Assembly: GCF_000183135.1 (NCBI RefSeq)
Contig: NC_014734.1
Span: 620,001 to 684,000 of the forward strand
From: Paludibacter propionicigenes WB4
Lineage (GTDB): Bacteria > Bacteroidota > Bacteroidia > Bacteroidales > Paludibacteraceae
Length of the DNA stretch: 64,000 nt
Direction: 5' to 3'
Position numbers and translations under genes: made by a program
The notes under the pieces: generated by a model
Told to the model about the DNA's origin: nothing
The model's database searches: none
What the model saw: the letters and a program-made list of their open reading frames with translations, nothing else
In this document: one piece after another, positions 1 to 64,000 of the stretch
Position numbering within the stretch: the stretch's first letter is position 1
Layout: each line of letters starts with the position of its first letter

Positions 1-9
1 GAAGAAATA

Positions 10-37
10 CAGCCGACCGCATTGCTGCAACCGGCTG
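10..37 (-). terminator. Hairpin downstream of the carbamoyl-phosphate synthase gene
   Basis: Read on the minus strand, 6 bp (CAGCCG/CGGCTG) are followed by three G-U wobbles, 3 bp (GCA/TGC) and a GCAA tetraloop of the GNRA class. The plus-strand version is interrupted by A-C mismatches, so the structure suits a minus-strand transcript. It lies about 35 nt past the stop codon. Only a modest T-rich stretch follows, so termination is probable rather than certain. Confidence 0.45.
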
Positions 38-72
38 CTTCTAATTATTAATTATGAATTATCAATTATGCA

Positions 73-3000
73 TTAATATTCATCCCAGCTCTTAATCTTT
101 ATGTCTTCGAAACTCATGGTACAGAATGCATTGATAAAGGCCGAAGCTAAACGCGCATTGGTAAACAACGGAATGTTGAAGTCAATAGCTCCACGACGAA
201 TGATATAGTCGTTTGCCAATTCTCGCTTGGATGAATTTTTCGGTATGTTGATTACCAAGTCAAATTCTTTGTTGGAAATCATCTCTTTTACATTCAAATC
301 TCCTTCTTCATCCGGCCAATTAACGGCAGTAGACTCTACGCCGTTTTCAGCAAGGAAAAGCTGCGTTCCGCGGGTTGCAAACAATTCATAACCTTTCTTT
401 TGTAAAGCAAGACAAGCGTCCGAAAGCTCTAACTTCGATTTTGTTTCGCCAGACGAAATCAGGATACGTTTCTTTGGAATGCGATAGCCTACCGAAAGCA
501 GTGATTTCAGAATTGCTTCCGAGAAATCATCTCCGATACAACCTACTTCACCGGTCGAAGCCATATCTACTCCCAATACCGGGTCAGCTTGCTGCAAACG
601 GGCGAATGAGAACTGAGAAGCTTTGATACCCACATAATCCAGATCGAAGGCAGATTTCTCAGGTTTCTCAACAGGCAAACCAAGCATTACTTTCGTAGCC
701 AGCTCGATAAAGTTTATTTTCAACACCTTGGAAACGAATGGGAACGAACGTGACGAACGCAGGTTACATTCAATTACTTTGATATAATTATCGCGCGCCA
801 GGAACTGAATGTTGAATGGTCCTGAGATATTCAAAGATTTTGCAATTTCGCTCGCAATTTTCTTGATTCGACGAATGGTTTCTACATAGATTTTTTGCGG
901 AGGGAATTGCGTGGTAGCGTCACCCGAGTGAACCCCGGCAAATTCTACGTGCTCCGAAATAGCATAAACGAGTATTTCACCGTTTTTAGCTACCGCATCT
1001 ATCTCAATTTCTTTACAGCGTTCTATAAATTCCGAAATTACAACCGGGTGTTTCTTAGATACATCCGTAGCCAGTTTCAGGAAGTTTTCAAGCTGAGTGG
1101 CATCGTAGCAAACATTCATGGCAGCACCCGAAAGTACATACGAAGGACGAACCAGTACAGGATAACCAATACCGTCAACAAATTCGTTTACGTCGTCGAA
1201 CGTAGTCAGCTCTTTCCAACGTGGTTGGTCGATTTTAAGCGTATCCAGCATCGACGAGAATTTATGACGATCCTCGGCACGGTCGATATCTACTGCTTGT
1301 GTACCAAGTATATTCACGTTTGCTCCGGCCAGTTTCAATGCCAGGTTGTTTGGAATTTGACCTCCTGTAGAAACAATTGTTCCCATTGGATTTTCCATAT
1401 CGATAATGTCCATCACACGTTCGAAACTTAATTCGTCGAAGTACAGACGGTCACACATATCGTAGTCGGTCGAAACTGTTTCAGGGTTGTAGTTGATCAT
1501 TACCGAGCGGAAACCTTCCTTGCGGATAGTCATCAGCGCGTTTACACCGCACCAGTCGAACTCAACCGACGAGCCGATACGGTAAGCTCCCGAACCAAGA
1601 ACCACTACAGAACGGTGGTCGCCTGTATATTTCACATCGCTGGCAGTTCCGCCGTATGTCAGGTACAAATAGTTGGTTTGTGCAGGATATTCGGCTGCAA
1701 GCGTGTCAATTTGTTTTACCACCGGAACAATGCCGCGGCTTTTGCGGTGTTCGCGGGTAAGTTTTATTTTTTCGTCAATGTCATTACTATCGCATTTGGT
1801 AACCAAGCGAGTTACCTGGAAGTCAGAGAATCCCATTTCTTTAGCGCGTCTCAGTACTGCATCTGGCAATTCATTTAGCGAATTAAATTTCTCCAGTTCA
1901 TGTTCTTTTTCAACAATAGCCTGCAGTTTATAAAGGAACCAACGGTCGATTTTAGTCAGCTCATGCAGTCTGTCTACAGAATAACCGCTGTGAAGCGCCT
2001 GCGCCAGATAGAACACGCGTTTGTCGGTTGGCTGATTCAAAGCTGTATCCACATCGTCTGCATAGAAAGCTTTGTTAGCCACAAATCCGTGCATTCCAAG
2101 TCCGATCATACGCAAGCCTTTCTGGAATGCTTCTTCAAAGTTGCGACCGATAGACATAATTTCACCGACCGACTTCATACTTGAACCCAACTGACGGCTT
2201 ACGCCCTGGAATTTACCTAAATCCCAACGAGGAATCTTGCAGACAATATAGTCGAGTGCAGGTTCGAAGAATGCCGAAGTGTCTTTGGTGACAGAGTTTT
2301 TCAATTCCGGTAATCCGTAACCAAGTCCCAGTTTAGCAGCCACGAAAGCTAACGGATAACCGGTTGCTTTAGAAGCCAGCGCCGAAGAGCGGCTCAAACG
2401 GGCATTTACCTCAATAACACGGTAATCTTCCGAGAATGGATCGAAGGCATATTGTACGTTACATTCACCCACAATACCAATGTGACGGATAATGCGGATA
2501 GCCAGTTCACGAAGTTTGTGATATTCACGGTTGGTAAGTGTTTGCGAAGGAGCCACAACGATACTTTCACCGGTATGAATTCCCAGTGGATCGAAGTTTT
2601 CCATATTACATACCGTAATACAGTTGTCGTACTTATCACGTACTACTTCGTATTCTATTTCCTTCCAACCTTTTAATGATTTTTCAACCAGAACCTGAGG
2701 CGAATATGCAAATGCCTTAGTAACCAGTTCTATCATTTCTGCATCATTATCGCAGAAACCACTACCCATACCGCCCAGTGCATAAGCTGCACGCACGATA
2801 ACTGGGTAACCTAATTCGTTAGCTGCCCGAAGTGCATTATCGAGGTCATTAACCGCTTCACTCTTTATGTAGTTAACGTCAATTTCCGACAGTTTTTGGT
2901 TGAATATTTCGCGGTCTTCTGTATCAATAATTGATTGTACAGGAGTTCCGAGTACACGCACTCCGTATTTTTCAAAGATTTTGTTTTTGAACAATGCCAC

Positions 3001-4443
3001 ACCACAGTTAAGTGCTGTTTGTCCGCCAAATGAAAGAAAAACTCCATCTGGGCGTTCCTTTTCAATAACACGTTCTACAAATTCCGGTGTAACAGGTAGA
3101 AAGTAAACCTTATCGGCTATACCTTCCGAAGTTTGTACCGTAGCAATGTTAGGATTAATAAGTACGGTTTCAATGCCTTCTTCTTTCAATGCCTTTAAAG
3201 CCTGAGAACCAGAGTAGTCAAACTCACCCGCTTCACCAATTTTCAAAGCACCAGAACCAAGTACTAATACCTTCTTGATTTCGCCTTTATTAATTTGCTT
3301 GTCTTCGTGAGTAGTTTTAAGCTTGGCAATGCATTCTTGTTCAATCAATTCAGGAATTGTCTTATCGCTTCCTTCAAGTGTTCTGATAAACACGTCGAAA
3401 AGAAACTCTGTGTCAGTTGGCCCGGAAGAGGCTTCAGGGTGAAACTGAGCAGAGAACCAAGGTTTGGTTTTGTGGCGAATACCTTCATTAGTTCCATCGT
3501 TCATGTTTACGAACAATGGTTCCCAATCTGCACCCAATGTTTTATTATCAACGGCAAAACCATGATTTTGTGAAGTGATAAAGGCACGTTGTGTTTCTAC
3601 CAATTGTACAGGTTGATTATGACTTCGGTGACCGTATTTCAGTTTGTAAGTTTTTGCTCCACCAGCTACTGAAAGCAATTGGTTACCCATACAAATACCG
3701 AAAATAGGTTTTCCGGTTTGCATAGCTGTTTGAATGTGTCGTACGGTATCTTTTGCATACTCAGGATCACCCGGACCATTTGAGATAAATAATCCGTCAA
3801 ATTCAATATGGTTGAAATCGTAATCCCATGGCACACGAATTACCGTTGTATCTCTATTCAGAAGGCAGCGGATAATGTTGTGCTTAACACCACAGTCCAC
3901 CAGCAAAACTCTGTGCTTTCCTATTCCATAAGTTATCACTTCATCGCAACTAACTTTAGCTACTTGGTTCTCATCATCGGGATTGATAAACTCAATATCA
4001 TCACCATCGGGAAATACTAACTTTCCTCTCATGGTTCCTTTTTCACGAACCAACTTTGTCAACTCACGGGTGTCTACACCAAAAATTCCGGGGACTTTGT
4101 TTTCTACGAGCCATTCGCTGAGGCTTTTTCCTGCATTCCAATGGCTGTATTCAAAAGAAAAATCGGAAATAATCAGGCCTGTAGCTTGAATTTTTTCCGA
4201 TTCATAAAAAGTAGAAAGTCCGTTTTGGATGGAATCGTTAGGAACTCCGTAATTACCAACTAAAGGAAACGTTATTGCCAGCAACTGCCCTGCGTAAGAG
4301 GGGTCGGTCAAACTTTCGGGATACCCGACCATAGCAGTGTTAAAAACAACTTCACCGGCAACCGGTTTTTCATAACCAAAGGATTTACCCTTAAAAACGG
4401 TCCCATCTTCCAAAACTAAGTGGAGAGGCTTGTACTCTTGCAT
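73..4443 (-). CDS. carAB: Fused carbamoyl-phosphate synthase (CarA-CarB, glutamine-hydrolysing)
   Basis: Makes carbamoyl phosphate from glutamine, bicarbonate and two ATP for pyrimidine and arginine synthesis. Residues 1-355 are the small subunit: a CarA N-terminal domain, then a class I glutamine amidotransferase with nucleophile Cys251 in GICMGNQ and the His335/Glu337 pair in FHPEA. A linker of about 30 residues leads into the large subunit near residue 388 (KKVLVLGSGALKIGEAGEF). Two ATP-grasp halves follow, the second opening at VVVLGSGAYRIGSSVEF, and then a C-terminal MGS-like regulatory domain from about 1325. The total of 1456 residues equals typical CarA plus CarB. The frame is open throughout, with no stop or second start at the junction. 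Bacteria usually encode the subunits separately; this layout recalls the eukaryotic GATase-CPSase. A promoter match lies about 53 nt upstream. Confidence 0.97.
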   Translation of the reverse strand: MQEYKPLHLVLEDGTVFKGKSFGYEKPVAGEVVFNTAMVGYPESLTDPSYAGQLLAITFPLVGNYGVPNDSIQNGLSTFYESEKIQATGLIISDFSFEYSHWNAGKSLSEWLVENKVPGIFGVDTRELTKLVREKGTMRGKLVFPDGDDIEFINPDDENQVAKVSCDEVITYGIGKHRVLLVDCGVKHNIIRCLLNRDTTVIRVPWDYDFNHIEFDGLFISNGPGDPEYAKDTVRHIQTAMQTGKPIFGICMGNQLLSVAGGAKTYKLKYGHRSHNQPVQLVETQRAFITSQNHGFAVDNKTLGADWEPLFVNMNDGTNEGIRHKTKPWFSAQFHPEASSGPTDTEFLFDVFIRTLEGSDKTIPELIEQECIAKLKTTHEDKQINKGEIKKVLVLGSGALKIGEAGEFDYSGSQALKALKEEGIETVLINPNIATVQTSEGIADKVYFLPVTPEFVERVIEKERPDGVFLSFGGQTALNCGVALFKNKIFEKYGVRVLGTPVQSIIDTEDREIFNQKLSEIDVNYIKSEAVNDLDNALRAANELGYPVIVRAAYALGGMGSGFCDNDAEMIELVTKAFAYSPQVLVEKSLKGWKEIEYEVVRDKYDNCITVCNMENFDPLGIHTGESIVVAPSQTLTNREYHKLRELAIRIIRHIGIVGECNVQYAFDPFSEDYRVIEVNARLSRSSALASKATGYPLAFVAAKLGLGYGLPELKNSVTKDTSAFFEPALDYIVCKIPRWDLGKFQGVSRQLGSSMKSVGEIMSIGRNFEEAFQKGLRMIGLGMHGFVANKAFYADDVDTALNQPTDKRVFYLAQALHSGYSVDRLHELTKIDRWFLYKLQAIVEKEHELEKFNSLNELPDAVLRRAKEMGFSDFQVTRLVTKCDSNDIDEKIKLTREHRKSRGIVPVVKQIDTLAAEYPAQTNYLYLTYGGTASDVKYTGDHRSVVVLGSGAYRIGSSVEFDWCGVNALMTIRKEGFRSVMINYNPETVSTDYDMCDRLYFDELSFERVMDIIDMENPMGTIVSTGGQIPNNLALKLAGANVNILGTQAVDIDRAEDRHKFSSMLDTLKIDQPRWKELTTFDDVNEFVDGIGYPVLVRPSYVLSGAAMNVCYDATQLENFLKLATDVSKKHPVVISEFIERCKEIEIDAVAKNGEILVYAISEHVEFAGVHSGDATTQFPPQKIYVETIRRIKKIASEIAKSLNISGPFNIQFLARDNYIKVIECNLRSSRSFPFVSKVLKINFIELATKVMLGLPVEKPEKSAFDLDYVGIKASQFSFARLQQADPVLGVDMASTGEVGCIGDDFSEAILKSLLSVGYRIPKKRILISSGETKSKLELSDACLALQKKGYELFATRGTQLFLAENGVESTAVNWPDEEGDLNVKEMISNKEFDLVINIPKNSSKRELANDYIIRRGAIDFNIPLFTNARLASAFINAFCTMSFEDIKIKSWDEY

Positions 4444-4495
4444 ATATCTTTTTTTGATTGAATTGTCTGTTTCGACTCAATTGTCCAAATTTGTG

Positions 4496-4526
4496 CAAAA
4501 GTACTGCTTTTTATTCTTTCCTGCAA
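4496..4526 (-). promoter_or_regulatory. Bacteroidetes-type promoter for the carbamoyl-phosphate synthase gene
   Basis: On the minus strand a TTG (4524-4526) is followed after 20 bp by TACTTTTG (4496-4503). This matches the TTTG-N19-21-TAnnTTTG pattern of the Bacteroidetes primary sigma factor and leaves a leader of about 45 nt. Confidence 0.65.
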
Positions 4527-4654
4527 CCTGAAATATGTAAAAACGAGTATCATTTTTCAGTTTTTATTTTCAGACTTATTTGTTTGTTAATAAGCAGAAT
4601 AAAAGAGAATAATTATACCAAAAGATTTATTTTTTATAAACAGACAGGATACAT

Positions 4655-4688
4655 AAAAAAATAGGGAAAGGTTATGCACCAATCCCTA
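4655..4688 (-). terminator. Intrinsic terminator of kup
   Basis: On the minus strand TAGGGA pairs with TCCCTA, and an inner GGT/ACC pairing closes around a small loop. A run of seven T follows directly. It lies 24 nt past the kup stop codon. Confidence 0.75.
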
Positions 4689-4711
4689 AATCATAAATCC
4701 GGTAGAATAGA

Positions 4712-6673
4712 TTATTCCATAAGAGTCTCGGCTCTTTTTATTTTGCTTTTAGATTCTCTCCGAACTACCAAAGGAACCGACTCAATATGTACATTGCTGG
4801 TATCTAATCCATAAGCTTTGGTATCAGTAATTCCCAAATGCTTAATAATATTATAAATATTCATTGTAAATCTTTCTTTGAAATTAAATCCCTGATTTTG
4901 ATTGTAAACACGATGAATAATGATAAAGCGGAAATCACCCGGGATGTTATTCTTCTTCAACGAAGGATAATTACTGGTTAAATCAAATTCTTTGTTTTCA
5001 ACCAATTCATCGATTATCTGACGGAAATACAGGTTTATCAATGGTTGAACCTGAAATCCAAGTCGTATATTAACGCGATACAAAGTACCCGGGATAAGTT
5101 TCTCAAAAGTATATTCAAATGTGGTAGGATCATCTAAATGATCAATGTGCAAAATCCAATAATTATCGGCTCGCTTGGGTTGTTTGTTTATTATTGAGTA
5201 AATAATCTTGCCTTCAATATCTGTTTTGTAATTTGCTTTACTCAGGTAAACGAGGTTTGTAGAGTATTTTGATATAGTTTCATCTTTACTTACGTCGGAA
5301 ATAATGTTGTAAAACGAAGCAATTTCCAGAAACTGCATGTATTTGTTTTTAATTTCTCTGGCATTATACCAAACAAACATAACACAAAATATCAGACCTG
5401 CAAGCATCACTGTAACCCAACCTCCATGCATGAATTTAAACATGTTGGCAGTAAGAAAAGATAATTCTATGATTAAAAATACTGATACAAATGGGATGAT
5501 AAAAATTGTTTTGATTTTCTTTGTTTTCAGGTAGAAGCCCAATAACAGGGTGGTCATCAACATTGTAATTGTGATAGATAACCCGTAAGCTGCTTCCATG
5601 TTACTCGAAGTCTGGAAAAACAAAACTACAATAACGCAAAATATATATAAAAACCAGTTTACAAAGGGAATATACAATTGTCCTTTTACCTCCGTTGGAT
5701 ATTTAATACGTTGTCGTGGCCAAAAGTTTAAACTCATACCCTCGCTAAAAATAGTAAATGATCCACTTATAAGCGCCTGACTGGCAATGATAGCTGCTAC
5801 AGTTGCCATTATGACTCCGAATATAAGGAAACTTTCAGGCATCAGTGCATAAAATGGATTTGTGCTCTCAGTCAATTGATTCATATGAGTCAATATCCAC
5901 GCTCCCTGTCCTAAGTAATTCAATATAAGGGTTGATTTGACAAATATCCAACTGACGCGAATGTTGTTGATTCCGCAGTGACCTAAGTCAGAATAAAGAG
6001 CTTCAGCTCCGGTTGTACATAAAAATACTGCTCCCAGAATTAAAAACCAACTTGGATAATTGGCCAAAAGATGTATGGCATAATAGGGGTTGAATGCTTT
6101 CAAAATCGGAGTAAATACAAAAATTTCTTTCAGCCCGAGTATTCCCAGCATGCTAAACCAAATAACCATCATGGGCCCGAATGATTTTCCGATGACCTTA
6201 GTTCCAAATTGCTGAATAATAAACAAAAGCGAAATAATTAAAATACTGATGGGTACAACAGGCGTTTCACTGTTCAGACCTTTTAATCCTTCTATGGCTG
6301 AAACTACGGTAATAGAGGGAGTAATAATTCCATCGGCAATTAATGTACTGGCACCAATGATAGCTATCACATAGAGCCATTTTTTCTTACTTTTTCTAAC
6401 CAATGCATACAATGCTAAAATACCACCTTCACCTTTATTGTCAGCGCGCAGGGTAATAAGCACATATTTTACAGTGGTTTGTAGCGTAAGTGTCCAGATT
6501 ATACAAGAAACTGCCCCTATAATGTAGTTCGCATCCAGATTGGCATTAGCACCAATAATCGCTTTCATTACATATAATGGTGAAGTTCCAATATCACCAT
6601 ATACAATTCCCAGTGTTACAATCAGGCCTAAGAATCCTAATTTATTTGAATGTTCAGTTTTGTTGCTTTTCAT
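4712..6673 (-). CDS. kup: Kup-family potassium uptake transporter
   Basis: Inner-membrane K+ uptake protein of 653 residues, the usual Kup length. The N-terminus carries the family motif GIVYGDIGTSPLY. Hydrophobic segments (about 12) extend to roughly residue 440, with the conserved stretch TTGAEALYSDLGHCG in the middle. A hydrophilic cytoplasmic tail of about 200 residues ends in basic RRESKSK. The gene is monocistronic, with its own terminator and two copies of a promoter-like repeat upstream. A K+ channel with an RCK domain lies elsewhere in the window (35.0 kb), so both uptake and gated flux of potassium are represented. Confidence 0.95.
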   Translation of the reverse strand: MKSNKTEHSNKLGFLGLIVTLGIVYGDIGTSPLYVMKAIIGANANLDANYIIGAVSCIIWTLTLQTTVKYVLITLRADNKGEGGILALYALVRKSKKKWLYVIAIIGASTLIADGIITPSITVVSAIEGLKGLNSETPVVPISILIISLLFIIQQFGTKVIGKSFGPMMVIWFSMLGILGLKEIFVFTPILKAFNPYYAIHLLANYPSWFLILGAVFLCTTGAEALYSDLGHCGINNIRVSWIFVKSTLILNYLGQGAWILTHMNQLTESTNPFYALMPESFLIFGVIMATVAAIIASQALISGSFTIFSEGMSLNFWPRQRIKYPTEVKGQLYIPFVNWFLYIFCVIVVLFFQTSSNMEAAYGLSITITMLMTTLLLGFYLKTKKIKTIFIIPFVSVFLIIELSFLTANMFKFMHGGWVTVMLAGLIFCVMFVWYNAREIKNKYMQFLEIASFYNIISDVSKDETISKYSTNLVYLSKANYKTDIEGKIIYSIINKQPKRADNYWILHIDHLDDPTTFEYTFEKLIPGTLYRVNIRLGFQVQPLINLYFRQIIDELVENKEFDLTSNYPSLKKNNIPGDFRFIIIHRVYNQNQGFNFKERFTMNIYNIIKHLGITDTKAYGLDTSNVHIESVPLVVRRESKSKIKRAETLME

Positions 6674-6707
6674 TAAGCGCTCTTATTTTTACTATTTGTT
6701 TGTTTTG

Positions 6708-6783
6708 GTGACAAAAATATAACAATATATTCAAAAATTAATCAATAAAGATGCATTTAACCGCAAACAGTGACAAAAATATA
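6708..6783 (-). promoter_or_regulatory. kup upstream region with a repeated -7-like element
   Basis: The 14-bp sequence GTGACAAAAATATA occurs at 6708-6721 and again at 6770-6783. Each copy contains, on the minus strand, a TATTTTTG match to the TAnnTTTG element. No well-spaced upstream TTG accompanies either copy. Tandem promoters or a repeated regulator site are both possible. Confidence 0.4.
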
Positions 6784-6840
6784 GTATTCTGATATGTCTA
6801 TAATAAGCGTCTTTCAATCAACTTTACGAATAAAAGATTA

Positions 6841-8418
6841 CTAAAACTCTGAGGCAAAATGGAATCTGATGTTTTTAAAATCATTTTGAGCCATTTGTAG
6901 AACATAACCTGAATCAGCAAGAAAAACATCACGTCCTTCTTTGTCTTTAGCCATGTATTGGGCTTTTCGTTTTTTAAAATTATCTAATTCAGTAGCATCA
7001 TCGCTTTCAATCCAGCAGGCTTTGTACAACGAAATTGGTTCCCAACGACATTGAGCATTGTATTCATGCAAAAGTCTGTATTGAATAACTTCAAACTGGA
7101 GTTGTCCTACTGTTCCAATAATCTTGCGACCGTTATATTGATTAGTAAATAATTGAGCAACACCTTCATCCATCAACTGATTAATACCTTTGTCTAATTG
7201 CTTGGTTTTCATAGGATCGGCATTTTCAATGTATTTAAACATCTCAGGAGAGAAGCTTGGAATACCTTTAAAATGTAAGTTTTCACCTCCGGTTAGTGTA
7301 TCACCTATCTTAAAATTTCCGGTGTCGGGTAATCCTACAATATCGCCTGCATAAGCTTCGTCGACAGTCTCTTTTTTTTGGGCCATGAATGCTGTAGGGC
7401 TGGAAAAACGCATCATTTTACCATGGCGTATATGTTTGTAGTTTACATTTCGTTCAAATTTACCTGAGCAAATCTTGACAAATGCAATACAACTTCTGTG
7501 ATTTGGATCCATGTTGGCATGAATCTTAAAAATAAAACCTGAGAAAGCTTCTTCAAAAGGATTCACTTCGCGTTCCTGGCTTTGGATAGGGCGGGGAGAA
7601 GGAGCTATTTCTACGAAACAATCCAATAATTCCTTCACTCCAAAGTTGTTTAATGCACTACCAAAAAAAACAGGAGCCAACTGTCCGGCCAGGTATTTTT
7701 CATTGTCAAACTCAGAGTAAACGCCATTAATTAATTCCATATCTTCGCGTAACTTGACGGCATTATGCTCGCCAACGTATTTCTCTAATTCCGGACTATT
7801 GATATCAGAGAAAGCCACGGATTCGCCAATGGATTGTTTGTTAGGTGTAAATAACTGGAGATTCTCTTTGTAAATATTATATACTCCTTTAAACGAGAAA
7901 CCCTGATTTATGGGCCAACTTAGCGGACGAACAGCAATACCCAACTCAGCTTCAAGCTCATCCAGCAAATCAAAGGCATCTTTACCCTCGCGATCCATTT
8001 TGTTGACAAAAATCATTACAGGGGTGTTACGCATACGGCAGACTTCCATCAGTTTGCGGGTTTGTGCTTCAACACCTTTGGCTGTGTCAACCACTATAAT
8101 TACGCTATCAACAGCAGTCAGCGTTCTGTAAGTATCCTCAGCAAAGTCCTGGTGTCCGGGTGTGTCAAGTATATTGATTTTGTAATCGCGATATTCAAAA
8201 CCCATCACCGAAGTAGCAACAGAAATACCACGTTGCTTTTCGATTTCCATCCAGTCTGATGTAGCCGTTTTCTTTATTTTATTAGATTTAACTGCTCCGG
8301 CCACATGAATAGCACCACCAAAAAGTAAAAGCTTTTCAGTTAATGTGGTTTTACCGGCATCAGGGTGACTGATAATTGCAAAGGTTCGTCGGCGAAGTAT
8401 TTCGGATTGTAAAGACAT
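6841..8418 (-). CDS. prfC: Peptide chain release factor 3
   Basis: GTPase that recycles release factors RF1/RF2 from the ribosome after termination. At 525 residues it is close to E. coli RF3 (529). The G1 motif HPDAGKTT spans residues 18-25, the switch II motif DTPGH 85-89 and the G4 motif NKMD 139-142. The downstream EF-Tu-like domain and the RF3-specific C-terminal region ([18 protein letters not shown]) are present. A strong promoter match sits 52-83 nt upstream, so it is probably transcribed alone. Confidence 0.97.
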
Positions 8419-8469
8419 GGCAAAAAAGTTGATTTTTTATTCGGCAATTTGCTTCTTTTAAAGCGGCTG

Positions 8470-8501
8470 CAAAGGTACGTTTTTTAGAATGATTGTGCAA
8501 A
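8470..8501 (-). promoter_or_regulatory. Promoter of prfC
   Basis: On the minus strand TTTG (8498-8501) is followed after 20 bp by TACCTTTG (8470-8477), a full match to the Bacteroidetes consensus. Confidence 0.75.
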
Positions 8502-8525
8502 TAGCTTAAAAGATCATATCAAACT

Positions 8526-8563
8526 CAAAAAGTAAAGGTTGACTTGTTATAAGCCAACCTTTA
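8526..8563 (-). terminator. Terminator downstream of the outer-membrane barrel gene
   Basis: TAAAGGTTG (8533-8541) pairs with CAACCTTTA (8555-8563) around a 13-nt loop. On the minus strand the stem is followed by CTTTTTGAG. Confidence 0.65.
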
Positions 8564-8609
8564 TGCAAAATTCAAAAACAAATGACGAAGTAGGTTTTTG
8601 AAAGAAAAA

Positions 8610-10166
8610 TTAAAATTTAAATCCTAATGTAACAACAATATTGTTGTTTGTAGTCTTTACGCTTGCAGGTCTTACTGCTACCGCTAAACTGTTAGAATTA
8701 TAGGGGTAAAACGTTTCATCTAAAATTTTGTTCATATAAGCAAAGTCAATAAACCAGCTTGCTTCGCGATATCCAAAACCGGCAGTTAAGTAATCTGTTT
8801 TATTGTTCTGAAAGTACTCAGTGTCAGTTCTGGTGGTATTAAATCTCATAAGTTTATCAGCCTGCGAATTGTTTGTTGCAGCACTTGAATGTGCGAATCC
8901 TGCACGGAAGGAGATATTGTCTGTCATTTTATATTCTCCTCCGATTTTAATGGTTTGAACATCTTTCAGCATATCTTTAATTCCAGCATTTTCATCGGAG
9001 AAAGATTGAGCATTACCATCTTGATCGTATAGTTTGGCTGTTGTATTCAGATTATAATCATATTCTGCACTAATCAAACCTTTTTGACCAATAACAACAG
9101 CACCACTGAAATTAAACTTCCACGGATTATTTAATTTATAGTTACTGTAGCCTGGGTCACTGGTTGGAGTACTTAAATTTCCTCTGATTGATGTATCATA
9201 ATCAATACTCGAATAATTATTATCCGTCAAGTTGTATATGCTAGGAGTGTGTATAGACAATCCCAAGCGCAACATGTCGGTAGGTCTGATAATTGCCCCC
9301 AACTTCAAATTAAAACCTGTACCGGAAGTGTTCACAGTGCTATTGAGGGTCATTCCGCCTCCTGCTCCAAATGTTTCAGAATACCTGCTTCTGGCAGTAT
9401 AATCAATTGATTGTATATTCAGTGTAGTTCCTAAATAGAATATATTGCTAAAATTACCTGACCAACCAACAGAGTATTCATCCATATATCCGGTTTCTTG
9501 TAAAGTATATGTTGGAGCAACAAGTTCATTGGATCCGAGAATCGATGTCCACGAGCTTTTACCCGCATTTACATTTTCACCTATCAGTGCACCTTCAGAC
9601 GCTAGAACTGAAATCCAGGGAACATTTTTATTATCAAACGGTTCATAACTGTTAGGAACGTAAATTAAGTCTTTACTTGGAATATCTCCTGTGAAATATG
9701 CCATATAATCTGTAATAGATGACGCTGAAGAATTACTTCTGAGTGTTGAATTACGATTAAAGCTTTTTAATCTGTTGTAAGAAAAAGCCCAGTTTGAACT
9801 TAACAATCCACTTTCATCATTCATACTTCTGAATGTTGGGCTGGCCTTTATGTAGGAGAAGTTAGAAAATGTGGTATTAGTTCGATTGTCTTTTGCTGTT
9901 GTACCACTCCATACAGCATTGCTGTTTTGCAGACCGATATTAAAAGTTCCGCTTATTTCTGATGTGCGATACACACCAAGTCCTGCAGGGTTATCTTTTA
10001 TTGCTGATGCATCACCACCCAATGCTCCAAAAGCACCCGCCATACCTACGTATCTTGCAGTACCATTAATATCGGACTGAATAAATTTTGAAGCGTCAAA
10101 TTCTGTTTGAGCCATTAATAAAGTGCAGTTTGAAATCACTGCTAAGGCTAATATATACTTTTTCAT
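8610..10166 (-). CDS. Outer-membrane beta-barrel protein, OmpP1/FadL-like
   Basis: Predicted outer-membrane protein of 518 residues. A signal peptide is followed by a likely cleavage site in LLMAQ. The mature start contains GTARYVGMAGAFGALGGDASAIKDNPAG, typical of the OmpP1/FadL/TodX-like barrels of Bacteroidetes. The chain is rich in alternating polar and aromatic residues and ends in Phe (LGFKF), the classic last-strand signal for barrel assembly. In FadL relatives this fold passes hydrophobic compounds across the outer membrane; the substrate here cannot be read. It follows the low-complexity secreted protein by 54 nt on the same strand, so the two may share a transcript. Confidence 0.75.
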   Translation of the reverse strand: MKKYILALAVISNCTLLMAQTEFDASKFIQSDINGTARYVGMAGAFGALGGDASAIKDNPAGLGVYRTSEISGTFNIGLQNSNAVWSGTTAKDNRTNTTFSNFSYIKASPTFRSMNDESGLLSSNWAFSYNRLKSFNRNSTLRSNSSASSITDYMAYFTGDIPSKDLIYVPNSYEPFDNKNVPWISVLASEGALIGENVNAGKSSWTSILGSNELVAPTYTLQETGYMDEYSVGWSGNFSNIFYLGTTLNIQSIDYTARSRYSETFGAGGGMTLNSTVNTSGTGFNLKLGAIIRPTDMLRLGLSIHTPSIYNLTDNNYSSIDYDTSIRGNLSTPTSDPGYSNYKLNNPWKFNFSGAVVIGQKGLISAEYDYNLNTTAKLYDQDGNAQSFSDENAGIKDMLKDVQTIKIGGEYKMTDNISFRAGFAHSSAATNNSQADKLMRFNTTRTDTEYFQNNKTDYLTAGFGYREASWFIDFAYMNKILDETFYPYNSNSLAVAVRPASVKTTNNNIVVTLGFKF

Positions 10167-10220
10167 AAGTTGTTTTTTTATTCAATGAATATATTTAGTT
10201 ATGCTAATGGAAAGTAAAAC

Positions 10221-11777
10221 CTAACGTCTGCTACCTCCACCGCTGGAGCTTCTGCTTCCACCTCCTGAACTACCAGAGCTGCTACTACTTGATGAAGATG
10301 ACGAGCTGGAGCTTGAATAAGAAGAAGCAGGTGTATAGCTTCTTGAAGAGCTCGAACTATTATTGCTGTTGTATGAAGAATTGCTTCGTGTTTGATACGA
10401 AGGTGTAGAGTTACTGATAACAGTTCTTGAGCCTTCTGTGTATGAAGTTCTGTTTGAAGAAGCGTTGGTATAAGATGAATTCTGTCTGCTAGTGTAATTA
10501 TCAGTAGGAGTCGTAGTCACGGTTGTTGAATATGTTCTTGGTCTGGTATTGATATTCACAGAGCTTGTACGCGTTGTTGTGCTTACTCCGCTTGAATTTT
10601 GACCATTGTTGTCTATTGTTCTTGTTGTTATTCCTGAAGCTCTTACAACTCCAATGCCGCTTGACTGATTTGTAACAGTTCTTGAGTTTAAAGCCGCCTC
10701 AGAACGTGTTGAAGCGCTTCTGGTCGATAAAGTGTTAGTGCTTCCCGGAGTATTACTTCTGGTATTGCTCACTACAGTATATTGATTAGCTGCTCTGGAA
10801 GTATTTCCACCAGATATCATCATACTTGAAGAATTTCTGGTTCCTCCAAGACGATTTCCTCCGCTGCCGTAATTAGTTACTTCACGTCTAGCTCCTTCGT
10901 CATGATTTCTGTTTTTATTGAAGCTATAGCTTCCGCCATACCCATAACCGTATCCATAACCGTATGGATAGCCATATCCGTACCCATAAGGATATCCATA
11001 TCCATAATAGTCTCCCCAGTAACTACCAAAACCATAGTAACCTCCCCAGGATCCTCCGAATCCACCATAAAAGTTATTATAACTCCATGGATAATTATTC
11101 CAGCCAAATCCTAATCCAAAACCGCCGTAACCCCAACCAAAACTACCATAGCTGTAAGGGCTGAAATTATAATTCCACCAGTAAGGATTAGTCCAGGTAG
11201 GTGTTACATAAGCGTACGGACCATCAACATATACATTCCAATCGTTATTGTTCAGAAAATAGATGTCGTTATAGCTTGGGTCTCCAATAAATACAGTGTA
11301 TCTCGGATTATGAAAACGACGAATGCGCTCAGCATATTCTAAGTCCGAAGAGTTTCCATTAAATCCGTTTAGATAATAACCCTTGTCCTGGTTGTTTTGA
11401 ATGCTATCATTAATCGCAATTTCAGAAACGTAGATAGTATCATGTATCACTAACATATCCGAATTTACAAGACTTGGAACCGGCTTTTTGTTTGTGTTCC
11501 GTTTTACATCGCCAGCCTCACCGACAACGTAAACAGTGTCACGTATAATAGTTTTAGGTTTAGCACTAGCATTTTCTTTGTAGATAATTTCTTTAGCGCC
11601 ATTTTTGTAATTCGGCTTGTTGGCCGAGTTACGATCTAGTTTATTAGAAGGCTGTGTTTTGTTTGTAACACCTGGCTTATAATAAATATCGTCAATAATC
11701 GGTGCATTGTTTTGACTTATCCCAATAAGTGGAAAAAGCAAAGCCAGCAAAACAATAAAAAAAATTGATCGTTTCAT
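10221..11777 (-). CDS. Secreted low-complexity protein with Tyr/Gly-rich middle and Ser-rich tail
   Basis: I do not recognise a functional family. From the ATG at 11777 the product has 518 residues and a clear signal peptide (MKRSIFFIVLLALLFPLIGIS); an in-frame ATG 18 nt upstream is possible, but an AGGAG lies just before 11777. Residues about 50-175 are polar. Residues about 190-285 are built from Tyr, Gly, Trp, Pro and Asn with repeated YGYGYPYG-like units. From about 290 to the end it is Ser/Thr/Arg/Asn-rich, with a homopolymeric Ser run and a GGGSRSSSGGG-like end. Such composition suggests an extended, possibly glycosylated or surface-associated protein. It lies upstream of a FadL-like barrel gene on the same strand. 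Confidence 0.7.
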   Translation of the reverse strand: MKRSIFFIVLLALLFPLIGISQNNAPIIDDIYYKPGVTNKTQPSNKLDRNSANKPNYKNGAKEIIYKENASAKPKTIIRDTVYVVGEAGDVKRNTNKKPVPSLVNSDMLVIHDTIYVSEIAINDSIQNNQDKGYYLNGFNGNSSDLEYAERIRRFHNPRYTVFIGDPSYNDIYFLNNNDWNVYVDGPYAYVTPTWTNPYWWNYNFSPYSYGSFGWGYGGFGLGFGWNNYPWSYNNFYGGFGGSWGGYYGFGSYWGDYYGYGYPYGYGYGYPYGYGYGYGYGGSYSFNKNRNHDEGARREVTNYGSGGNRLGGTRNSSSMMISGGNTSRAANQYTVVSNTRSNTPGSTNTLSTRSASTRSEAALNSRTVTNQSSGIGVVRASGITTRTIDNNGQNSSGVSTTTRTSSVNINTRPRTYSTTVTTTPTDNYTSRQNSSYTNASSNRTSYTEGSRTVISNSTPSYQTRSNSSYNSNNSSSSSRSYTPASSYSSSSSSSSSSSSSSGSSGGGSRSSSGGGSRR

Positions 11778-11926
11778 AATTATATCTCCTATCATTTAAG
11801 TCATTGCAGACTGTTTATTGATTTTGTTTTAAACAAGAATCATGCCATTAAAAGCAGATTTCAATCTAAAAAAACAAGTAAATATACAAAATAAAATTGG
11901 AACAGGATAATGATTGAAAATTATTG

Positions 11927-11934
11927 TACTTTTG
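11927..11934 (+). promoter_or_regulatory. Possible -7 element upstream of prmA
   Basis: TACTTTTG matches TAnnTTTG about 100 nt before the prmA start. No TTG lies at the expected 19-21 bp upstream, so support is partial. Confidence 0.35.
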
Positions 11935-12036
11935 CAGCTAATAGAACATTACACATGAATTCACTTGATGTTTGAACGTTGTAAGTTGATGTGATTCTTT
12001 TTCCTGAAAATAATTTATTAATTTAAAACTACTTAT

Positions 12037-12876
12037 ATGGATTATGTTGAGGTTCGTTTTTTTATCGAACCATACGAAGAATATATTTCTGACGTGCTGG
12101 CTGCTGAGCTTGGGGAGATAGGTTTCAATAGTTTTGTTCCTGCTGAAAAAAGTTTGGATGCCTATGCTCCAAAGAATATCTTTGACGAAGCAAAAGTAAA
12201 GAGTCTGCTTTCCGATTTTCCTTTCGAAGCTTCAATAGAATATCAAATCACTCAAATAGAATCGAAAAATTGGAATGAAGAGTGGGAAAAACACTATTTT
12301 GAACCGATTGTAATAGGAAGTGATTGCGTTATTCACAGTTCTTTTCACAAAGACGTGCCCAAAGCGAAGTATGATATTGTGATTGATCCGAAAATGGCTT
12401 TTGGAACAGGACATCACGAGACTACCAGTTTGGTGATAGGTCAACTGCTCGAAATGAATTTAGAGGGTAAAACCGTGCTTGATATGGGTTGTGGAACAGC
12501 TGTGCTGGCTATTTTGGCGGCTATGCGCGGTGCCAGTCAGTTACTGGCTATCGATATTGATACATGGTGTACCGATAATTCACTTGAAAACATAGAAATC
12601 AACAAAATAACCGGAATTGAAGTGAAACTTGGAGGTGCAGAATTGCTCGAAGGATTACACTTTGATATTATTTTAGCCAATATAAACCGTAATATTTTAC
12701 TGGCTGATATGCAGCAATATGCTTCTTGTTTATCTGCCGAGGGCGAATTGTATATGAGTGGATTTTATGTTGAGGATATTCCGCTTATAGAAGCTGAGGC
12801 AAACCGAAATGGATTGAAACTGATTGACTATAAAGAGAAAAATAAGTGGGTTGTTGTAAAAACAATTAAAGAATAA
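12037..12876 (+). CDS. prmA: Ribosomal protein L11 methyltransferase
   Basis: SAM-dependent methyltransferase that trimethylates ribosomal protein L11. Its 279 residues fit the family. The N-terminal L11-recognition domain (about 1-95) is followed by a Rossmann methyltransferase domain with FGTGHHETT near residue 128 and the SAM-binding motif VLDMGCGTAVLA near 147. The catalytic-region motif ILANINRNIL is near 213. A strong terminator follows, separating it from the convergent oxidoreductase operon. Confidence 0.95.
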   Translation: MDYVEVRFFIEPYEEYISDVLAAELGEIGFNSFVPAEKSLDAYAPKNIFDEAKVKSLLSDFPFEASIEYQITQIESKNWNEEWEKHYFEPIVIGSDCVIHSSFHKDVPKAKYDIVIDPKMAFGTGHHETTSLVIGQLLEMNLEGKTVLDMGCGTAVLAILAAMRGASQLLAIDIDTWCTDNSLENIEINKITGIEVKLGGAELLEGLHFDIILANINRNILLADMQQYASCLSAEGELYMSGFYVEDIPLIEAEANRNGLKLIDYKEKNKWVVVKTIKE

Positions 12877-12908
12877 AGAAAACTTTTCAAGTTTATGTTA
12901 GATAAAAG

Positions 12909-12943
12909 AAGCGCTGCAAAATTAGATTTTGCAGCGCTTTTTA
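12909..12943. terminator. Bidirectional terminator between prmA and the 2-oxoacid oxidoreductase operon
   Basis: A perfect 13-bp stem (AGCGCTGCAAAAT with its complement, 12910-12922 and 12926-12938) closes a 3-nt loop and is followed by a T run. Both converging transcripts could use it. Confidence 0.85.
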
Positions 12944-12962
12944 CACTGATAAAATAGCTTAT

Positions 12963-13514
12963 TTAATTTATTTTTTGAATCAATCCCATACCAATCTGAA
13001 TGGCCTTCTCATTGGAAGCTAATAAATGATGATGACGTTCAGGAAGCGATTTTTTCAATCCTTTCAATACATTCTCTACTTGAACAATTGGTCGAACTTT
13101 CAGAAGTCCACCTAGAATAATCATGTTCATTGTTTTCGCCGAATCATTAGCATAGGCGTATTCAGTAGCATCTATCCTATAAACATTGATGTCCGTGCGA
13201 GTAGGAAATTTATGAAACCCATTACCGTCAAAAATCAATGTTCCTCCGGGTTTTACTTTGCTTTCAAACCTGTCAAGCGAAGGTTGATTTAGAACAATAG
13301 CCGTATCGTAGGAGTTAAGTACCGGAGAACTGATTCGTTCTTCGCTTAATATTACGGTAACATTCGCTGTTCCTCCACGTTGCTCAGGTCCGTATGAAGG
13401 CATCCAGCTGACTTCCTGACCTTGCATTAATCCGGAATAAGCTAATATTTTGCCCATCGAAAGCACACCTTGTCCTCCAAATCCGGCTATAATTATTTCT
13501 TCTTTCATATTCAT
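12963..13514 (-). CDS. korC: 2-oxoacid:ferredoxin oxidoreductase, gamma subunit
   Basis: Gamma subunit of a KorABCD/VorABCD-type enzyme that oxidatively decarboxylates a 2-oxoacid to the acyl-CoA and reduces ferredoxin. The 183-residue product begins with the family motif GFGGQGVLSMGKILAYSG and carries PSYGPEQRGGTAN. A second ATG two codons in (13508) could be the start. It is the last gene of a four-gene operon, 7 nt after the beta subunit. The substrate (2-oxoglutarate or a branched-chain 2-oxoacid) cannot be decided from sequence. Confidence 0.92.
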   Translation of the reverse strand: MNMKEEIIIAGFGGQGVLSMGKILAYSGLMQGQEVSWMPSYGPEQRGGTANVTVILSEERISSPVLNSYDTAIVLNQPSLDRFESKVKPGGTLIFDGNGFHKFPTRTDINVYRIDATEYAYANDSAKTMNMIILGGLLKVRPIVQVENVLKGLKKSLPERHHHLLASNEKAIQIGMGLIQKIN

Positions 13515-13521
13515 AAAATAT

Positions 13522-14283
13522 TTACAGGTTTTTCAAATCACCCAGCGGATAAGCAGGGAACATATTTTCAACCATCCAGTCGTTGGATGCTGCAGGCGAT
13601 AATTTCCATCCTGAATTACAGGTTGAAACCACTTCAACTACTGAAGTTCCTTTGCCTGCCATTGAGTTTTCAAATGCCTGACGAATTGCCTTTTTGGTTT
13701 TTCTGACAGAGCCGACATTATGCACACTTTGTCGGGTTACATAGCAAGTTCCATCTAACTGAGCCATTAATTTAGTTATATCAAGCGGGTTACCATTTAG
13801 CTCTACAGTTCGGCCACCGGGAGAGGTAGATGATTTCATGCCCAACAGGGTAGTAGGAGCCATTTGACCTCCGGTCATTCCATAGATACCGTTGTTGATA
13901 AAAATGATAGCTATGTTTTCTCCACGATTGGCAGCATGAATAGTTTCAGCAGTTCCGATAGCAGCCAAGTCACCATCACCCTGGTAAGTGAATACCAAAC
14001 GATCGGGTAGAAGACGTTTAATGGCAGTGGCTAAAGCCGGTGCTCTACCATGAGCAGCCTGTTGCCAGTCTATATCAAGATATTTATATGCGAATACAGC
14101 ACAACCCACAGGAGCAATAGCTATTGTTTTATCCTGAAAATCCATTTCTTCAATGATTTCGGCTATGAGTTTGTGAACCACACCATGACTACAACCTGGG
14201 CAATAATGCATAGGCGTGTCATTCATAACTTTAGTTTTGGTGTAAACTAAGTTGTTGGGGTTAATTATTTCGTTTGTTGTCAT
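13522..14283 (-). CDS. korB: 2-oxoacid:ferredoxin oxidoreductase, beta (thiamine diphosphate) subunit
   Basis: Catalytic thiamine-diphosphate-binding subunit, 253 residues. It shows the cysteine motif YCPGCSHG near the N-terminus. It also carries the ThDP/Mg2+ signature GDGDLAAIGTAETIHAANRG followed by FINNGIYGMTGGQ, which is diagnostic for this family. Its length and lack of extra ferredoxin domains fit the four-subunit KorB/VorA type. A separate small ferredoxin subunit is encoded at the head of the operon. The 83-nt gap to the alpha gene contains short CAGTTATC repeats. Confidence 0.94.
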   Translation of the reverse strand: MTTNEIINPNNLVYTKTKVMNDTPMHYCPGCSHGVVHKLIAEIIEEMDFQDKTIAIAPVGCAVFAYKYLDIDWQQAAHGRAPALATAIKRLLPDRLVFTYQGDGDLAAIGTAETIHAANRGENIAIIFINNGIYGMTGGQMAPTTLLGMKSSTSPGGRTVELNGNPLDITKLMAQLDGTCYVTRQSVHNVGSVRKTKKAIRQAFENSMAGKGTSVVEVVSTCNSGWKLSPAASNDWMVENMFPAYPLGDLKNL

Positions 14284-14366
14284 AATAATATTTCAGTTAT
14301 CAGTTATCAATGATCAGTTAATGTTGCAATAACTACAACATTCAGCGGATAATTGTATAGCCATTA

Positions 14367-15449
14367 TTATTTAATCACTACTTTATTTTTCAAAGCTGCC
14401 AGAACTTCATCAGGCGCAGGAACAATTCCTCCCATACGTCCGTAAAATTCAACAGGTACACGACCATTGACAGCTAATCTGACATCATCTACCATTTGAC
14501 CGGCGCTCATTTCAACTGTCAACATTCCTTTTACCTTATCTGCATAATTGCTAATAGCCGGAGTTGGAAACGGAAATAACGTTATAGGACGTAATAATCC
14601 TACTTTAATTCCCTCGTTTCGTGCCATTTCTACTGTTTTCTGACAAATACGGGCAGTAATTCCGAATGCAATGATAAGATAATCTGCATCTTCGCAAGAA
14701 AATTCTTCATACAATACCTCGTTTTCTTCAACTTTTTTGTATTTGCTTTGCAGGCGAAGGTTTATGGTTTCCATTTCTTCGGCCTGAAGCGCAAGGGAAG
14801 TAATCACATTCGGTTTTCTGTTAGCAGGTTTACCTAAGGTCGCCCATGGATATTTCTCGCGAATTTCAGCTTCAGTCATACGGGGCTGGAATGGTGGCAA
14901 TACCACTTTTTCCATCATCTGACCGATAATTCCGTCTGCAAGAATCAATACGGGATTTAGATATTTAAAAGCTAAGTCAAAAGCCATAACAGTATGGTCT
15001 GCCATTTCCTGCACAGAAGCAGGAGCTAACGTAATCAATTTGTAATCGCCATGTCCACCACCTTTTACGGACTGATAATAGTCAGCCTGACTAGGTTGAA
15101 TGGTACCCAATCCGGGTCCACCACGCATAACATTTACAATCACACACGGCAATTCTGCACATGCTATATAAGAAAGTCCTTCCTGCATTAAACTTACACC
15201 GGGACTTGATGAACTTGTCATTGTTTTTTTTCCGCATCCGGCACCGCCATAAACCATGTTGATTGATGCAGTTTCGCTTTCGGCTTGTAAAACTACCATC
15301 CCGGTTGTTTCCCAGGGTTCCAGTTCCATAAGCGTTTCCATTATTTCGGACTGAGGAGTAATAGGGTAGCCAAAGTATCCATCGCATCCACAACGGATAG
15401 CTGCATGTGCAATGGCTTCATTTCCCTTCATTAGTCTTACTTCTTCCAT
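14367..15449 (-). CDS. korA: 2-oxoacid:ferredoxin oxidoreductase, alpha subunit (VorB/KorA type)
   Basis: Alpha subunit, 360 residues from the ATG at 15449 (MEEVRLMKGNEA), which aligns with the normal family start; an ATG 51 nt upstream would add an unconserved lysine-rich tail. The pyrimidine-binding domain (GYPITPQSE, QAESETASINMVYGGA) and the transketolase-like C-terminal domain (TVEMSAGQMVDDVR) are present. This sequence type is commonly annotated in Bacteroidales as 3-methyl-2-oxobutanoate dehydrogenase VorB, but specificity for 2-oxoglutarate is equally possible. It lies between the ferredoxin and beta-subunit genes. Confidence 0.93.
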   Translation of the reverse strand: MEEVRLMKGNEAIAHAAIRCGCDGYFGYPITPQSEIMETLMELEPWETTGMVVLQAESETASINMVYGGAGCGKKTMTSSSSPGVSLMQEGLSYIACAELPCVIVNVMRGGPGLGTIQPSQADYYQSVKGGGHGDYKLITLAPASVQEMADHTVMAFDLAFKYLNPVLILADGIIGQMMEKVVLPPFQPRMTEAEIREKYPWATLGKPANRKPNVITSLALQAEEMETINLRLQSKYKKVEENEVLYEEFSCEDADYLIIAFGITARICQKTVEMARNEGIKVGLLRPITLFPFPTPAISNYADKVKGMLTVEMSAGQMVDDVRLAVNGRVPVEFYGRMGGIVPAPDEVLAALKNKVVIK

Positions 15450-15508
15450 ATTCTGTTTTTTTTGAATAGTTTTTTTGTTACAGTTATTAATTGAAAGCAT
15501 CTATAAAA

Positions 15509-15733
15509 TCAGACTCTGACTTTATAGACGGTAATACATGCATCCGGGCAAACTAATGCACAGGCAGCACAACCAACACATGAATCCGCATCAGCCATAA
15601 TACTATAATTGTAACCCTTCGAATTTGCTTCTTTGTTTAATGCTAATACATTAGATGGACAAGCCACTACACATAGATTACAGCCTTTACAACGTTCAAC
15701 ATTGATAACAACTGCTCCTTTAATTTTTGCCAT
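15509..15733 (-). CDS. korD: 2-oxoacid:ferredoxin oxidoreductase, 2[4Fe-4S] ferredoxin subunit
   Basis: Delta subunit that passes electrons from the catalytic subunits. From the ATG at 15733 it has 74 residues (MAKIKGAVVINVERC). Two complete CxxCxxCxxxCP clusters occur: Cys15/18/21/25 and Cys52/55/58/62. A longer in-frame reading to 15865 exists, but its extra 44 residues are unconserved and cover a -7-like element (15759-15766), so the short form is preferred. First gene of the operon. Confidence 0.93.
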   Translation of the reverse strand: MAKIKGAVVINVERCKGCNLCVVACPSNVLALNKEANSKGYNYSIMADADSCVGCAACALVCPDACITVYKVRV

Positions 15734-16117
15734 TATGTTATGATTTAAAATTGACCCGCAAATGTAATTAAATTTGCCCGAAAAAGAATTTAATATGTTG
15801 TTATTTATTGTTTTTTTGTACTTAAAAAAGTCTGATATTTTTCTATAAACCCAATTCCGACGCATGTTCTCAACATTAGTTACGCTGTTGAGAATTTGAT
15901 CTTCGTGAAAAATTAATCAATAAAAAAATAATCGGATTTCGACTTATTTCACCTGAGAATCATATACATTAATCATTTTTATTGCCATTTGCTTACAATT
16001 CGTTACGACCTCTGAGATTTCAAGGAATAATATCAATGTTTCGAGCAATTAGATTCTGCTTTTGTTTCCTTCTGACTCGTACTAATAACATTGATGGCAG
16101 GTAAATAGTTGTTCGTA
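15734..16117. other. Intergenic region upstream of the oxidoreductase operon
   Basis: This 384-nt AT-rich stretch separates the ferredoxin subunit gene from the end of the CYTH gene. On the minus strand it holds a TACATTTG match to TAnnTTTG at 15759-15766, 26 nt before the ferredoxin start, without a clear -33 partner. I see no gene or strong hairpin in the rest. Confidence 0.5.
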
Positions 16118-16585
16118 CTACCAGTTTTTAAAGGGATTCTTTGTCAGACAAGAATTGTAATAGCGTCGGTCACCGGTTACTTCTTCGCCTATCCAATCGG
16201 GTTTGATGAAAGTTTCAGTTTCGTTTTTCAGTTCGATTTCTGCTAGTGTTAATCCGGCATTATCGCCATAAAATTCATCCACTTCGTAAATATGATTACC
16301 GACCGGAATCTCGTATCGGGTTTTGTCTATGGCACCCGGTTCGCAGAGCAACAACAGTTCTTCGGCTTCATTGAACGGAATTTCTTTTTCCCATTCATAG
16401 CGGCTCAGTCCTGATTCATTGCTCTTGCCTTTGATGGTGATATAGGCTTTTTCGCCTTTGATGCGGATACGTACCGTTCGGCCGGTGACCGATGACAAGT
16501 AGGCTTGTACGATACGGAATGACCGCACAGCTTGTGATTTGTATTCGCCTTTGACGAGGAATTTTCGTTCTATTTCTTGTGACAT
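16118..16585 (-). CDS. CYTH-domain protein (triphosphate tunnel metalloenzyme family)
   Basis: 155 residues from the ATG at 16585 (MSQEIERKFLV). The ExExK signature of the CYTH fold is Glu4, Glu6 and Lys8. Further tunnel residues appear in TVRIRIKG, AYITIKG, YEWEKEIP, KTRYEIP, YEVDEF and AEIELKNE. Bacterial members hydrolyse inorganic triphosphate or act on other triphosphorylated substrates; which applies here is unknown. The longer reading to 16699 adds a hydrophobic, unconserved extension that runs through an inverted repeat and is not favoured. The AddB-like gene lies upstream on the same strand. Confidence 0.9.
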   Translation of the reverse strand: MSQEIERKFLVKGEYKSQAVRSFRIVQAYLSSVTGRTVRIRIKGEKAYITIKGKSNESGLSRYEWEKEIPFNEAEELLLLCEPGAIDKTRYEIPVGNHIYEVDEFYGDNAGLTLAEIELKNETETFIKPDWIGEEVTGDRRYYNSCLTKNPFKNW

Positions 16586-16590
16586 GGTTT

Positions 16591-16703
16591 TAATGTGTTG
16601 ATGCGATAATGTGATGATGTAATGATATGTTGACGAATAAAAGATACTATTTGCAAATCCTGGAATCAAAACAATCCAAACAAATTTACGCATCAACACA
16701 TTA
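16591..16703. repeat. Inverted repeat between the CYTH and AddB-like genes
   Basis: TAATGTGTTGATGC at 16591-16604 is the exact reverse complement of 16690-16703. The 85 nt between contain further GATGATGTAATGAT-like low-complexity sequence. It may be a small degenerate mobile repeat or a leader structure. Confidence 0.5.
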
Positions 16704-16728
16704 TCAAATCACCATATCATTTCATTAT

Positions 16729-19647
16729 TTATCTATTACAAACTCCGACATACGGACAATACTGACATACTTTCAAATTGCTGGTCTGGGTAAAAGGAAC
16801 TTCAGGATTAAACATTTCGTCAAGACAAGTTGTCAAATGTTTTCGGAATGCTTCATTATATTGCTCGAAGTCTGTTACTTTTTCTTTTGACTCCTTGTTT
16901 ATCAATACAGTGTCAAAATCTTCCTTAAACAAATCTCTGATATAAAATATACCGGGAGTCAGGTTGCTAACTTTATTTTCATCCTGATAAAGAATGCAGT
17001 ATAAAAATGTTTGCAAAACAAACTTTGGACGATTATCTTTATCATGCTCAAATACCTCATCCAGATTCCTGAAATCAAGTTTTCCAGATCCTGTTTTGTA
17101 ATCAAGGATACGTAGTCGCCCTTCTTTTTCATCGATTCTGTCAATGAATCCTTTTATGTTTACGCCTGTTTTAGTATTTTGTATCGGGTATTTTATCGTG
17201 AATTTCTCTTCGGAGCCGATATATTTGAAAGGCGCGTATTTTTGATCGATTTTCAGAACCTGTAGAATGTATTTTCTAAGGACGCTGGCTATTAGTAAAT
17301 TATTACCTTCTAGCTGTACAACGGCGTTATTCTTCTTCTTGAAGTATTCTCTTGAAAATGCACTGTTTATTTCTAAATCTATTTTCAACGTGTTTTTGAT
17401 TAATGAATCAAAATCATCCGATTGCATTAGTTGACCTTTATACGGTAAGTACAAGTTTTCCATTACTTTATGGAAAAGCGTCCCGAACATATTTGCTTCA
17501 ACGGTTTCTGCTACCTCGTCAGTTTGTTCCACATTCTCAACTTTGGTAAGGTAAAACTGTAGCGGACAATCAATATAGGTATTGATGGAACTGGCCGAAA
17601 GTGCGGGACTGTATTTTTCGGATGATGTGAACCGGAGCAGTTTTTCCATTACAGCGGCTGTTTTGTCTATCTGAATGGCCTGCGGACTACCAAAACCTAT
17701 GTCGAATGATACGGTTTTCTTTTGGACCTTTACATCATAGTGATAATGCAATTGATGCATAAAGCGGCTGACTTCGCCCGTTTGCATGCCTTCGGTGCGG
17801 GAATCGTACAAAAAGTAAATGCGTTTAGCCCGGTGAATAAGCCTATAAAAATTATAGGCCGTGATGGCATCCTGATGCTCGGTAGTTGGCAGCTCAAAAC
17901 CCCGACGCAGATTGTAGGGAATAAAACTATTGTTACTACTCTTTGCAGGGAAAACACCTTCGTTGAACGATGTGATAATCAGGTTTTCGAAGTCGAGTCC
18001 ACGTGTTTCGAGTACACCCATAACTTGTAGTCCGTCCAACGGTTCTCCAATAAAGGGAATGGTGATACCGGAGGTTAGTTGTCGGGTCAAGCGCACCAAC
18101 GTCTCCATGCTCATGCCCACATCCATAGGCTTGGCCTTCATGATATCGGACATGCGGTTGATGGTGACATAATATTGGTACAGAAAGTCGCACTCCAGTT
18201 GATAGTTGTGCTCCTCGCCGGAAGCTTGCTGCCAGCCGTTTTGCAGGGTGCGCAAAATATGGAGCAGATAAGGCAGAAAAGTCTGCGTGTCTGTTTGCGG
18301 CACAAAGATGGTAGCCAGCAGTTCATTCCGTTTTAATTCATCGGCATCGATATAGATCCAGTTATTCTCCGCCATTTGGTGCGTGATGCGGTTGGCCTCG
18401 TCGCCACAAAGCAGGGCGATATACTGGTGATTCAGAATGTTGGAAACCGTTTGATGATAAAATGAAATGCGGTCGCCGGAGGTGCGCATGCGGCATTGCA
18501 GCTCGAAAATGTGTTCGATAAGCCCCGATACAGGTGTGGATTTTAGCGGAAAACCCATGGTGACATTTACCTTGCCAATTTGTGCCGGCAGCGAGTGGAG
18601 TAGGGGAACAAGCAGACTTTCGTCGGGCAACACCACGGCAGTATTAATCCAGTTAGTAGTTGGTAGTTGGTAGTCGGTAGTAATAAGTTGAGATTTGTCT
18701 TTATCATCATTTTCCGTTGGGTATAATTTATTCAGAATGGAATATACCTGTTTAGTTTGCCCAACAGCCGAGGGCACAGCAATGAGTTCTATCTCTTTTT
18801 CCTGCAAGGACTCGACATCGGCATCTATTTCATATTTCGACGGGAAAAGATGAATATTTTCGGCATAAAAACGCGAGGCTTGATTGTCTGCATCGCGCAG
18901 TTCGGCAGCATCGTAGTCCCAGTAAAAATCGGCCTGACCGCGTTTTTTCAGTTCAGCCATCAGGGTACGTTCGCAGGGGTTGAGGGCATTGAACCCGATA
19001 AACACAAACTGCTTCTCTTCCAGCTCGGATACAGGCTCTTTGGCACGCAGGCGGTCGGCCACATCGCGACAAATCATGCCTTCAGTAGCGGTGTTTTCTG
19101 CAATCAGCTCGGCACGGAATTGCTCGTAAACGGGCAACAAAATTTTCCAGGTAGCTATGAAATCTTCCTGCGACTTGCCCTCGGTGACGGGCACGAAATT
19201 GCTCCAGAACTGGCGGATGGCTTCCACCTGTTTCTCGGTAAAAATATTAAACATCTGGTCGATTTGCTTCAGCTCGGTGATGTTGGTAAACAGCTGACGG
19301 GCATCGACACGGTATTTATCCACGTCGTCGAAATCGGACAGCAGCATTTCACCCCAAAACACAAAGGAGTCGAAGCTTTCGTCGCTTCCGCTTTGTTCAA
19401 TGTAGATGCGATAAAGGCGAAACAGGTTGCTCAGGCGGTCGGCAGTTTGCCACTGCGATGCCATAGAGAAACATTCGTTGATAGTCAGTATTTCGGGTGA
19501 AAAAATCGGCTTAGCAGCTATCTGAGAGATATAGCGCTGAAAAAACAGCCCTGCACGACGGTTGGGAAAAACAAAGCTTAAATTGCTTATGGACTCCGTA
19601 TGATGGGAATAGTATGTTTGCGCTACGCGATAGAGAAATGAATTCAT
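16729..19647 (-). CDS. AddB-like PD-(D/E)XK nuclease with predicted iron-sulfur cluster
   Basis: Large recombination/repair nuclease subunit, 972 residues from the ATG at 19647. The start is chosen because a promoter match (19669-19699) covers the alternative start at 19671. The N-terminus has the AddB-like motif FVFPNRRAGLFFQ in place of an active Walker box. The C-terminal nuclease core shows GFIDRIDEKEG and LDYKTGSG (about residues 835-860). Four cysteines fit the AddB 4Fe-4S staple: one in CPLQFYLTKVE (about 700), three in VCQYCPYVGVC at the extreme C-terminus. In known AddAB the partner AddA supplies the helicase; no addA is in this window. It may act in double-strand break resection. 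Confidence 0.85.
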   Translation of the reverse strand: MNSFLYRVAQTYYSHHTESISNLSFVFPNRRAGLFFQRYISQIAAKPIFSPEILTINECFSMASQWQTADRLSNLFRLYRIYIEQSGSDESFDSFVFWGEMLLSDFDDVDKYRVDARQLFTNITELKQIDQMFNIFTEKQVEAIRQFWSNFVPVTEGKSQEDFIATWKILLPVYEQFRAELIAENTATEGMICRDVADRLRAKEPVSELEEKQFVFIGFNALNPCERTLMAELKKRGQADFYWDYDAAELRDADNQASRFYAENIHLFPSKYEIDADVESLQEKEIELIAVPSAVGQTKQVYSILNKLYPTENDDKDKSQLITTDYQLPTTNWINTAVVLPDESLLVPLLHSLPAQIGKVNVTMGFPLKSTPVSGLIEHIFELQCRMRTSGDRISFYHQTVSNILNHQYIALLCGDEANRITHQMAENNWIYIDADELKRNELLATIFVPQTDTQTFLPYLLHILRTLQNGWQQASGEEHNYQLECDFLYQYYVTINRMSDIMKAKPMDVGMSMETLVRLTRQLTSGITIPFIGEPLDGLQVMGVLETRGLDFENLIITSFNEGVFPAKSSNNSFIPYNLRRGFELPTTEHQDAITAYNFYRLIHRAKRIYFLYDSRTEGMQTGEVSRFMHQLHYHYDVKVQKKTVSFDIGFGSPQAIQIDKTAAVMEKLLRFTSSEKYSPALSASSINTYIDCPLQFYLTKVENVEQTDEVAETVEANMFGTLFHKVMENLYLPYKGQLMQSDDFDSLIKNTLKIDLEINSAFSREYFKKKNNAVVQLEGNNLLIASVLRKYILQVLKIDQKYAPFKYIGSEEKFTIKYPIQNTKTGVNIKGFIDRIDEKEGRLRILDYKTGSGKLDFRNLDEVFEHDKDNRPKFVLQTFLYCILYQDENKVSNLTPGIFYIRDLFKEDFDTVLINKESKEKVTDFEQYNEAFRKHLTTCLDEMFNPEVPFTQTSNLKVCQYCPYVGVCNR

Positions 19648-19668
19648 AGAAACCGTATTTGTGATTGA

Positions 19669-19699
19669 CAAATTTACGATTTACAATTGAATTATACAA
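19669..19699 (-). promoter_or_regulatory. Promoter of the AddB-like gene
   Basis: On the minus strand TTG (19697-19699) is followed after 20 bp by TAAATTTG (19669-19676). The predicted start of transcription falls about 15 nt before the ATG at 19647, which decides the start codon. Confidence 0.65.
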
Positions 19700-19760
19700 T
19701 TTCCGGAAATAGGATGTTGGTGAATTTTTGGGGTGGAGGGATGTTGTCTATTTTCATTAA

Positions 19761-19980
19761 CCCAAGGCGTTGCCCCTTCGGGACGTTGCCATTGGGCTGG
19801 GTTATTTCGGGCTTTCAGCCCTAAGATTTGCAAAGGTATGTTGGCAAGAAAAAACCAATAAACGATTATGATTTAGAAAACCATATAATTGATTTAGCAA
19901 TCTTCTGCATGAGATCTTCAGGCTGAAAGCCTACCATATCTCAGCCCAATGGCAAAGCCATGAAATGGCGACGCCTTGGG
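19761..19980. repeat. Inverted pair of 61-bp REP-like repeats
   Basis: Unit 1 (19761-19821, plus) begins CCCAAGGCGTTGCC and ends GGGCTTTCAGCC. Unit 2 (19920-19980) is the same element on the minus strand. By eye 47 of 60 aligned positions agree without gaps, and the first and last ten bases are conserved. A 98-nt spacer separates them. A short hairpin (GCCCT, loop, AGGGC, 20005-20017) follows. This is most of the 405-nt gap 19648-20052; no gene is seen in it. Confidence 0.8.
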
Positions 19981-20052
19981 GAAATGGATAAACCAATAGC
20001 CTGCGCCCTGAAAGGGCAGTATAGATTATGTTCATTATAGTTTCGATATTTG

Positions 20053-20781
20053 TCAAGATTTTTTAAAAATATCCCATAAAAGATTTGCCAATAAATTCAG
20101 AATAATGGCCACTATTCCACTCATAATCATTGTGGCAAGAGGGTATTTCTTTATATGTTTTTCTATTTGTAGAATTGGAGGTTTCTTTATTTTTTTTAGT
20201 TCTTTTTCCAACACAGATATTACTTTTGCATTAATCTGTTCTTTTTTGAACCTATCTTTACAAGAATCACAGATTATAGGTTTTTCTGTATTGTATAATA
20301 TATTTGTTCTTTCACCATTCATATCAAATAAACATCCTCTCGTATCTCTATGAACAAAATTATAAACTTCATCACTTGATAAGTCACCTGCTAAGTATTT
20401 CAATGCACATATTTCATACAGTTGTTTTGTGATAAAGTTCTCCATAGAAATCTGATCTCTTATTAATATATCGGATATTTCGTATAAAGAAATAATGACA
20501 CAATTGCCACCAACTCTGTGCATGTAAAAATTATCTACTAATCGGTACGGCATTATTGCAACTGCAAAGTCAGAACCACTTGGGCAAGAGATAATACTTC
20601 CTAATTTATTTTTAGTATACTTTAGATCAAAGTAATTATCATCAACATCACTTTCAGGTAAATATTCTCTACAATAAATTTCTGTAACTTCAAATAAATC
20701 TGATTTCCATTTTTTTATTTTATTGAAATTTACGAAACGGTCAACATATCCAAGTTTAATCAATGCAATTTTGTTTTTCAT
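20053..20781 (-). CDS. Unknown protein with His/Cys metal-site pattern and C-terminal membrane anchor
   Basis: I do not recognise the family. The 242-residue product has no signal peptide. A soluble region (1-200) contains His144, Asp146 and Cys150 in HRDTRGCLFDM, and Cys171/Cys174 in ICDSCKDRF, a pattern suited to a structural zinc site. A lysine-rich helix (about 185-212) leads into one hydrophobic segment at about 213-237, ending in a basic tail, so the bulk is probably cytoplasmic and tail-anchored. Codons look more AT-rich than in neighbouring housekeeping genes. It stands alone between a REP-like repeat pair and a terminator, an arrangement common for accessory genes. A stress or defence role is only a guess. 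Confidence 0.7.
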   Translation of the reverse strand: MKNKIALIKLGYVDRFVNFNKIKKWKSDLFEVTEIYCREYLPESDVDDNYFDLKYTKNKLGSIISCPSGSDFAVAIMPYRLVDNFYMHRVGGNCVIISLYEISDILIRDQISMENFITKQLYEICALKYLAGDLSSDEVYNFVHRDTRGCLFDMNGERTNILYNTEKPIICDSCKDRFKKEQINAKVISVLEKELKKIKKPPILQIEKHIKKYPLATMIMSGIVAIILNLLANLLWDIFKKS

Positions 20782-20883
20782 AGATTTACCTAATTTAAAT
20801 TATATTATTTCTTCGCAAACATACTAATAATAAACATCAAATTTTATTTTTTTCTAAATTTTATCCTCCTAAAGTCTAAAAAA

Positions 20884-20909
20884 GTAGAGGCGCACTGCTG
20901 CGCCTCTAC
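20884..20909 (-). terminator. Terminator downstream of the DUF6261 gene
   Basis: A perfect 11-bp GC-rich stem (GTAGAGGCGCA with its complement) closes a 4-nt loop. On the minus strand CTTTTTTAG follows. It insulates the unknown gene at 20053-20781 from its upstream neighbour. Confidence 0.88.
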
Positions 20910-20934
20910 CAATAAACCAATATATTCAAAAGCT

Positions 20935-21672
20935 CTATTTCTCCGGTGTTTCCGGCGTATCATCATCTTTTTTGCGTCCTCGTCGGGCAGCCAATACGTC
21001 TTTATTATATTTGACATAGTAATTTACTTTATCGATAAAATTGGCATAATCGGCTTCGCCGTTTACAATTGCCAGTGCATTGACCTGATTTATGATAGCT
21101 TCGTAAACGTCATCAGTCACAACGCGTGTTGCTCTCACATTGCCACTGATAGCAAGGGCTTCTTCGCTGGCACGGTCGCCAAAACGATTAAGAAAATCTT
21201 CATTCGCAGCATTTTGTTGATCCAACAAGGCACTACCACCAATAATAGCTACATCGTTAGCGTAGATGGTAGTCAGTTTTTTGTTGCGAGTGTTGTAAGC
21301 TTTCGATTTGTCGTCGTAAGGGAGCTTACGTAAGTACCCTGATTGTTTCAAAATACGCTCTACCCGGAAAGCAGCTTCGCGCACGTTGGGGTCAAAGTCA
21401 ATGGTCTTAGACTCTACCAGCAAATCGAAACTCCTGTCGAGCTGATCGCGGTATTTGTCGGCCTGTGTGATGCTTGTTGTAAACACACTGCCCGGATCAA
21501 CTCCCATAGCGGCTTCTTCAGCAGCTATAGCTGTTTCATAGTCGGTAATAAAATTTACAATGCCCAACCTGGCAGCCGATTCAAGCATAATCAACTTGTA
21601 AACATTGTTGTGAAAAAGTGCATGCTCATCGTTGTGAGTAGAATGCAAATCAAATAACAAAATTTTCTTCAT
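20935..21672 (-). CDS. DUF6261 family protein
   Basis: 245-residue protein resembling the Bacteroidetes-specific DUF6261 proteins, which have no assigned function. It begins MKKILLFDLHSTHNDEHALFHNNVY and is mostly predicted helical and soluble, with no signal peptide. The tail is charged (RRGRKKDDDTPETPEK). Related proteins often occur in several copies per genome beside repetitive DNA, and here a 42-bp tandem repeat begins about 80 nt upstream of the start. The terminator at 20884-20909 ends its transcript. Family assignment is from memory of the sequence style. Confidence 0.7.
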   Translation of the reverse strand: MKKILLFDLHSTHNDEHALFHNNVYKLIMLESAARLGIVNFITDYETAIAAEEAAMGVDPGSVFTTSITQADKYRDQLDRSFDLLVESKTIDFDPNVREAAFRVERILKQSGYLRKLPYDDKSKAYNTRNKKLTTIYANDVAIIGGSALLDQQNAANEDFLNRFGDRASEEALAISGNVRATRVVTDDVYEAIINQVNALAIVNGEADYANFIDKVNYYVKYNKDVLAARRGRKKDDDTPETPEK

Positions 21673-21754
21673 AAATAGTCAATTAAAAATGTAATGAATT
21701 ATTTTAATTCAATTCATCCGGTTAGAGATGAAAAGTTCGTTAGGTCAATTTTAT

Positions 21755-21988
21755 TGTGTCCGATGTTTCGGATTTACGCCTCCCGCCGGGTTTAGCTCGT
21801 CCGGTGCTTCGGACGACATGAATCCGTTGGAATTTACCTCATCCGATGTTTCGGACGATATAAATCCGATGGAGTTTGCCTCGTCCGATGGTTCGGATGG
21901 CATAAATCTGATGAGATTTGCCCCGTCCGAAGTTCGGATGGCATGAATCCGGTGGAGTTTGCTTTGTCCGATATTTCGGACGGGTAAA
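21755..21988. repeat. 42-bp tandem repeat (minisatellite) with internal hairpins
   Basis: Five full units start at 21755, 21797, 21839, 21881 and 21923, and a partial one at 21964. Each begins with a GTCCGA-n3-TTCGGAC-like inverted repeat, followed by (G)ATGAATCCGnTGGAGTTTGCC-like sequence. The fourth full-length hairpin unit (21923) has lost one base (41 bp), which breaks any reading frame through the array. It occupies much of the 550-nt gap 21673-22222, in which I see no convincing gene. Confidence 0.9.
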
Positions 21989-22158
21989 TAGATGCCCAAT
22001 AGGACGTTTCCGAAGCCAAGATTCACATTGTGAGAGCAAAAATAAATTAAAAAAAATAATTATCCTAACGTTTTGTTAGAAAGTTATTGAAATATTTTAG
22101 GATAAAAAGTAGAAATATAGGTTTAATGAGGGTTGTACGTTGTTGACGTTTTTGTAAA

Positions 22159-22189
22159 TTGTAAATCAGACAAAAAAATCGTATTTTTG
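22159..22189 (+). promoter_or_regulatory. Promoter of the DUF554 gene
   Basis: TTG (22159-22161) is followed after 20 bp by TATTTTTG (22182-22189), placing the transcription start about 27 nt before the ATG at 22223. Confidence 0.65.
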
Positions 22190-22222
22190 TCCACCCTCAA
22201 ACATAAAAACTCTAAAACCAAT

Positions 22223-22897
22223 ATGATTGGAACCATCGTTAACACAGCAGCCGTAATAGCAGGAGGAACCATTGGTCTACTGCTGAATAAAAACATGCCC
22301 CAGCGCATTACCGGCATTTATTTTCAGGCGGTAGGTCTGTTTACTCTGGCTATCGGTATTTCTATGGTGGTGAAAATGGATCATATTCTTATCGTGGTTG
22401 GCAGTTTGGCTATAGGTTCGCTGCTTGGCGAATGGCTGAACATCGAAGCCGGAGCAGAGCGCTTGAGCAATTACCTCAAAGCACGCTTTAAAATAGGAAA
22501 CAACAAATTTTCGGAAGGCCTGATTACGGCATTTCTGTTGTTTTGTATCGGTTCCATGACCATACTTGGCACTATTCAGGAGGGTACGGGTGGCTCGTCC
22601 GACCTGCTTTATACCAAATCATTGATGGATTTTTTCTCCGCCTTGTTGTTGGCTTCCGCATTTGGTGTCGGAGTTGTTGTATCGGCTATTCCTCTATTTA
22701 TTTTTCAGGCGCTACTTACCTTGCTGGCCATGTATGCCGGTTCGTTTTTTACGCCAACAATCATTCTGGGCTTAACCAGTGTGGGCGGCATTCTCCTTAT
22801 CGGATTGGGTATCAATATTCTCGAAATCAAAAAACTTCGAATCATGAATATGCTTCCTGCGTTGATAGTGGTGGCTGTGCTGCTTTGGTTATTTTAG
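22223..22897 (+). CDS. DUF554 family integral membrane protein
   Basis: 224-residue membrane protein from the ATG at 22223. An upstream in-frame extension overlaps the promoter and is rejected. The N-terminus MIGTIVNTAAVIAGGTIGLLL and the internal GSMTILGTIQEG are typical of the DUF554 (YdfK-like) family. About seven hydrophobic segments are visible. Members are described as possible transporters, but no substrate is established. The M48 peptidase follows 53 nt downstream and may be co-transcribed. Confidence 0.85.
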   Translation: MIGTIVNTAAVIAGGTIGLLLNKNMPQRITGIYFQAVGLFTLAIGISMVVKMDHILIVVGSLAIGSLLGEWLNIEAGAERLSNYLKARFKIGNNKFSEGLITAFLLFCIGSMTILGTIQEGTGGSSDLLYTKSLMDFFSALLLASAFGVGVVVSAIPLFIFQALLTLLAMYAGSFFTPTIILGLTSVGGILLIGLGINILEIKKLRIMNMLPALIVVAVLLWLF

Positions 22898-22950
22898 TAT
22901 TATTAGATAAAACTACATTCAATTCTAATTTATTTAAATTCTAGCTGATA

Positions 22951-24258
22951 ATGAAAAGAGTATTATATTTTATGCTGATTATATTGATGTCTCAAAACAT
23001 TCATTCTCAAATTTATATTCCTATTGATACCGCCAATTTACCTGTTCGAACCGAAGCTGCCAGAATTTACAGAGAAAATGCAAAGCAATTTTATAATTCA
23101 ATAAAGGATGATTATCAAGGAACCGAACGTTCGTATATAAAAAAGAAATATGAATTGCTGGATAAAGATTTTGTAGAGGATATTCAAAAAGGTGAGTATT
23201 TATTTAATACTCCATTCAACAAGAAGCTGGATGAAATTGTGCAAAATATTATAACTGCAAATCCAATACTTAATCAGGATTTGAAATTTTATATCTCAAA
23301 GTCTGTTTCACTAAATGCTGCCAGTATGGGCAATAAGAATTTTGTATTGAAATTGGGTTCCTTTTATTATTTACAAAATGAATCACAATTAGCTTCGGTA
23401 GTTTCGCACGAAATAGCACATTATATTTTGAAGCACGCCCTAATAGAAATTCAACGACGTTATAAACTTGAAAAAGGTTCGGATTACAAAGATGAAATTT
23501 ATGAAATAAAAAAAGACAACACTAATAGGGGCGAAAAAGCATACAATAAGTTGAAAGGTATTCTCTACGACGGAGGCAAGAGTAGTCGGAAGCAAGAATA
23601 TGAAGCAGATTCGCTAGGTTATATTTTAATTAAGAACACCAATTATAATAAAACGGAATACCTGAATTCGTTGAGATTGATTGAACAATATGATACGATA
23701 CGACCTATTGGATTGAAACTTGAAACATATAAAAAGATATTTAATTTGCCAAGTCAGCCTTTTAAAGAGGAATGGTTAAAAACAGAAGATTTCTCAAATT
23801 ACGATTATTCGAAATATAAAGAAAAATATAATGAAGATTCTATTCGTTCACACCCTGAAACGGAATTAAGAATTGTTGCATTGAAGAGGATTTATCCGGA
23901 GTTGAATAAAGTTGATGCTCCTCAGATTGCTTCTCCTGAATTTAAAGAATTGCAAAACATTGCGAAGCTGGAACAACCAGCCAGTCTTTTATTCCAGGAA
24001 GAATATGGCTTAGGAATCTATTTTTGTTTGTATTGCTTGCAAAATGAGGACAATGTGGATTATAATAAAAAATGGCTGGGAGAATACTTTCAAAAAATAT
24101 ACAATGCAAGAAAGGAATATAAGCTGAACCGATATTTAGAGCGTGTTGATCCGAAAAATCAATCGGAAAGTTATAAGCAATTTTTGAATTTTATGTGGAA
24201 TTTAAATTTGTCCGAGATAAAAGTAATTGCAGATTATTATAATCAAAGAGGCTCTTGA
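22951..24258 (+). CDS. M48-family zinc metallopeptidase, exported
   Basis: 435-residue protein with an N-terminal signal sequence (MKRVLYFMLIILMSQNIHSQ). The catalytic zinc motif HEIAH is at residues 153-157 (SHEIAHYILKH) and the third ligand is probably Glu216 in QEYEADSLGY. Together these identify an M48 (BepA/HtpX-like) peptidase; without membrane helices it should be periplasmic. BepA-type members act in outer-membrane protein quality control, but the long C-terminal region (250-435) is not obviously a TPR domain, so the role is open. The stop codon is buried in a terminator hairpin. Confidence 0.9.
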   Translation: MKRVLYFMLIILMSQNIHSQIYIPIDTANLPVRTEAARIYRENAKQFYNSIKDDYQGTERSYIKKKYELLDKDFVEDIQKGEYLFNTPFNKKLDEIVQNIITANPILNQDLKFYISKSVSLNAASMGNKNFVLKLGSFYYLQNESQLASVVSHEIAHYILKHALIEIQRRYKLEKGSDYKDEIYEIKKDNTNRGEKAYNKLKGILYDGGKSSRKQEYEADSLGYILIKNTNYNKTEYLNSLRLIEQYDTIRPIGLKLETYKKIFNLPSQPFKEEWLKTEDFSNYDYSKYKEKYNEDSIRSHPETELRIVALKRIYPELNKVDAPQIASPEFKELQNIAKLEQPASLLFQEEYGLGIYFCLYCLQNEDNVDYNKKWLGEYFQKIYNARKEYKLNRYLERVDPKNQSESYKQFLNFMWNLNLSEIKVIADYYNQRGS

Positions 24259-24272
24259 TAAAGAGCCTCTTT
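24245..24272. terminator. Terminator overlapping the M48 peptidase stop codon
   Basis: A perfect 12-bp stem (AAAGAGGCTCTT, 24245-24256, with AAGAGCCTCTTT, 24261-24272) has a GATA loop. The TGA stop (24256-24258) lies at the apex, so the last codons encode the 5' arm. It also serves the convergent gene ending at 24281. Confidence 0.85.
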
Positions 24273-24280
24273 AGTTTATG

Positions 24281-25813
24281 TCAGTAATTCAACTTTTCTA
24301 ATCTGATTTGATTGTATTTATCCTTCTCGTTATATTCTCTAAGCATTATGTATCCTTCTTTTGCTGGCTGTGGATATATTGAGTATTTCTTTTTTGCAGT
24401 AAGTGGAATTTTTTCTTCCGTCAGTTTTCCGTTTATAATTGTGTTTATACCTAATAATAAGTTTGGTGTATTATTGAATAAACTAGCATTGGGATCTTTT
24501 ACTACGTCATAGTAAAAGAAAACGACACCTGTTTGATCTTTTATATATTGTGAGAATAAGAATTCGGCACTGTAATGACTAAGTTCTTTTTTTATAGTAT
24601 TCACTTCGCCCGGAGTGAAATCTGTTTTCATATTAAATAAAACATAATCAGTTGTTTTTGGTAGTCCTGTCCAAAAGGCATCGAATTTATATTTCTCAGT
24701 CAGAATAGAAATAGATCCATCTTTAAAGAAAAAGTACTTAATGGGTCTCAATCGAAAGTTTTTTTCCATTCTCCCTCGTTCATCTACTTCTATTTGATTT
24801 GTAAAATCGCTCCACTGAGTGTACTTTTTTTCGATTTCATTTCCGTTCTCATTCAATACAATTTTATAAAATCCCAAATTTTGGTCAAGTGTAAAATCAG
24901 TCTTTTTATAAGGAGAGTAGTTGCCCGTGATATATAATTTATTATCAATTTCTTTTACTCTGAGGGTATGACTATATTCGCTTCCAACTCTTTCCAAAAC
25001 ATATTTATACTTTTCTTTGCCAGATTGAAGATCTAAAGCAACAATGGCATATTCATTAATATTCATTACACCTCCAAAATCTCCTTTGGTCCAGTTGGAG
25101 ATGGCCACATAGATTGTATTTTTATTTACGTGTAAAAAATTGAAAGAATTATATTGCTTTTCAGTACCATTGGGGTTGTATTCATATTTCCATAAGAGTT
25201 CTTTCTTTTCATTAAAGAGTTGAACATCTTTTTCCAGGTAACTCTTTTTATTATTGTCTTCTGTAATAAAAAAGCCTTTAAAAATGCCATTATTAAATCC
25301 TCTTACATAATTTCTTGTTTCAAGTCCTTTGTATTCTTTTTTCATTTGATCATAATCAGAAATAAATTCAGTAAACTGATTATTCTCATATTTAAATTCG
25401 GCTGACACTGTATTATCTTTCAAAGAAATAGTTTGGAAGGTAGATAATAATAGCTTCGAAATACCGGTAAAGCTGTTTCTGTAATAGTAAATTTTATTCA
25501 TAATTACATAATCACCCATCAATGTGCAATCATAATATCCACTCAAAACATTATTATATTGTTTACTTGTAAATTCTTTATTGGATACCTTGTTGAGATT
25601 TCTGTCTAAAAAAACATATTCCATTGTTTTATTTTGACTGTCTGCGTCTCGTTCATATATGTATAGATAACCATATAAATTCTCATTCGAATCATATAAT
25701 GTGGAGTTGTATACAATTTTCCCATTGGCTAGTTTCGCCAAATCCTGAATCTGACCGCAAGCACATATGGTTACAAATAAACAAGTGATTAATAGTGTTG
25801 TTTTGATTTTCAT
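24281..25813 (-). CDS. Exported protein of unknown function, probable lipoprotein
   Basis: I do not recognise a family. From the ATG at 25813 (MKIKTTLLITCLFVTICACGQ) it has 510 residues with a hydrophobic signal. The ICAC sequence may be a lipobox with Cys19 as the modified residue. The rest alternates short predicted strands with Asn/Asp/Tyr/Lys-rich turns (NLYGYLYIYERD, NTIYVAISNWTKGDFGG, KLYITGNYSPYKK), reminiscent of a propeller-like or WD-like periplasmic protein. A longer in-frame reading to 25912 adds a hydrophobic AT-rich extension and is less likely. It appears monocistronic. Confidence 0.75.
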   Translation of the reverse strand: MKIKTTLLITCLFVTICACGQIQDLAKLANGKIVYNSTLYDSNENLYGYLYIYERDADSQNKTMEYVFLDRNLNKVSNKEFTSKQYNNVLSGYYDCTLMGDYVIMNKIYYYRNSFTGISKLLLSTFQTISLKDNTVSAEFKYENNQFTEFISDYDQMKKEYKGLETRNYVRGFNNGIFKGFFITEDNNKKSYLEKDVQLFNEKKELLWKYEYNPNGTEKQYNSFNFLHVNKNTIYVAISNWTKGDFGGVMNINEYAIVALDLQSGKEKYKYVLERVGSEYSHTLRVKEIDNKLYITGNYSPYKKTDFTLDQNLGFYKIVLNENGNEIEKKYTQWSDFTNQIEVDERGRMEKNFRLRPIKYFFFKDGSISILTEKYKFDAFWTGLPKTTDYVLFNMKTDFTPGEVNTIKKELSHYSAEFLFSQYIKDQTGVVFFYYDVVKDPNASLFNNTPNLLLGINTIINGKLTEEKIPLTAKKKYSIYPQPAKEGYIMLREYNEKDKYNQIRLEKLNY

Positions 25814-26107
25814 AATATCAAATATGTTATTTATAATAGAATTTATAAGTAGTATTCGCTTTAAATTACAAAAATAATAAATAATCACTATTAACACAAT
25901 AAATGCTGTCATTATTTTAAAATTTAAAGTTACTGATTTTCAATATAAGTTTAACAGTTAATCATCTTTTCTCATGAAGCAGTTACTGATTTATCATTAA
26001 ATTAGGACAACTCAGAATAAAAAAATGAAATTTTTCCACTTTCAGGTTTAACTTTTCTGCTATTTCTTTGTTTATTGATTTGTAGTATCAAAAATTCAGG
26101 AATAAAA

Positions 26108-27643
26108 ATGAACAAAAACGAAGTATTCGAGCAGCGCCTTAAAGCGTTGCAAGAGATGGAGGACAATGCAGCGCACCGCCAGCATTTAAAAGGAAAACTT
26201 ACCGCACGTGAACGTATCAATGTGCTTTTTGACGAAGGAACTTTTTTTGAATTCGATGCCTTTGTGTCGCCTTCGCAAACTCCTATGAGCAGTAAACAAT
26301 CAAATTTTGGTGATGGCGTTGTTGTGGGACGCGGACTGGTACAGGGGCGAAGTGTATTTGCTTATGCGCAGGATTTTACGGTTTTAGGCGGCTCGCTGGG
26401 TTATGCACACGGCATGAAAATAGCCAAAGTACAGGAAATGGCGCTCAAACTTGGTGCTCCCATTGTAGGTTTAATGGATTCAGGAGGTGCCCGTATTCAG
26501 GAAGGAGTAAAAAGCTTGTCGGCTTATGCCAGTATTTTCAAGAACAACGTAAAATCTTCGGGCATCATTCCTCAAATCAGTGCTATTCTGGGACCGGCAG
26601 CCGGAGGTGCAGTATATTCACCCGCACTGACCGATTTTATTTTTATGACCAACCAGACATCGTATATGTTTGTTACAGGGCCGGATGTGGTTCGCGAAGT
26701 GCTGAACGAAGAAATTGATATGGAAGGACTTGGTGGTGGAAATGTACACGCTAGCAAAAGCGGTGTTTCTCATTTTGTTTCGGATGATGAAGAACACACT
26801 ATCATGCTGATACGGAAATTACTTTCGTATATCCCGTCCAATAACTACGAAACGCTGCCGGTTTCCAACCTGGTCAGCTCCTATGTATCCAGACAGGAAT
26901 ATCTGGACAAAATTATCCCTGATGACCCCAATCGTCCGTACGATATGAAAGAAATTATCAACATCATTGTTGATAAAGATTCATTTTTTGAAGTCCACGA
27001 AAAATTTGCCCAAAACATTCTTGTAGGATTTGCCCGTCTGAATGGCAAAACGATCGGAATTGTGGCTAACCAACCCAAAGTTATGGCCGGAACACTGGAT
27101 ATCAATGCCAGCATCAAAGGGGCACGTTTCGTCAGGTTTTGCGATGCATTCAATATTCCGCTACTTATACTGGAAGATGTCCCGGGATTTTTGCCGGGAA
27201 TAGAGCAGGAGCACAGCGGCATAATACGCAATGGAGCTAAGCTGCTGTACGCTTTCTGTGAGGCCACTGTTCCCAAAATCACCATTATCACACGCAAAGC
27301 TTACGGTGGAGCATACATTGTAATGAGTAGTAAAAAAACGGGTGGTGACTTTAATTTTGCCTGGCCAACTGCCGAAATAGCGGTAATGGGACCGGCCGGC
27401 GCTATCAAAATCGTGAATAAGCATGAACTCGCCAATGCCGAGAACCGCGCCGAATTAGAAAAAACGTTGGTAGACAAATATAAAAATGAAATAGCCAATC
27501 CGTATAAGGCTGAAGAGTTAGGACTGATAGACGAAGTAATAACTCCTTCGAACACCAGACAGATTTTGATAACATCATTTGATATATTATCGAATAAACA
27601 ATACACGAAACCTGCACGTAAACACGGAAGTATACCTTTGTAA
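26108..27643 (+). CDS. Acyl-CoA carboxylase, carboxyltransferase (beta) subunit
   Basis: 511-residue carboxyltransferase of the propionyl-CoA carboxylase PccB / methylmalonyl-CoA decarboxylase alpha family, which transfers carboxyl between biotin and an acyl-CoA. Key regions are LKGKLTARERI at the N-terminus, the two oxyanion-hole motifs (DSGGARIQEG and RKAYGGAYIVMSS), GPAAGGAVYSPALTDF and the C-terminal GPAGA segment. ATG at 26108 gives the conserved start; upstream codons are not conserved. The biotin carboxylase and biotin carrier genes follow, so it is probably a propionyl- or acetyl-CoA carboxylase. In a fermenting Bacteroidales it may serve the methylmalonyl-CoA/propionate branch. Confidence 0.94.
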   Translation: MNKNEVFEQRLKALQEMEDNAAHRQHLKGKLTARERINVLFDEGTFFEFDAFVSPSQTPMSSKQSNFGDGVVVGRGLVQGRSVFAYAQDFTVLGGSLGYAHGMKIAKVQEMALKLGAPIVGLMDSGGARIQEGVKSLSAYASIFKNNVKSSGIIPQISAILGPAAGGAVYSPALTDFIFMTNQTSYMFVTGPDVVREVLNEEIDMEGLGGGNVHASKSGVSHFVSDDEEHTIMLIRKLLSYIPSNNYETLPVSNLVSSYVSRQEYLDKIIPDDPNRPYDMKEIINIIVDKDSFFEVHEKFAQNILVGFARLNGKTIGIVANQPKVMAGTLDINASIKGARFVRFCDAFNIPLLILEDVPGFLPGIEQEHSGIIRNGAKLLYAFCEATVPKITIITRKAYGGAYIVMSSKKTGGDFNFAWPTAEIAVMGPAGAIKIVNKHELANAENRAELEKTLVDKYKNEIANPYKAEELGLIDEVITPSNTRQILITSFDILSNKQYTKPARKHGSIPL

Positions 27644-27652
27644 ATGGTTATT

Positions 27653-27880
27653 AACTTCGTTGATAATTGCCCTATGGGCGATATTTACACTGCGTGTGTT
27701 ATTAGCTTTGCCAATCATTGGCTAATACCTGTAATTATTGTGAAGTAATATCATCGAAAACAAATATTTCATACAAAGTGAGTAGTGCGACGCAATATCG
27801 CAAATGAAATAAAGAAACTATCGCCGAAGGCAAATATCACGAACGAAGTGAGATAATATCGCCAAAGGCAAATATCAAAA
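27653..27880. repeat. Degenerate repeat patch inside the acyl-CoA carboxylase operon
   Basis: The motif TATCGCCnAAGGCAAATATCACGAACGAAGTGAGATAA recurs: a near-complete copy at about 27820-27857, a partial one at 27858-27877, and weaker ones from 27749 on. An inverted copy (AATATCGCCCATAGGGCAATTATCA on the minus strand) lies at about 27660-27684. An additional stem (ATTAGC...GGCTAAT) is at 27701-27726. The patch fills the 243-nt gap before the biotin carboxylase start. Confidence 0.75.
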
Positions 27881-27886
27881 AAGAAT

Positions 27887-29383
27887 ATGAAGAAACGACT
27901 TTTAATTGCCAATCGCAGCGAGATAGCTATACGCATTATTCGTGCAGCCCGTAAACAGGGTATGTTGGCTGTAGTTTTTCAAAGTGACAGAGAGCCCGAT
28001 GCTCTTTATCTCAATTACGCCGACGAAATTATACCGGCTCGTGATGCCGGAAATGACAAACCGATTTTTCTGGATCCTGAAAGAATTGTAAATCTAGCGT
28101 TAGAGCACAATATAGATTTGATTCATCCCGGATACGGTTTTTTATCCGAAAATCCCGATTTTGCGCAGCTTTGCGTTGATAACGGAATAAATTTTATCGG
28201 TCCTTCTCCGCAATTGATTAGAGATATGGGACTTAAAACTGTTGCAAAAAGCATGGCTATAAAATCCGGATTACCTTTGGTGCCGGGCAGCGATGGTCCG
28301 GTTACCGATGCGCATGCTGCTAAAGCTTTTGCCGACAAAATTGGCTATCCGGTCATTCTTAAAGCCTCCGCCGGCGGTGGTGGGCGAGGCATGCGCATTG
28401 TTGAAAAGCCTGAAACAATAGAGCGAAATTTTAAATCGGCATCGGACGAAGCATTAGCAGCATTTGGTAACGGTGACATGTTTATTGAAAAATACCTGCA
28501 AAATCCAAAGCATTTGGAATTTCAGATAATGGGAGATAAGCATGGCAATGTCGTTCATTTAGGCGAAAGAGAATGTTCATTGCAACGTAAGCATCAGAAA
28601 ATACTCGAAGAAGCACCTTCAGCAAGTGTAACCCCTGCTATGCGAAAAGAAATGGGCGACATGGCGGTTCGGTTTGCCAAATCAATTGGTTATTATTCTG
28701 CTGGTACCATCGAGTTTATTATGGACGAAGACGGTTCGTATTATTTTATGGAGATGAATACCCGTATTCAGGTTGAACATCCGGTTACGGAAATGATTAC
28801 GGGAGTTGACCTGGTCGATTGGCAAATTCGCGTGGCATTGGGCGAAGAACTGACACTAAAGCAAGAAGACATTCACATCAAGGGTTGGGCTATCGAGTGT
28901 CGTGTGAATACGGAAGATCCCCAAAACCGCTTCAGTCCTCAGACAGGTTTTATTGACAAAATTTATTTCCCTCAAAGCAAAGAAATTCGCATAGAAACCG
29001 GAGTACAATCAGGTTCGGTTGTAACGCCATATTTCGACTCGATGATCGCCAAAATAATTGTGCATGGCACCGATCGTGCCGATGTGATTGAGAAAACACT
29101 GGCGGCATTGTACGATTTCAGTCTGATAGGATTAAAAACCACCGTTCCTTTTTGCCGCACGGTACTACAGCATCCCGAATTTGTAAATGCTACCTATACC
29201 ACCCGTTGGGTCGATTCGGTATTTACTCCTGAAATGCTTGAAAATGATGAAGATGAAATGATAGGTGCCTTGGCTGCTACCATTATGTATGCATCAGAAT
29301 ATCTGCAACTTTCTTCGGACTTGCCAACATATAAAAATGACTCGCTCAATGTTTGGGTGCTGAATAAGAGATTGAATTATTAA
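27887..29383 (+). CDS. Acyl-CoA carboxylase, biotin carboxylase subunit
   Basis: 498-residue ATP-grasp enzyme that carboxylates the biotin of the carrier protein using ATP and bicarbonate. Motifs seen: LLIANRSEIAIRIIRAA at the start, the glycine-rich ATP loop KASAGGGGRGMR, HLGERECSLQRKHQK, and EMNTRIQVEHPVTE. It is longer than E. coli AccC (449), with a C-terminal extension of about 40 residues. The carrier gene follows by 10 nt, so the two are surely co-transcribed. The beta subunit is upstream across a repeat-filled gap. Confidence 0.95.
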   Translation: MKKRLLIANRSEIAIRIIRAARKQGMLAVVFQSDREPDALYLNYADEIIPARDAGNDKPIFLDPERIVNLALEHNIDLIHPGYGFLSENPDFAQLCVDNGINFIGPSPQLIRDMGLKTVAKSMAIKSGLPLVPGSDGPVTDAHAAKAFADKIGYPVILKASAGGGGRGMRIVEKPETIERNFKSASDEALAAFGNGDMFIEKYLQNPKHLEFQIMGDKHGNVVHLGERECSLQRKHQKILEEAPSASVTPAMRKEMGDMAVRFAKSIGYYSAGTIEFIMDEDGSYYFMEMNTRIQVEHPVTEMITGVDLVDWQIRVALGEELTLKQEDIHIKGWAIECRVNTEDPQNRFSPQTGFIDKIYFPQSKEIRIETGVQSGSVVTPYFDSMIAKIIVHGTDRADVIEKTLAALYDFSLIGLKTTVPFCRTVLQHPEFVNATYTTRWVDSVFTPEMLENDEDEMIGALAATIMYASEYLQLSSDLPTYKNDSLNVWVLNKRLNY

Positions 29384-29393
29384 AAGAATAAAA

Positions 29394-29942
29394 ATGGGAA
29401 CTTCATATATTTATAAAAGAGATGCTTCGCGCCTGTTTATTGCAATGCGCGAAAACGGTAAACGTTACAAAATCTATATTCCAAAAGAATCAAAACCTGT
29501 AATAAACGGACAGGAGGAAGATATAGATTTTCTGGAACAGGAAGATTTTCATTACACTTTCGACTGGAAAGGAAAACGCTTTCATTGCGAACTTGTTTCG
29601 CGCGATCAGAACAAAGCCGTGATTAAAGTAAATGGTGTGGAATATAAATTCAGCCTGGAATCACTTTTCTCTTACATTCGTCACGGTATGATTGATAAAG
29701 ACGGAAAACAGATAAACGAAAACAATATTATTGCTCCCATGCCGGGTAAAATAGTTGACATTTTCCTTTCGGAAGGCGACCTTGTGAATGAGGGTGAACC
29801 GATTCTGAGTCTGGAGGCAATGAAAATGCAGAACGAAATTTCCGCCAATTGCAACGGAGTTATTCGCAAAATCCGGGTTCAATCCGGTCAATCTGTGATG
29901 AAAGACGAATTATTGGTAGAGATAAATTCTATCGATGAATAA
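29394..29942 (+). CDS. Biotin carboxyl carrier protein of the acyl-CoA carboxylase
   Basis: 182-residue carrier. The C-terminal biotinyl domain (about 105-180) contains APMPGKIVDIFLSEGD and the biotin attachment sequence EAMKMQNE, with Lys144 as the modified lysine. The N-terminal 100 residues form a separate basic domain (YIYKRDASRLFI, FHYTFDWKGKRFHCELV) that probably docks with the other subunits. Last gene of the carboxylase operon; a strong terminator follows. Confidence 0.93.
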   Translation: MGTSYIYKRDASRLFIAMRENGKRYKIYIPKESKPVINGQEEDIDFLEQEDFHYTFDWKGKRFHCELVSRDQNKAVIKVNGVEYKFSLESLFSYIRHGMIDKDGKQINENNIIAPMPGKIVDIFLSEGDLVNEGEPILSLEAMKMQNEISANCNGVIRKIRVQSGQSVMKDELLVEINSIDE

Positions 29943-29963
29943 GTCTGTCAAACCAAAACAAAC

Positions 29964-29999
29964 AAAAGAGCAAATCGACACCAGATTTGCTCTTTTTTA
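29964..29999 (+). terminator. Terminator of the acyl-CoA carboxylase operon
   Basis: AGAGCAAATC (29967-29976) pairs with GATTTGCTCT (29984-29993) around a 7-nt loop, preceded by A-rich and followed by T-rich sequence. Confidence 0.88.
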
Positions 30000-30061
30000 T
30001 TAAGCACAGATTTATGTAAAATATTTTACCACCCACAGGTATAAAATCAATTCAGCTGTTG

Positions 30062-30069
30062 TATCTTTG
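30062..30069 (+). promoter_or_regulatory. Possible -7 element upstream of the phosphoesterase gene
   Basis: TATCTTTG matches TAnnTTTG 59 nt before the start codon. I find no TTG at the expected distance upstream. Confidence 0.4.
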
Positions 30070-30127
30070 TCATTCCAATTATAAAACTTTGTTTTACACT
30101 AAAGCTGCCTCATTTTAAGTAAGTGGA

Positions 30128-30910
30128 ATGAAAAAACGGAATACACTCATATTGATTTATCTGGTTCTATTCCTGTGTGCTGCATTTGCTGCAAAACCAT
30201 TTCGCTTTGCACTTTTTACAGACACTCACATATCGCCCACAAATACTCAACCAACAGAAGATCTTATAAATGCAGTGAACGATGTAAATTCGCTTAATGA
30301 TATTGATTTTGTAATAGTTTCGGGCGATGTATCCGATTTAGGCGATACAGTTTCGCTCAGAATCGCCCGAAAGCAGCTCGAAAAATTACACATGCCGTAT
30401 TTCATTCTTCCGGGCAATCATGATATTCGCTGGTCCGAACCTCAGGCTGCCAACTTCAAAAAGATTTTTAAAGCGGATAAATTCTCTTTCACACACAAAG
30501 GATATAAATTCATTGGTTTTGCTACTGCACCGCAGGCGAAATCAGGCAAGGGAATTATCAGGAATGAAGATATTGATTGGCTACAAAAAACGATGGATAG
30601 CGCAAAAACCGATGTACCCATGTTTGCAGTAACGCATTATCCGCTACAGACAGGCGATGTGGAAAACTGGAAGGAAGCGACGGATATACTAAAAAAACAC
30701 AATATAAAAGCAGTTTTGGGAGGACATTATCATCGCAATGTTTTGTTTAATTACGATGGAATACCGGGCATAATCAGCAGATCGGCTTTAAGGGCTAAAG
30801 ATCCGGTAGGAGGATATTCTGTTTTTGCCGTTTCTGACACGATAAAGGTTTGGGAAAAACGAATCGGACAAAAAGAACTGCTTTGGCTCGAATTACCAAT
30901 GGAACAATAA
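30128..30910 (+). CDS. Exported calcineurin-like metallophosphoesterase
   Basis: 260-residue protein with a short signal peptide (MKKRNTLILIYLVLFLCAAFAAK). The five blocks of the calcineurin-like metallophosphoesterase fold are present in order: FTDTHIS, VSGDVSDLGD, PGNHD, VTHYPLQ and GGHYHRN. These ligate a dinuclear metal centre. It is likely a periplasmic phosphodiesterase or phosphatase of unknown substrate. The BI-1 gene follows 28 nt downstream. Confidence 0.9.
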   Translation: MKKRNTLILIYLVLFLCAAFAAKPFRFALFTDTHISPTNTQPTEDLINAVNDVNSLNDIDFVIVSGDVSDLGDTVSLRIARKQLEKLHMPYFILPGNHDIRWSEPQAANFKKIFKADKFSFTHKGYKFIGFATAPQAKSGKGIIRNEDIDWLQKTMDSAKTDVPMFAVTHYPLQTGDVENWKEATDILKKHNIKAVLGGHYHRNVLFNYDGIPGIISRSALRAKDPVGGYSVFAVSDTIKVWEKRIGQKELLWLELPMEQ

Positions 30911-30938
30911 TAACATATTTATATTAAAAAGTAGGATT

Positions 30939-31637
30939 ATGGATAACTTTTATGAGATTTCAAAAGAACAGGAAATAGCAGAAACCAAACGTTTTTTTGT
31001 AAGAGTTTATAGCTGGATGTCAATGGCATTAATCATTACCGGGCTGGTAGCTTATCGTACCGCCAATTCGCCTGAAATTCTCAGTTTAATTTTCGGTGAA
31101 AGGTTTGTATTTTATGGATTGATGATTCTGGAATTAGTGCTTGTTGGTGTTTTAGTGGGTGCTATCAATAAAATGTCGGCCATTACAGCCACTATTGTTT
31201 TTATTTTATACTCGGTTCTCAACGGAGTAACATTATCAGCCATTTTCTTTGTATTTACAGCCGATTCAATTGCTAACGTATTCTTTATTGCAGCCGGTAC
31301 ATTTGCAGCCATGAGCGCTTATGGATATTTTACAAAATCGGACTTGACAAAAATTGGTAATATCCTGTTTATGGCACTTATCGGATTGGTTATCGCCTCA
31401 TTGGTAAATATGTTCCTGAAAAGTGAAATGCTTTACTGGATTAGTTCTTATGCCGGAGTGTTGATATTTGTAGGGTTGATAGCCTATGATACGCAGAAAC
31501 TAAAGAAACTCAACATTATTGGTAATGAAGATACCGATGAAGGTAAGAAAGTAGCCATTATCGGAGCGTTGACTTTATATCTCGATTTCATCAACCTGTT
31601 TCTTTACCTGTTGCGTATTTTTGGAAAAAGAAGATAA
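30939..31637 (+). CDS. Bax inhibitor-1/YccA family membrane protein
   Basis: 232-residue inner-membrane protein with seven hydrophobic segments, matching the BI-1/YccA fold. Family marks include FFVRVYSWMSMALIITG near the N-terminus, NGVTLSAIF in the middle, and the acidic pair region VGLIAYDTQKLK near the C-terminus. Bacterial members act as pH-sensitive calcium leak channels (BsYetJ) or FtsH modulators (YccA); which applies here is unknown. The C-terminus ends in the basic FGKRR. Confidence 0.92.
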   Translation: MDNFYEISKEQEIAETKRFFVRVYSWMSMALIITGLVAYRTANSPEILSLIFGERFVFYGLMILELVLVGVLVGAINKMSAITATIVFILYSVLNGVTLSAIFFVFTADSIANVFFIAAGTFAAMSAYGYFTKSDLTKIGNILFMALIGLVIASLVNMFLKSEMLYWISSYAGVLIFVGLIAYDTQKLKKLNIIGNEDTDEGKKVAIIGALTLYLDFINLFLYLLRIFGKRR

Positions 31638-31710
31638 TATCGAATGCACAGTTACCGGCTATCAGCGATTTCACTGATTACTGTTCACTGTTCATTGCTA
31701 ACTGAAAAAC

Positions 31711-34170
31711 ATGAAACTAAATAAAATAGCTCAGATTGTTGGAGCGAATGATTCAAACGTTCCATCTGTCGAAATAAATTGGTTACTTACCGATAGCCGT
31801 TCATTATCTTTTCCGGTAGAAAGTTTATTTTTTGCCATTCATACGGCTAGGAATAACGGTCACAATTATATTGCTGAGCTTTACCAACAGAACCTTCGTT
31901 ACTTTGTGGTGAGTGAAATGCATCCTGAGTTTGAGAAAATGACCGATGCTGTTTTCTTGAAAGTGGAGGATAGTTTGAAAGCTTTGCAAGCTTTGGCAGT
32001 TGCTCACCGCAATGCATTTGACATTCCGGTTATTGGTATAACCGGTAGTAATGGCAAAACAGTTGTAAAAGAATGGCTCTACCAACTTTTACACACCGAC
32101 TATGTGATTACACGCTCGCCCAGAAGTTATAACTCGCAAATTGGCGTTCCGCTTTCGGTTTGGGCTTTGAGCGAAAGTACTCAATTGGGTATTTTTGAAG
32201 CGGGAATCTCCGAACCGCACGAGATGAAACGTCTCCAACCGATTATTCGACCGACAATAGGCATTTTTACCAATTTAGGCGATGCGCATCAGGAAAATTT
32301 TAGTGGACTCAAGCAGAAATGCGAAGAAAAGCTCCAACTTTTTGATCAATCGGAAGTGCTTGTATATTGCAGCGACAATAAGCTTGTAGAAATATCTATA
32401 GCTCAATCCGCTTTCAAAGGCGTATTCTTTTCCTGGGGAAAGTCTGATAAAGCTACCGTTCAGATAGTACAAAAAGAAAAAACGGTGTCGAGCACTAAAG
32501 TCGTGTTGAAATACAATGCTGTAGAGTCGTCTGTAACCATCCCTTTCACAGACGATGCTTCTATCGAAAATGCGCTACAATGTGTGGCTGTGATGTTGTA
32601 TTTAGGCTTGAAAACCGCTGAAATAGCTAAACGAATTTTACTGCTCGAAGCTGTAGCTATGCGGCTTGAAGTAAAAGAAGGTGTGCGTGACTGTCTGATT
32701 ATAAACGATAGTTATAATTCGGATTTGAACTCGTTAAGCATTGCACTTGATTTTCTGAACCAGCAAGCTACTGCTAAAAAACTATCAAAAACATTGATTC
32801 TGTCGGATATTCTGCAAAGCGGTCAAACATCAGATGAGCTTTATAAAACTGTTTCCGGGCTGGTACACAACAAAAATGTACAACGTATTATAGGTATCGG
32901 TTCTGAAATATCCAAACATGCCGACATATTCGAGTTGGTTGATAAAACTTTCTTTGAACAAACCGAAGATTTTCTGAAATCACCAATTCTTCGCGAGTTG
33001 AAAAATGAGATTATTCTACTCAAGGGTTCCAGAACATACCATTTCGAAGACATTTCTGAGAAGCTCGAACTGGTAACTCACGAAACTACGCTGGAAGTAA
33101 ACCTGAATGCGCTGATAGATAATTTGAATTATTTCCGCGCTAAACTTCGCCCCGAAACGAAAATAATGTGCATGGTAAAAGCATTTGCCTACGGAAGCGG
33201 AGCTGTTGAAGTGGCACGTACACTGCAACATCATCGATGCGATTACCTGGCAGTGGCAGTGGCTGATGAAGGTGCCGAACTGCGCCGTGAGGGAATTAGA
33301 ATACCTATCGTGGTGATGAATCCTGAAAAAGGAAGTTTCGGTATGATATTCGACAACAAGCTTGAGCCTGAAATATACAGCTTTAGGCTACTTGATGCTT
33401 TTATTGCTTCGGCAGAAAAGCTTGGTTTGACTGATTATCCGATTCATATTAAGATTGATAGCGGTATGCATCGCCTCGGCTTCGAACCTAAAAATATGGA
33501 GGAATTACTGACTCGCCTAAAGAATCAAAATCAGGTTAAGGTTCGTTCTGTGTTTTCTCATTTATCCGGATCTGACGAAGCAAAATTTGACTCTTTCACA
33601 AAACAGCAAATAGATACTTTCACCGATTGTGCTGACCAGCTATCAGGTGCTTTCTCGCATAATATTATGCGTCACATTCTCAATTCAGCCGGTATAGAAC
33701 GATTTTCCGAATACCAGTTTGATATGGTTCGATTGGGAATAGGACATTACGGCATAAGCTCCCTTCCCGATGTAAAACTTAAGCAGGTTTGTGCTCTGAA
33801 AACCATTATTTTGCAGATTAAAACCGTGAAAGCTGGAGAAACAGTGGGTTATAGCCGGAAAGGTATTGTGAACGAAGATAAACGAATCGCCATTATTCCG
33901 ATAGGTTATGCCGATGGATTTGACCGTAAGCTGGGCAACGGAGGAGGTGAAGTGCTTGTAAATGGAAAACGTGCAAAGGTAATAGGTAATGTTTGCATGG
34001 ATTTGGTTATGATTGATGTAACAAATGTAGAAGCAAATGAGGGTGATTCGGTCGAGATTTTTGGGGATAATCTGACTATTTCTGAAGTGGCCGGTTGGCT
34101 GAAAACCATTCCTTACGAAGTGCTTACAAGTGTTTCGCGGAGAGTAAAGAGAGTTTATTTTCAAGAATAA
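31711..34170 (+). CDS. murF-alr: Bifunctional MurF ligase / alanine racemase
   Basis: Couples two steps of peptidoglycan precursor synthesis in one 819-residue chain. The N-terminal Mur ligase (about 1-455) has the ATP loop GITGSNGKT near residue 110 and the central-domain motif NDSYNSDLNS. The C-terminal alanine racemase (about 460-819) has pyridoxal-phosphate lysine Lys490 in MVKAFAYGSG, and later GIERFSEYQFDMVRLGIGHYG and GYADGFDR. MurF adds D-Ala-D-Ala to UDP-MurNAc-tripeptide, and the racemase supplies D-alanine. This fusion is well known in Bacteroidetes. The MurF half may be weak or regulatory, because such genomes often carry a separate murF. Confidence 0.95.
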   Translation: MKLNKIAQIVGANDSNVPSVEINWLLTDSRSLSFPVESLFFAIHTARNNGHNYIAELYQQNLRYFVVSEMHPEFEKMTDAVFLKVEDSLKALQALAVAHRNAFDIPVIGITGSNGKTVVKEWLYQLLHTDYVITRSPRSYNSQIGVPLSVWALSESTQLGIFEAGISEPHEMKRLQPIIRPTIGIFTNLGDAHQENFSGLKQKCEEKLQLFDQSEVLVYCSDNKLVEISIAQSAFKGVFFSWGKSDKATVQIVQKEKTVSSTKVVLKYNAVESSVTIPFTDDASIENALQCVAVMLYLGLKTAEIAKRILLLEAVAMRLEVKEGVRDCLIINDSYNSDLNSLSIALDFLNQQATAKKLSKTLILSDILQSGQTSDELYKTVSGLVHNKNVQRIIGIGSEISKHADIFELVDKTFFEQTEDFLKSPILRELKNEIILLKGSRTYHFEDISEKLELVTHETTLEVNLNALIDNLNYFRAKLRPETKIMCMVKAFAYGSGAVEVARTLQHHRCDYLAVAVADEGAELRREGIRIPIVVMNPEKGSFGMIFDNKLEPEIYSFRLLDAFIASAEKLGLTDYPIHIKIDSGMHRLGFEPKNMEELLTRLKNQNQVKVRSVFSHLSGSDEAKFDSFTKQQIDTFTDCADQLSGAFSHNIMRHILNSAGIERFSEYQFDMVRLGIGHYGISSLPDVKLKQVCALKTIILQIKTVKAGETVGYSRKGIVNEDKRIAIIPIGYADGFDRKLGNGGGEVLVNGKRAKVIGNVCMDLVMIDVTNVEANEGDSVEIFGDNLTISEVAGWLKTIPYEVLTSVSRRVKRVYFQE

Positions 34171-34190
34171 CTCCCATATTAAAATAATAG

Positions 34191-34955
34191 ATGGTTTTAA
34201 TTCAAATTCAACAAATAAGTACGGCTAAGACTTTGCTCATAAGTGCTTCTAAGCTAGCAACTCAACTGGGGAAAGAGTTTGGTTTGCTTAGTTTTGTTGC
34301 TACTGATGAATTGATTTCGGAACGTGAAAATCAATTGAATGGTTTATTGAATGAAACTATTCAAGCTAAAATAATCGTAAGAAATTCCAATGAATCCGCA
34401 TTGACGGAAATCTGTGAAGAGTTGGAAGCTTCATTTTTATTTATTCAACTTCCGAACAATCAACTCAGGTCTATCCGTAGTCAGTTGAAATTCTGTAGAG
34501 ACTTACGCATTCCGTATTTGTTTTTTAAGGATTCATTCGGCGAACTGGATTTAAAACGTGTTTTATTACCGATAGGTTTTTTAGAAGAAGAGCTCGAAAA
34601 AGCGCAATTTGCAGCTGCTTTTGGTAGATTCTGTAACTCGGAGATTAAGATGCTACTGGCCAACGATTATGGTTCAAAAGCTGCTGCAAATGCAGAAAAG
34701 ATGAAGTCATTATTCGATAAGTTTGACTTTAAATATTCGCTGGATAAAGCAACAAAAGACAGCTTTAAAGTAGAACAGGAATCCGTTCAGTTAGCGGAGA
34801 ATATGAATGCCGGAATTATAATTGTCTCTGCTTCGCGCGATTATGGCTTGGATGATATCATTTTTGGACCAAAAGAATACCATGTTGTAAACAAATCAAC
34901 GATACCCGTTTTATTGGTCAATCCTCGTGGAGATTTATATGCACTTTGCGACTAA
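34191..34955 (+). CDS. Universal stress protein family protein
   Basis: 254-residue soluble protein made of two Usp-like halves. The second half carries KRVLLPIGFLEEELEKAQFAAAFG and ends IIVSASRDYGLDDIIFGPKEYHVVNKSTIPVLLVNP, the typical C-terminal pattern of UspA domains. A canonical ATP-binding GxxGxxG(S/T) loop is not obvious, so it may not bind ATP. It sits between murF-alr and a potassium channel gene on the same strand; Usp proteins often regulate transporters, so a link to the channel is plausible but inferred. Confidence 0.75.
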   Translation: MVLIQIQQISTAKTLLISASKLATQLGKEFGLLSFVATDELISERENQLNGLLNETIQAKIIVRNSNESALTEICEELEASFLFIQLPNNQLRSIRSQLKFCRDLRIPYLFFKDSFGELDLKRVLLPIGFLEEELEKAQFAAAFGRFCNSEIKMLLANDYGSKAAANAEKMKSLFDKFDFKYSLDKATKDSFKVEQESVQLAENMNAGIIIVSASRDYGLDDIIFGPKEYHVVNKSTIPVLLVNPRGDLYALCD

Positions 34956-35026
34956 TTTAGTCATTTAGTGATACATACTAAAATAGTTACACGATTTAAT
35001 TATATTGACGACTAAATTTGTCCGAA

Positions 35027-36064
35027 ATGAAATCAAAAGTAAGAAATTTAATACTGAGAGAGTTACTGGTTCCATTACTGGCATTATCCGGTATTTTGAT
35101 AGTAGGCTTTTTGGGGTATATTATCATTGAGGGCTTAAGTCCGCTGCAATCACTTTATATGTTGGTAATTACCTTTGCCACCATTGGCTATGGTGATGTT
35201 GTTCCGATTACAAGTGCCGGTAAGATCTTTACTATTTGTATCGTTATTTCGGGATTTACAATTGGTTTGTATGCTATCGGAAAAATTTCAGCTTTCTTTG
35301 TTGAGGGCGAACTTTTAAATATTTTAAAACAAAGGAAAATGAACAAAGTACTAGATTCAATGCATGATCACTATATCATTTGTGGTTATGGGAAGACCGG
35401 AAAAAGCGTGTTAGACGATTTGCTGAAGAAAGGGTTGGAAGTTGTACTAATTGAAAATAATACCGAAAGAAGCGAACGATTAAAGGAAATATACGGGCAA
35501 AAATTCATCCATATTGATGGCGATGCGACAACAGATGAAGTTTTGCTGAAAGCAGGAGTAGAAAGGGCAAAGATTCTGATTTCCGTACTTTCAACCGATG
35601 CCGAAAATCTCTTTGTTACATTGAGTGCCAAAGATTTGAATAAAAACATCAAAGTAATAACACGTGTTGCCGAAACAAATTCTACCGAAAAGTTCAGAAA
35701 AGCCGGAGCCAATTTCATTGTTTCACCTATCGAAATAGCTACAGAACGTATTATTTCAATCGCAACTTCGAGTACCGATTTTTTCAGCTTTGTTGAATTT
35801 GCCGGAGCTAAGGAAGAAATGAAAGAATATAAATTCGGACTTGTTGAAATAAATAAAGACAGCGACCTGATTAATAAAACTTATCGTGAAGCGAACATCC
35901 CGAACCGAACTAACTTGGTTGTGATTGGATGTTACACCTCTACGAGTGAATTGCAGGTAAATCCAAAAGCGGATAACTACATAAGTCTTGGAGATAAACT
36001 GCTTGTATTTGGGACTGAAATCCAAATAAATAACCTGAGAAATATAGCTAAACATACTAAATAA
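35027..36064 (+). CDS. Potassium channel with RCK (TrkA-N/TrkA-C) domain
   Basis: 345 residues from the ATG at 35027; a TTG three codons upstream is unlikely to be used. Two transmembrane helices flank a pore loop with the selectivity filter TIGYGD (near residue 58). A cytoplasmic RCK domain follows with the nucleotide-binding loop [17 protein letters not shown] near residue 115, an acidic switch (VVLIENN), and a TrkA-C domain in the last 90 residues. The architecture matches MthK-like channels gated by ligand binding to the RCK ring. Confidence 0.93.
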
Positions 36065-36080
36065 AACAGATAACAAATTA

Positions 36081-37271
36081 ATGACAAAAATTGGAACAAC
36101 TCTCTCGTCGGTAGGCAAAAAAGCCGTTTTATGCGGATCGGGAGAACTGGGAAAGGAAGTTGCTATTGAATTGCAACGTTATGGAATTGAGGTAGTAGCG
36201 CTGGATAAATATCCAAATGCTCCGGCTATGCAAGTAGCGCATAGTTCACATGTATTTTCTATGCTCGATGGAGAAAAATTGCGCGCAGTAATTGAAACAG
36301 AAAAACCTGATTATATCATTCCGGAAATTGAGGCTATTGCTACTGATACTTTGGTCGAATTGGAAAAGGAAGGATTTAATGTTATACCAACAGCCAAAGC
36401 AACTTTTCTTACAATGAACCGTGAAGGAATTCGCCGTTTGGCAGCCGAAGATTTGCAGATTGCCACTTCTCCTTATCGTTTTGCTTCCAGCAAAGAAGAA
36501 TTCGAATCGGCTGTTGCCGAAATCGGTATTCCGTGTGTGGTAAAGCCTATCATGAGTTCTTCCGGCCATGGACAAAGCGTTATTAAAACTGCTGCAGACA
36601 TTGACAGATCCTGGAAAATAGCTCAGGAAGGCGGTCGGGCAGGAGCTGGGCGTGTGATTGTCGAAGCATTTGTAAAGTTTGATTATGAAATTACATTGTT
36701 GACCGTACGTCACAGTGCCGGTACAACATTTCTGAATCCAATAGGTCATTATCAGGAAGATGGCGATTATCGAGAATCATGGCAACCTCAACCAATGATT
36801 GACAGTGCATTGGAAAAAGCGCAGAAAATTGCAAAACTGGTAACCGATGCGTTAGGTGGTTATGGAATTTTTGGAGTGGAACTTTTTGTTTGTGGCAATG
36901 ATGTTTTGTTCAGTGAAGTGTCACCGCGCCCACACGATACAGGTATGGTAACAATGATATCGCAGGATATGTCGCAATTTGCACTTCATGCTCGTGCTAT
37001 TCTTGGTTTACCTGTACCAGCTGTACGGTTTAATCGTCCTTCTGCCTCAAAAGCTATTGTAGTTGAGGGTGATAGTGATAAAGTCGTATTTGACAACCTG
37101 GAGAATGTGTTGGCTGAAGCCGATGTGCAGCTTCGTATATTCGGAAAACCGGAAGTTGTGGGTCACAGACGATTGGGAGTGATTTTGGCAAGTGCCGATA
37201 CTATAGAAGAAGCTCGTGCTAAAGCTAACCGGGCATATGATAAATTAGAAATAAACGTTTTGCCACGTTAA
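36081..37271 (+). CDS. purT: Formate-dependent phosphoribosylglycinamide formyltransferase
   Basis: ATP-grasp enzyme that uses formate and ATP to formylate GAR in purine synthesis, independent of folate. Its 396 residues match E. coli PurT (392). Visible motifs: [24 protein letters not shown], the ATP-grasp segment [28 protein letters not shown], and [16 protein letters not shown]. Use of formate fits an anaerobe. A strong bidirectional terminator separates it from the convergent regulator gene. Confidence 0.97.
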
Positions 37272-37285
37272 TGAATTTCACGTAT

Positions 37286-37322
37286 AAAAAAAGGCTGAAT
37301 CATATCGATTCAGCCTTTTTTT
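37286..37322. terminator. Bidirectional terminator between purT and a winged-helix gene
   Basis: GGCTGAATC (37293-37301) pairs with GATTCAGCC (37307-37315) around a 5-nt loop, flanked by seven A and seven T, so it works in both directions. Confidence 0.92.
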
Positions 37323-37341
37323 ATATATGCTTATTGTAAAA

Positions 37342-37710
37342 TTATTGATTTACAATTATTCTGTATCCTTTACCATGTATGTTGATAATTGTGATATCAG
37401 GATCTTTGCTGAGTAATTTACGCAGCTTACAGATATAAACATCCATGCTTCTTGAATTGTAATAGTTGTCATCTTTCCAGATGGTGGTCAACATGTACTT
37501 ACGATCCAGCATAGCGTTAACGTTTGCTGCAAACAGTACAAATAAATAAGTTTCTTTACGTGTAAGTTTTGTTTCTTCTCCATTGAAAGAAAGTACTCGG
37601 GTTTGTACATTAAACGTGTAAGCTCCCAGTTTATAACTCGGAACAATCATAAGTGCTCTTAGATTTTCATCTAATTCATTTAACAAAATTCTTTCGTTTT
37701 CAATTTTCAT
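37342..37710 (-). CDS. Receiver-less RprY-like winged-helix regulator (copy 1)
   Basis: 122-residue DNA-binding protein made essentially of one OmpR/PhoB-type winged-helix domain (about 30-122). The recognition region RSMDVYICKLRKLL and wing NIHGKGYRI are present. There is no receiver domain and no phosphoacceptor aspartate. The first residues ERILLNELDENLRALM recall the start of Bacteroides RprY (ILLCEDDENL, from memory), as if a receiver had been deleted internally. A paralogue at 58994-59359 is about 55-60% identical by eye over the winged helix and starts with the same ENERI. A 1.48-kb AT-rich gap lies upstream; a motif shared with the paralogue begins 25 nt upstream. Confidence 0.9.
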   Translation of the reverse strand: MKIENERILLNELDENLRALMIVPSYKLGAYTFNVQTRVLSFNGEETKLTRKETYLFVLFAANVNAMLDRKYMLTTIWKDDNYYNSRSMDVYICKLRKLLSKDPDITIINIHGKGYRIIVNQ

Positions 37711-37734
37711 TTTCTCGTAATTTTTGAATTAATA

Positions 37735-37749
37735 TAGTGTTAGTGAACA
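37735..37749 (-). promoter_or_regulatory. Upstream motif shared by the two winged-helix paralogues (site 1)
   Basis: Plus-strand TAGTGTTA and TAGTGAACA overlap here by two bases, 25-39 nt before the start codon of the minus-strand regulator. The same two words occur 16-37 nt before the paralogue (59375-59396). It may be an autoregulatory site; the match could also reflect common descent. Confidence 0.45.
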
Positions 37750-38672
37750 TAATTTCTGAGTAGACAATATAAAAATATATAAGCTTGAATCTAATCCAAT
37801 AATTGTATCTGTTTTATTTTCAACAGTTAAACAAAAAGATTTAGTAGCTACTATTTTTGAAGAGGCAAATGTAATTATTTTTATTTAATTATCCAAATAA
37901 TTACGCTAGCTTAAATCATTTTTTTCTAATAATTATTCTCTTTTGTTAGTGAGCTATTTTTGATAACATGGAATAACGTAAATACGATCTCTGCTTATAT
38001 CTGTATTTATTCATTTTCATTTAATATTTAATGCTTTGTTTAAATATGAGTAATTTCAATGATTTTTGATTCTGAAATAATCTGATATAAATGATTGATA
38101 ATATAAGCAATATCTCATCTAATTTTTCATTCAAAATTCTTATTACTTAATCATCTTCAAATATACTTCTACAAAAATTGAATGTTTCAGTACCATAAAA
38201 CTATAGAGTCATGTAAAATAATCTACAGTTGTTCAGGCTGGCTTATATTTTTTTTCGCCTGGCAAGGTTAAAGTATGTCAACAAAAGCACTATAAAGTAC
38301 TAATAAAATATAAATCCTGCCTATATATTTGAATAAATATGCTTTTTAAAAAGCAGGTATTAATGCCTGTTATTAGCTTGCTGTGGTAATTATTACATAG
38401 AATTAAACAAATTACTACACATATATTTATCCTAAATAATCTGTAAACAAATACTAAATCGAGTAAATATCACTTTTTCAGTAATATACTGCATAATAAT
38501 TCTGAATATTCCTTCGTTATATACAAAAAGAAAAGTCAACCTTTTATTAAAATAATTACTACAAGTCCAAAACTAATACTACATTAAGCTGATTGATAGA
38601 AAGTTACGCTTTTGTACGTATATTTGTAATGTCAATCACAGATATAAAATCACTCATTAAAATCATACGAAT

Positions 38673-38768
38673 ATGAAAACTATAAAGATTCAATCATTTG
38701 TAAAAACTGCCTCTATCATTTTTTCAACATATATGTTAGTATTGTTGACCATGGCAATTTTCTTTTAA
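38673..38768 (+). CDS. Possible 31-residue small membrane peptide
   Basis: A short frame in the long intergenic region encodes MKTIKIQSFVKTAS followed by one hydrophobic segment (IIFSTYMLVLLTMAIFF) to the stop. The basic N-terminus and single helix suit a small inner-membrane peptide. A TATATTTG element lies 47 nt upstream, with only a poorly spaced TTG partner. No ribosome binding site is visible, which is normal in this phylum. It could be chance. Confidence 0.35.
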   Translation: MKTIKIQSFVKTASIIFSTYMLVLLTMAIFF

Positions 38769-38894
38769 ATAATAAAAAGGAGTAATATACATTTGTTTTT
38801 TACTGATTAAACTAGATTGTAGATTGCATTCAATCTCATTTATTCATTTCCTTTGATTATAAGTTTAGCTTAACGTAACTTTTTTCTCATTTGG

Positions 38895-38939
38895 CAGAGC
38901 TAAGACCCGTAGAACAAAATTCTATGTGTTTTAGCTCTG
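38895..38939. terminator. Stem-loop downstream of the possible small peptide
   Basis: CAGAGCTAA (38895-38903) pairs exactly with TTAGCTCTG (38931-38939), and an inner TAGAA/TTCTA pair sits in the loop. T-rich sequence follows on the plus strand. It may terminate the small-peptide transcript or be a structured leader. Confidence 0.5.
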
Positions 38940-39194
38940 TTCGTTTATATTATTTTCCTCTAAAATTTATTATTGTTTTTCTGAATGCTTTAGTTTATAT
39001 ACTTTTGTGAGAAAACGTATTATTTCTTTACATGTCCTTAAACAATATTTCTTCTGTGCTGTTAGCAAGAAAGAGGTTTATGAATTAATTTACAGTATAG
39101 AAATTATACAAATTGTTGAATCTGAATGTTTTCTTATTAGCATAAAATACAAATAAGAATGCTAAAGTTACGCTAAACGCAAAGTCTAAAATAT

Positions 39195-40454
39195 ATGTTT
39201 AAACTTTTCAAAAATATTGACCGAAAAAACTACAGACCGGTTTTTGGAGGCTTGGATATTCTAAAATTTATAGGTCCAGGATTACTTGTTACGGTTGGAT
39301 TTATCGATCCGGGAAATTGGGCATCAAATCTAGCTGCCGGAGCGGAGTTTGGGTATGCACTGTTGTGGATGGTGACTCTGTCTACTATCATGCTGATACT
39401 TTTGCAACATAACGTTGCGCACTTAGGTATAGCTACCGGCCTTTGCTTATCGGAGGCTGCTGCTATTTACCTGAAACCCGCATACTCAAAGATATTATTA
39501 TCATCGGCTATGTTGGCTTCTATTTCTACATCTCTAGCCGAAATCCTAGGAGGTGCTATCGCGTTAGAAATGTTATTTAAAATTCCGGTAAAAGCAGGTG
39601 CTTTGCTGGTTACAGTGTTTGTGATTATCATGCTCTATACTAATTCTTATAAAATTATAGAGAAATGGATAATTGCTTTTGTTTCTGTAATTGGATTATC
39701 TTTTCTGTATGAACTCTCATTGGTACACATTGACTGGAATGAAGCTGTTACAGGCTGGGTAACCCCAACATTTCCAAACGGATCTATTTTAATTATAATG
39801 AGTGTGATGGGTGCAGTTGTTATGCCCCATAATCTGTTTTTGCACTCAGAAATTATTCAGAGCCGACAATGGAATATGGAGGATGATAGAATTATAAAGA
39901 AACAACTTCGCTATGAGTTTCTAGATACCTTAGTTTCTATGTTGGTAGGCTGGGCTATAAACAGCGCTATGATTCTGCTGGCAGCTGCAACATTTTTTAA
40001 AACAAGAACCCCGGTTTCAGAACTACAGCAGGCAAATCATTTACTGGTACCTCTTTTGGGAAATAATTCTGCTATTGTTTTCGCCGTTGCACTTCTTTTT
40101 TCCGGTATTGCATCCACAATCACGTCGGGCATGGCGGCAGGTTCCATATTTGCAGGCATGTACAAAGAACCGTATGATATAAAAGATAATCACTCCAGAA
40201 TGGGAGTCGCTATTTCTCTGCTGATTGCTTATGGAATTATTCTGCTCATTACCAATCCATTTCAGGGACTTATAATTTCCCAAATGATTTTAAGTATTCA
40301 GCTTCCATTCACCATATTTTTACAGGTTTATCTTACTTCATCTCAAAAGGTTATGGGAAAGTACAGAAATACGCTATTCTCAAAAATACTACTTTATTCA
40401 TTAGGCGTCATTGTGACATTGTTGAATATTGCTTTGTTCGTAAGTTTGTTTTAA
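39195..40454 (+). CDS. Nramp-family divalent metal transporter
   Basis: 419-residue inner-membrane protein with about 11 hydrophobic segments. The two metal-site motifs are clear: DPGN in GFIDPGNWASNLAAG (helix 1) and MPHN in GAVVMPHNLFLHSEI (helix 6). These identify an Nramp/MntH-type proton-coupled importer of Mn2+ or Fe2+. The usual DPGNF/Y-A-T sequence is DPGNWAS here, a conservative change. The gene follows the long AT-rich gap and probably has its own promoter. Confidence 0.93.
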   Translation: MFKLFKNIDRKNYRPVFGGLDILKFIGPGLLVTVGFIDPGNWASNLAAGAEFGYALLWMVTLSTIMLILLQHNVAHLGIATGLCLSEAAAIYLKPAYSKILLSSAMLASISTSLAEILGGAIALEMLFKIPVKAGALLVTVFVIIMLYTNSYKIIEKWIIAFVSVIGLSFLYELSLVHIDWNEAVTGWVTPTFPNGSILIIMSVMGAVVMPHNLFLHSEIIQSRQWNMEDDRIIKKQLRYEFLDTLVSMLVGWAINSAMILLAAATFFKTRTPVSELQQANHLLVPLLGNNSAIVFAVALLFSGIASTITSGMAAGSIFAGMYKEPYDIKDNHSRMGVAISLLIAYGIILLITNPFQGLIISQMILSIQLPFTIFLQVYLTSSQKVMGKYRNTLFSKILLYSLGVIVTLLNIALFVSLF

Positions 40455-40502
40455 AAGAGTTGTAAAAACACCGAAGAGTAATGAAAGTAGAGATTTATTG
40501 GT

Positions 40503-40510
40503 TATTTTTG
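40503..40510 (+). promoter_or_regulatory. Possible -7 element for queDE
   Basis: TATTTTTG matches TAnnTTTG 39 nt before the queD start. No TTG is found at the proper upstream distance. Confidence 0.4.
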
Positions 40511-40548
40511 TAGAATTGGAATAATTAACGTTTTCTTTTAGAAAAGAT

Positions 40549-40899
40549 ATGTACACTATAAGTAAAGAGTTTCATTTTTCGGCGAGTCATCAATTACACG
40601 GTTTAAAAAATGATCACCCGTGTGGACGGATTCACGGACATAATTATACATTAAAAATATTTCTGAGGGGAGAACCAAACAAAGACGGTTTTGTACAGGA
40701 TTATAATGACTTAAAACCAATTTCGGACTGGGTTAATAATACGCTTGATCACAGACATCTTAACGATGTATTTGATTTTCAGACCTCTGTGGAGAATATG
40801 AGTAAGTATATTTTTGATTTATTCAAACCCGAATTTCCATTGTTGGTGGCTGTCGAAATGAGTGAAACACCTAAAACGAATTGTAGATATGAGGAGTAA
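40549..40899 (+). CDS. queD: 6-carboxy-5,6,7,8-tetrahydropterin synthase
   Basis: Second step of 7-deazaguanine (queuosine) synthesis: dihydroneopterin triphosphate to 6-carboxytetrahydropterin. 116 residues, typical of QueD. Zinc ligands lie in FSASHQL and GRIHGHNY; catalytic residues lie in NDHPCGRIHGH and LDHRHLND, and the C-terminal glutamate in EMSETPKTNC. The end overlaps queE by 11 nt, so the pair is translationally coupled. Confidence 0.95.
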   Translation: MYTISKEFHFSASHQLHGLKNDHPCGRIHGHNYTLKIFLRGEPNKDGFVQDYNDLKPISDWVNNTLDHRHLNDVFDFQTSVENMSKYIFDLFKPEFPLLVAVEMSETPKTNCRYEE

Positions 40900-41518
40900 A
40901 GCTGATGAGATATTACTCAATGTTGTTGAAATTTTTCATTCAATTCAGGGCGAAGGCGCCAACGCGGGTCGTTCGGCTGTATTTGTAAGATTATCGAATT
41001 GTAATAAAAATTGCTGGTATTGCGATACTGATTGGAGTAAAGGTGAGACTATGTCTGTTTCTCAAATACTTGCAGAAGTAAATAAATTCGTTGGTAAAAA
41101 AGATTATCCGAATAATTTAATTATCTGGACTGGTGGAGAGCCTACTTTACAACTAACCGATGAAATTCTATCGCATTTTTCCGAGTATTATAATTGCATA
41201 GAAACAAATGGTACTAATCCTGTCCCATCGCTGATAAAATACATAAGCTGTAGTCCTAAAGTAAAACCGGAAGTGTTACGAAAAAACTTCAAACATGTAA
41301 ATGAGTTTCGATATCCGATTGGTGACGGTGATGTACTTCCCGATATCGCAGAATTACCAGCGGCTGATAATTATATTGTTAGCCCTATCTTTTTAGGCGA
41401 AGCAAAAAAACGATTTGAACAAGTAGATGAAAATGTGAAGTATGCTATTGATTTTGTAAAGAAAAATCCTAGATGGAGGTTGTCACTACAGCTTCATAAA
41501 CTATTAAATATCCCTTAA
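40889..41518 (+). CDS. queE: 7-carboxy-7-deazaguanine synthase (radical SAM)
   Basis: Radical SAM enzyme that forms 7-carboxy-7-deazaguanine from the QueD product. 209 residues from the ATG at 40889, inside the end of queD; a GTG at 40862 is possible but would add unconserved residues. The cluster motif CNKNCWYC fits CxxxCxxC, preceded by FHSIQGEGANAGRSAVFVRLSNC and followed by IIWTGGEPTLQ. The short length is usual for QueE. It ends 5 nt from the convergent maf gene. Confidence 0.95.
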   Translation: MRSKADEILLNVVEIFHSIQGEGANAGRSAVFVRLSNCNKNCWYCDTDWSKGETMSVSQILAEVNKFVGKKDYPNNLIIWTGGEPTLQLTDEILSHFSEYYNCIETNGTNPVPSLIKYISCSPKVKPEVLRKNFKHVNEFRYPIGDGDVLPDIAELPAADNYIVSPIFLGEAKKRFEQVDENVKYAIDFVKKNPRWRLSLQLHKLLNIP

Positions 41519-41523
41519 GCGCT

Positions 41524-42108
41524 CTACTTCTTCCACCGTTTTAGCTCTGCATAAAGGCGTTGAACAGGTAATCCCATTACATTAAAATAAGATCCTTCTA
41601 TATATTCAACCCCGATGTACCCTATCCATTCCTGTACTCCGTATGAACCTGCTTTATCATAAGGACTGAAATTTTGAAGGTAATACTCTATCTCATCGCT
41701 GCTTAATCTGGCGAATCTTACTTCTGAAATTACGTGAAACGTTTTTCGTTTATCCAGTGTGCTGATGCAAACTCCAGTAATAACCTGATGAGTTTTGCCC
41801 GAAAGAGATTTGAGCATGCGTGTAGCATCAGCTTTATCCCGGGGTTTTCCAAATACACGACCCTCGTGCCAAACAATTGTATCGGCAGTTATCAGTAACG
41901 TATTGCTGTTCATAGATTCAGCAAAAGCATCAGCCTTTTTCTCAGCCAGATACATTGGAATGTCAACTCCAACAAGTTGACTGGGGTAAGTTTCTTCTAC
42001 GTCAATGGATTTTACTTCAAAAGGTATATTTAACCCCTGAAGAAGCTCTTTTCTGCGTGGCGATTGAGATCCAAGTATTATTTGAAAATTGGCAAGATTA
42101 GCAAGCAT
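41524..42108 (-). CDS. maf: Maf-family nucleotide pyrophosphatase
   Basis: 194-residue Maf/HAM1-like enzyme that hydrolyses dTTP, UTP or modified nucleotides. The N-terminal signature ILGSQSPRRKELLQGL, the core TADTIVWHEGRVFGKP and YDKAGSYGVQEW are present. The arginine and glutamine pattern of dTTP/UTP-specific YhdE-type members appears satisfied. Queuosine genes converge on it, and the UbiA gene lies 64 nt upstream on the same strand. Confidence 0.94.
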   Translation of the reverse strand: MLANLANFQIILGSQSPRRKELLQGLNIPFEVKSIDVEETYPSQLVGVDIPMYLAEKKADAFAESMNSNTLLITADTIVWHEGRVFGKPRDKADATRMLKSLSGKTHQVITGVCISTLDKRKTFHVISEVRFARLSSDEIEYYLQNFSPYDKAGSYGVQEWIGYIGVEYIEGSYFNVMGLPVQRLYAELKRWKK

Positions 42109-42172
42109 TTATATCAATTTTTGAAATGAGACAATAAAAATAAGAACGATAAAAGGACTTCAACTCTTCTAT

Positions 42173-43159
42173 CTATCGAACAATAAATAAATTAAATAAG
42201 CTGATTCCATGTTGTTTTGCCTGTAAATAATAAAAGACAAAACTATACAAAACTCCTGATAACATGATAAATTTTGATAGGGTAGAGGCCTGATGGAAAT
42301 CTTTCGGAACCTTAGCTACATACACCATATAAGCCAATGCCAAAAAGGGTAAAGCTAAGCCGAAAATAATGTATCGTAGCGTTAATGTTCCTGTGAAGTG
42401 AATAAACATATAATCGACAAGAAAAAGACCAGCTACAGTTATTGCGATAAGTACATAAAGAAATATCTTGGTTTTCTTTAGTCCCCACTTTATTGGCATT
42501 GTCCTGCATTCCATTTCTCTATCACCTTTTTCATCTTCCATATCCTTAATGATTTCACGAATCCAGGTACATAGAAATGAAAAAAGAGCATATCCTCCAA
42601 TCCAACCATAAAATAAACGCGGAATGGGTGTTTCGAAGATTAAGTTTCCATATTCTTTTTGAAGAAATGCAAGTTGAGTAATCCCGACAATCAAAACCGT
42701 AATTCCAACGATGAAAGCCACAACCAGATTTCCGATAATAAATTGTCGCTTATAACTGGCAGAATAAAACCACAATAGCCCAGGGATGACAATAAAAATA
42801 AAAGCCAAAGTGAAGCTTCGTGCAAAATAGGCCAGCACTAAACCACAAATCACACCTACTCCGGTTAGAAGTTGGTGCAATAACATGGCTGTGTGTCTGG
42901 ATATTACATTGCCTACAACCTGTTTGTTTTGTTTGTTGATAGCATCAATTTTTATATCAAAGTAATCGTTCAAGACGTAACCACCGGCAGCAATAAAAAC
43001 CGATGAAACTATAAGCAAACTCAACATTCCTATCTCCATAGATGCATCAAACCCGTAAACCTGCAAAATAGGTATCAGTATAACCTGCCGCATAAGATAC
43101 TGAACCAGTGCTATAAACAGCAGATTAGGAAGCCGGATAAGTTTTAAATAGTTTATCAT
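42173..43159 (-). CDS. UbiA-family prenyltransferase (geranylgeranylglycerol-phosphate type)
   Basis: 328-residue integral membrane prenyltransferase with about nine hydrophobic segments. The first aspartate-rich motif is NDYFDIKIDAINK and the second is DMEDEKGDREME, which bind the prenyl diphosphate through Mg2+. In Bacteroidales this neighbourhood (DUF2520, UbiA, Maf) is recurrent and the enzyme is often annotated as a geranylgeranylglycerol-phosphate geranylgeranyltransferase, with function unproven. A quinone-related role is an alternative. Confidence 0.85.
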   Translation of the reverse strand: MINYLKLIRLPNLLFIALVQYLMRQVILIPILQVYGFDASMEIGMLSLLIVSSVFIAAGGYVLNDYFDIKIDAINKQNKQVVGNVISRHTAMLLHQLLTGVGVICGLVLAYFARSFTLAFIFIVIPGLLWFYSASYKRQFIIGNLVVAFIVGITVLIVGITQLAFLQKEYGNLIFETPIPRLFYGWIGGYALFSFLCTWIREIIKDMEDEKGDREMECRTMPIKWGLKKTKIFLYVLIAITVAGLFLVDYMFIHFTGTLTLRYIIFGLALPFLALAYMVYVAKVPKDFHQASTLSKFIMLSGVLYSFVFYYLQAKQHGISLFNLFIVR

Positions 43160-43209
43160 AAGAGTAAATGAGCAATATAAATTTGCAATTAGTTGTAATA
43201 TGCAGCTAA

Positions 43210-43983
43210 TCAGCTTCGTTTATGTCTTGTATGAATTTCTTTTGATAACAAGCTGTATATCTTACTTATTTCTGGATATTTGTTCAACATGAGAAGATGT
43301 CGGGCAATGGTGGTTTCGTCGAATCTTATAGCAGGTCCTGTTTGTGCATCATAAGGACTCAGCGTTTTTATTTTTTCGGCTGTTTCTGCTATAAGCGGTT
43401 GAATTATTTCAAATTGAATCGCTGAATCGTCAAGTATTTGAGATGCAATATCGTACATATAATTAGTAAAATTGCAGGCAAAAACTGCGGCCAAATGAAG
43501 TTTCTTTCGCTGTTCTGAATTGATTGTATAAATCTTATCCGTCAATAATTTTGCTAAATCAAACAGAACTTGTTCAATCTCGATACTACTTGCTTCAATG
43601 CATATAGGTATCTGAGTAAAATCGACATCTTTCTTTAAAGAAAAAGACTGTAGAGGATAAAAAACGCCATAACTACCTGTAAATCCTTCGAAATCAGTCA
43701 TTGGAATACTTCCGGCGGTGTGTACATGAATTCCGGCGGGAATTCTTTCCATTTTTCGTAAAACACTTTTCAACGCAGAATCTTTCAAAGCATAAATATA
43801 TAAGTCTGCATCGAGATATAAATCTTCCAAATCATCAATATACGTTGTGTTTAGCTTTTTCGCCAAATGTTGCGCATTTTCAGGATTTCTGCTGAAAACC
43901 TGTTTGATAGTAATCCCTTTGGATTGAAGTGCTGAACCCAGATGTGTGGCTACACTTCCTGAACCGATTAATACAATTTCCAT
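43210..43983 (-). CDS. Rossmann-fold DUF2520 protein
   Basis: 257 residues from the ATG at 43983; a TTG three codons upstream is not favoured. The N-terminal NAD(P)-binding loop IVLIGSGSVATHLG starts a Rossmann domain (1-125). The C-terminal DUF2520 helical domain (130-257) contains KLHLAAVFACNFTNYMY and TGPAIRFDETTIARHL, similar to 6-phosphogluconate dehydrogenase-like reductases. The substrate is not known. It lies 50 nt upstream of the UbiA gene on the same strand. Confidence 0.88.
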   Translation of the reverse strand: MEIVLIGSGSVATHLGSALQSKGITIKQVFSRNPENAQHLAKKLNTTYIDDLEDLYLDADLYIYALKDSALKSVLRKMERIPAGIHVHTAGSIPMTDFEGFTGSYGVFYPLQSFSLKKDVDFTQIPICIEASSIEIEQVLFDLAKLLTDKIYTINSEQRKKLHLAAVFACNFTNYMYDIASQILDDSAIQFEIIQPLIAETAEKIKTLSPYDAQTGPAIRFDETTIARHLLMLNKYPEISKIYSLLSKEIHTRHKRS

Positions 43984-44030
43984 AGTACACAATTAGATAG
44001 ATAAATAATTAAGAATACGGGGTTAAGCCG

Positions 44031-44357
44031 TTACTTTTTCTTGCCAAAAACCATTATGGCACCCGCAAGTATAAGCAATACAGGCCAAATAAAATCAGAA
44101 ATATGTTTTGTATAGTGAATAATGTCCGAGAGTCTGAAAAGCAGACCAACTACCAACAGTACAATACCTATATTTTTATTGCTGTGACAAAGCAGAAAAA
44201 TCACCCCCAAAATAAGCGGGTAATTCTTAAAGTCGAAAATGTACGATTCAAATTCGGCCGGAATAATTTGTATTTGTTTAAACAAAAATAAACATCCAAA
44301 TACGAGTAATGAAACTCCCCAGGCCAGTCGGTTATCCTTTTTTATAGACATAGACAT
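44031..44357 (-). CDS. Small four-helix membrane protein, LiaF/DUF5668-like
   Basis: 108 residues with four hydrophobic segments: LAWGVSLLVFGCLFLF, YPLILGVIFLLCH, IGIVLLVVGLLFRL and FIWPVLLILAGAIMVF, ending in GKKK. The pattern of paired helices with FIWPVLLI-A-G resembles the LiaI/LiaF-like transmembrane region (DUF5668), often linked to envelope-stress sensing. It lies between the nitroreductase and DUF2520 genes, all on the minus strand. Confidence 0.7.
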   Translation of the reverse strand: MSMSIKKDNRLAWGVSLLVFGCLFLFKQIQIIPAEFESYIFDFKNYPLILGVIFLLCHSNKNIGIVLLVVGLLFRLSDIIHYTKHISDFIWPVLLILAGAIMVFGKKK

Positions 44358-44370
44358 TTATGGAATAAAG

Positions 44371-44898
44371 TTAGAATTTTTCACTATGAACTTTAGATAT
44401 TACCAGCTTATCTTCATCGTATGGTTTTCTTTCTTCGTCGGGATAGCCGATAGAAATGATACACAATACTGCATAATGCTCAGGTATATTTAATAAACTG
44501 CGAATAAACGATTCTGTTGTGGTAACGTCATCTTTATGTCTGCCGTACACCTGAATCCAACAACTACCCAGTCCTAAATCCTGAGCCTGTAGTTGCAACA
44601 GAATTGCAGCAATAGAGGCATCTTCCATCCACACATCTGTTTTTGTGGTATCGGCTGTAACTATGATTCCAAGCGGCGATCCTGCCAGGAACTGAGACCC
44701 GTGCGGACGACAATCTGCCAGAGTTTTTAGCGTTACATCGTCTTGCACCACAATGAATTCCCACGGATTACTTCGTTTTGAAGAAGGCGACATTAATGCA
44801 GCCTTTGTTATCTGGGATATTTTATCTGCTTCCACCGCTTTGGGTAGATATTTGCGTATACTGCGTCGGTTTTTGAGTAAATCAAAGAAAGAATTCAT
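44371..44898 (-). CDS. Nitroreductase-family flavoprotein
   Basis: 175-residue FMN-dependent oxidoreductase. The N-terminal FMN-binding RRSIRKYLPKAVE, the SPSSKRSNPWEFIVV segment, and the C-terminal region ISIGYPDEERKP are typical of the family. These enzymes reduce nitro compounds, quinones or other acceptors with NAD(P)H; the physiological substrate is unknown. It ends 13 nt before the start of the small LiaF-like gene and probably shares its transcript. Confidence 0.92.
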   Translation of the reverse strand: MNSFFDLLKNRRSIRKYLPKAVEADKISQITKAALMSPSSKRSNPWEFIVVQDDVTLKTLADCRPHGSQFLAGSPLGIIVTADTTKTDVWMEDASIAAILLQLQAQDLGLGSCWIQVYGRHKDDVTTTESFIRSLLNIPEHYAVLCIISIGYPDEERKPYDEDKLVISKVHSEKF

Positions 44899-44923
44899 TG
44901 AAATTTATTTAGTTGTTTAAAAC

Positions 44924-45769
44924 TTATTGTTTAGCATCTTTCTTTACCAGATAGGTGATTATGCTATTGGGTTTCAAAATTCCGGTCAGTCTTTTAAACG
45001 GCAAAGTAACCTCAGTTTGTCCCAGGTAATAAGGCGCTATTTCATACGGATTAAATACATAATTAATTCCTTCATCGGTAATGTAGAAGTTGCCGTTAGG
45101 TTTAATAGAATCAGTCCAATAATCCGTATCTTCTAAATTGAGAATAGGCTCAGCATCCTTTTCATCTTTTACCTCTTTACTTTCTTCTACTATCCGTGCT
45201 TTTATGAGCTTGATAAGTTCTGCTTTATAATTAGCCTTAAATATATCATTTTCAGTGATTAACTTACCTGTCTTCAAATCAAAATTATAGTAGTTTCTTG
45301 TCTCAAGTCCGTGAGCTCCACCCATATATACGTATCTTTCAATACCATATACGTATATTTTTTTATCGCTTAATAAACTAAAGCCTGACAAGGTATGTTC
45401 GTTGTTAAAAGAATATCGGTTGGTACTATCTAATTCTTGCAGTAACGGCTCATTATTTTCTTTGTATTCAGTAAAGATGTTTTTGCTAAATAGCTGAACA
45501 ATAGAATTGTTGGGGTGAGAAATGTATTCTTCTCCAAATAAGTTGGTTATAATAACATTTCGAATTGATTTTAAGACTAGGCTATCAGCAAAAGCAGTTG
45601 GAATTTCGATATCAATATCTACGGTTAAAGCACCTTTGGTAGTGTCCTTAGATAAGAAAAATTTCTTTTTGAACTCTTTATTGTCTGTTTTGATAGTTTT
45701 TTGTGTACATGAGATAAATAGACTTGCAGTCAAGATGCTCAACAATAATAAAATAGATTGCCTTTTCAT
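44924..45769 (-). CDS. Lipoprotein with DUF4163/DUF3298 (RsiV-like) domains
   Basis: 281 residues from the ATG at 45769, with a lipoprotein signal peptide (SLFISC, Cys21). The middle region (SVDIDIEIPTAF-like strands, IVQLFSKNIF) fits DUF4163. The later part (YVYMGGAHGLETRNYYNFDLKTGKLITENDIF and INYVFNPYEIAPYYLGQTEVTLPF) is the characteristic DUF3298/RsiV pattern. In Bacillus RsiV this fold binds lysozyme; here the role is unknown. A promoter match lies 29-61 nt upstream. Confidence 0.88.
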   Translation of the reverse strand: MKRQSILLLLSILTASLFISCTQKTIKTDNKEFKKKFFLSKDTTKGALTVDIDIEIPTAFADSLVLKSIRNVIITNLFGEEYISHPNNSIVQLFSKNIFTEYKENNEPLLQELDSTNRYSFNNEHTLSGFSLLSDKKIYVYGIERYVYMGGAHGLETRNYYNFDLKTGKLITENDIFKANYKAELIKLIKARIVEESKEVKDEKDAEPILNLEDTDYWTDSIKPNGNFYITDEGINYVFNPYEIAPYYLGQTEVTLPFKRLTGILKPNSIITYLVKKDAKQ

Positions 45770-45797
45770 AATCAAATACGTTTTAATAATTACGGAA

Positions 45798-45830
45798 CAA
45801 ATTTACAATATAAAAGCTGATTATTTCAAA
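45798..45830 (-). promoter_or_regulatory. Promoter of the DUF3298 lipoprotein gene
   Basis: On the minus strand TTTG (45827-45830) is followed after 21 bp by TAAATTTG (45798-45805), a full consensus match. Confidence 0.7.
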
Positions 45831-45868
45831 AAAACCAAGATTTTTTTAAAGTCATTCTTAAAAATTAT

Positions 45869-45876
45869 TATCTTTG
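45869..45876 (+). promoter_or_regulatory. -7 element immediately before the metal-efflux locus
   Basis: TATCTTTG matches TAnnTTTG only 9 nt before the first ATG (45886), which implies a very short or absent leader. No TTG is seen at the standard upstream spacing, so an activator may be needed. Confidence 0.45.
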
Positions 45877-45885
45877 CATTCGGAT

Positions 45886-46338
45886 ATGAAAACAAAAGTA
45901 ATAAAATACATCGTTGCTTATTTATCTGCTGCTTATTTTATTATAGGGGGTACGGGGTTTAATGTCGTAAGCTTCTGTTGTCAGACCTGCGAAAAAGAAG
46001 GAATAGAGATAGTTGCCACTGATTCTTGTTTCGCAATTCATCATAATCTACACCAAAAGAATATCGATAAGCAACATCCCGATTTGTATTGTGCAGATAT
46101 TGCGCATCATTTAGATAATTGCCATTTTATACGTCTTAATACTGATACCCCTTCATTTCAATCAATTCACAAGCTACTTTTAAAACAAATTTCTACCGTA
46201 TTTTTGTTCAATAGTTTTCCTCTTTTTTCACCGGATACGTTAGATTTATCCAATCGAACGGTTTTTCCTCTTTCCGATAATCATTTTTCCTTATCCGGAC
46301 GCTCAATCCTTGCGTTTCACGCTACTCTTCTGATTTAA
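45886..46338 (+). CDS. Small exported His/Cys-rich protein ahead of the metal-efflux pump
   Basis: 150-residue protein from the ATG at 45886. One N-terminal hydrophobic segment (about 7-30) acts as signal or anchor. A cluster of metal ligands follows: Cys31, Cys32, Cys35, Cys48, His52, His53, His56, Cys69, His74, His75, Cys79 and His80. The C-terminal half lacks cysteines. Position directly before a heavy-metal RND pump suggests a periplasmic metal-binding or sensing role. It loosely resembles the Bacteroidetes HYC_CC_PP family, but I am not sure. Confidence 0.65.
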   Translation: MKTKVIKYIVAYLSAAYFIIGGTGFNVVSFCCQTCEKEGIEIVATDSCFAIHHNLHQKNIDKQHPDLYCADIAHHLDNCHFIRLNTDTPSFQSIHKLLLKQISTVFLFNSFPLFSPDTLDLSNRTVFPLSDNHFSLSGRSILAFHATLLI

Positions 46339-46466
46339 ATTGCTGAATTTTCGGTTTATATTCTTCTTGTAATTGTATTCAATTATTTGAAGAGCTTTTT
46401 GCATCTCGGTTTTTAGTCTTTCATGACTGAAAACATTCCATTCTACAATTTAAATTGCTGATTATT

Positions 46467-49400
46467 ATGATAGAACGTATCATTCATTTTTCAATAAAGA
46501 ATAAACTTATTATTGGCTTATTTACCGTTGCGCTTATAGGCTGGGGAGTGTATTCGCTCACTCGCTTACCTATTGATGCAACTCCCGATATAACTAATAA
46601 CCAGGTGCAGGTTATTGCGCTAGCACCGTCGCTGGCGGTACAGGAGGTGGAAAGTTCCATCAGTGCACCAATAGAAGTTGCCGTTGCCAATATTCCTAAT
46701 ATCATTGAACTCCGCTCCATATCGCGTCTGGGGTTGTCGGTCATTACCGTTGTGTTTAAAGACAATGTCGATATTTACTGGGCCAGACAACAAATGAGCG
46801 AACGGATTAAAGAAGCTGAGGAAGTAATTCCTGCCGGCGTGGCCAAAATTGAACTGGCACCTATTTCAACCGGATTGGGTGAAATATACCAATACCGCCT
46901 TGCCGTTGGTAAAGGCTTTGAGAGAAAATATAACCCCATGGAATTGCGTACCATACAAGATTGGGTAGTGCGACGCGAAATGTTAGGAACTGTGGGTGTG
47001 GCTGATATTAATAGTTACGGTGGTTTTGTAAAGCAATATGAAATAGCCGTAAATCCCGAAAGATTACGTGGGATGAATCTGACTCTTACTGATATTTTTG
47101 ATGCACTCGAAAAAAACAACGAAAATACAGGAAGTGCTTACATTGATAAAAAACCGACAGCTTATTTTATACGCGGTATCGGGTTGGTAAAATCGCTGGA
47201 AGATATCGAAAAAATTGTTGTCAAAAGCAATCCTTCGGGCGTACCTGTTTTGATCAGGGATGTAGCCAGTGTTCGGTTTGGTAGTGCCATCAGGTATGGT
47301 GCTTTTGTGGTAGACACTACTGAAGCTGTGGGTGGAGTTGTGATGATGTTGAAAGGAGCCAATGCCAATGAGGTAACCAAGAACATTGAAGCCCGCGTAG
47401 AATCTATTCAAAAATCATTGCCTCAGGGCATAAAAATAGAGCCGTTTCTGAATCGTTCCGATTTGGTTGATCGTGCTATTGGCACTGTTTCACGCAACCT
47501 GATTGAAGGAGCATTAATTGTTATTTTTATTCTCATTCTGTTTCTGGGGAACTTTAGAGCCGGGCTGATTGTAGCTTCGGTCATTCCGCTTTCCATGCTG
47601 TTTGCCATATCCATGATGAATTTCTTTGGTGTGTCGGGTAATTTAATGAGCCTGGGTGCTATTGATTTTGGGTTGATTGTAGATGGAGCAGTAATTATAG
47701 TGGAAAGTGTGGTGCATCGAATATCGATGAGCAAAACCCAACATTTGGGCATCACGCGACTTACGCAGCACCAAATGGACGAAGAAGTGTATCAGGCTTC
47801 GAGCCGGATAAGAACAGCAGCTACTTTTGGCGAAATTATTATTCTGATAGTTTATATGCCTATTCTCTTTTTGGTAGGCATTGAAGGAAAAATGTTTGTG
47901 CCAATGGCACAGGTGGTTGCTTTTGCTATTTTGGGTGCATTCATACTTTCGTTAACTTATGTTCCTATGGCTTCGGCTTTGTTTCTGAGTAAAAATACAG
48001 AATACAAACCCAACTTTTCGGATAAACTGATGGCTTTTTTCCACAAAGCTTTCCAGCCGGTGATTCATTTTGCGTTGAAGCGCAAATTGCTGATTTCAGC
48101 ATCAGCCATTGGGTTGTTTTTGATAAGTTTGGGTGTGTTTAGCCGTTTGGGTGGAGAGTTTATTCCTCAACTGGAAGAAGGCGATTTGGCTGCCGGAGTC
48201 ATTACGCTGCAAGGTGGATCGCTTTCCAATACAGTAGAACAGGTTCAGAAAGCCAATAAGATTTTGCTTGATAATTTTCCGGAGATAAAACATGCGGTTT
48301 GTAAAATTGGTGCAGGTGAAATACCTACCGATCCCACACCTATGGAAACAGGCGATTATATTATTACGCTTAAAGACAAAAGCGAATGGTCGTCGGCTAA
48401 AACCCGTGAAGAGCTGGTAGAAAAAATGGAGGAAGCGCTGATTCCATTGGCAGGCGTGAAGTTTGAGTTCCAACAGCCTATTCAGATGCGCACCAACGAG
48501 TTGCTTTCAGGATCGAAACAGGATATTGCCATTAAGATATTTGGTGACGACCTGAACACTTTAGCTGATAAAGCAGCTCAAGTGGAGAAAATAATTCAAA
48601 AAGTTGAAGGAGTTGAGGATATAAACGTAGAAAAAGTAACCGGGCTAGCGCAGATACAGGTTGAATATAACCGTGACAGACTTGCTCAATACGGACTTTC
48701 TGTTGAGGAGGTGAACCGTGTATTGCGTACAGCCTTTGCAGGAAGTCAGGCGGGTGTTGTTTTCGACGAAGAGAAACGCTTTGCTATGGTGGTGAGATTG
48801 GATAAAGATTACCGGCAAGATTTGGATGATGTGAAAAATCTGTCGGTTGCGTTACCCAATGGTGGTCAGATTCCTTTTGAGCAAATTGCCAGCGTAGCGA
48901 TTAAATCCGGACCTGCACAGGTTTCGCGCGAAGACACCAAGCGCCGTATCACCATTGGTTTTAATGTACGCAATCGGGATGTTGAAAGTGTAATAGACGA
49001 GGTTACAAAACAAATTGATGAAAAAGTTGAGTTCCCTACAGGATATTTTGTAAAGTATGGTGGACAGTTTGAAAATCTTCAGGCTGCAAAATCCCGTCTG
49101 GCTATCGCTGTACCTGTAGCATTACTGCTTATTTTTGTGCTATTGTTTTTCACTTTTCACTCCGTAAAGCAAGCACTGCTCATTTACACAGCCGTTCCCA
49201 TGTCACTCATAGGTGGAATCTTCGCACTATGGCTGCGTGGTATGAATTTTTCTATTTCGGCAGGCGTGGGCTTTATTGCTTTATTTGGTATTGCCGTTCT
49301 CAATGGAATTGTGCTTATAGCCGAGCTCAATCGACTCGAAAAAGAAGGAATTACAGATATTACCGAGCGTGTACTGAAAGGATTGCATACACGATTGCGT

Positions 49401-50846
49401 CCGGTAATTATTACCGCTGCTGTGGCATCATTAGGATTTTTGCCTATGGCTTTGTCAACTTCGGCAGGTGCTGAAGTGCAAAAACCACTGGCTACAGTAG
49501 TTATTGGAGGGTTGATAACAGCCACTTTGCTGACTTTGATTGTATTGCCCATTTTCTATATCTTCTTTTCGTCAGATCGCTTTAAACGAATTTTTAAGCG
49601 AAAGCCAATTATAACCGCATTGATAATTATACTGTTATTTGGTAGTAACGGCGTACATGCTCAGCAAACCAGAAGAGTAAACCTCCGACAAGCAATTCAA
49701 TTAGCATTGGACAGCAATTTGACTGTACGCTCGTCGAACTATGCCGTAGATGTTCAAAAAGCACTGAAAGGAGCTGCATTGGATATTCCTAAAACCAATA
49801 TAGAAGGGCAATATGGACAATTCAATTCATACTCAAAAGACAATAGTTTTACAGTATCTCAATCTTTTGCATTTCCTACGGTATACGCGAATCAGCACAA
49901 GTTGGCTAAGGCCAATGTAAAAAGCAGCGAATGGGAATTGAAAACTGCGCAGTTGGAAATAGCAACCCAAGTGAAGCAGGTTTACTGGCAATTGACTTAC
50001 CTGTACTCAAAGCAAAAGTTATATCAGTGGCAAGATAGCCTGTATTCCGGGTTTTTGCGAGCAGCAGAACTTCGGTTGAAGACCGGTGAAACCAATCGGC
50101 TGGAAATGATTACAGCCCGTTCGCAAAGTATGGAAGTGCGTAATCAGTTGCAACAAGTACTTGCCGATGTAGATATTTTTTCTCAAAAACTGCAGACACT
50201 TATGAACTCCGCTTCGGTAATTTTGCCGGCTGATACCATATTGAAACGCGCCAGGTTGTTGCTACTATCCGATAGTGCAGTCCTATCAGCCAATCCTCAG
50301 TTGGGTTATTCTAAACATCAAATGGAGGTTTCACGTCTAGAGAAAAAGCTCGAACAAAGTAAATTGCTTCCTGACATTAGCATTGGTTATTACAGTCAGA
50401 CGATACAAGGTGAACAAACGGTCAATGGCATTTCCCGAACTTTCGGACCCGGTGACAGATTCACCGGTATACAAGCGGGAATTGCCGTTCCGCTGTGGTT
50501 TGCACCCAATGCTGCTAAAATTAAAGCCGCAAAACTTAAGCAGCAGCAGGCTACAACCAATGCCGAAAATGCAACTAATCTGTTGAAAGGGAATTATAAC
50601 TCGCTATTGGGCGAATATGCAAAGTTCAGTAACAGCCTTAATTATTACGAGAATCAGGCAGTTCCGGAAGCAGATTTAATAATCGATCAGGCCACCAAAA
50701 GTTACAAAGCCGGTGCCATCGACTACCTGGATTATATTCAGAGTTTAAGTCGGGCATTGACAATAAAGCAAAACTATCTTGATGCGTTAAACAACTACAA
50801 CCAAACAATTATTTCTATTGATTACATTACTGGTAAAACCATTTAA
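46467..50846 (+). CDS. Heavy-metal RND efflux pump fused to a TolC-like outer-membrane factor
   Basis: 1459-residue chain. Residues 1-1040 form a CzcA/CusA-type proton-driven RND pump, with PIDATPDITNNQVQV near the N-terminus. The helix-4 charged triad is Asp400, Asp406 and Glu413 (DFGLIVDGAVIIVE); this DFG...D...E pattern is associated with divalent cation pumps (Zn, Co, Cd) rather than Cu/Ag. After the last pump helix comes a basic stretch (KRIFKRKP), a hydrophobic segment and GVHAQQ, which looks like a signal peptide with cleavage after Ala1065. Residues 1066-1459 are a TolC-like coiled-coil protein (NLRQAIQLALDSNL, RLKTGETNRLEM, YKAGAIDYLDYIQ). Such fusions occur elsewhere in Bacteroidetes, to my recollection. 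An upstream TTG start is less likely. Confidence 0.93.
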   Translation: MIERIIHFSIKNKLIIGLFTVALIGWGVYSLTRLPIDATPDITNNQVQVIALAPSLAVQEVESSISAPIEVAVANIPNIIELRSISRLGLSVITVVFKDNVDIYWARQQMSERIKEAEEVIPAGVAKIELAPISTGLGEIYQYRLAVGKGFERKYNPMELRTIQDWVVRREMLGTVGVADINSYGGFVKQYEIAVNPERLRGMNLTLTDIFDALEKNNENTGSAYIDKKPTAYFIRGIGLVKSLEDIEKIVVKSNPSGVPVLIRDVASVRFGSAIRYGAFVVDTTEAVGGVVMMLKGANANEVTKNIEARVESIQKSLPQGIKIEPFLNRSDLVDRAIGTVSRNLIEGALIVIFILILFLGNFRAGLIVASVIPLSMLFAISMMNFFGVSGNLMSLGAIDFGLIVDGAVIIVESVVHRISMSKTQHLGITRLTQHQMDEEVYQASSRIRTAATFGEIIILIVYMPILFLVGIEGKMFVPMAQVVAFAILGAFILSLTYVPMASALFLSKNTEYKPNFSDKLMAFFHKAFQPVIHFALKRKLLISASAIGLFLISLGVFSRLGGEFIPQLEEGDLAAGVITLQGGSLSNTVEQVQKANKILLDNFPEIKHAVCKIGAGEIPTDPTPMETGDYIITLKDKSEWSSAKTREELVEKMEEALIPLAGVKFEFQQPIQMRTNELLSGSKQDIAIKIFGDDLNTLADKAAQVEKIIQKVEGVEDINVEKVTGLAQIQVEYNRDRLAQYGLSVEEVNRVLRTAFAGSQAGVVFDEEKRFAMVVRLDKDYRQDLDDVKNLSVALPNGGQIPFEQIASVAIKSGPAQVSREDTKRRITIGFNVRNRDVESVIDEVTKQIDEKVEFPTGYFVKYGGQFENLQAAKSRLAIAVPVALLLIFVLLFFTFHSVKQALLIYTAVPMSLIGGIFALWLRGMNFSISAGVGFIALFGIAVLNGIVLIAELNRLEKEGITDITERVLKGLHTRLRPVIITAAVASLGFLPMALSTSAGAEVQKPLATVVIGGLITATLLTLIVLPIFYIFFSSDRFKRIFKRKPIITALIIILLFGSNGVHAQQTRRVNLRQAIQLALDSNLTVRSSNYAVDVQKALKGAALDIPKTNIEGQYGQFNSYSKDNSFTVSQSFAFPTVYANQHKLAKANVKSSEWELKTAQLEIATQVKQVYWQLTYLYSKQKLYQWQDSLYSGFLRAAELRLKTGETNRLEMITARSQSMEVRNQLQQVLADVDIFSQKLQTLMNSASVILPADTILKRARLLLLSDSAVLSANPQLGYSKHQMEVSRLEKKLEQSKLLPDISIGYYSQTIQGEQTVNGISRTFGPGDRFTGIQAGIAVPLWFAPNAAKIKAAKLKQQQATTNAENATNLLKGNYNSLLGEYAKFSNSLNYYENQAVPEADLIIDQATKSYKAGAIDYLDYIQSLSRALTIKQNYLDALNNYNQTIISIDYITGKTI

Positions 50847-50857
50847 ATAAATACATT

Positions 50858-52036
50858 ATGACATTTAATAATAAATCATTTATACTGATAACTCTTCTTT
50901 TTCTGACTTTTGCTTCGTGTGGAAAGGTAAATAAAAAGGAAGCAAACAGCCATGAAGAAGTGCTTCCCGAAGACATTGTGGAACTGCGAGACGATCAGAT
51001 TAAACTGGCCGATATACAAACCGGAATAGTGGAAATGCGATCGCTTAGCGGTACATTGAAAGTGAATGGAACCGTATCCGTAGCACCGCAAAATCTGGCA
51101 ACAGTTTGTATGCCATTGGGTGGATTCGTGAAAAGTACTTCGTTGACCCCGGGAGTTGCTGTAAGAAAAGGACAAACGCTGGCGATACTGGAAAATCAGG
51201 AATTTATTGATATTCAGCAGAACTATCTGGAAACCAAAAATAAACTGGAATATGCTCAGGCCGAATATACCCGGCACAAAGAACTATACAAAGATGATGT
51301 ATATTCCAAAAAGAATTTGCAGCAGGTGACAGCCGATTATAAAAACCTGAAAGCTATGCTTAAAGCACTTGAACAAAAGCTGGGACTCATTGGTATACAA
51401 ACTGCACGGCTTACAGAAGACAAGATAAGTCGCTCGGTGGCACTGGTTTCACCCATTTCGGGCTATGTGAAAGCAGTAAATGTTAGTATTGGTAAATCTG
51501 TTTCAGCTTCGGATGTATTGTTCGAAATCGTGAATACCGATAAATTGTTTCTGGAGCTTACGTTGTTTGAGAAAGATGCCGACAAAGTTCGTAATGGTCA
51601 GAAAATTCTGTTCTATATCAATAACGAATCCGAGCAGCACGAAGCAATTATTTATCAGACCGGAAAATCTATTAATAACGACAAAAGCTATAAGGTGTAC
51701 GCCAATGTAGTAGGTCACTGCAGGAATATGCTTCCAGGCATGTACGTAAATGCTAACATCGAAGCTCAAAGCAATCAGGTCACTTCAGTTCCGTCCGAGT
51801 CTGTTGTCAGCTTTGACGATAAGGATTATATTTTTATTCTGGATAAGAAAAAAATGGAAAACGGAAAATCTATGACTGAATACCGCATGATTCAGATACA
51901 AAAAGGGGTAACTGAGAATGGTTTCACAGGTATTACTTTGCCTGATAATTTCAACATTAAAGGGAGTAAGGTTGTTGTAAAAGGTGCATACAATCTGCTC
52001 TCAGCAAAGAAAAATGCCGGAGAAATGAGCTGTTAA
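50858..52036 (+). CDS. RND efflux periplasmic adaptor lipoprotein (CusB/CzcB type)
   Basis: Membrane-fusion subunit linking pump and outer-membrane factor. 392 residues with a lipoprotein signal (LTFASC, Cys21). Order of domains: a hybrid barrel-sandwich motif (PLGGFVKSTSLTPGVAVRKGQTLAILEN), a helical hairpin (about 125-185), the second lipoyl half (SPISGYVKAVNVSIGKSVSASDVLFEIV) and a beta-barrel region. It lies 11 nt after the pump gene. The chain ends in a cysteine (EMSC). Confidence 0.94.
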   Translation: MTFNNKSFILITLLFLTFASCGKVNKKEANSHEEVLPEDIVELRDDQIKLADIQTGIVEMRSLSGTLKVNGTVSVAPQNLATVCMPLGGFVKSTSLTPGVAVRKGQTLAILENQEFIDIQQNYLETKNKLEYAQAEYTRHKELYKDDVYSKKNLQQVTADYKNLKAMLKALEQKLGLIGIQTARLTEDKISRSVALVSPISGYVKAVNVSIGKSVSASDVLFEIVNTDKLFLELTLFEKDADKVRNGQKILFYINNESEQHEAIIYQTGKSINNDKSYKVYANVVGHCRNMLPGMYVNANIEAQSNQVTSVPSESVVSFDDKDYIFILDKKKMENGKSMTEYRMIQIQKGVTENGFTGITLPDNFNIKGSKVVVKGAYNLLSAKKNAGEMSC

Positions 52037-52059
52037 TCAATACAAATGTGTTTATAACA

Positions 52060-52389
52060 ATGAAAATACTACTTTCAATAGCTATTTTTATAGTGGCAGG
52101 ACTTTGCGAAATAGGTGGTGGGTATCTCGTGTGGCTTTGTCTGCGTGAACATAAATCCTGGTGGATCGGTGCATTAGGGGGTATAATACTTTTTGCCTAC
52201 GGTGTTGTGGCCACATTACAAACCGAAAATTTTGGAAGAGTTTATGCCGCCTATGGTGGAATTTTCATTGTTATGGCCATTATTTGGGGATGGAAGGTTG
52301 ATGGTGTTATTCCCGACAGATATGATTTAATTGGAGGATTCATAGCGTTGATTGGTATGGGTATTATCATGTTTGCACCCCGCAGTTGA
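52060..52389 (+). CDS. ynfA: YnfA/UPF0060 family membrane protein
   Basis: 109 residues from the ATG at 52060; an upstream in-frame GTG is less likely. Four hydrophobic segments and the family stretches AGLCEIGGGYLVW, GRVYAAYGGIFI and DRYDLIGGFIALIGMGIIMF identify a YnfA (UPF0060) protein. It is related in fold to small multidrug resistance proteins, and its substrate is unproven. Its position 23 nt after the adaptor suggests co-transcription with the metal-efflux operon. Confidence 0.92.
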   Translation: MKILLSIAIFIVAGLCEIGGGYLVWLCLREHKSWWIGALGGIILFAYGVVATLQTENFGRVYAAYGGIFIVMAIIWGWKVDGVIPDRYDLIGGFIALIGMGIIMFAPRS

Positions 52390-52453
52390 TGAATAGACGT
52401 AATTATTAACGAACCTGATGAATGTTTAAAAAAAATGAATTGATTCTTATTTC

Positions 52454-52484
52454 TTTGGAATTTCATAGAAGCTTTCTATCTTTG
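52454..52484 (+). promoter_or_regulatory. Consensus promoter of the Cys/Lys-rich miniprotein gene
   Basis: TTTG (52454-52457), 19 bp, then TATCTTTG (52477-52484): a perfect TTTG-N19-TAnnTTTG match, about 40 nt before the start codon. Confidence 0.85.
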
Positions 52485-52524
52485 TCAAACAATTACTTTA
52501 AATAAATAACAAATAACTTACAAA

Positions 52525-52716
52525 ATGAAAAAGAATATTGCCCTATTGTCGCTAATCGCGATTTTTGCTATCGGAACTGTATCTGCTCAAACTGCTCCTG
52601 CTAAAAAAGCAAAAGCTCAAACTGAAACTAAAGCTTGCTGCAAAGACAAAAAAGACTGCAGCAAAGACAAAAAAGAATGTTGCAAAGAAAAAAAGGCAGA
52701 AACTAAAAAGAAATAA
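52525..52716 (+). CDS. Tiny secreted Cys/Lys-rich protein
   Basis: 63 codons. A signal peptide (MKKNIALLSLIAIFAIGTVSA) is followed by a 42-residue mature part with 16 lysines and five cysteines (Cys38, 39, 45, 52, 53) in a repeated CCKDKKDCSKDKKECCKEKK-like pattern. No family is recognised. The paired cysteines suggest thiolate metal binding or cross-linking in the periplasm. It has its own perfect promoter and terminator, so it should be expressed strongly and separately from the metal-efflux operon just upstream. The signal peptide and clean expression signals argue that it is real. Confidence 0.8.
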   Translation: MKKNIALLSLIAIFAIGTVSAQTAPAKKAKAQTETKACCKDKKDCSKDKKECCKEKKAETKKK

Positions 52717-52738
52717 TAACTGCATAAGCAGATTATCT

Positions 52739-52771
52739 AAAGTCCCAATCTTATTTGATTGGGACTTTTTT
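52739..52771 (+). terminator. Terminator of the Cys/Lys-rich miniprotein gene
   Basis: AAAGTCCCAATC (52739-52750) pairs with GATTGGGACTTT (52757-52768) around a 6-nt loop, followed by further T. Confidence 0.92.
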
Positions 52772-52833
52772 GTATTTTCGGTTATTTGACTTACTTTTGC
52801 TTTACTAAAAAAATGACAAGACAGTAAATTACT

Positions 52834-53787
52834 ATGTTTCAGACTAAAGTAGAAATACCAACAACTTCGCTCACAATTAATTATACAACAGCCATACTTA
52901 CACTCGGGTCCTGTTTTGCTGAGAATATTGGACGTAAACTGCAAGAAGTGTACTTTGATACAGAGGTTAATCCTTTTGGTGTGCTTTACAATCCGGTTTC
53001 TATTATTAACAGTTTGGAACTTTTGTTGGAGAACAAAGAATTTACTCGCAAAGATATTTTTGAGTCGCGTTCGTTGTGGCACAGTTTCTCTCATAGCAGC
53101 CTTTTTTCGGCCGTCTCTGCTGAAGATTGCCTGAATAAAATCAATTCAGGAATGTCAGCTGCTGGTAGTTTTCTCGGCAGGGCTGATGTATTGATGATTA
53201 CTTTTGGTACTGCATGGGTTTTTGAAGAAAAAAAGAGTGGGAGAGTAGTGTCCAACTGCCACAAATTACCGGCAGCTGATTTTTATCGCCGCAGATTGTC
53301 AGTAGAAGAAATTGTGGACGGTTACACGAACCTGATTAACAAATTATTGCTAAAACGGCCTGAGCTCAAGCTGATATTCAGTGTAAGTCCTATTCGTCAT
53401 TGGAAAGATGGAGCTCATGAGAATAATCTGAGCAAAAGTACTTTGTTGTTGGCCATTGATATATTAAAGAAGCGGTTTGAGCAGGTTCGCTATTTCCCAG
53501 CTTACGAAATTCAACTGGACGAATTACGTGATTATCGATTTTATGCCTCTGATATGCTTCATCCTTCCGATGTAGCTGTTGATTATATTTGGCAACGTTT
53601 TTCCCAAACTTATTTTAATCCAATCACGCAACGTGTAAAAAAAGATGTGGAACAACTGGTCAGCGATTTATCCCATCGACCGTTGCAACCCGATTCGGAA
53701 GAATTCAAAAAGTTTTGTATCAATGTAGAAAAGCGTAAAACTGCCATTATACACAGTTATCCATTTCTTAGTAATCGGATTAAATAA
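52834..53787 (+). CDS. GSCFA-domain protein
   Basis: 317-residue protein of the GSCFA family, named for the motif GSCFAENIGRKL near residue 25. Further conserved parts are NPFGVLYNP, ITFGTAWVF and DMLHPSDVAVDYIW. The fold is SGNH-hydrolase-like, with GSCF as the Ser block and DMLHPS as the Asp/His block, so an esterase or acyltransferase activity is plausible but unproven. No signal peptide. A bidirectional terminator follows. Confidence 0.93.
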   Translation: MFQTKVEIPTTSLTINYTTAILTLGSCFAENIGRKLQEVYFDTEVNPFGVLYNPVSIINSLELLLENKEFTRKDIFESRSLWHSFSHSSLFSAVSAEDCLNKINSGMSAAGSFLGRADVLMITFGTAWVFEEKKSGRVVSNCHKLPAADFYRRRLSVEEIVDGYTNLINKLLLKRPELKLIFSVSPIRHWKDGAHENNLSKSTLLLAIDILKKRFEQVRYFPAYEIQLDELRDYRFYASDMLHPSDVAVDYIWQRFSQTYFNPITQRVKKDVEQLVSDLSHRPLQPDSEEFKKFCINVEKRKTAIIHSYPFLSNRIK

Positions 53788-53789
53788 AA

Positions 53790-53823
53790 AAGAGACTCTT
53801 TGGATTATACCGGAGAGTCTCTT
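53790..53823. terminator. Bidirectional terminator between the GSCFA and MFS genes
   Basis: AAGAGACTCT (53790-53799) pairs with AGAGTCTCTT (53814-53823) across a 14-nt loop between converging genes. A and T runs flank the stem. Confidence 0.8.
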
Positions 53824-53853
53824 TAAATGATTGGATAAACGATCAAGTTGTAA

Positions 53854-55236
53854 TTATAAATCGGTTATCAATTTGAATTTAGGAACCAAAAGCTTCATTA
53901 CGCTCCATGCTAACAGATAAGCGAAAGCACAAACGCTAAACATGATGCTATATGCTACCCCAGTGCTTAAAGTTCCATCGAGATAACCTGCAAGCAACTG
54001 AATAAGCACACCACCAACTCCTCCTGCAGCAGTTCCAATGCCTGTTATTGAACCCACCGCTTTTTTAGGGAACATGTCCGATACCGTTGTATATAAATTA
54101 GCAGACCAAGCCTGATGAGCAGCTCCACCTAAACAAATGACCGCTATTGCGAAAACAATTCCATAAGCAGCTAAGTGTTGTGTAGCCAATAAAGCTAACG
54201 GAACAAAAGCAATTATCAATAATGAGGTCATGCGGGATCTGTAGGCTTCCCAACCCTTATTCATAAAGGTCATCGATATAGACCCTCCATATACAGAGCC
54301 AAAAATAGCAATACCAAAAACTATAAAATTTGAGAGCATTACATACGATGCTGTCTTTTCAGGAGTCATTCCCACACAAAATTGTTGTCTTACGTAGGTA
54401 GGTAACCAAAATAATAAAAACCACCAAACACCGTCTGTACAAAATTTACCAACGACAAAAGACCACGTCTGACGATAAGTCAACAATTTAAACCATGAAA
54501 TTTTACCGGCTTTATCCGCTTTATTGTCATTGTTGTTTTCCGCAATTCCATCAAGATCACTATGAATATAGTCATATTCTGCTTGAGAAATTTTGCCCTT
54601 ATCCAGCATTTTTTGTGGAGTACCATACAAAATACCCCAGAAAATAAGCCAAAGGAAACCGAGTAAACCTGTAATTATAAAAGCCATCTGCCAACCGCTA
54701 AATAATCCAAAGAATTCAGCACCCTTCGTCCAGGTTAGTAAACACCATGGAACAAACAAAGCACAGATCATAGCTCCGATATTAGATCCGGAATTAAAAA
54801 TACCCGTCGCTAATGCTCTTTCTTTTTTGGGAAACCATTCTGCTACAGTTTTAATGGAAGATGGGAAGTTTCCAGCCTCACCTGCACCAAAAATACTTCG
54901 AGCTATGCTCTGAGCCACGAGCGATTTACCAACAAATGCACTTAAAATACCGGAAAAAGACCAGATAATTAAAGAAAGAGCCAAACCTATTTTTGTTCCA
55001 ATTTTATCGATGATAATTCCCGCAAATACTGTAGATAAGGAATAAACAATCGTAAAGATTGAAGTTAAATAAGAAAATTCTTGTGATGTCCAACCAAATC
55101 CATTAGTAGAACAGAAATAATCCTTTAAAAAGCCGATAACATTACGATCCATGTAATTTACCGTCGTTGAGAATAAGAGTAAGGTTACAATTATCCAGCG
55201 GTAATTTCCAATTTTCTCTACGGTTGATTTGTTCAT
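53854..55236 (-). CDS. MFS transporter, probable hexuronate importer (ExuT-like)
   Basis: 460-residue major facilitator with about 12 hydrophobic segments. It resembles the anion:cation symporter group (ExuT, GudP): NYMDRNVIGFL in helix 1, FGAGEAGNFPSSIKTVAEWFPKKERALATGIFNSGSNIGA in the first half, and SDMFPKKAVGSITGIGTAAGG in the second. Last gene of the uxaC-kdgK-eda operon, 33 nt after eda, so glucuronate or galacturonate is the likely substrate. Confidence 0.9.
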   Translation of the reverse strand: MNKSTVEKIGNYRWIIVTLLLFSTTVNYMDRNVIGFLKDYFCSTNGFGWTSQEFSYLTSIFTIVYSLSTVFAGIIIDKIGTKIGLALSLIIWSFSGILSAFVGKSLVAQSIARSIFGAGEAGNFPSSIKTVAEWFPKKERALATGIFNSGSNIGAMICALFVPWCLLTWTKGAEFFGLFSGWQMAFIITGLLGFLWLIFWGILYGTPQKMLDKGKISQAEYDYIHSDLDGIAENNNDNKADKAGKISWFKLLTYRQTWSFVVGKFCTDGVWWFLLFWLPTYVRQQFCVGMTPEKTASYVMLSNFIVFGIAIFGSVYGGSISMTFMNKGWEAYRSRMTSLLIIAFVPLALLATQHLAAYGIVFAIAVICLGGAAHQAWSANLYTTVSDMFPKKAVGSITGIGTAAGGVGGVLIQLLAGYLDGTLSTGVAYSIMFSVCAFAYLLAWSVMKLLVPKFKLITDL

Positions 55237-55269
55237 AAAATTAAGTATTGTGTATGATGAAATTAAAGC

Positions 55270-55935
55270 CTATTTTTTTACCTTTTTGATGATAGCCAAC
55301 GTGTCACTGCATAGTTTGCTGATACCTGCCCAGTCTTTGGCTTTTATCAGCTCCGCAGGGAACAGGTTTGAAGCCATACCCACACAAGTTACTCCCGCGT
55401 CAAACCATGCTTTCAGGTTCGCTTCTTCAGGCTTCACACCGCCGGTCACCATTAGGTTTGACCAAGGCATAGGTGCTTTCAGACCTTTCACAAAAGAGGC
55501 ACCCAATACATCGCCCGGAAATACTTTGCACAAATCACATCCGGCTTCTTGCGCAAAACCTACTTCGGATACCGAACCACAACCCGGTGTGTAAGGAATC
55601 AGTCGACGGTTAGCTACTTTAGCTATTTCAGGATTAAACAATGGACCTACAATAAAATTTGCGCCCAACTGAATATAAAGAGCGGCAGTTGGAGCATCTA
55701 CTATAGAGCCAACTCCTAAAATCATTTCAGGACATTCTTTGCCCGAAAATTTTACCAACTCTCCGAATACTTCGTGAGCAAAATCACCACGGTTGGTGAA
55801 TTCGAATGCACGTACACCGCCTTCGTAGCAAGCTTTCAGTACATTTTTTGCTATTTCAATATCGCTATTGTAGAAAACAGCAACCATACCGGTTTCCTGC
55901 ATGGCTGTAATTACCTGAATTTTGTTGAATTTCAT
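55270..55935 (-). CDS. eda: KDPG / 4-hydroxy-2-oxoglutarate aldolase
   Basis: 221-residue class I aldolase that cleaves 2-keto-3-deoxy-6-phosphogluconate to pyruvate and glyceraldehyde-3-phosphate. The catalytic Glu lies in AFEFTNRGD and the Schiff-base Lys in [23 protein letters not shown] and [17 protein letters not shown] complete the active-site barrel. Placed between kdgK and the transporter, it performs the last step of the hexuronate route. Confidence 0.94.
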
Positions 55936-55990
55936 TTTCTATAATTTTAGCTCCGACCCTTGAACGGGAAGAAGAAGTATTAATATCTTT

Positions 55991-57034
55991 TTACCTTACC
56001 ACACGTCCGCTACCATCGCCGCCCATCAGACCTTCTACTTCGGCAACCGTTACCAGATTGTAGTCTCCGTAAATAGTGTGTTTCAAGCACGAAGCTGCAA
56101 CAGCAAATTCAAGCGCTTTTTGGTCGCTGTCGGTATAAGTCAGTAAACCATAAATTAATCCACCCATGAAAGAATCGCCACCGCCTACGCGGTCAACAAT
56201 GTGTGTAATATCGTAACGTTTCGATTGATAGAGTATTCCATTGCTGTAAAGCACACCTCCCCAGGTATTGTGGTTAGCATTGATAGAGCCGCGCAGCGTA
56301 ATAATTACTTTTTGAGCACGAGGAAATTTTTTCATCATTTGCGTACAAACCGATTCAAATTCGGCAGCATCCACCTCGCCACCGGTATGAGCCACATCAA
56401 AACCTTCGGGTTTAATGCCGAACACTTTCTCTGCATCTTCTTCGTTACCCAGTATTATATCGCAACCTGCAACCAGTGCCGGCATAACTTCCGAAGCTGT
56501 TTTACCGTATTTCCAAAGATTTTTACGATAATTTAAATCCGTAGAAACGGTAACACCCATTTCGTTGGCAATCTGAATTGCTTCCAGACAAGCGTCGGCA
56601 GCACCTTGCGACAAAGCCGGAGTAATGCCTGTCCAGTGAAACCAGTCCGCATCCTTGAAAATTTCGTGCCAGTTTACCATACCGGGTTTAATGTCTGCAA
56701 TAGAAGAGTTAGCACGGTCATATACCACTTTGCTGGCACGCGCAACTGCACCTGTTTCGAGAAAATAAATGCCTACGCGATCACCACCACGTAAGATTTC
56801 GTTTGTGCCCACACCATATTTACGCAAATTCATGATACATGATTCCGCGATGTCATTTTTAGGTAAACGGGTTACAAATTCTGTTTTCATACCGTAGTTT
56901 GCCAGTGATACAGCTACATTGGCTTCGCCTCCACCAAAAGTGGCTGTAAACTGTGTGGCCTGACTAAAACGCTCAAAACCAGGCGTTGCTAAACGAAGCA
57001 TGATTTCTCCAAATGTTACAATCTTTTTACTCAT
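55991..57034 (-). CDS. kdgK: 2-keto-3-deoxygluconate kinase (PfkB family)
   Basis: 347-residue PfkB-type sugar kinase phosphorylating 2-keto-3-deoxygluconate. The N-terminal VTFGEIMLRLATPG and GGGEANVAVSLANYG bind sugar. The C-terminal DRVGGGDSFMGGLIYGLL is the PfkB signature holding the catalytic aspartate. The ATG at 57034 (MSKKIVTFGE) is chosen because AAAGGAAAT precedes it; an ATG ten codons upstream is possible. 55 nt separate it from eda. Confidence 0.93.
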   Translation of the reverse strand: MSKKIVTFGEIMLRLATPGFERFSQATQFTATFGGGEANVAVSLANYGMKTEFVTRLPKNDIAESCIMNLRKYGVGTNEILRGGDRVGIYFLETGAVARASKVVYDRANSSIADIKPGMVNWHEIFKDADWFHWTGITPALSQGAADACLEAIQIANEMGVTVSTDLNYRKNLWKYGKTASEVMPALVAGCDIILGNEEDAEKVFGIKPEGFDVAHTGGEVDAAEFESVCTQMMKKFPRAQKVIITLRGSINANHNTWGGVLYSNGILYQSKRYDITHIVDRVGGGDSFMGGLIYGLLTYTDSDQKALEFAVAASCLKHTIYGDYNLVTVAEVEGLMGGDGSGRVVR

Positions 57035-57102
57035 TATTTCCTTTGTAATTTTGTATTCCTGCATTCTGCTGCAAAAATAATCTGTTTGTAATTATCTATC
57101 GT

Positions 57103-58509
57103 TCAAAAATTAAAAAACTTCTTTGCATTGTTGTAACTGATATCTTCTACCATTTTACCGATAAAATCAAGCTCCTGATGTGGAAGCAATCCGTTTTCTA
57201 CGTCATTGCCAATCAGGTTACACAAGGTTCGACGGAAATACTCATGACGCGGGTAGGAGAGGAAGCTGCGAGAATCTGTCAACATACCTACAAAACGGCT
57301 CATCAATCCCATAACCGAAAGTGAGTTTAGCTGCTTTTCTATTCCATCTTTCTGATCCAAAAACCACCAACCTGAGCCAAACTGAATTTTACCTGCTACC
57401 GTTCCATCCTGAAAATTACCAATCATGGTGGCAATCATCTCGTTATCTGCCGGATTTAAATTATAAAGTATTGTCTTTGTCAGTTTATCCTGCGAATCCA
57501 GACGGTCTAAAAATTTAGATAATGCTTTCGCAGTAGTGAATGTTCCGATAGAATCGAACCCGGTATCTGCACCTACTTTATTAAACAGACGTGTATTGTT
57601 GTTGCGTATCACACCGTAATGAAACTGCTGAGTCCAGCCTTTTTCCCAATCCATCTCGGCAAAAATGACAAGCATAGCCGATTTAAACTTCAACGTTTCA
57701 GTTTCAGTCAGGGCTTGTCCACCATATACTTTGTTGAATATTGATTTTATTTCTGCTTCGGTATAATCTTCGGCATAGAATTCTTCGATTCCGTGGTCGG
57801 ATAGTTTACAGCCTTGAGCTTCGAAAAAATCCTGGCGTTTGCGTAGTGCGGTAATCATATCGTCGAAACCGGAAATGCTTACACCCGATACTTCGGCCAG
57901 CTGCTCTATGTAAGTGCGAAATGCAGCCGGATTTTCTACAGCCATTGCCTTATCAGGTCTCCACGTTGGCAGCATTTTCACTGCAAAATTATCATTTCGG
58001 GTTTTTATGTGATATTCAAGCGAATCAATAGGATCGTCGGTGGTACATACAGCCTCTACATTGTATTTAATCATCAAATTGCGGGCTGAATATTCAGGAG
58101 TTTGTAACTTAGCGGTACACTCGTCGTAAATTTCACGCGCTGTTTTAGGCGATAAAAGCTTTTCTATTCCGAATCCGGTTTTCAATTCCAGATGAGTCCA
58201 GTGGTAAAGCGGGTTGCGCATGGTGTAAGGTACTGTTTCCGCCCATTTTTCAAATTTTTCCCAATCCGAAGTATCTTTTCCTGTGCAATATTTCTCGGCA
58301 ATACCGTTGGTTCGCATAGCCCGCCATTTATAATGATCACCGCCAAGCCAGATTTCTGTCAGTGACTTAAACCGATAATCATTAGCCACCATAGAAGGTA
58401 TTAAATGACAGTGGTAATCTATAATGGGTTGGTGAGCTGCATGTTCGTGATATAGTTTTTGCGCGGTTTTTGTTTGCAAAAGAAAATTCTCATCTAAAAA
58501 GTCTTTCAT
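57103..58509 (-). CDS. uxaC: Glucuronate (uronate) isomerase
   Basis: 468-residue amidohydrolase-superfamily enzyme converting glucuronate to fructuronate (and galacturonate to tagaturonate). The family start HAAHQPIIDYHCHLIPSMVAND carries the metal-binding HxH. WLGGDHYKWRAMRTNG, CTTDDPIDSLEYH and the C-terminal RHEYFRRTLCNLIGNDVENG are diagnostic. Likely first gene of the minus-strand hexuronate operon. Confidence 0.97.
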   Translation of the reverse strand: MKDFLDENFLLQTKTAQKLYHEHAAHQPIIDYHCHLIPSMVANDYRFKSLTEIWLGGDHYKWRAMRTNGIAEKYCTGKDTSDWEKFEKWAETVPYTMRNPLYHWTHLELKTGFGIEKLLSPKTAREIYDECTAKLQTPEYSARNLMIKYNVEAVCTTDDPIDSLEYHIKTRNDNFAVKMLPTWRPDKAMAVENPAAFRTYIEQLAEVSGVSISGFDDMITALRKRQDFFEAQGCKLSDHGIEEFYAEDYTEAEIKSIFNKVYGGQALTETETLKFKSAMLVIFAEMDWEKGWTQQFHYGVIRNNNTRLFNKVGADTGFDSIGTFTTAKALSKFLDRLDSQDKLTKTILYNLNPADNEMIATMIGNFQDGTVAGKIQFGSGWWFLDQKDGIEKQLNSLSVMGLMSRFVGMLTDSRSFLSYPRHEYFRRTLCNLIGNDVENGLLPHQELDFIGKMVEDISYNNAKKFFNF

Positions 58510-58607
58510 GATAATTTATCCTGTTTGATATGATATTTACTGGTTAATTTCAGTCATTCACATAGTTACTGCCGATGATAACCCTATCTGCTCTGAAATA
58601 TATCTTG

Positions 58608-58633
58608 CAAAACGTATACAAAAAAATGTTTTG
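58608..58633. promoter_or_regulatory. Interrupted palindrome upstream of uxaC, possible operator
   Basis: CAAAACGT (58608-58615) and ATGTTTTG (58626-58633) are complementary at seven of eight positions with a 10-nt spacer, about 100 nt before uxaC. It could be a site for the LacI-family regulator encoded in this locus, but no second copy was found by eye. Confidence 0.25.
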
Positions 58634-58916
58634 ATTTTAAACTACACATTATAAGCATATTATATCTACAAAGCAACTCAAATGAGCAGTTCCGTGTTCG
58701 CCCACGAAGATACAAATAATTTTATATACACGAAAATATACATTTTTTATTCAGCATATTTCTGTAGTATAGCGTTATGTTTAATATTATATCATTGATT
58801 ATAAATTTATTACATTTATAAATCAACTCTTAAACAAGGGGATATAATAGAATAAGTCGTATTTTTATTATAGCTATACTAATACTTTTGTGAGATTTGG
58901 AGGAAAGAATAGGAAC

Positions 58917-58947
58917 AATAAAGACACGAATAAATCGTGTCTTTATT
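58917..58947. terminator. Strong hairpin downstream of the second winged-helix gene
   Basis: A perfect 13-bp stem (AATAAAGACACGA with its complement) closes a 5-nt loop. A and T ends make it usable from either side; on the minus strand it ends the winged-helix transcript. Confidence 0.8.
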
Positions 58948-58993
58948 TAAAGAGAAACCTTAATAGGATTAAAATAATTCTTCTCTCAATATC

Positions 58994-59359
58994 TTATTTA
59001 GAAGGAGCTATTAATTTATAACCCTTTCCGTGAATATTGATAATAATCAGGTTAGTGTCAGCCTTCAATAATTTACGCAACTTGCATAAATATACATCCA
59101 TGCTTCTTCCATTGAAATAGTTGTTTTCATCCCAAATGGTTTCCAACAAATATTTGCGTTCCAACATTACATTAGGATTAGCTGCTAACAGAATTAGCAA
59201 GTGTAATTCCTTGTTTGTTAACCTTGTCGTTTCAGCTCCCAGAGTAAGTGTTTTTTTCTGAACATCAATTGAATAAGCTCCGATTGTATAAGAAGGAGTT
59301 TTCAATAATTTTTCAAGAGCTTCGCTATGAGCTTTGAAAATGATTCTTTCGTTTTCCAT
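58994..59359 (-). CDS. Receiver-less RprY-like winged-helix regulator (copy 2)
   Basis: 121-residue paralogue of the regulator at 37342-37710. A single OmpR/PhoB-type winged helix fills residues 25-118 (LTNKELHLLILLAANPN, GRSMDVYLCKLRKLL, INIHGKGYKLI). Only a short N-terminal stub (ENERIIFKAHSEALEKLL) stands in place of a receiver. No phosphorylation site is present, so activity must be set by expression level or by a partner. It lies in the middle of the hexuronate locus between uxaC and lacI, but nothing ties it to that pathway. A 642-nt gap lies upstream. Confidence 0.9.
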   Translation of the reverse strand: MENERIIFKAHSEALEKLLKTPSYTIGAYSIDVQKKTLTLGAETTRLTNKELHLLILLAANPNVMLERKYLLETIWDENNYFNGRSMDVYLCKLRKLLKADTNLIIINIHGKGYKLIAPSK

Positions 59360-59374
59360 TTTGCTTCTTTTTTT

Positions 59375-59396
59375 TAGTGTTAATATATAGTGAACA
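59375..59396 (-). promoter_or_regulatory. Upstream motif shared by the two winged-helix paralogues (site 2)
   Basis: Plus-strand TAGTGTTA (59375-59382) and TAGTGAACA (59388-59396) lie 16-37 nt before the start codon. The same two words occur at 37735-37749 upstream of the paralogue, there overlapping. Confidence 0.45.
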
Positions 59397-59919
59397 GTAA
59401 GTGAATGACAAATTCGTAATCTGATTTTTGTTTGTTTGATATATTATCTAAGCTGCATTAACTTTAACAAGAGAGACTAATAAATTGTTCGCAATTATTA
59501 CATGTTTAATTTGATATTTTTGGAAAATCTTATTCCAAATAGATTATCTTAAATTTCAAATCCTTTACAGACGCATATTTCAGCTAAAATCTCAAATAAA
59601 AAATAAAACAAAAATAATAGAGATTTTTTTAAACAAATCGTTCCATCATAATAAATCTTTGTTTTTTTATTCAGTATAAACATTAATTTAAAAATTAGAA
59701 TATGCAAAACTACACATTTCATTTGAAAAAACAAAAAGTAAGTTAAACAATTTGATGTAAACACAATATTTTTATCATTAATTGTACTGTCATATTTTTA
59801 AAATAGGTATGTTTGAGCGGTGTACTCAAGACAATTGGGTTTGCCAAGCATTTGGATTATAAATATTTATTCTATAATATAACATTATTTCGTATTCATA
59901 CACAAGCATTAAAAATAAA

Positions 59920-59950
59920 TTGTTTTTTTGTAAAATAAGTTGTACTTTTG
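59920..59950 (+). promoter_or_regulatory. Promoter of the lacI-uxuB-uxuA operon
   Basis: TTG (59920-59922) is followed after 20 bp by TACTTTTG (59943-59950), 51 nt before the regulator start codon. Confidence 0.65.
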
Positions 59951-60001
59951 TATGAATTTTTTTTATAGAGCTACACTAGGCAAGCACATTGCAGAAAAAA
60001 G

Positions 60002-61075
60002 ATGGAAAACACGGGAGATAAGATTAGAATTAAAGACATTGCTAAACTGGCAGGAGTATCAGAAGGAACTGTGGACAGAGTGATACATCAACGTGGAGAT
60101 GTATCACTCAAAAGTTTAGAGGCAGTACAAAAGGTGCTCGATGAAATTAATTATAAACCAAATCTTATTGCCCGATCGTTGGCATCAAAAAAACAGTTTC
60201 ACTTTGTGTGTCTTATTCCCGAACACGGATATCAAGATTATTGGCAAAGTGTGAATAACGGCTTTCAACAGGCAGCAGAAGAGTTTGTACATTATAATGT
60301 AAGAATAAAACAGCTATATTTCAATCAATTCGATGCTCACAGTTTCACCCGCACTTCTGAAGAAGTACTATCACTAAAGCCCGACGCAGTCTTTGTAGCA
60401 CCTATCTTCCGTGACGAAGCACTGAAATTTACTGCAGAGTTGGACGCATTAGATATTCCGTTTTCGTTTATCGATTCCATCGTTGATAATACCAATTTTG
60501 TTACATACTATGGGCAACACTCTTTTCAGAGCGGCTATATCGCGGCTAAATTACTGTTGAGTTCCTTTAAGCAAGACGAGAAAGTGATGATTGTGCGTAC
60601 ACGTCGTAACGGGGCTGTTTCAAACCAGACCAGAAACCGTTACAACGGCTTTATGCAATATGTGAAGGATGTGGAAATGATCGATAAACTGAAGGTCATC
60701 AACGTAGAGTTTAATGATAATGACGAAGATTCCAACTTGCAAAAGGTACGCGATGCATTTGAAAATAATAGCAATATTAAAGCTGCTGTTACCTTTACCT
60801 CCAAAGTGTACCGCCTAGCGAGTTATTTAGAAAAACTACAACACGACGATGTACACATAATAGGCTATGACTTATTGGAGAAAAATGTTCATTACCTGAA
60901 ACAAGGAATCGTATCGTACCTCATAGCGCAACAGCCAAATAAACAGGCCTATTTTACTGTTCAGGCTATGTGCAAGGAACTTATTTTCAAGCAAGAAATA
61001 TCACGAATAAATTACGTGCCGATAGATGTTTTAATGAAAGAAAACATTGATTATTATTTAAAATTCAACGAGTAA
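60002..61075 (+). CDS. LacI-family transcriptional regulator of the hexuronate locus
   Basis: 357 residues. The N-terminal LacI helix-turn-helix reads IKDIAKLAGVSEGTVDRVIHQRG, and the hinge region is YKPNLIARSLASKK. A periplasmic-binding-protein-like sensor domain (about 65-340) follows. It is divergent from uxaC-kdgK-eda-MFS and 48 nt upstream of uxuB, so it most likely controls both arms in response to a uronate or pathway intermediate. The inducer is not evident. Confidence 0.93.
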   Translation: MENTGDKIRIKDIAKLAGVSEGTVDRVIHQRGDVSLKSLEAVQKVLDEINYKPNLIARSLASKKQFHFVCLIPEHGYQDYWQSVNNGFQQAAEEFVHYNVRIKQLYFNQFDAHSFTRTSEEVLSLKPDAVFVAPIFRDEALKFTAELDALDIPFSFIDSIVDNTNFVTYYGQHSFQSGYIAAKLLLSSFKQDEKVMIVRTRRNGAVSNQTRNRYNGFMQYVKDVEMIDKLKVINVEFNDNDEDSNLQKVRDAFENNSNIKAAVTFTSKVYRLASYLEKLQHDDVHIIGYDLLEKNVHYLKQGIVSYLIAQQPNKQAYFTVQAMCKELIFKQEISRINYVPIDVLMKENIDYYLKFNE

Positions 61076-61123
61076 TTATCCAATACACAGTATTTGGATA
61101 TTATTTTAAAAATATTCTATACA

Positions 61124-61936
61124 ATGACAAATCTTTTTGATGTAAAAGACAAGGTGGTAGTGATCACCGGAGGATGCGGTATTCTAGGCCGTGGTATGGC
61201 CGAATATATGTGCGAACAAGGCTGTAAAGTAGTTATTCTGGATCGAATGGTGGAAGCAGGCGAGAGTCTGGTGGCCGATTTAAAATCCAAGGGCTTCGAA
61301 GCCTTTTTTGTAACCACCGATGTATTGAACAAAGAAGTACTCGAACAAAACGCTGCCGATATTATGGCTAAATACGGTCGTATTGATGTACTGGTGAATG
61401 CTGCCGGCGGTAATATGGCAGGTGCTACCATTGGCCCAGACAATACTATTTTCGACCTGGAAGTAGATGCTTTCCGCAAGGTGGTGGACCTGAACCTCTT
61501 CGGAACCGTATTACCGACTATGGTATTCTCTAAAATAATGGTTGATCAAAAGCAGGGTAGTATTATCAATATCTCTTCCGAATCGGCACTTCGCCCATTG
61601 ACGCGTGTGGTAGGCTACAGCGCTTCGAAGGCAGCCGTAACCAACTTTACCCGATACATGGCCACTGAGCTGGCAACCAAATTCGGCGAAGGACTGCGCG
61701 TGAATGCTATGGCTCCCGGATTCTTCCTTACCGAACAAAACCGCACCCTGATGACCAATCCTGATGGTTCGTTGACTGCACGCGGCGAAAAAATCATTGC
61801 TCACACACCATTTGGTCGCTTTGGCGAGCCGGACGAACTGTACGGCACACTGCACTGGTTGGCAAGCGACGCTTCAAAATTCGTAACGGGTACACTTACT
61901 GTCATCGACGGCGGTTTTGATGCATTTGCCATTTAA
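61124..61936 (+). CDS. uxuB: SDR-family fructuronate reductase / D-mannonate oxidoreductase
   Basis: 270-residue short-chain dehydrogenase from the ATG at 61124 (MTNLFDVKDKVVVITGG). The cofactor loop GGCGILGRG, the NAAGG motif, the catalytic Ser in ISSESALRP and Tyr/Lys in YSASKAAV are present. Its neighbours uxuA, uxaC and kdgK support reduction of fructuronate to mannonate. This is the SDR type found in several Bacteroidetes, not homologous to E. coli UxuB, which is a long-chain polyol dehydrogenase. The upstream in-frame extension is rejected. Confidence 0.9.
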   Translation: MTNLFDVKDKVVVITGGCGILGRGMAEYMCEQGCKVVILDRMVEAGESLVADLKSKGFEAFFVTTDVLNKEVLEQNAADIMAKYGRIDVLVNAAGGNMAGATIGPDNTIFDLEVDAFRKVVDLNLFGTVLPTMVFSKIMVDQKQGSIINISSESALRPLTRVVGYSASKAAVTNFTRYMATELATKFGEGLRVNAMAPGFFLTEQNRTLMTNPDGSLTARGEKIIAHTPFGRFGEPDELYGTLHWLASDASKFVTGTLTVIDGGFDAFAI

Positions 61937-62090
61937 ACCCTGACCCCTAAAGGAAAACCAGGTAAGTTTTATATTTTTATTTGTTTAATGAATTAAAGTT
62001 TTAGGAATAATATTTAGAAAAATCCCCTTATTGTCTGAAGGAGAATAGACTAGCTTTATTCCCCTTTAGGGGCTAGGGGTCAATAAGATT
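61937..62090. repeat. Inverted repeat in the uxuB-uxuA gap
   Basis: TGACCCCTAAAGG (61941-61953) has an inverted, slightly longer counterpart at 62061-62082 (CCCCTTTAGGGG followed by CTAGGGGTCA). The downstream copy forms a CCCC/GGGG hairpin that ends 8 nt before the uxuA start codon, so it could affect translation or mark an mRNA processing site. Confidence 0.6.
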
Positions 62091-63260
62091 ATGTATTTAT
62101 GTAAACAATCCTGGAGATGGTACGGTCCCAATGACCCTGTATCGCTCGCAGATATTCGTCAGGCAGGAGCTACCGACATAGTGAATGCACTGCATCAAAT
62201 TCCGAACGGTCAGGTATGGACAGTAGAAGATATTATGGAACGCAAAAATATGATCGAAGACGCAGGTCTTATATGGTCTGTGGTAGAAAGCGTTCCTGTA
62301 CACGAACATATCAAAACTCAAACCGGAGATTTTCAGGTATATATCGACAATTATAAAACCTCGGTGCGTAACCTGGCGGCCTGTGGTATCTACACCATTA
62401 CGTACAACTTTATGCCCGTGCTTGACTGGACCCGCACCGACCTGGCTTACACTATGCCCGACGGATCCAAAGCCCTGCGTTTCGAGATGGCTGCTTTCGT
62501 AGCTTTCGACCTGTTTATACTGAAACGCCCGAATGCAGAGAAAGACTACACGCCGGAGCAAATAGAAAAAGCCAAAGCACGTTTCGAAAGCATGTCCGAC
62601 GACGAAAAACAACTGCTTACCCGCAATATGATAGCCGGTTTACCCGGATCGGAAGAAAGCTTTACCGTAGAGCAATTTCAACAGGCGTTGGACAGATATA
62701 AAGACATTAATGCCGAAAAACTTCGCAGTAACCTGATTTATTTCTTATCGGAAGTATGCCCCGTGGCCGACGAAGTAGGAGCCAGATTGGTGATTCATCC
62801 GGATGATCCGCCTGCATCTATCCTGGGTTTACCACGTATCCTGAGTCGCGAGGAAGATTTTGCCAAACTGATACAAACTGTGCCTAACCAGTCCAACGGA
62901 TTGTGCCTTTGCACCGGTTCGTTCGGCGTGAGCAGCGCCAACGATTTGGCAGGAATGATGGAACGTTTTGGTGACCGCATTGATTTTGTACACTTCAGAA
63001 GCACGCAACGCGACGAAGAAGGCAACTTCTACGAAGCAAACCACCTGGAAGGCGATGTAGATATGTACGGTGTAATGAAAGCACTGGTGCTTTTGCAACA
63101 ACGCCGTCAGTGTTCAATAGCCCTGCGCCCGGATCACGGACATCAAATGCTGGACGATTTGAAAAAGAAAACCAACCCGGGCTATTCCGCTATCGGACGA
63201 CTCAGAGGATTGGCTGAGCTTCGCGGATTGGAAATGGGAATCGCCAAGTCTATACTTTAG
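62091..63260 (+). CDS. uxuA: Mannonate dehydratase
   Basis: 389-residue xylose-isomerase-like barrel enzyme dehydrating D-mannonate to 2-keto-3-deoxygluconate. The family start [28 protein letters not shown] is intact. [46 protein letters not shown] and [10 protein letters not shown] supply metal and substrate residues. Completes the route from fructuronate together with the upstream uxuB. Confidence 0.97.
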
Positions 63261-63302
63261 TAAGTTCTTCCCGATGAATTAATCGGGTATTATAAAATAA
63301 TG

Positions 63303-63345
63303 AAAGGTTGTATGGTAAGTGAAAACTTATTGTACAGCCTTTTTT
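63303..63345 (+). terminator. Terminator of the lacI-uxuB-uxuA operon
   Basis: AAAGGTTGTA (63303-63312) pairs with TACAGCCTTT (63333-63342, one G-U), with an inner TAAGT/ACTTA stem around a GAAA loop, then a T run. Confidence 0.85.
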
Positions 63346-63417
63346 AATGCTAAATTATTAATGGTGAATGATAAACTATCCACTGTCAATTTTCAATTAA
63401 TCATTAAATATTATTCT

Positions 63418-63425
63418 TACATTTG
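63418..63425 (+). promoter_or_regulatory. Possible -7 element for pdxB
   Basis: TACATTTG matches TAnnTTTG 32 nt before the pdxB start. No clear upstream TTG partner is present. Confidence 0.4.
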
Positions 63426-63457
63426 TATGTCTCAATCATTCATGATACAAAACAAGC

Positions 63458-64000
63458 ATGAAAATAATAATCGACGATAAAATACCCTACATTCAGGGAG
63501 CATTTGAAGGGGTAGTTGAAGTAATTTATTTGCCGGGAAATAAAACAACACCGGAAATAGTGAAAGATGCCGATGCAATTGTGACCCGCACCCGAACTAT
63601 CTGCAATGAGCAATTGCTGGCGGGTTCGGCGGTGAAGTTTATCGCTACGGCAACCATTGGCTACGATCATATTGATACTGACTATTGCGAAGCAGCCGGT
63701 ATTCAATGGACCAACGCTCCGGGATGCAATTCCAAATCGGTAGAGCAATACATAGCTTCGGCACTGCTGGTGCTGGCGCAGAAAAACAACTGGATATTGG
63801 CCGAAAAATGTATTGGTATAGTGGGTGTGGGCAATGTGGGTAGCAAAGTGGCTACGGTGTGCAAGCTTCTGGGCATGAAAGTGCTGCTTAACGATCCACC
63901 GCGCGAACGGGCTGAGGGCAAAGGCCACTTTGTAAGTTTGCAACACGTGCTGGACGAAGCCGATATCATCAGCCTGCACGTACCGCTCAACATGACCGGC
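63458..64000 (+). CDS. pdxB: 4-phosphoerythronate dehydrogenase, N-terminal part (cut by window end)
   Basis: The first 181 codons are in the window and the frame is still open at its edge. The product begins MKIIIDDKIPYIQGAFE. It belongs to the D-isomer-specific 2-hydroxyacid dehydrogenases, with ATIGYDHID, the NAD-binding loop GIVGVGNVGSKVA and SLHVPLNMTG. The start sequence and spacing are typical of PdxB, which oxidises 4-phosphoerythronate in pyridoxal phosphate synthesis. The C-terminal PdxB dimerisation domain, outside the window, would confirm it. Confidence 0.88.
   Translation, partial: MKIIIDDKIPYIQGAFEGVVEVIYLPGNKTTPEIVKDADAIVTRTRTICNEQLLAGSAVKFIATATIGYDHIDTDYCEAAGIQWTNAPGCNSKSVEQYIASALLVLAQKNNWILAEKCIGIVGVGNVGSKVATVCKLLGMKVLLNDPPRERAEGKGHFVSLQHVLDEADIISLHVPLNMTG

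Follow-up and report, generated by a model that had tools for sequence, protein, structure and literature searches.

A short reading frame for a protein rich in cysteine and lysine lies downstream of a set of heavy-metal efflux genes in Paludibacter propionicigenes WB4. The arrangement raises the question of whether this frame is a real gene, whether its product belongs to the efflux pump, and what the product might do. The window, by which we mean the whole 64-kb stretch of DNA that was analyzed, covers positions 620001-684000 of NC_014734.1, a single contig of 3,685,504 bases. Its genes follow the order DUF3298 gene (opposite strand), CC150, czcA-OEP fusion, hlyD, ynfA, miniprotein, GSCFA, exuT-like, kdgA, kdgK and uxaC, the last four names being assigned by eye. 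The features discussed here are as follows.

45886..46338, + strand: CC150, Cys-containing protein of 150 aa, judged by eye to be secreted or membrane-bound (blastp synteny)
46467..50846, + strand: 1459-aa fusion of a CzcA heavy-metal RND pump with an OEP outer-membrane part (TIGR00914, 1162 bits; PF00873, PF02321)
50858..52036, + strand: HlyD/CzcB periplasmic adaptor (PF16576; TIGR01730 above cut-off)
52060..52389, + strand: YnfA/UPF0060 membrane protein, the immediate upstream gene (PF02694, 6e-43; NF002586 above cut-off)
52454..52484, + strand: predicted Bacteroidota-type promoter, TTTG-N19-TATCTTTG (TTTG 52454-52457, TATCTTTG 52477-52484)
52525..52716, + strand: gene for the 63-aa di-Cys/Lys miniprotein with predicted signal peptide (ORF list, translation; homologues in 33/48 genus genomes; purifying selection)
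52525..52587, + strand: predicted signal peptide, residues 1-21 (MKKNIALLSLIAIFAIGTVSA), by eye; contains the sole helix (5-15) of the AlphaFold2 model
52630..52692, + strand: three 21-nt direct repeats encoding K-x-C-C/S-K-D/E-K units (KACCKDK, KDCSKDK, KECCKEK)
52739..52768, + strand: predicted intrinsic terminator with 12-bp stem, 6-nt loop and T-rich tail (terminator scan)
52834..53787, + strand: GSCFA-family protein, the downstream neighbor (PF08885, 6e-96)

An earlier note on this DNA had placed the miniprotein beside a metal-efflux locus. The efflux genes do lie upstream, but the immediate neighbor is ynfA/UPF0060 (52060-52389), not the pump. CzcA and OEP form one fused 1459-aa ORF in the window, and full-length homologues in relatives are similar in size.

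The miniprotein reads MKKNIALLSLIAIFAIGTVSA followed by QTAPAKKAKAQTETKACCKDKKDCSKDKKECCKEKKAETKKK, with the predicted cleavage site between them (after VSA, before Q22) placed by eye. The Cys/Lys-rich frame of 63 codons that the note had reported is real: its predicted mature chain of 42 residues holds 16 Lys and 5 Cys, arranged around the three repeats, with 0 His, 0 Met and a net charge of approximately +9 (hand count). AlphaFold2 gave a mean pLDDT of 53.6 and a pTM of 0.17, with a helix at residues 5-15 only; such low confidence is not proof of disorder. An antisense ORF of 180 aa (52552-53094) overlaps the gene and was taken as spurious.

The conservation of the frame and the selection acting on it rule out a chance ORF. 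A profile (A1) built from 20 relatives with 44-73% identity to the window protein found matches at E <1e-5 in 33 of the 48 genus genomes, counting the window's own. There are 34 strong copies in these 33 genomes, or approximately one each. The window protein scores E=1.9e-15 against A1, but A1 was built partly from it; used as the sole query, it finds the homologue L002 at E=4.3e-9. It carries the MKK signal peptide and Cys/Lys tail by which we define here a genus-wide family of di-Cys/Lys miniproteins. Counts of promoters, terminators, selection and CC pairs cover 33 of the 34 copies, L161 (G027) having been left out by a filter. The 33 measured copies are 63-133 aa long. For the 25 closest pairs, which overlap and are thus not independent, dN/dS ranges from 0.067 to 0.546 and is at most 0.35 in 24, and the window gene compared with its nearest homologue (L077, 79% identity) gives 0.11. 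Pairs of adjacent cysteines occur 76 times in the 33 proteins, whereas placing the same Cys residues at random would give 25.5 (an approximately threefold enrichment), and Lys directly follows CC in 51 of these 76 cases. Because homologues are conserved, dN/dS is low and CC is enriched, the miniprotein is not a chance ORF; it is a real, conserved gene of its genus. The note had named loss of the frame in relatives as the observation that would undo its claim, and the frame is kept. A collection of plasmids contained no match to the miniprotein by protein or by DNA, and a plasmid-borne origin is accordingly not supported. A profile search of genome contigs returned 3 loci, and only one of them (L086) yielded a miniprotein by the filter, identical to the L082 protein of G064.

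The family does not correspond to any known group with which we compared it. Against Pfam and NCBIfam, the window protein matches no model above cut-off, and PDB sequences contain no match to it. The best Pfam match, DUF6520 (residues 1-56), has E=0.053 and 14.3 bits versus a cut-off of 25.4; at E up to 0.01, DUF6520 is absent from all 20 A1 members. Pfam matches to these 20 comprise three at E 0.008-0.01, each in one member, which we took as chance. Metallothioneins, both bacterial (SmtA/MymT) and animal, are short, Cys-rich proteins with CC motifs between Lys residues, and in these respects the miniprotein is like them. To our knowledge, however, the known bacterial metallothioneins (SmtA/MymT) are cytoplasmic, whereas the miniprotein has a predicted signal peptide and a lower Cys density (5/42); metallothionein models gave no Pfam match in the 20 A1 members and no NCBIfam match for the window protein. 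SilE/PcoE, of the Sil/Pco systems, are described as small, secreted, disordered, repeat-built periplasmic metal "molecular sponges" encoded with an RND metal pump (PMC5008109). The likeness is one of outline: the miniprotein is small and repeat-built, and export and disorder are predicted for it. SilE repeats are built on His and Met, those of the miniprotein family on Cys pairs and Lys; the conserved His/Met repeats that mark SilE/PcoE are missing from the window protein. In a comparison through family models, SilE/PcoE families were absent from the Pfam and NCBIfam matches of the window protein. The C-terminal extension of plant HMA4 also has CC motifs, although it is the cytosolic tail of a P-type ATPase and the miniprotein is stand-alone and predicted to be secreted; we claim no homology. 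That tail is reported to have 13 di-Cys motifs and to bind about 11 Zn ions below 10 nM, of which about 4 remain after di-Cys is changed to di-Ala (PMC6255694). Finally, the window protein has no PF00403 match and no CxxC, and is therefore not an HMA protein. Judged by sequence, then, the miniprotein is not SilE, not a recognized metallothionein and not an HMA protein. A literature search of titles and abstract openings, with coverage mostly outside subscription papers, found no description of a di-Cys/Lys miniprotein family.

The gene had also been called an independent expression unit. A candidate promoter and terminator are present, but independence does not follow, since a consensus terminator scan between the ynfA gene and the miniprotein promoter found no terminator and read-through from the efflux operon is therefore possible. 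The Bacteroides sigma-ABfr consensus is described as TTTG near -33 plus TAnnTTTG at -7 (PMC7366714). The promoter pattern occurs 8 times in the 64-kb window versus 2.85 expected; because the pattern alone is thus weak evidence, the weight rests on position and conservation. The full pattern lies 5' of 3 of the 33 genus miniproteins, the window's own counted (0.2% in letter-shuffled upstream stretches), and the -7 box lies 5' of 9 of 33 (9.7% of letter-shuffled stretches). The window gene and its homologues L077 and L064 have the upstream context CTATCTTTG / TTATCTTTG in common. The promoter assignment is backed by its place and, to a modest degree, by its conservation across the genus. Perfect-stem terminators, by a strict rule, occur 3' of 18 of the 33 genus miniproteins. 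The predicted promoter is of the general kind and shows nothing that points to control by metals, which favors steady buffering over induced resistance.

The note had proposed a search for conserved miniproteins with CC-K repeats next to CzcA genes in relatives. Such a family was found, but the position only in part: a hlyD/czcA cassette adjoins 7 of the 34 genus miniproteins (hlyD within 4 kb), whereas the other 27 are not beside one, some of these lying at contig ends where this cannot be judged. The same slot is kept in many relatives, and the cassette there varies: CC150-czcA-hlyD, or CC150 with a TonB receptor and a secreted HMA protein (PF00403), or none. A TonB gene lies within 4 kb of 6 of the 34 miniproteins; for the TonB plus HMA cassette the count is 7 of 34 if G026 is included, where the HMA gene is adjacent and the TonB piece is on another contig. 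Neither cassette adjoins 20 of the 34. Copies outside these slots occur in other places or at contig ends, and in several genomes the pump is located elsewhere than the miniprotein. In relatives, a CC150 gene heads each of the two kinds of metal cassette (blastp synteny). A CC150 paralogue directly precedes the miniprotein at L038 and L045; in G027, at a different locus (L161), the miniprotein follows immediately after a CC150 paralogue. Among the CC150 proteins scanned, only that of L177 reaches NF047658 HYC_CC_PP, below cut-off.

Genome-level co-occurrence gives the same picture. The miniprotein is present in 14 of 17 genomes with a hlyD orthologue versus 19 of 31 without (p=0.20), in 13 of 19 with the TonB cassette versus 20 of 29 without (p=1.0), and in 26 of 34 with either cassette versus 7 of 14 without (p=0.09, not significant). 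Because most copies lie elsewhere and co-occurrence is not significant, the miniprotein is not dedicated to the CzcA pump, and a strict partnership is ruled out. The efflux-pump context is one among several.

Stronger clues to function come from the TonB cassette. Its secreted HMA (PF00403) metallochaperones, which are MerP/CopZ-like, have miniprotein-like C-terminal tails in some Bacteroidales species. We collected all genus homologues at E up to 1e-10, which gave 19 in 18 of the 48 genomes. In seven, a miniprotein follows 170-588 nt downstream, and the HMA protein's own tail is 10-13 residues long and lacks Cys. Another seven carry tails 37-133 residues long that contain 6-18 Cys, and in these no miniprotein follows within 800 nt downstream; for example, the tails at L144, L145 and L146 have 133, 90 and 102 residues with 18, 13 and 13 Cys. 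The other five (G002, G007, G035 and two in G063) show neither feature, and none of the 19 combines the two. In G007 and G063 the TonB type that accompanies the HMA proteins is more distant (40% identity). Fisher tests of tail against adjacent miniprotein, uncorrected for ancestry, give p=0.017 for all 19; restricted to the 16 whose TonB protein is of the close type, they give 0.0032. In G035 a close TonB fragment (66% identity) lies at a contig end, and the HMA has neither a tail nor a miniprotein beside it; the test was run with and without it, and dropping it from the 16 gives p=0.0014, likewise uncorrected for ancestry.

On a tree of the TonB proteins (15 rows, 14 labeled), the tail label changes at least 3 times on well-supported branches. 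L175 (G062) is unlabeled, its contig ending before the HMA gene, and the tree does not include G026. L047, with a miniprotein, and L148, with a tail, are sisters (100/100), and tail and miniprotein labels are no more clustered than shuffled labels. Three phylogenetically independent pairs show on average 2.7 opposite states and 0.3 without difference; the sign test gives p=0.25, which cannot reach significance because there are only three such pairs. The seven tails score z 1.6-5.0 against miniproteins relative to their own shuffles, or z 1.6-3.9 when CC is kept as a unit, and resemble miniproteins beyond composition. The tailed genomes G014, G027, G034 and G064 also have a miniprotein elsewhere, and tail and miniprotein are therefore not strict substitutes. 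No miniprotein was found at E <1e-5 in the tailed genomes G029, G033 and G068.

Beyond the genus, 108 of 295 order genomes have HMA homologues, and among the best 30 of these matches are 7 tails with at least 3 Cys, three of them also His-rich. One HMA protein (L210, G129) carries EHKCTGQK repeats at its end, and their HKC-G pattern recurs in a stand-alone miniprotein of another genome (L101, G073); the match scores z 8.6 over 500 shuffles. The L144 tail alone as query matched in 0 of 295 order genomes, in a search run without a positive control.

The miniprotein is probably an exported, disordered di-cysteine metal sponge of the envelope, a reading that we find most likely because closely similar stretches form tails on exported metal-carrier proteins. 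The earlier suggestion of periplasmic metal binding that complements the efflux pump is partly supported: the di-Cys enrichment, the two metal cassettes nearby and the HMA tails favor metal binding, whereas the 27 of 34 copies elsewhere and the HlyD test (p=0.20) count against a specific complement of CzcA. The gene product would be a largely unstructured chain of 42 residues, exported, whose Lys-embedded CC and C sites could act in the periplasm or envelope as thiolate ligands for soft or borderline ions (Cu(I), Zn, Cd or Ag). Each CC, together with nearby acidic or Cys co-ligands, would form one thiolate site. The sponge might take up free ions and hand them on, either to efflux adaptors or to secreted HMA metallochaperones; alternatively, it might simply lower free metal. 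In role it would be analogous to SilE, either on its own or attached to an HMA carrier as a tail. P. propionicigenes WB4 is described as a strictly anaerobic rice-field soil bacterium (PMC3072083), and thiol chemistry would be possible in its envelope because it is strictly anaerobic. VKOR was looked for in the genome and none was found; a strictly anaerobic organism that has no VKOR could maintain such thiols in the reduced state outside the membrane. Several results weigh against the sponge reading: the nonsignificant co-occurrence, the 20 copies beside neither cassette, an adjacency that may be passive, the miniproteins that four tailed genomes keep elsewhere, the small number of independent pairs, the general-type promoter, the tail query without a match in the order, and the order-wide relatives that lie away from the metal cassettes.

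A broader proposal is tentative and, in our view, quite possible without yet being probable: that the Bacteroidales have a di-cysteine metal-sponge module that is portable and forms the extracytoplasmic counterpart of metallothionein. It would be either stand-alone or fused to the C terminus of a secreted HMA metallochaperone, would switch repeatedly between the two states, and would serve the metal cassette present at the locus, be it for TonB-HMA intake/trafficking or for CzcA efflux. If true, tiny exported proteins without a family model would make up a predicted metal-buffering layer in the envelope of Bacteroidota. Natural pairs of tailed and untailed HMA proteins, such as those at the sister loci L047 and L148, make the sponge idea directly testable.

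Loci from the wider order bear on two other explanations. A1 matches at least 17 of 294 other genomes of the order (other Bacteroidales families) and at least 5 of 391 others of the phylum; these are lower bounds because G037 was missed at 1e-5 though its protein (L015) is an A1 row. Among 18 order-wide loci, psd-cdsA-like genes are neighbors of the miniprotein in 7 and histidine kinase-regulator pairs in 6; within five neighbors on each side none has a match to the metal-cassette proteins of the reference set. The filter yielded no miniprotein at L124. The miniproteins beside a histidine kinase and response regulator pair are those of L108, L109, L114, L118, L119 and L120 (names by eye).

The Cys pairs might react in the envelope with oxygen, oxidants or electrophiles instead of metals, which would make the protein a thiol/redox buffer or a sacrificial sink for oxidants. 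The pairing of Cys in an anaerobic organism would suit this role, and at L114 and L118 an OsmC-like gene, named by eye, is next to the miniprotein. However, HMA tails of the same kind and the His-containing versions (L210, L197, L205) fit metal ligands better, and we consider a redox role unlikely.

Less probable again is a cationic, disulfide-linked envelope peptide coating peptidoglycan, LPS or lipid head groups. Every one of the 33 genus miniproteins contains 14-30 Lys, and seven order-wide Cys/Lys miniproteins with a signal peptide (L110, L111, L112, L113, L116, L122 and L123), from 7 of the 17 order genomes matched, are directly beside a psd-CdsA-small protein-LUD-FtsH-like row in which psd stands for phosphatidylserine decarboxylase, Psd, CdsA and LUD being confirmed by Pfam in L112 only. 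Such a coat would nevertheless leave the Cys pairing and the HMA tails unexplained, and the lack of VKOR in the genome argues against disulfide linkage. The lipid-row miniproteins are possibly a second subfamily tied to phospholipid synthesis. Several of them end in PVP(A)P-x-K or similar.

Another explanation, lower still in our estimate, holds that the miniprotein is a fast-evolving small secreted protein that occupies a conserved slot without any metal role, the HMA tails having arisen separately from low-complexity Lys/Cys codons. GSCFA lies within 4 kb of 16 of the 34 genus miniproteins regardless of cassette, and TonB-HMA-GSCFA synteny is kept at L144-L149 without a separate miniprotein; cassette and GSCFA thus stay together in its absence, and adjacency may therefore be passive. 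The nonsignificant cassette co-occurrence and the weakest tail similarity (z 1.6) point the same way. Against neutrality stand dN/dS far below 1, the CC enrichment in genus miniproteins, the absence of any HMA locus (0 of 19) with both tail and downstream miniprotein, and the L210-L101 pair outside the genus (z 8.6). A secreted antimicrobial or bacteriocin-like cationic peptide would likewise be small, Cys-rich and preceded by a signal peptide, but this is very improbable given purifying selection, 34 strong copies in 33 genomes (approximately one each) and no immunity, processing or export gene recognized beside the miniprotein in the window.

At L051 (7611-7940, - strand) and L052 (8016-8417, - strand), we noticed another Cys/Lys/Gly protein with a signal peptide. 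It is only a weak match to the profile and has a repeated (C)YVD-NNxVCDNYENKTCTKGNG-like motif, and it adjoins small regulatory and sigma-factor-like genes (by eye).
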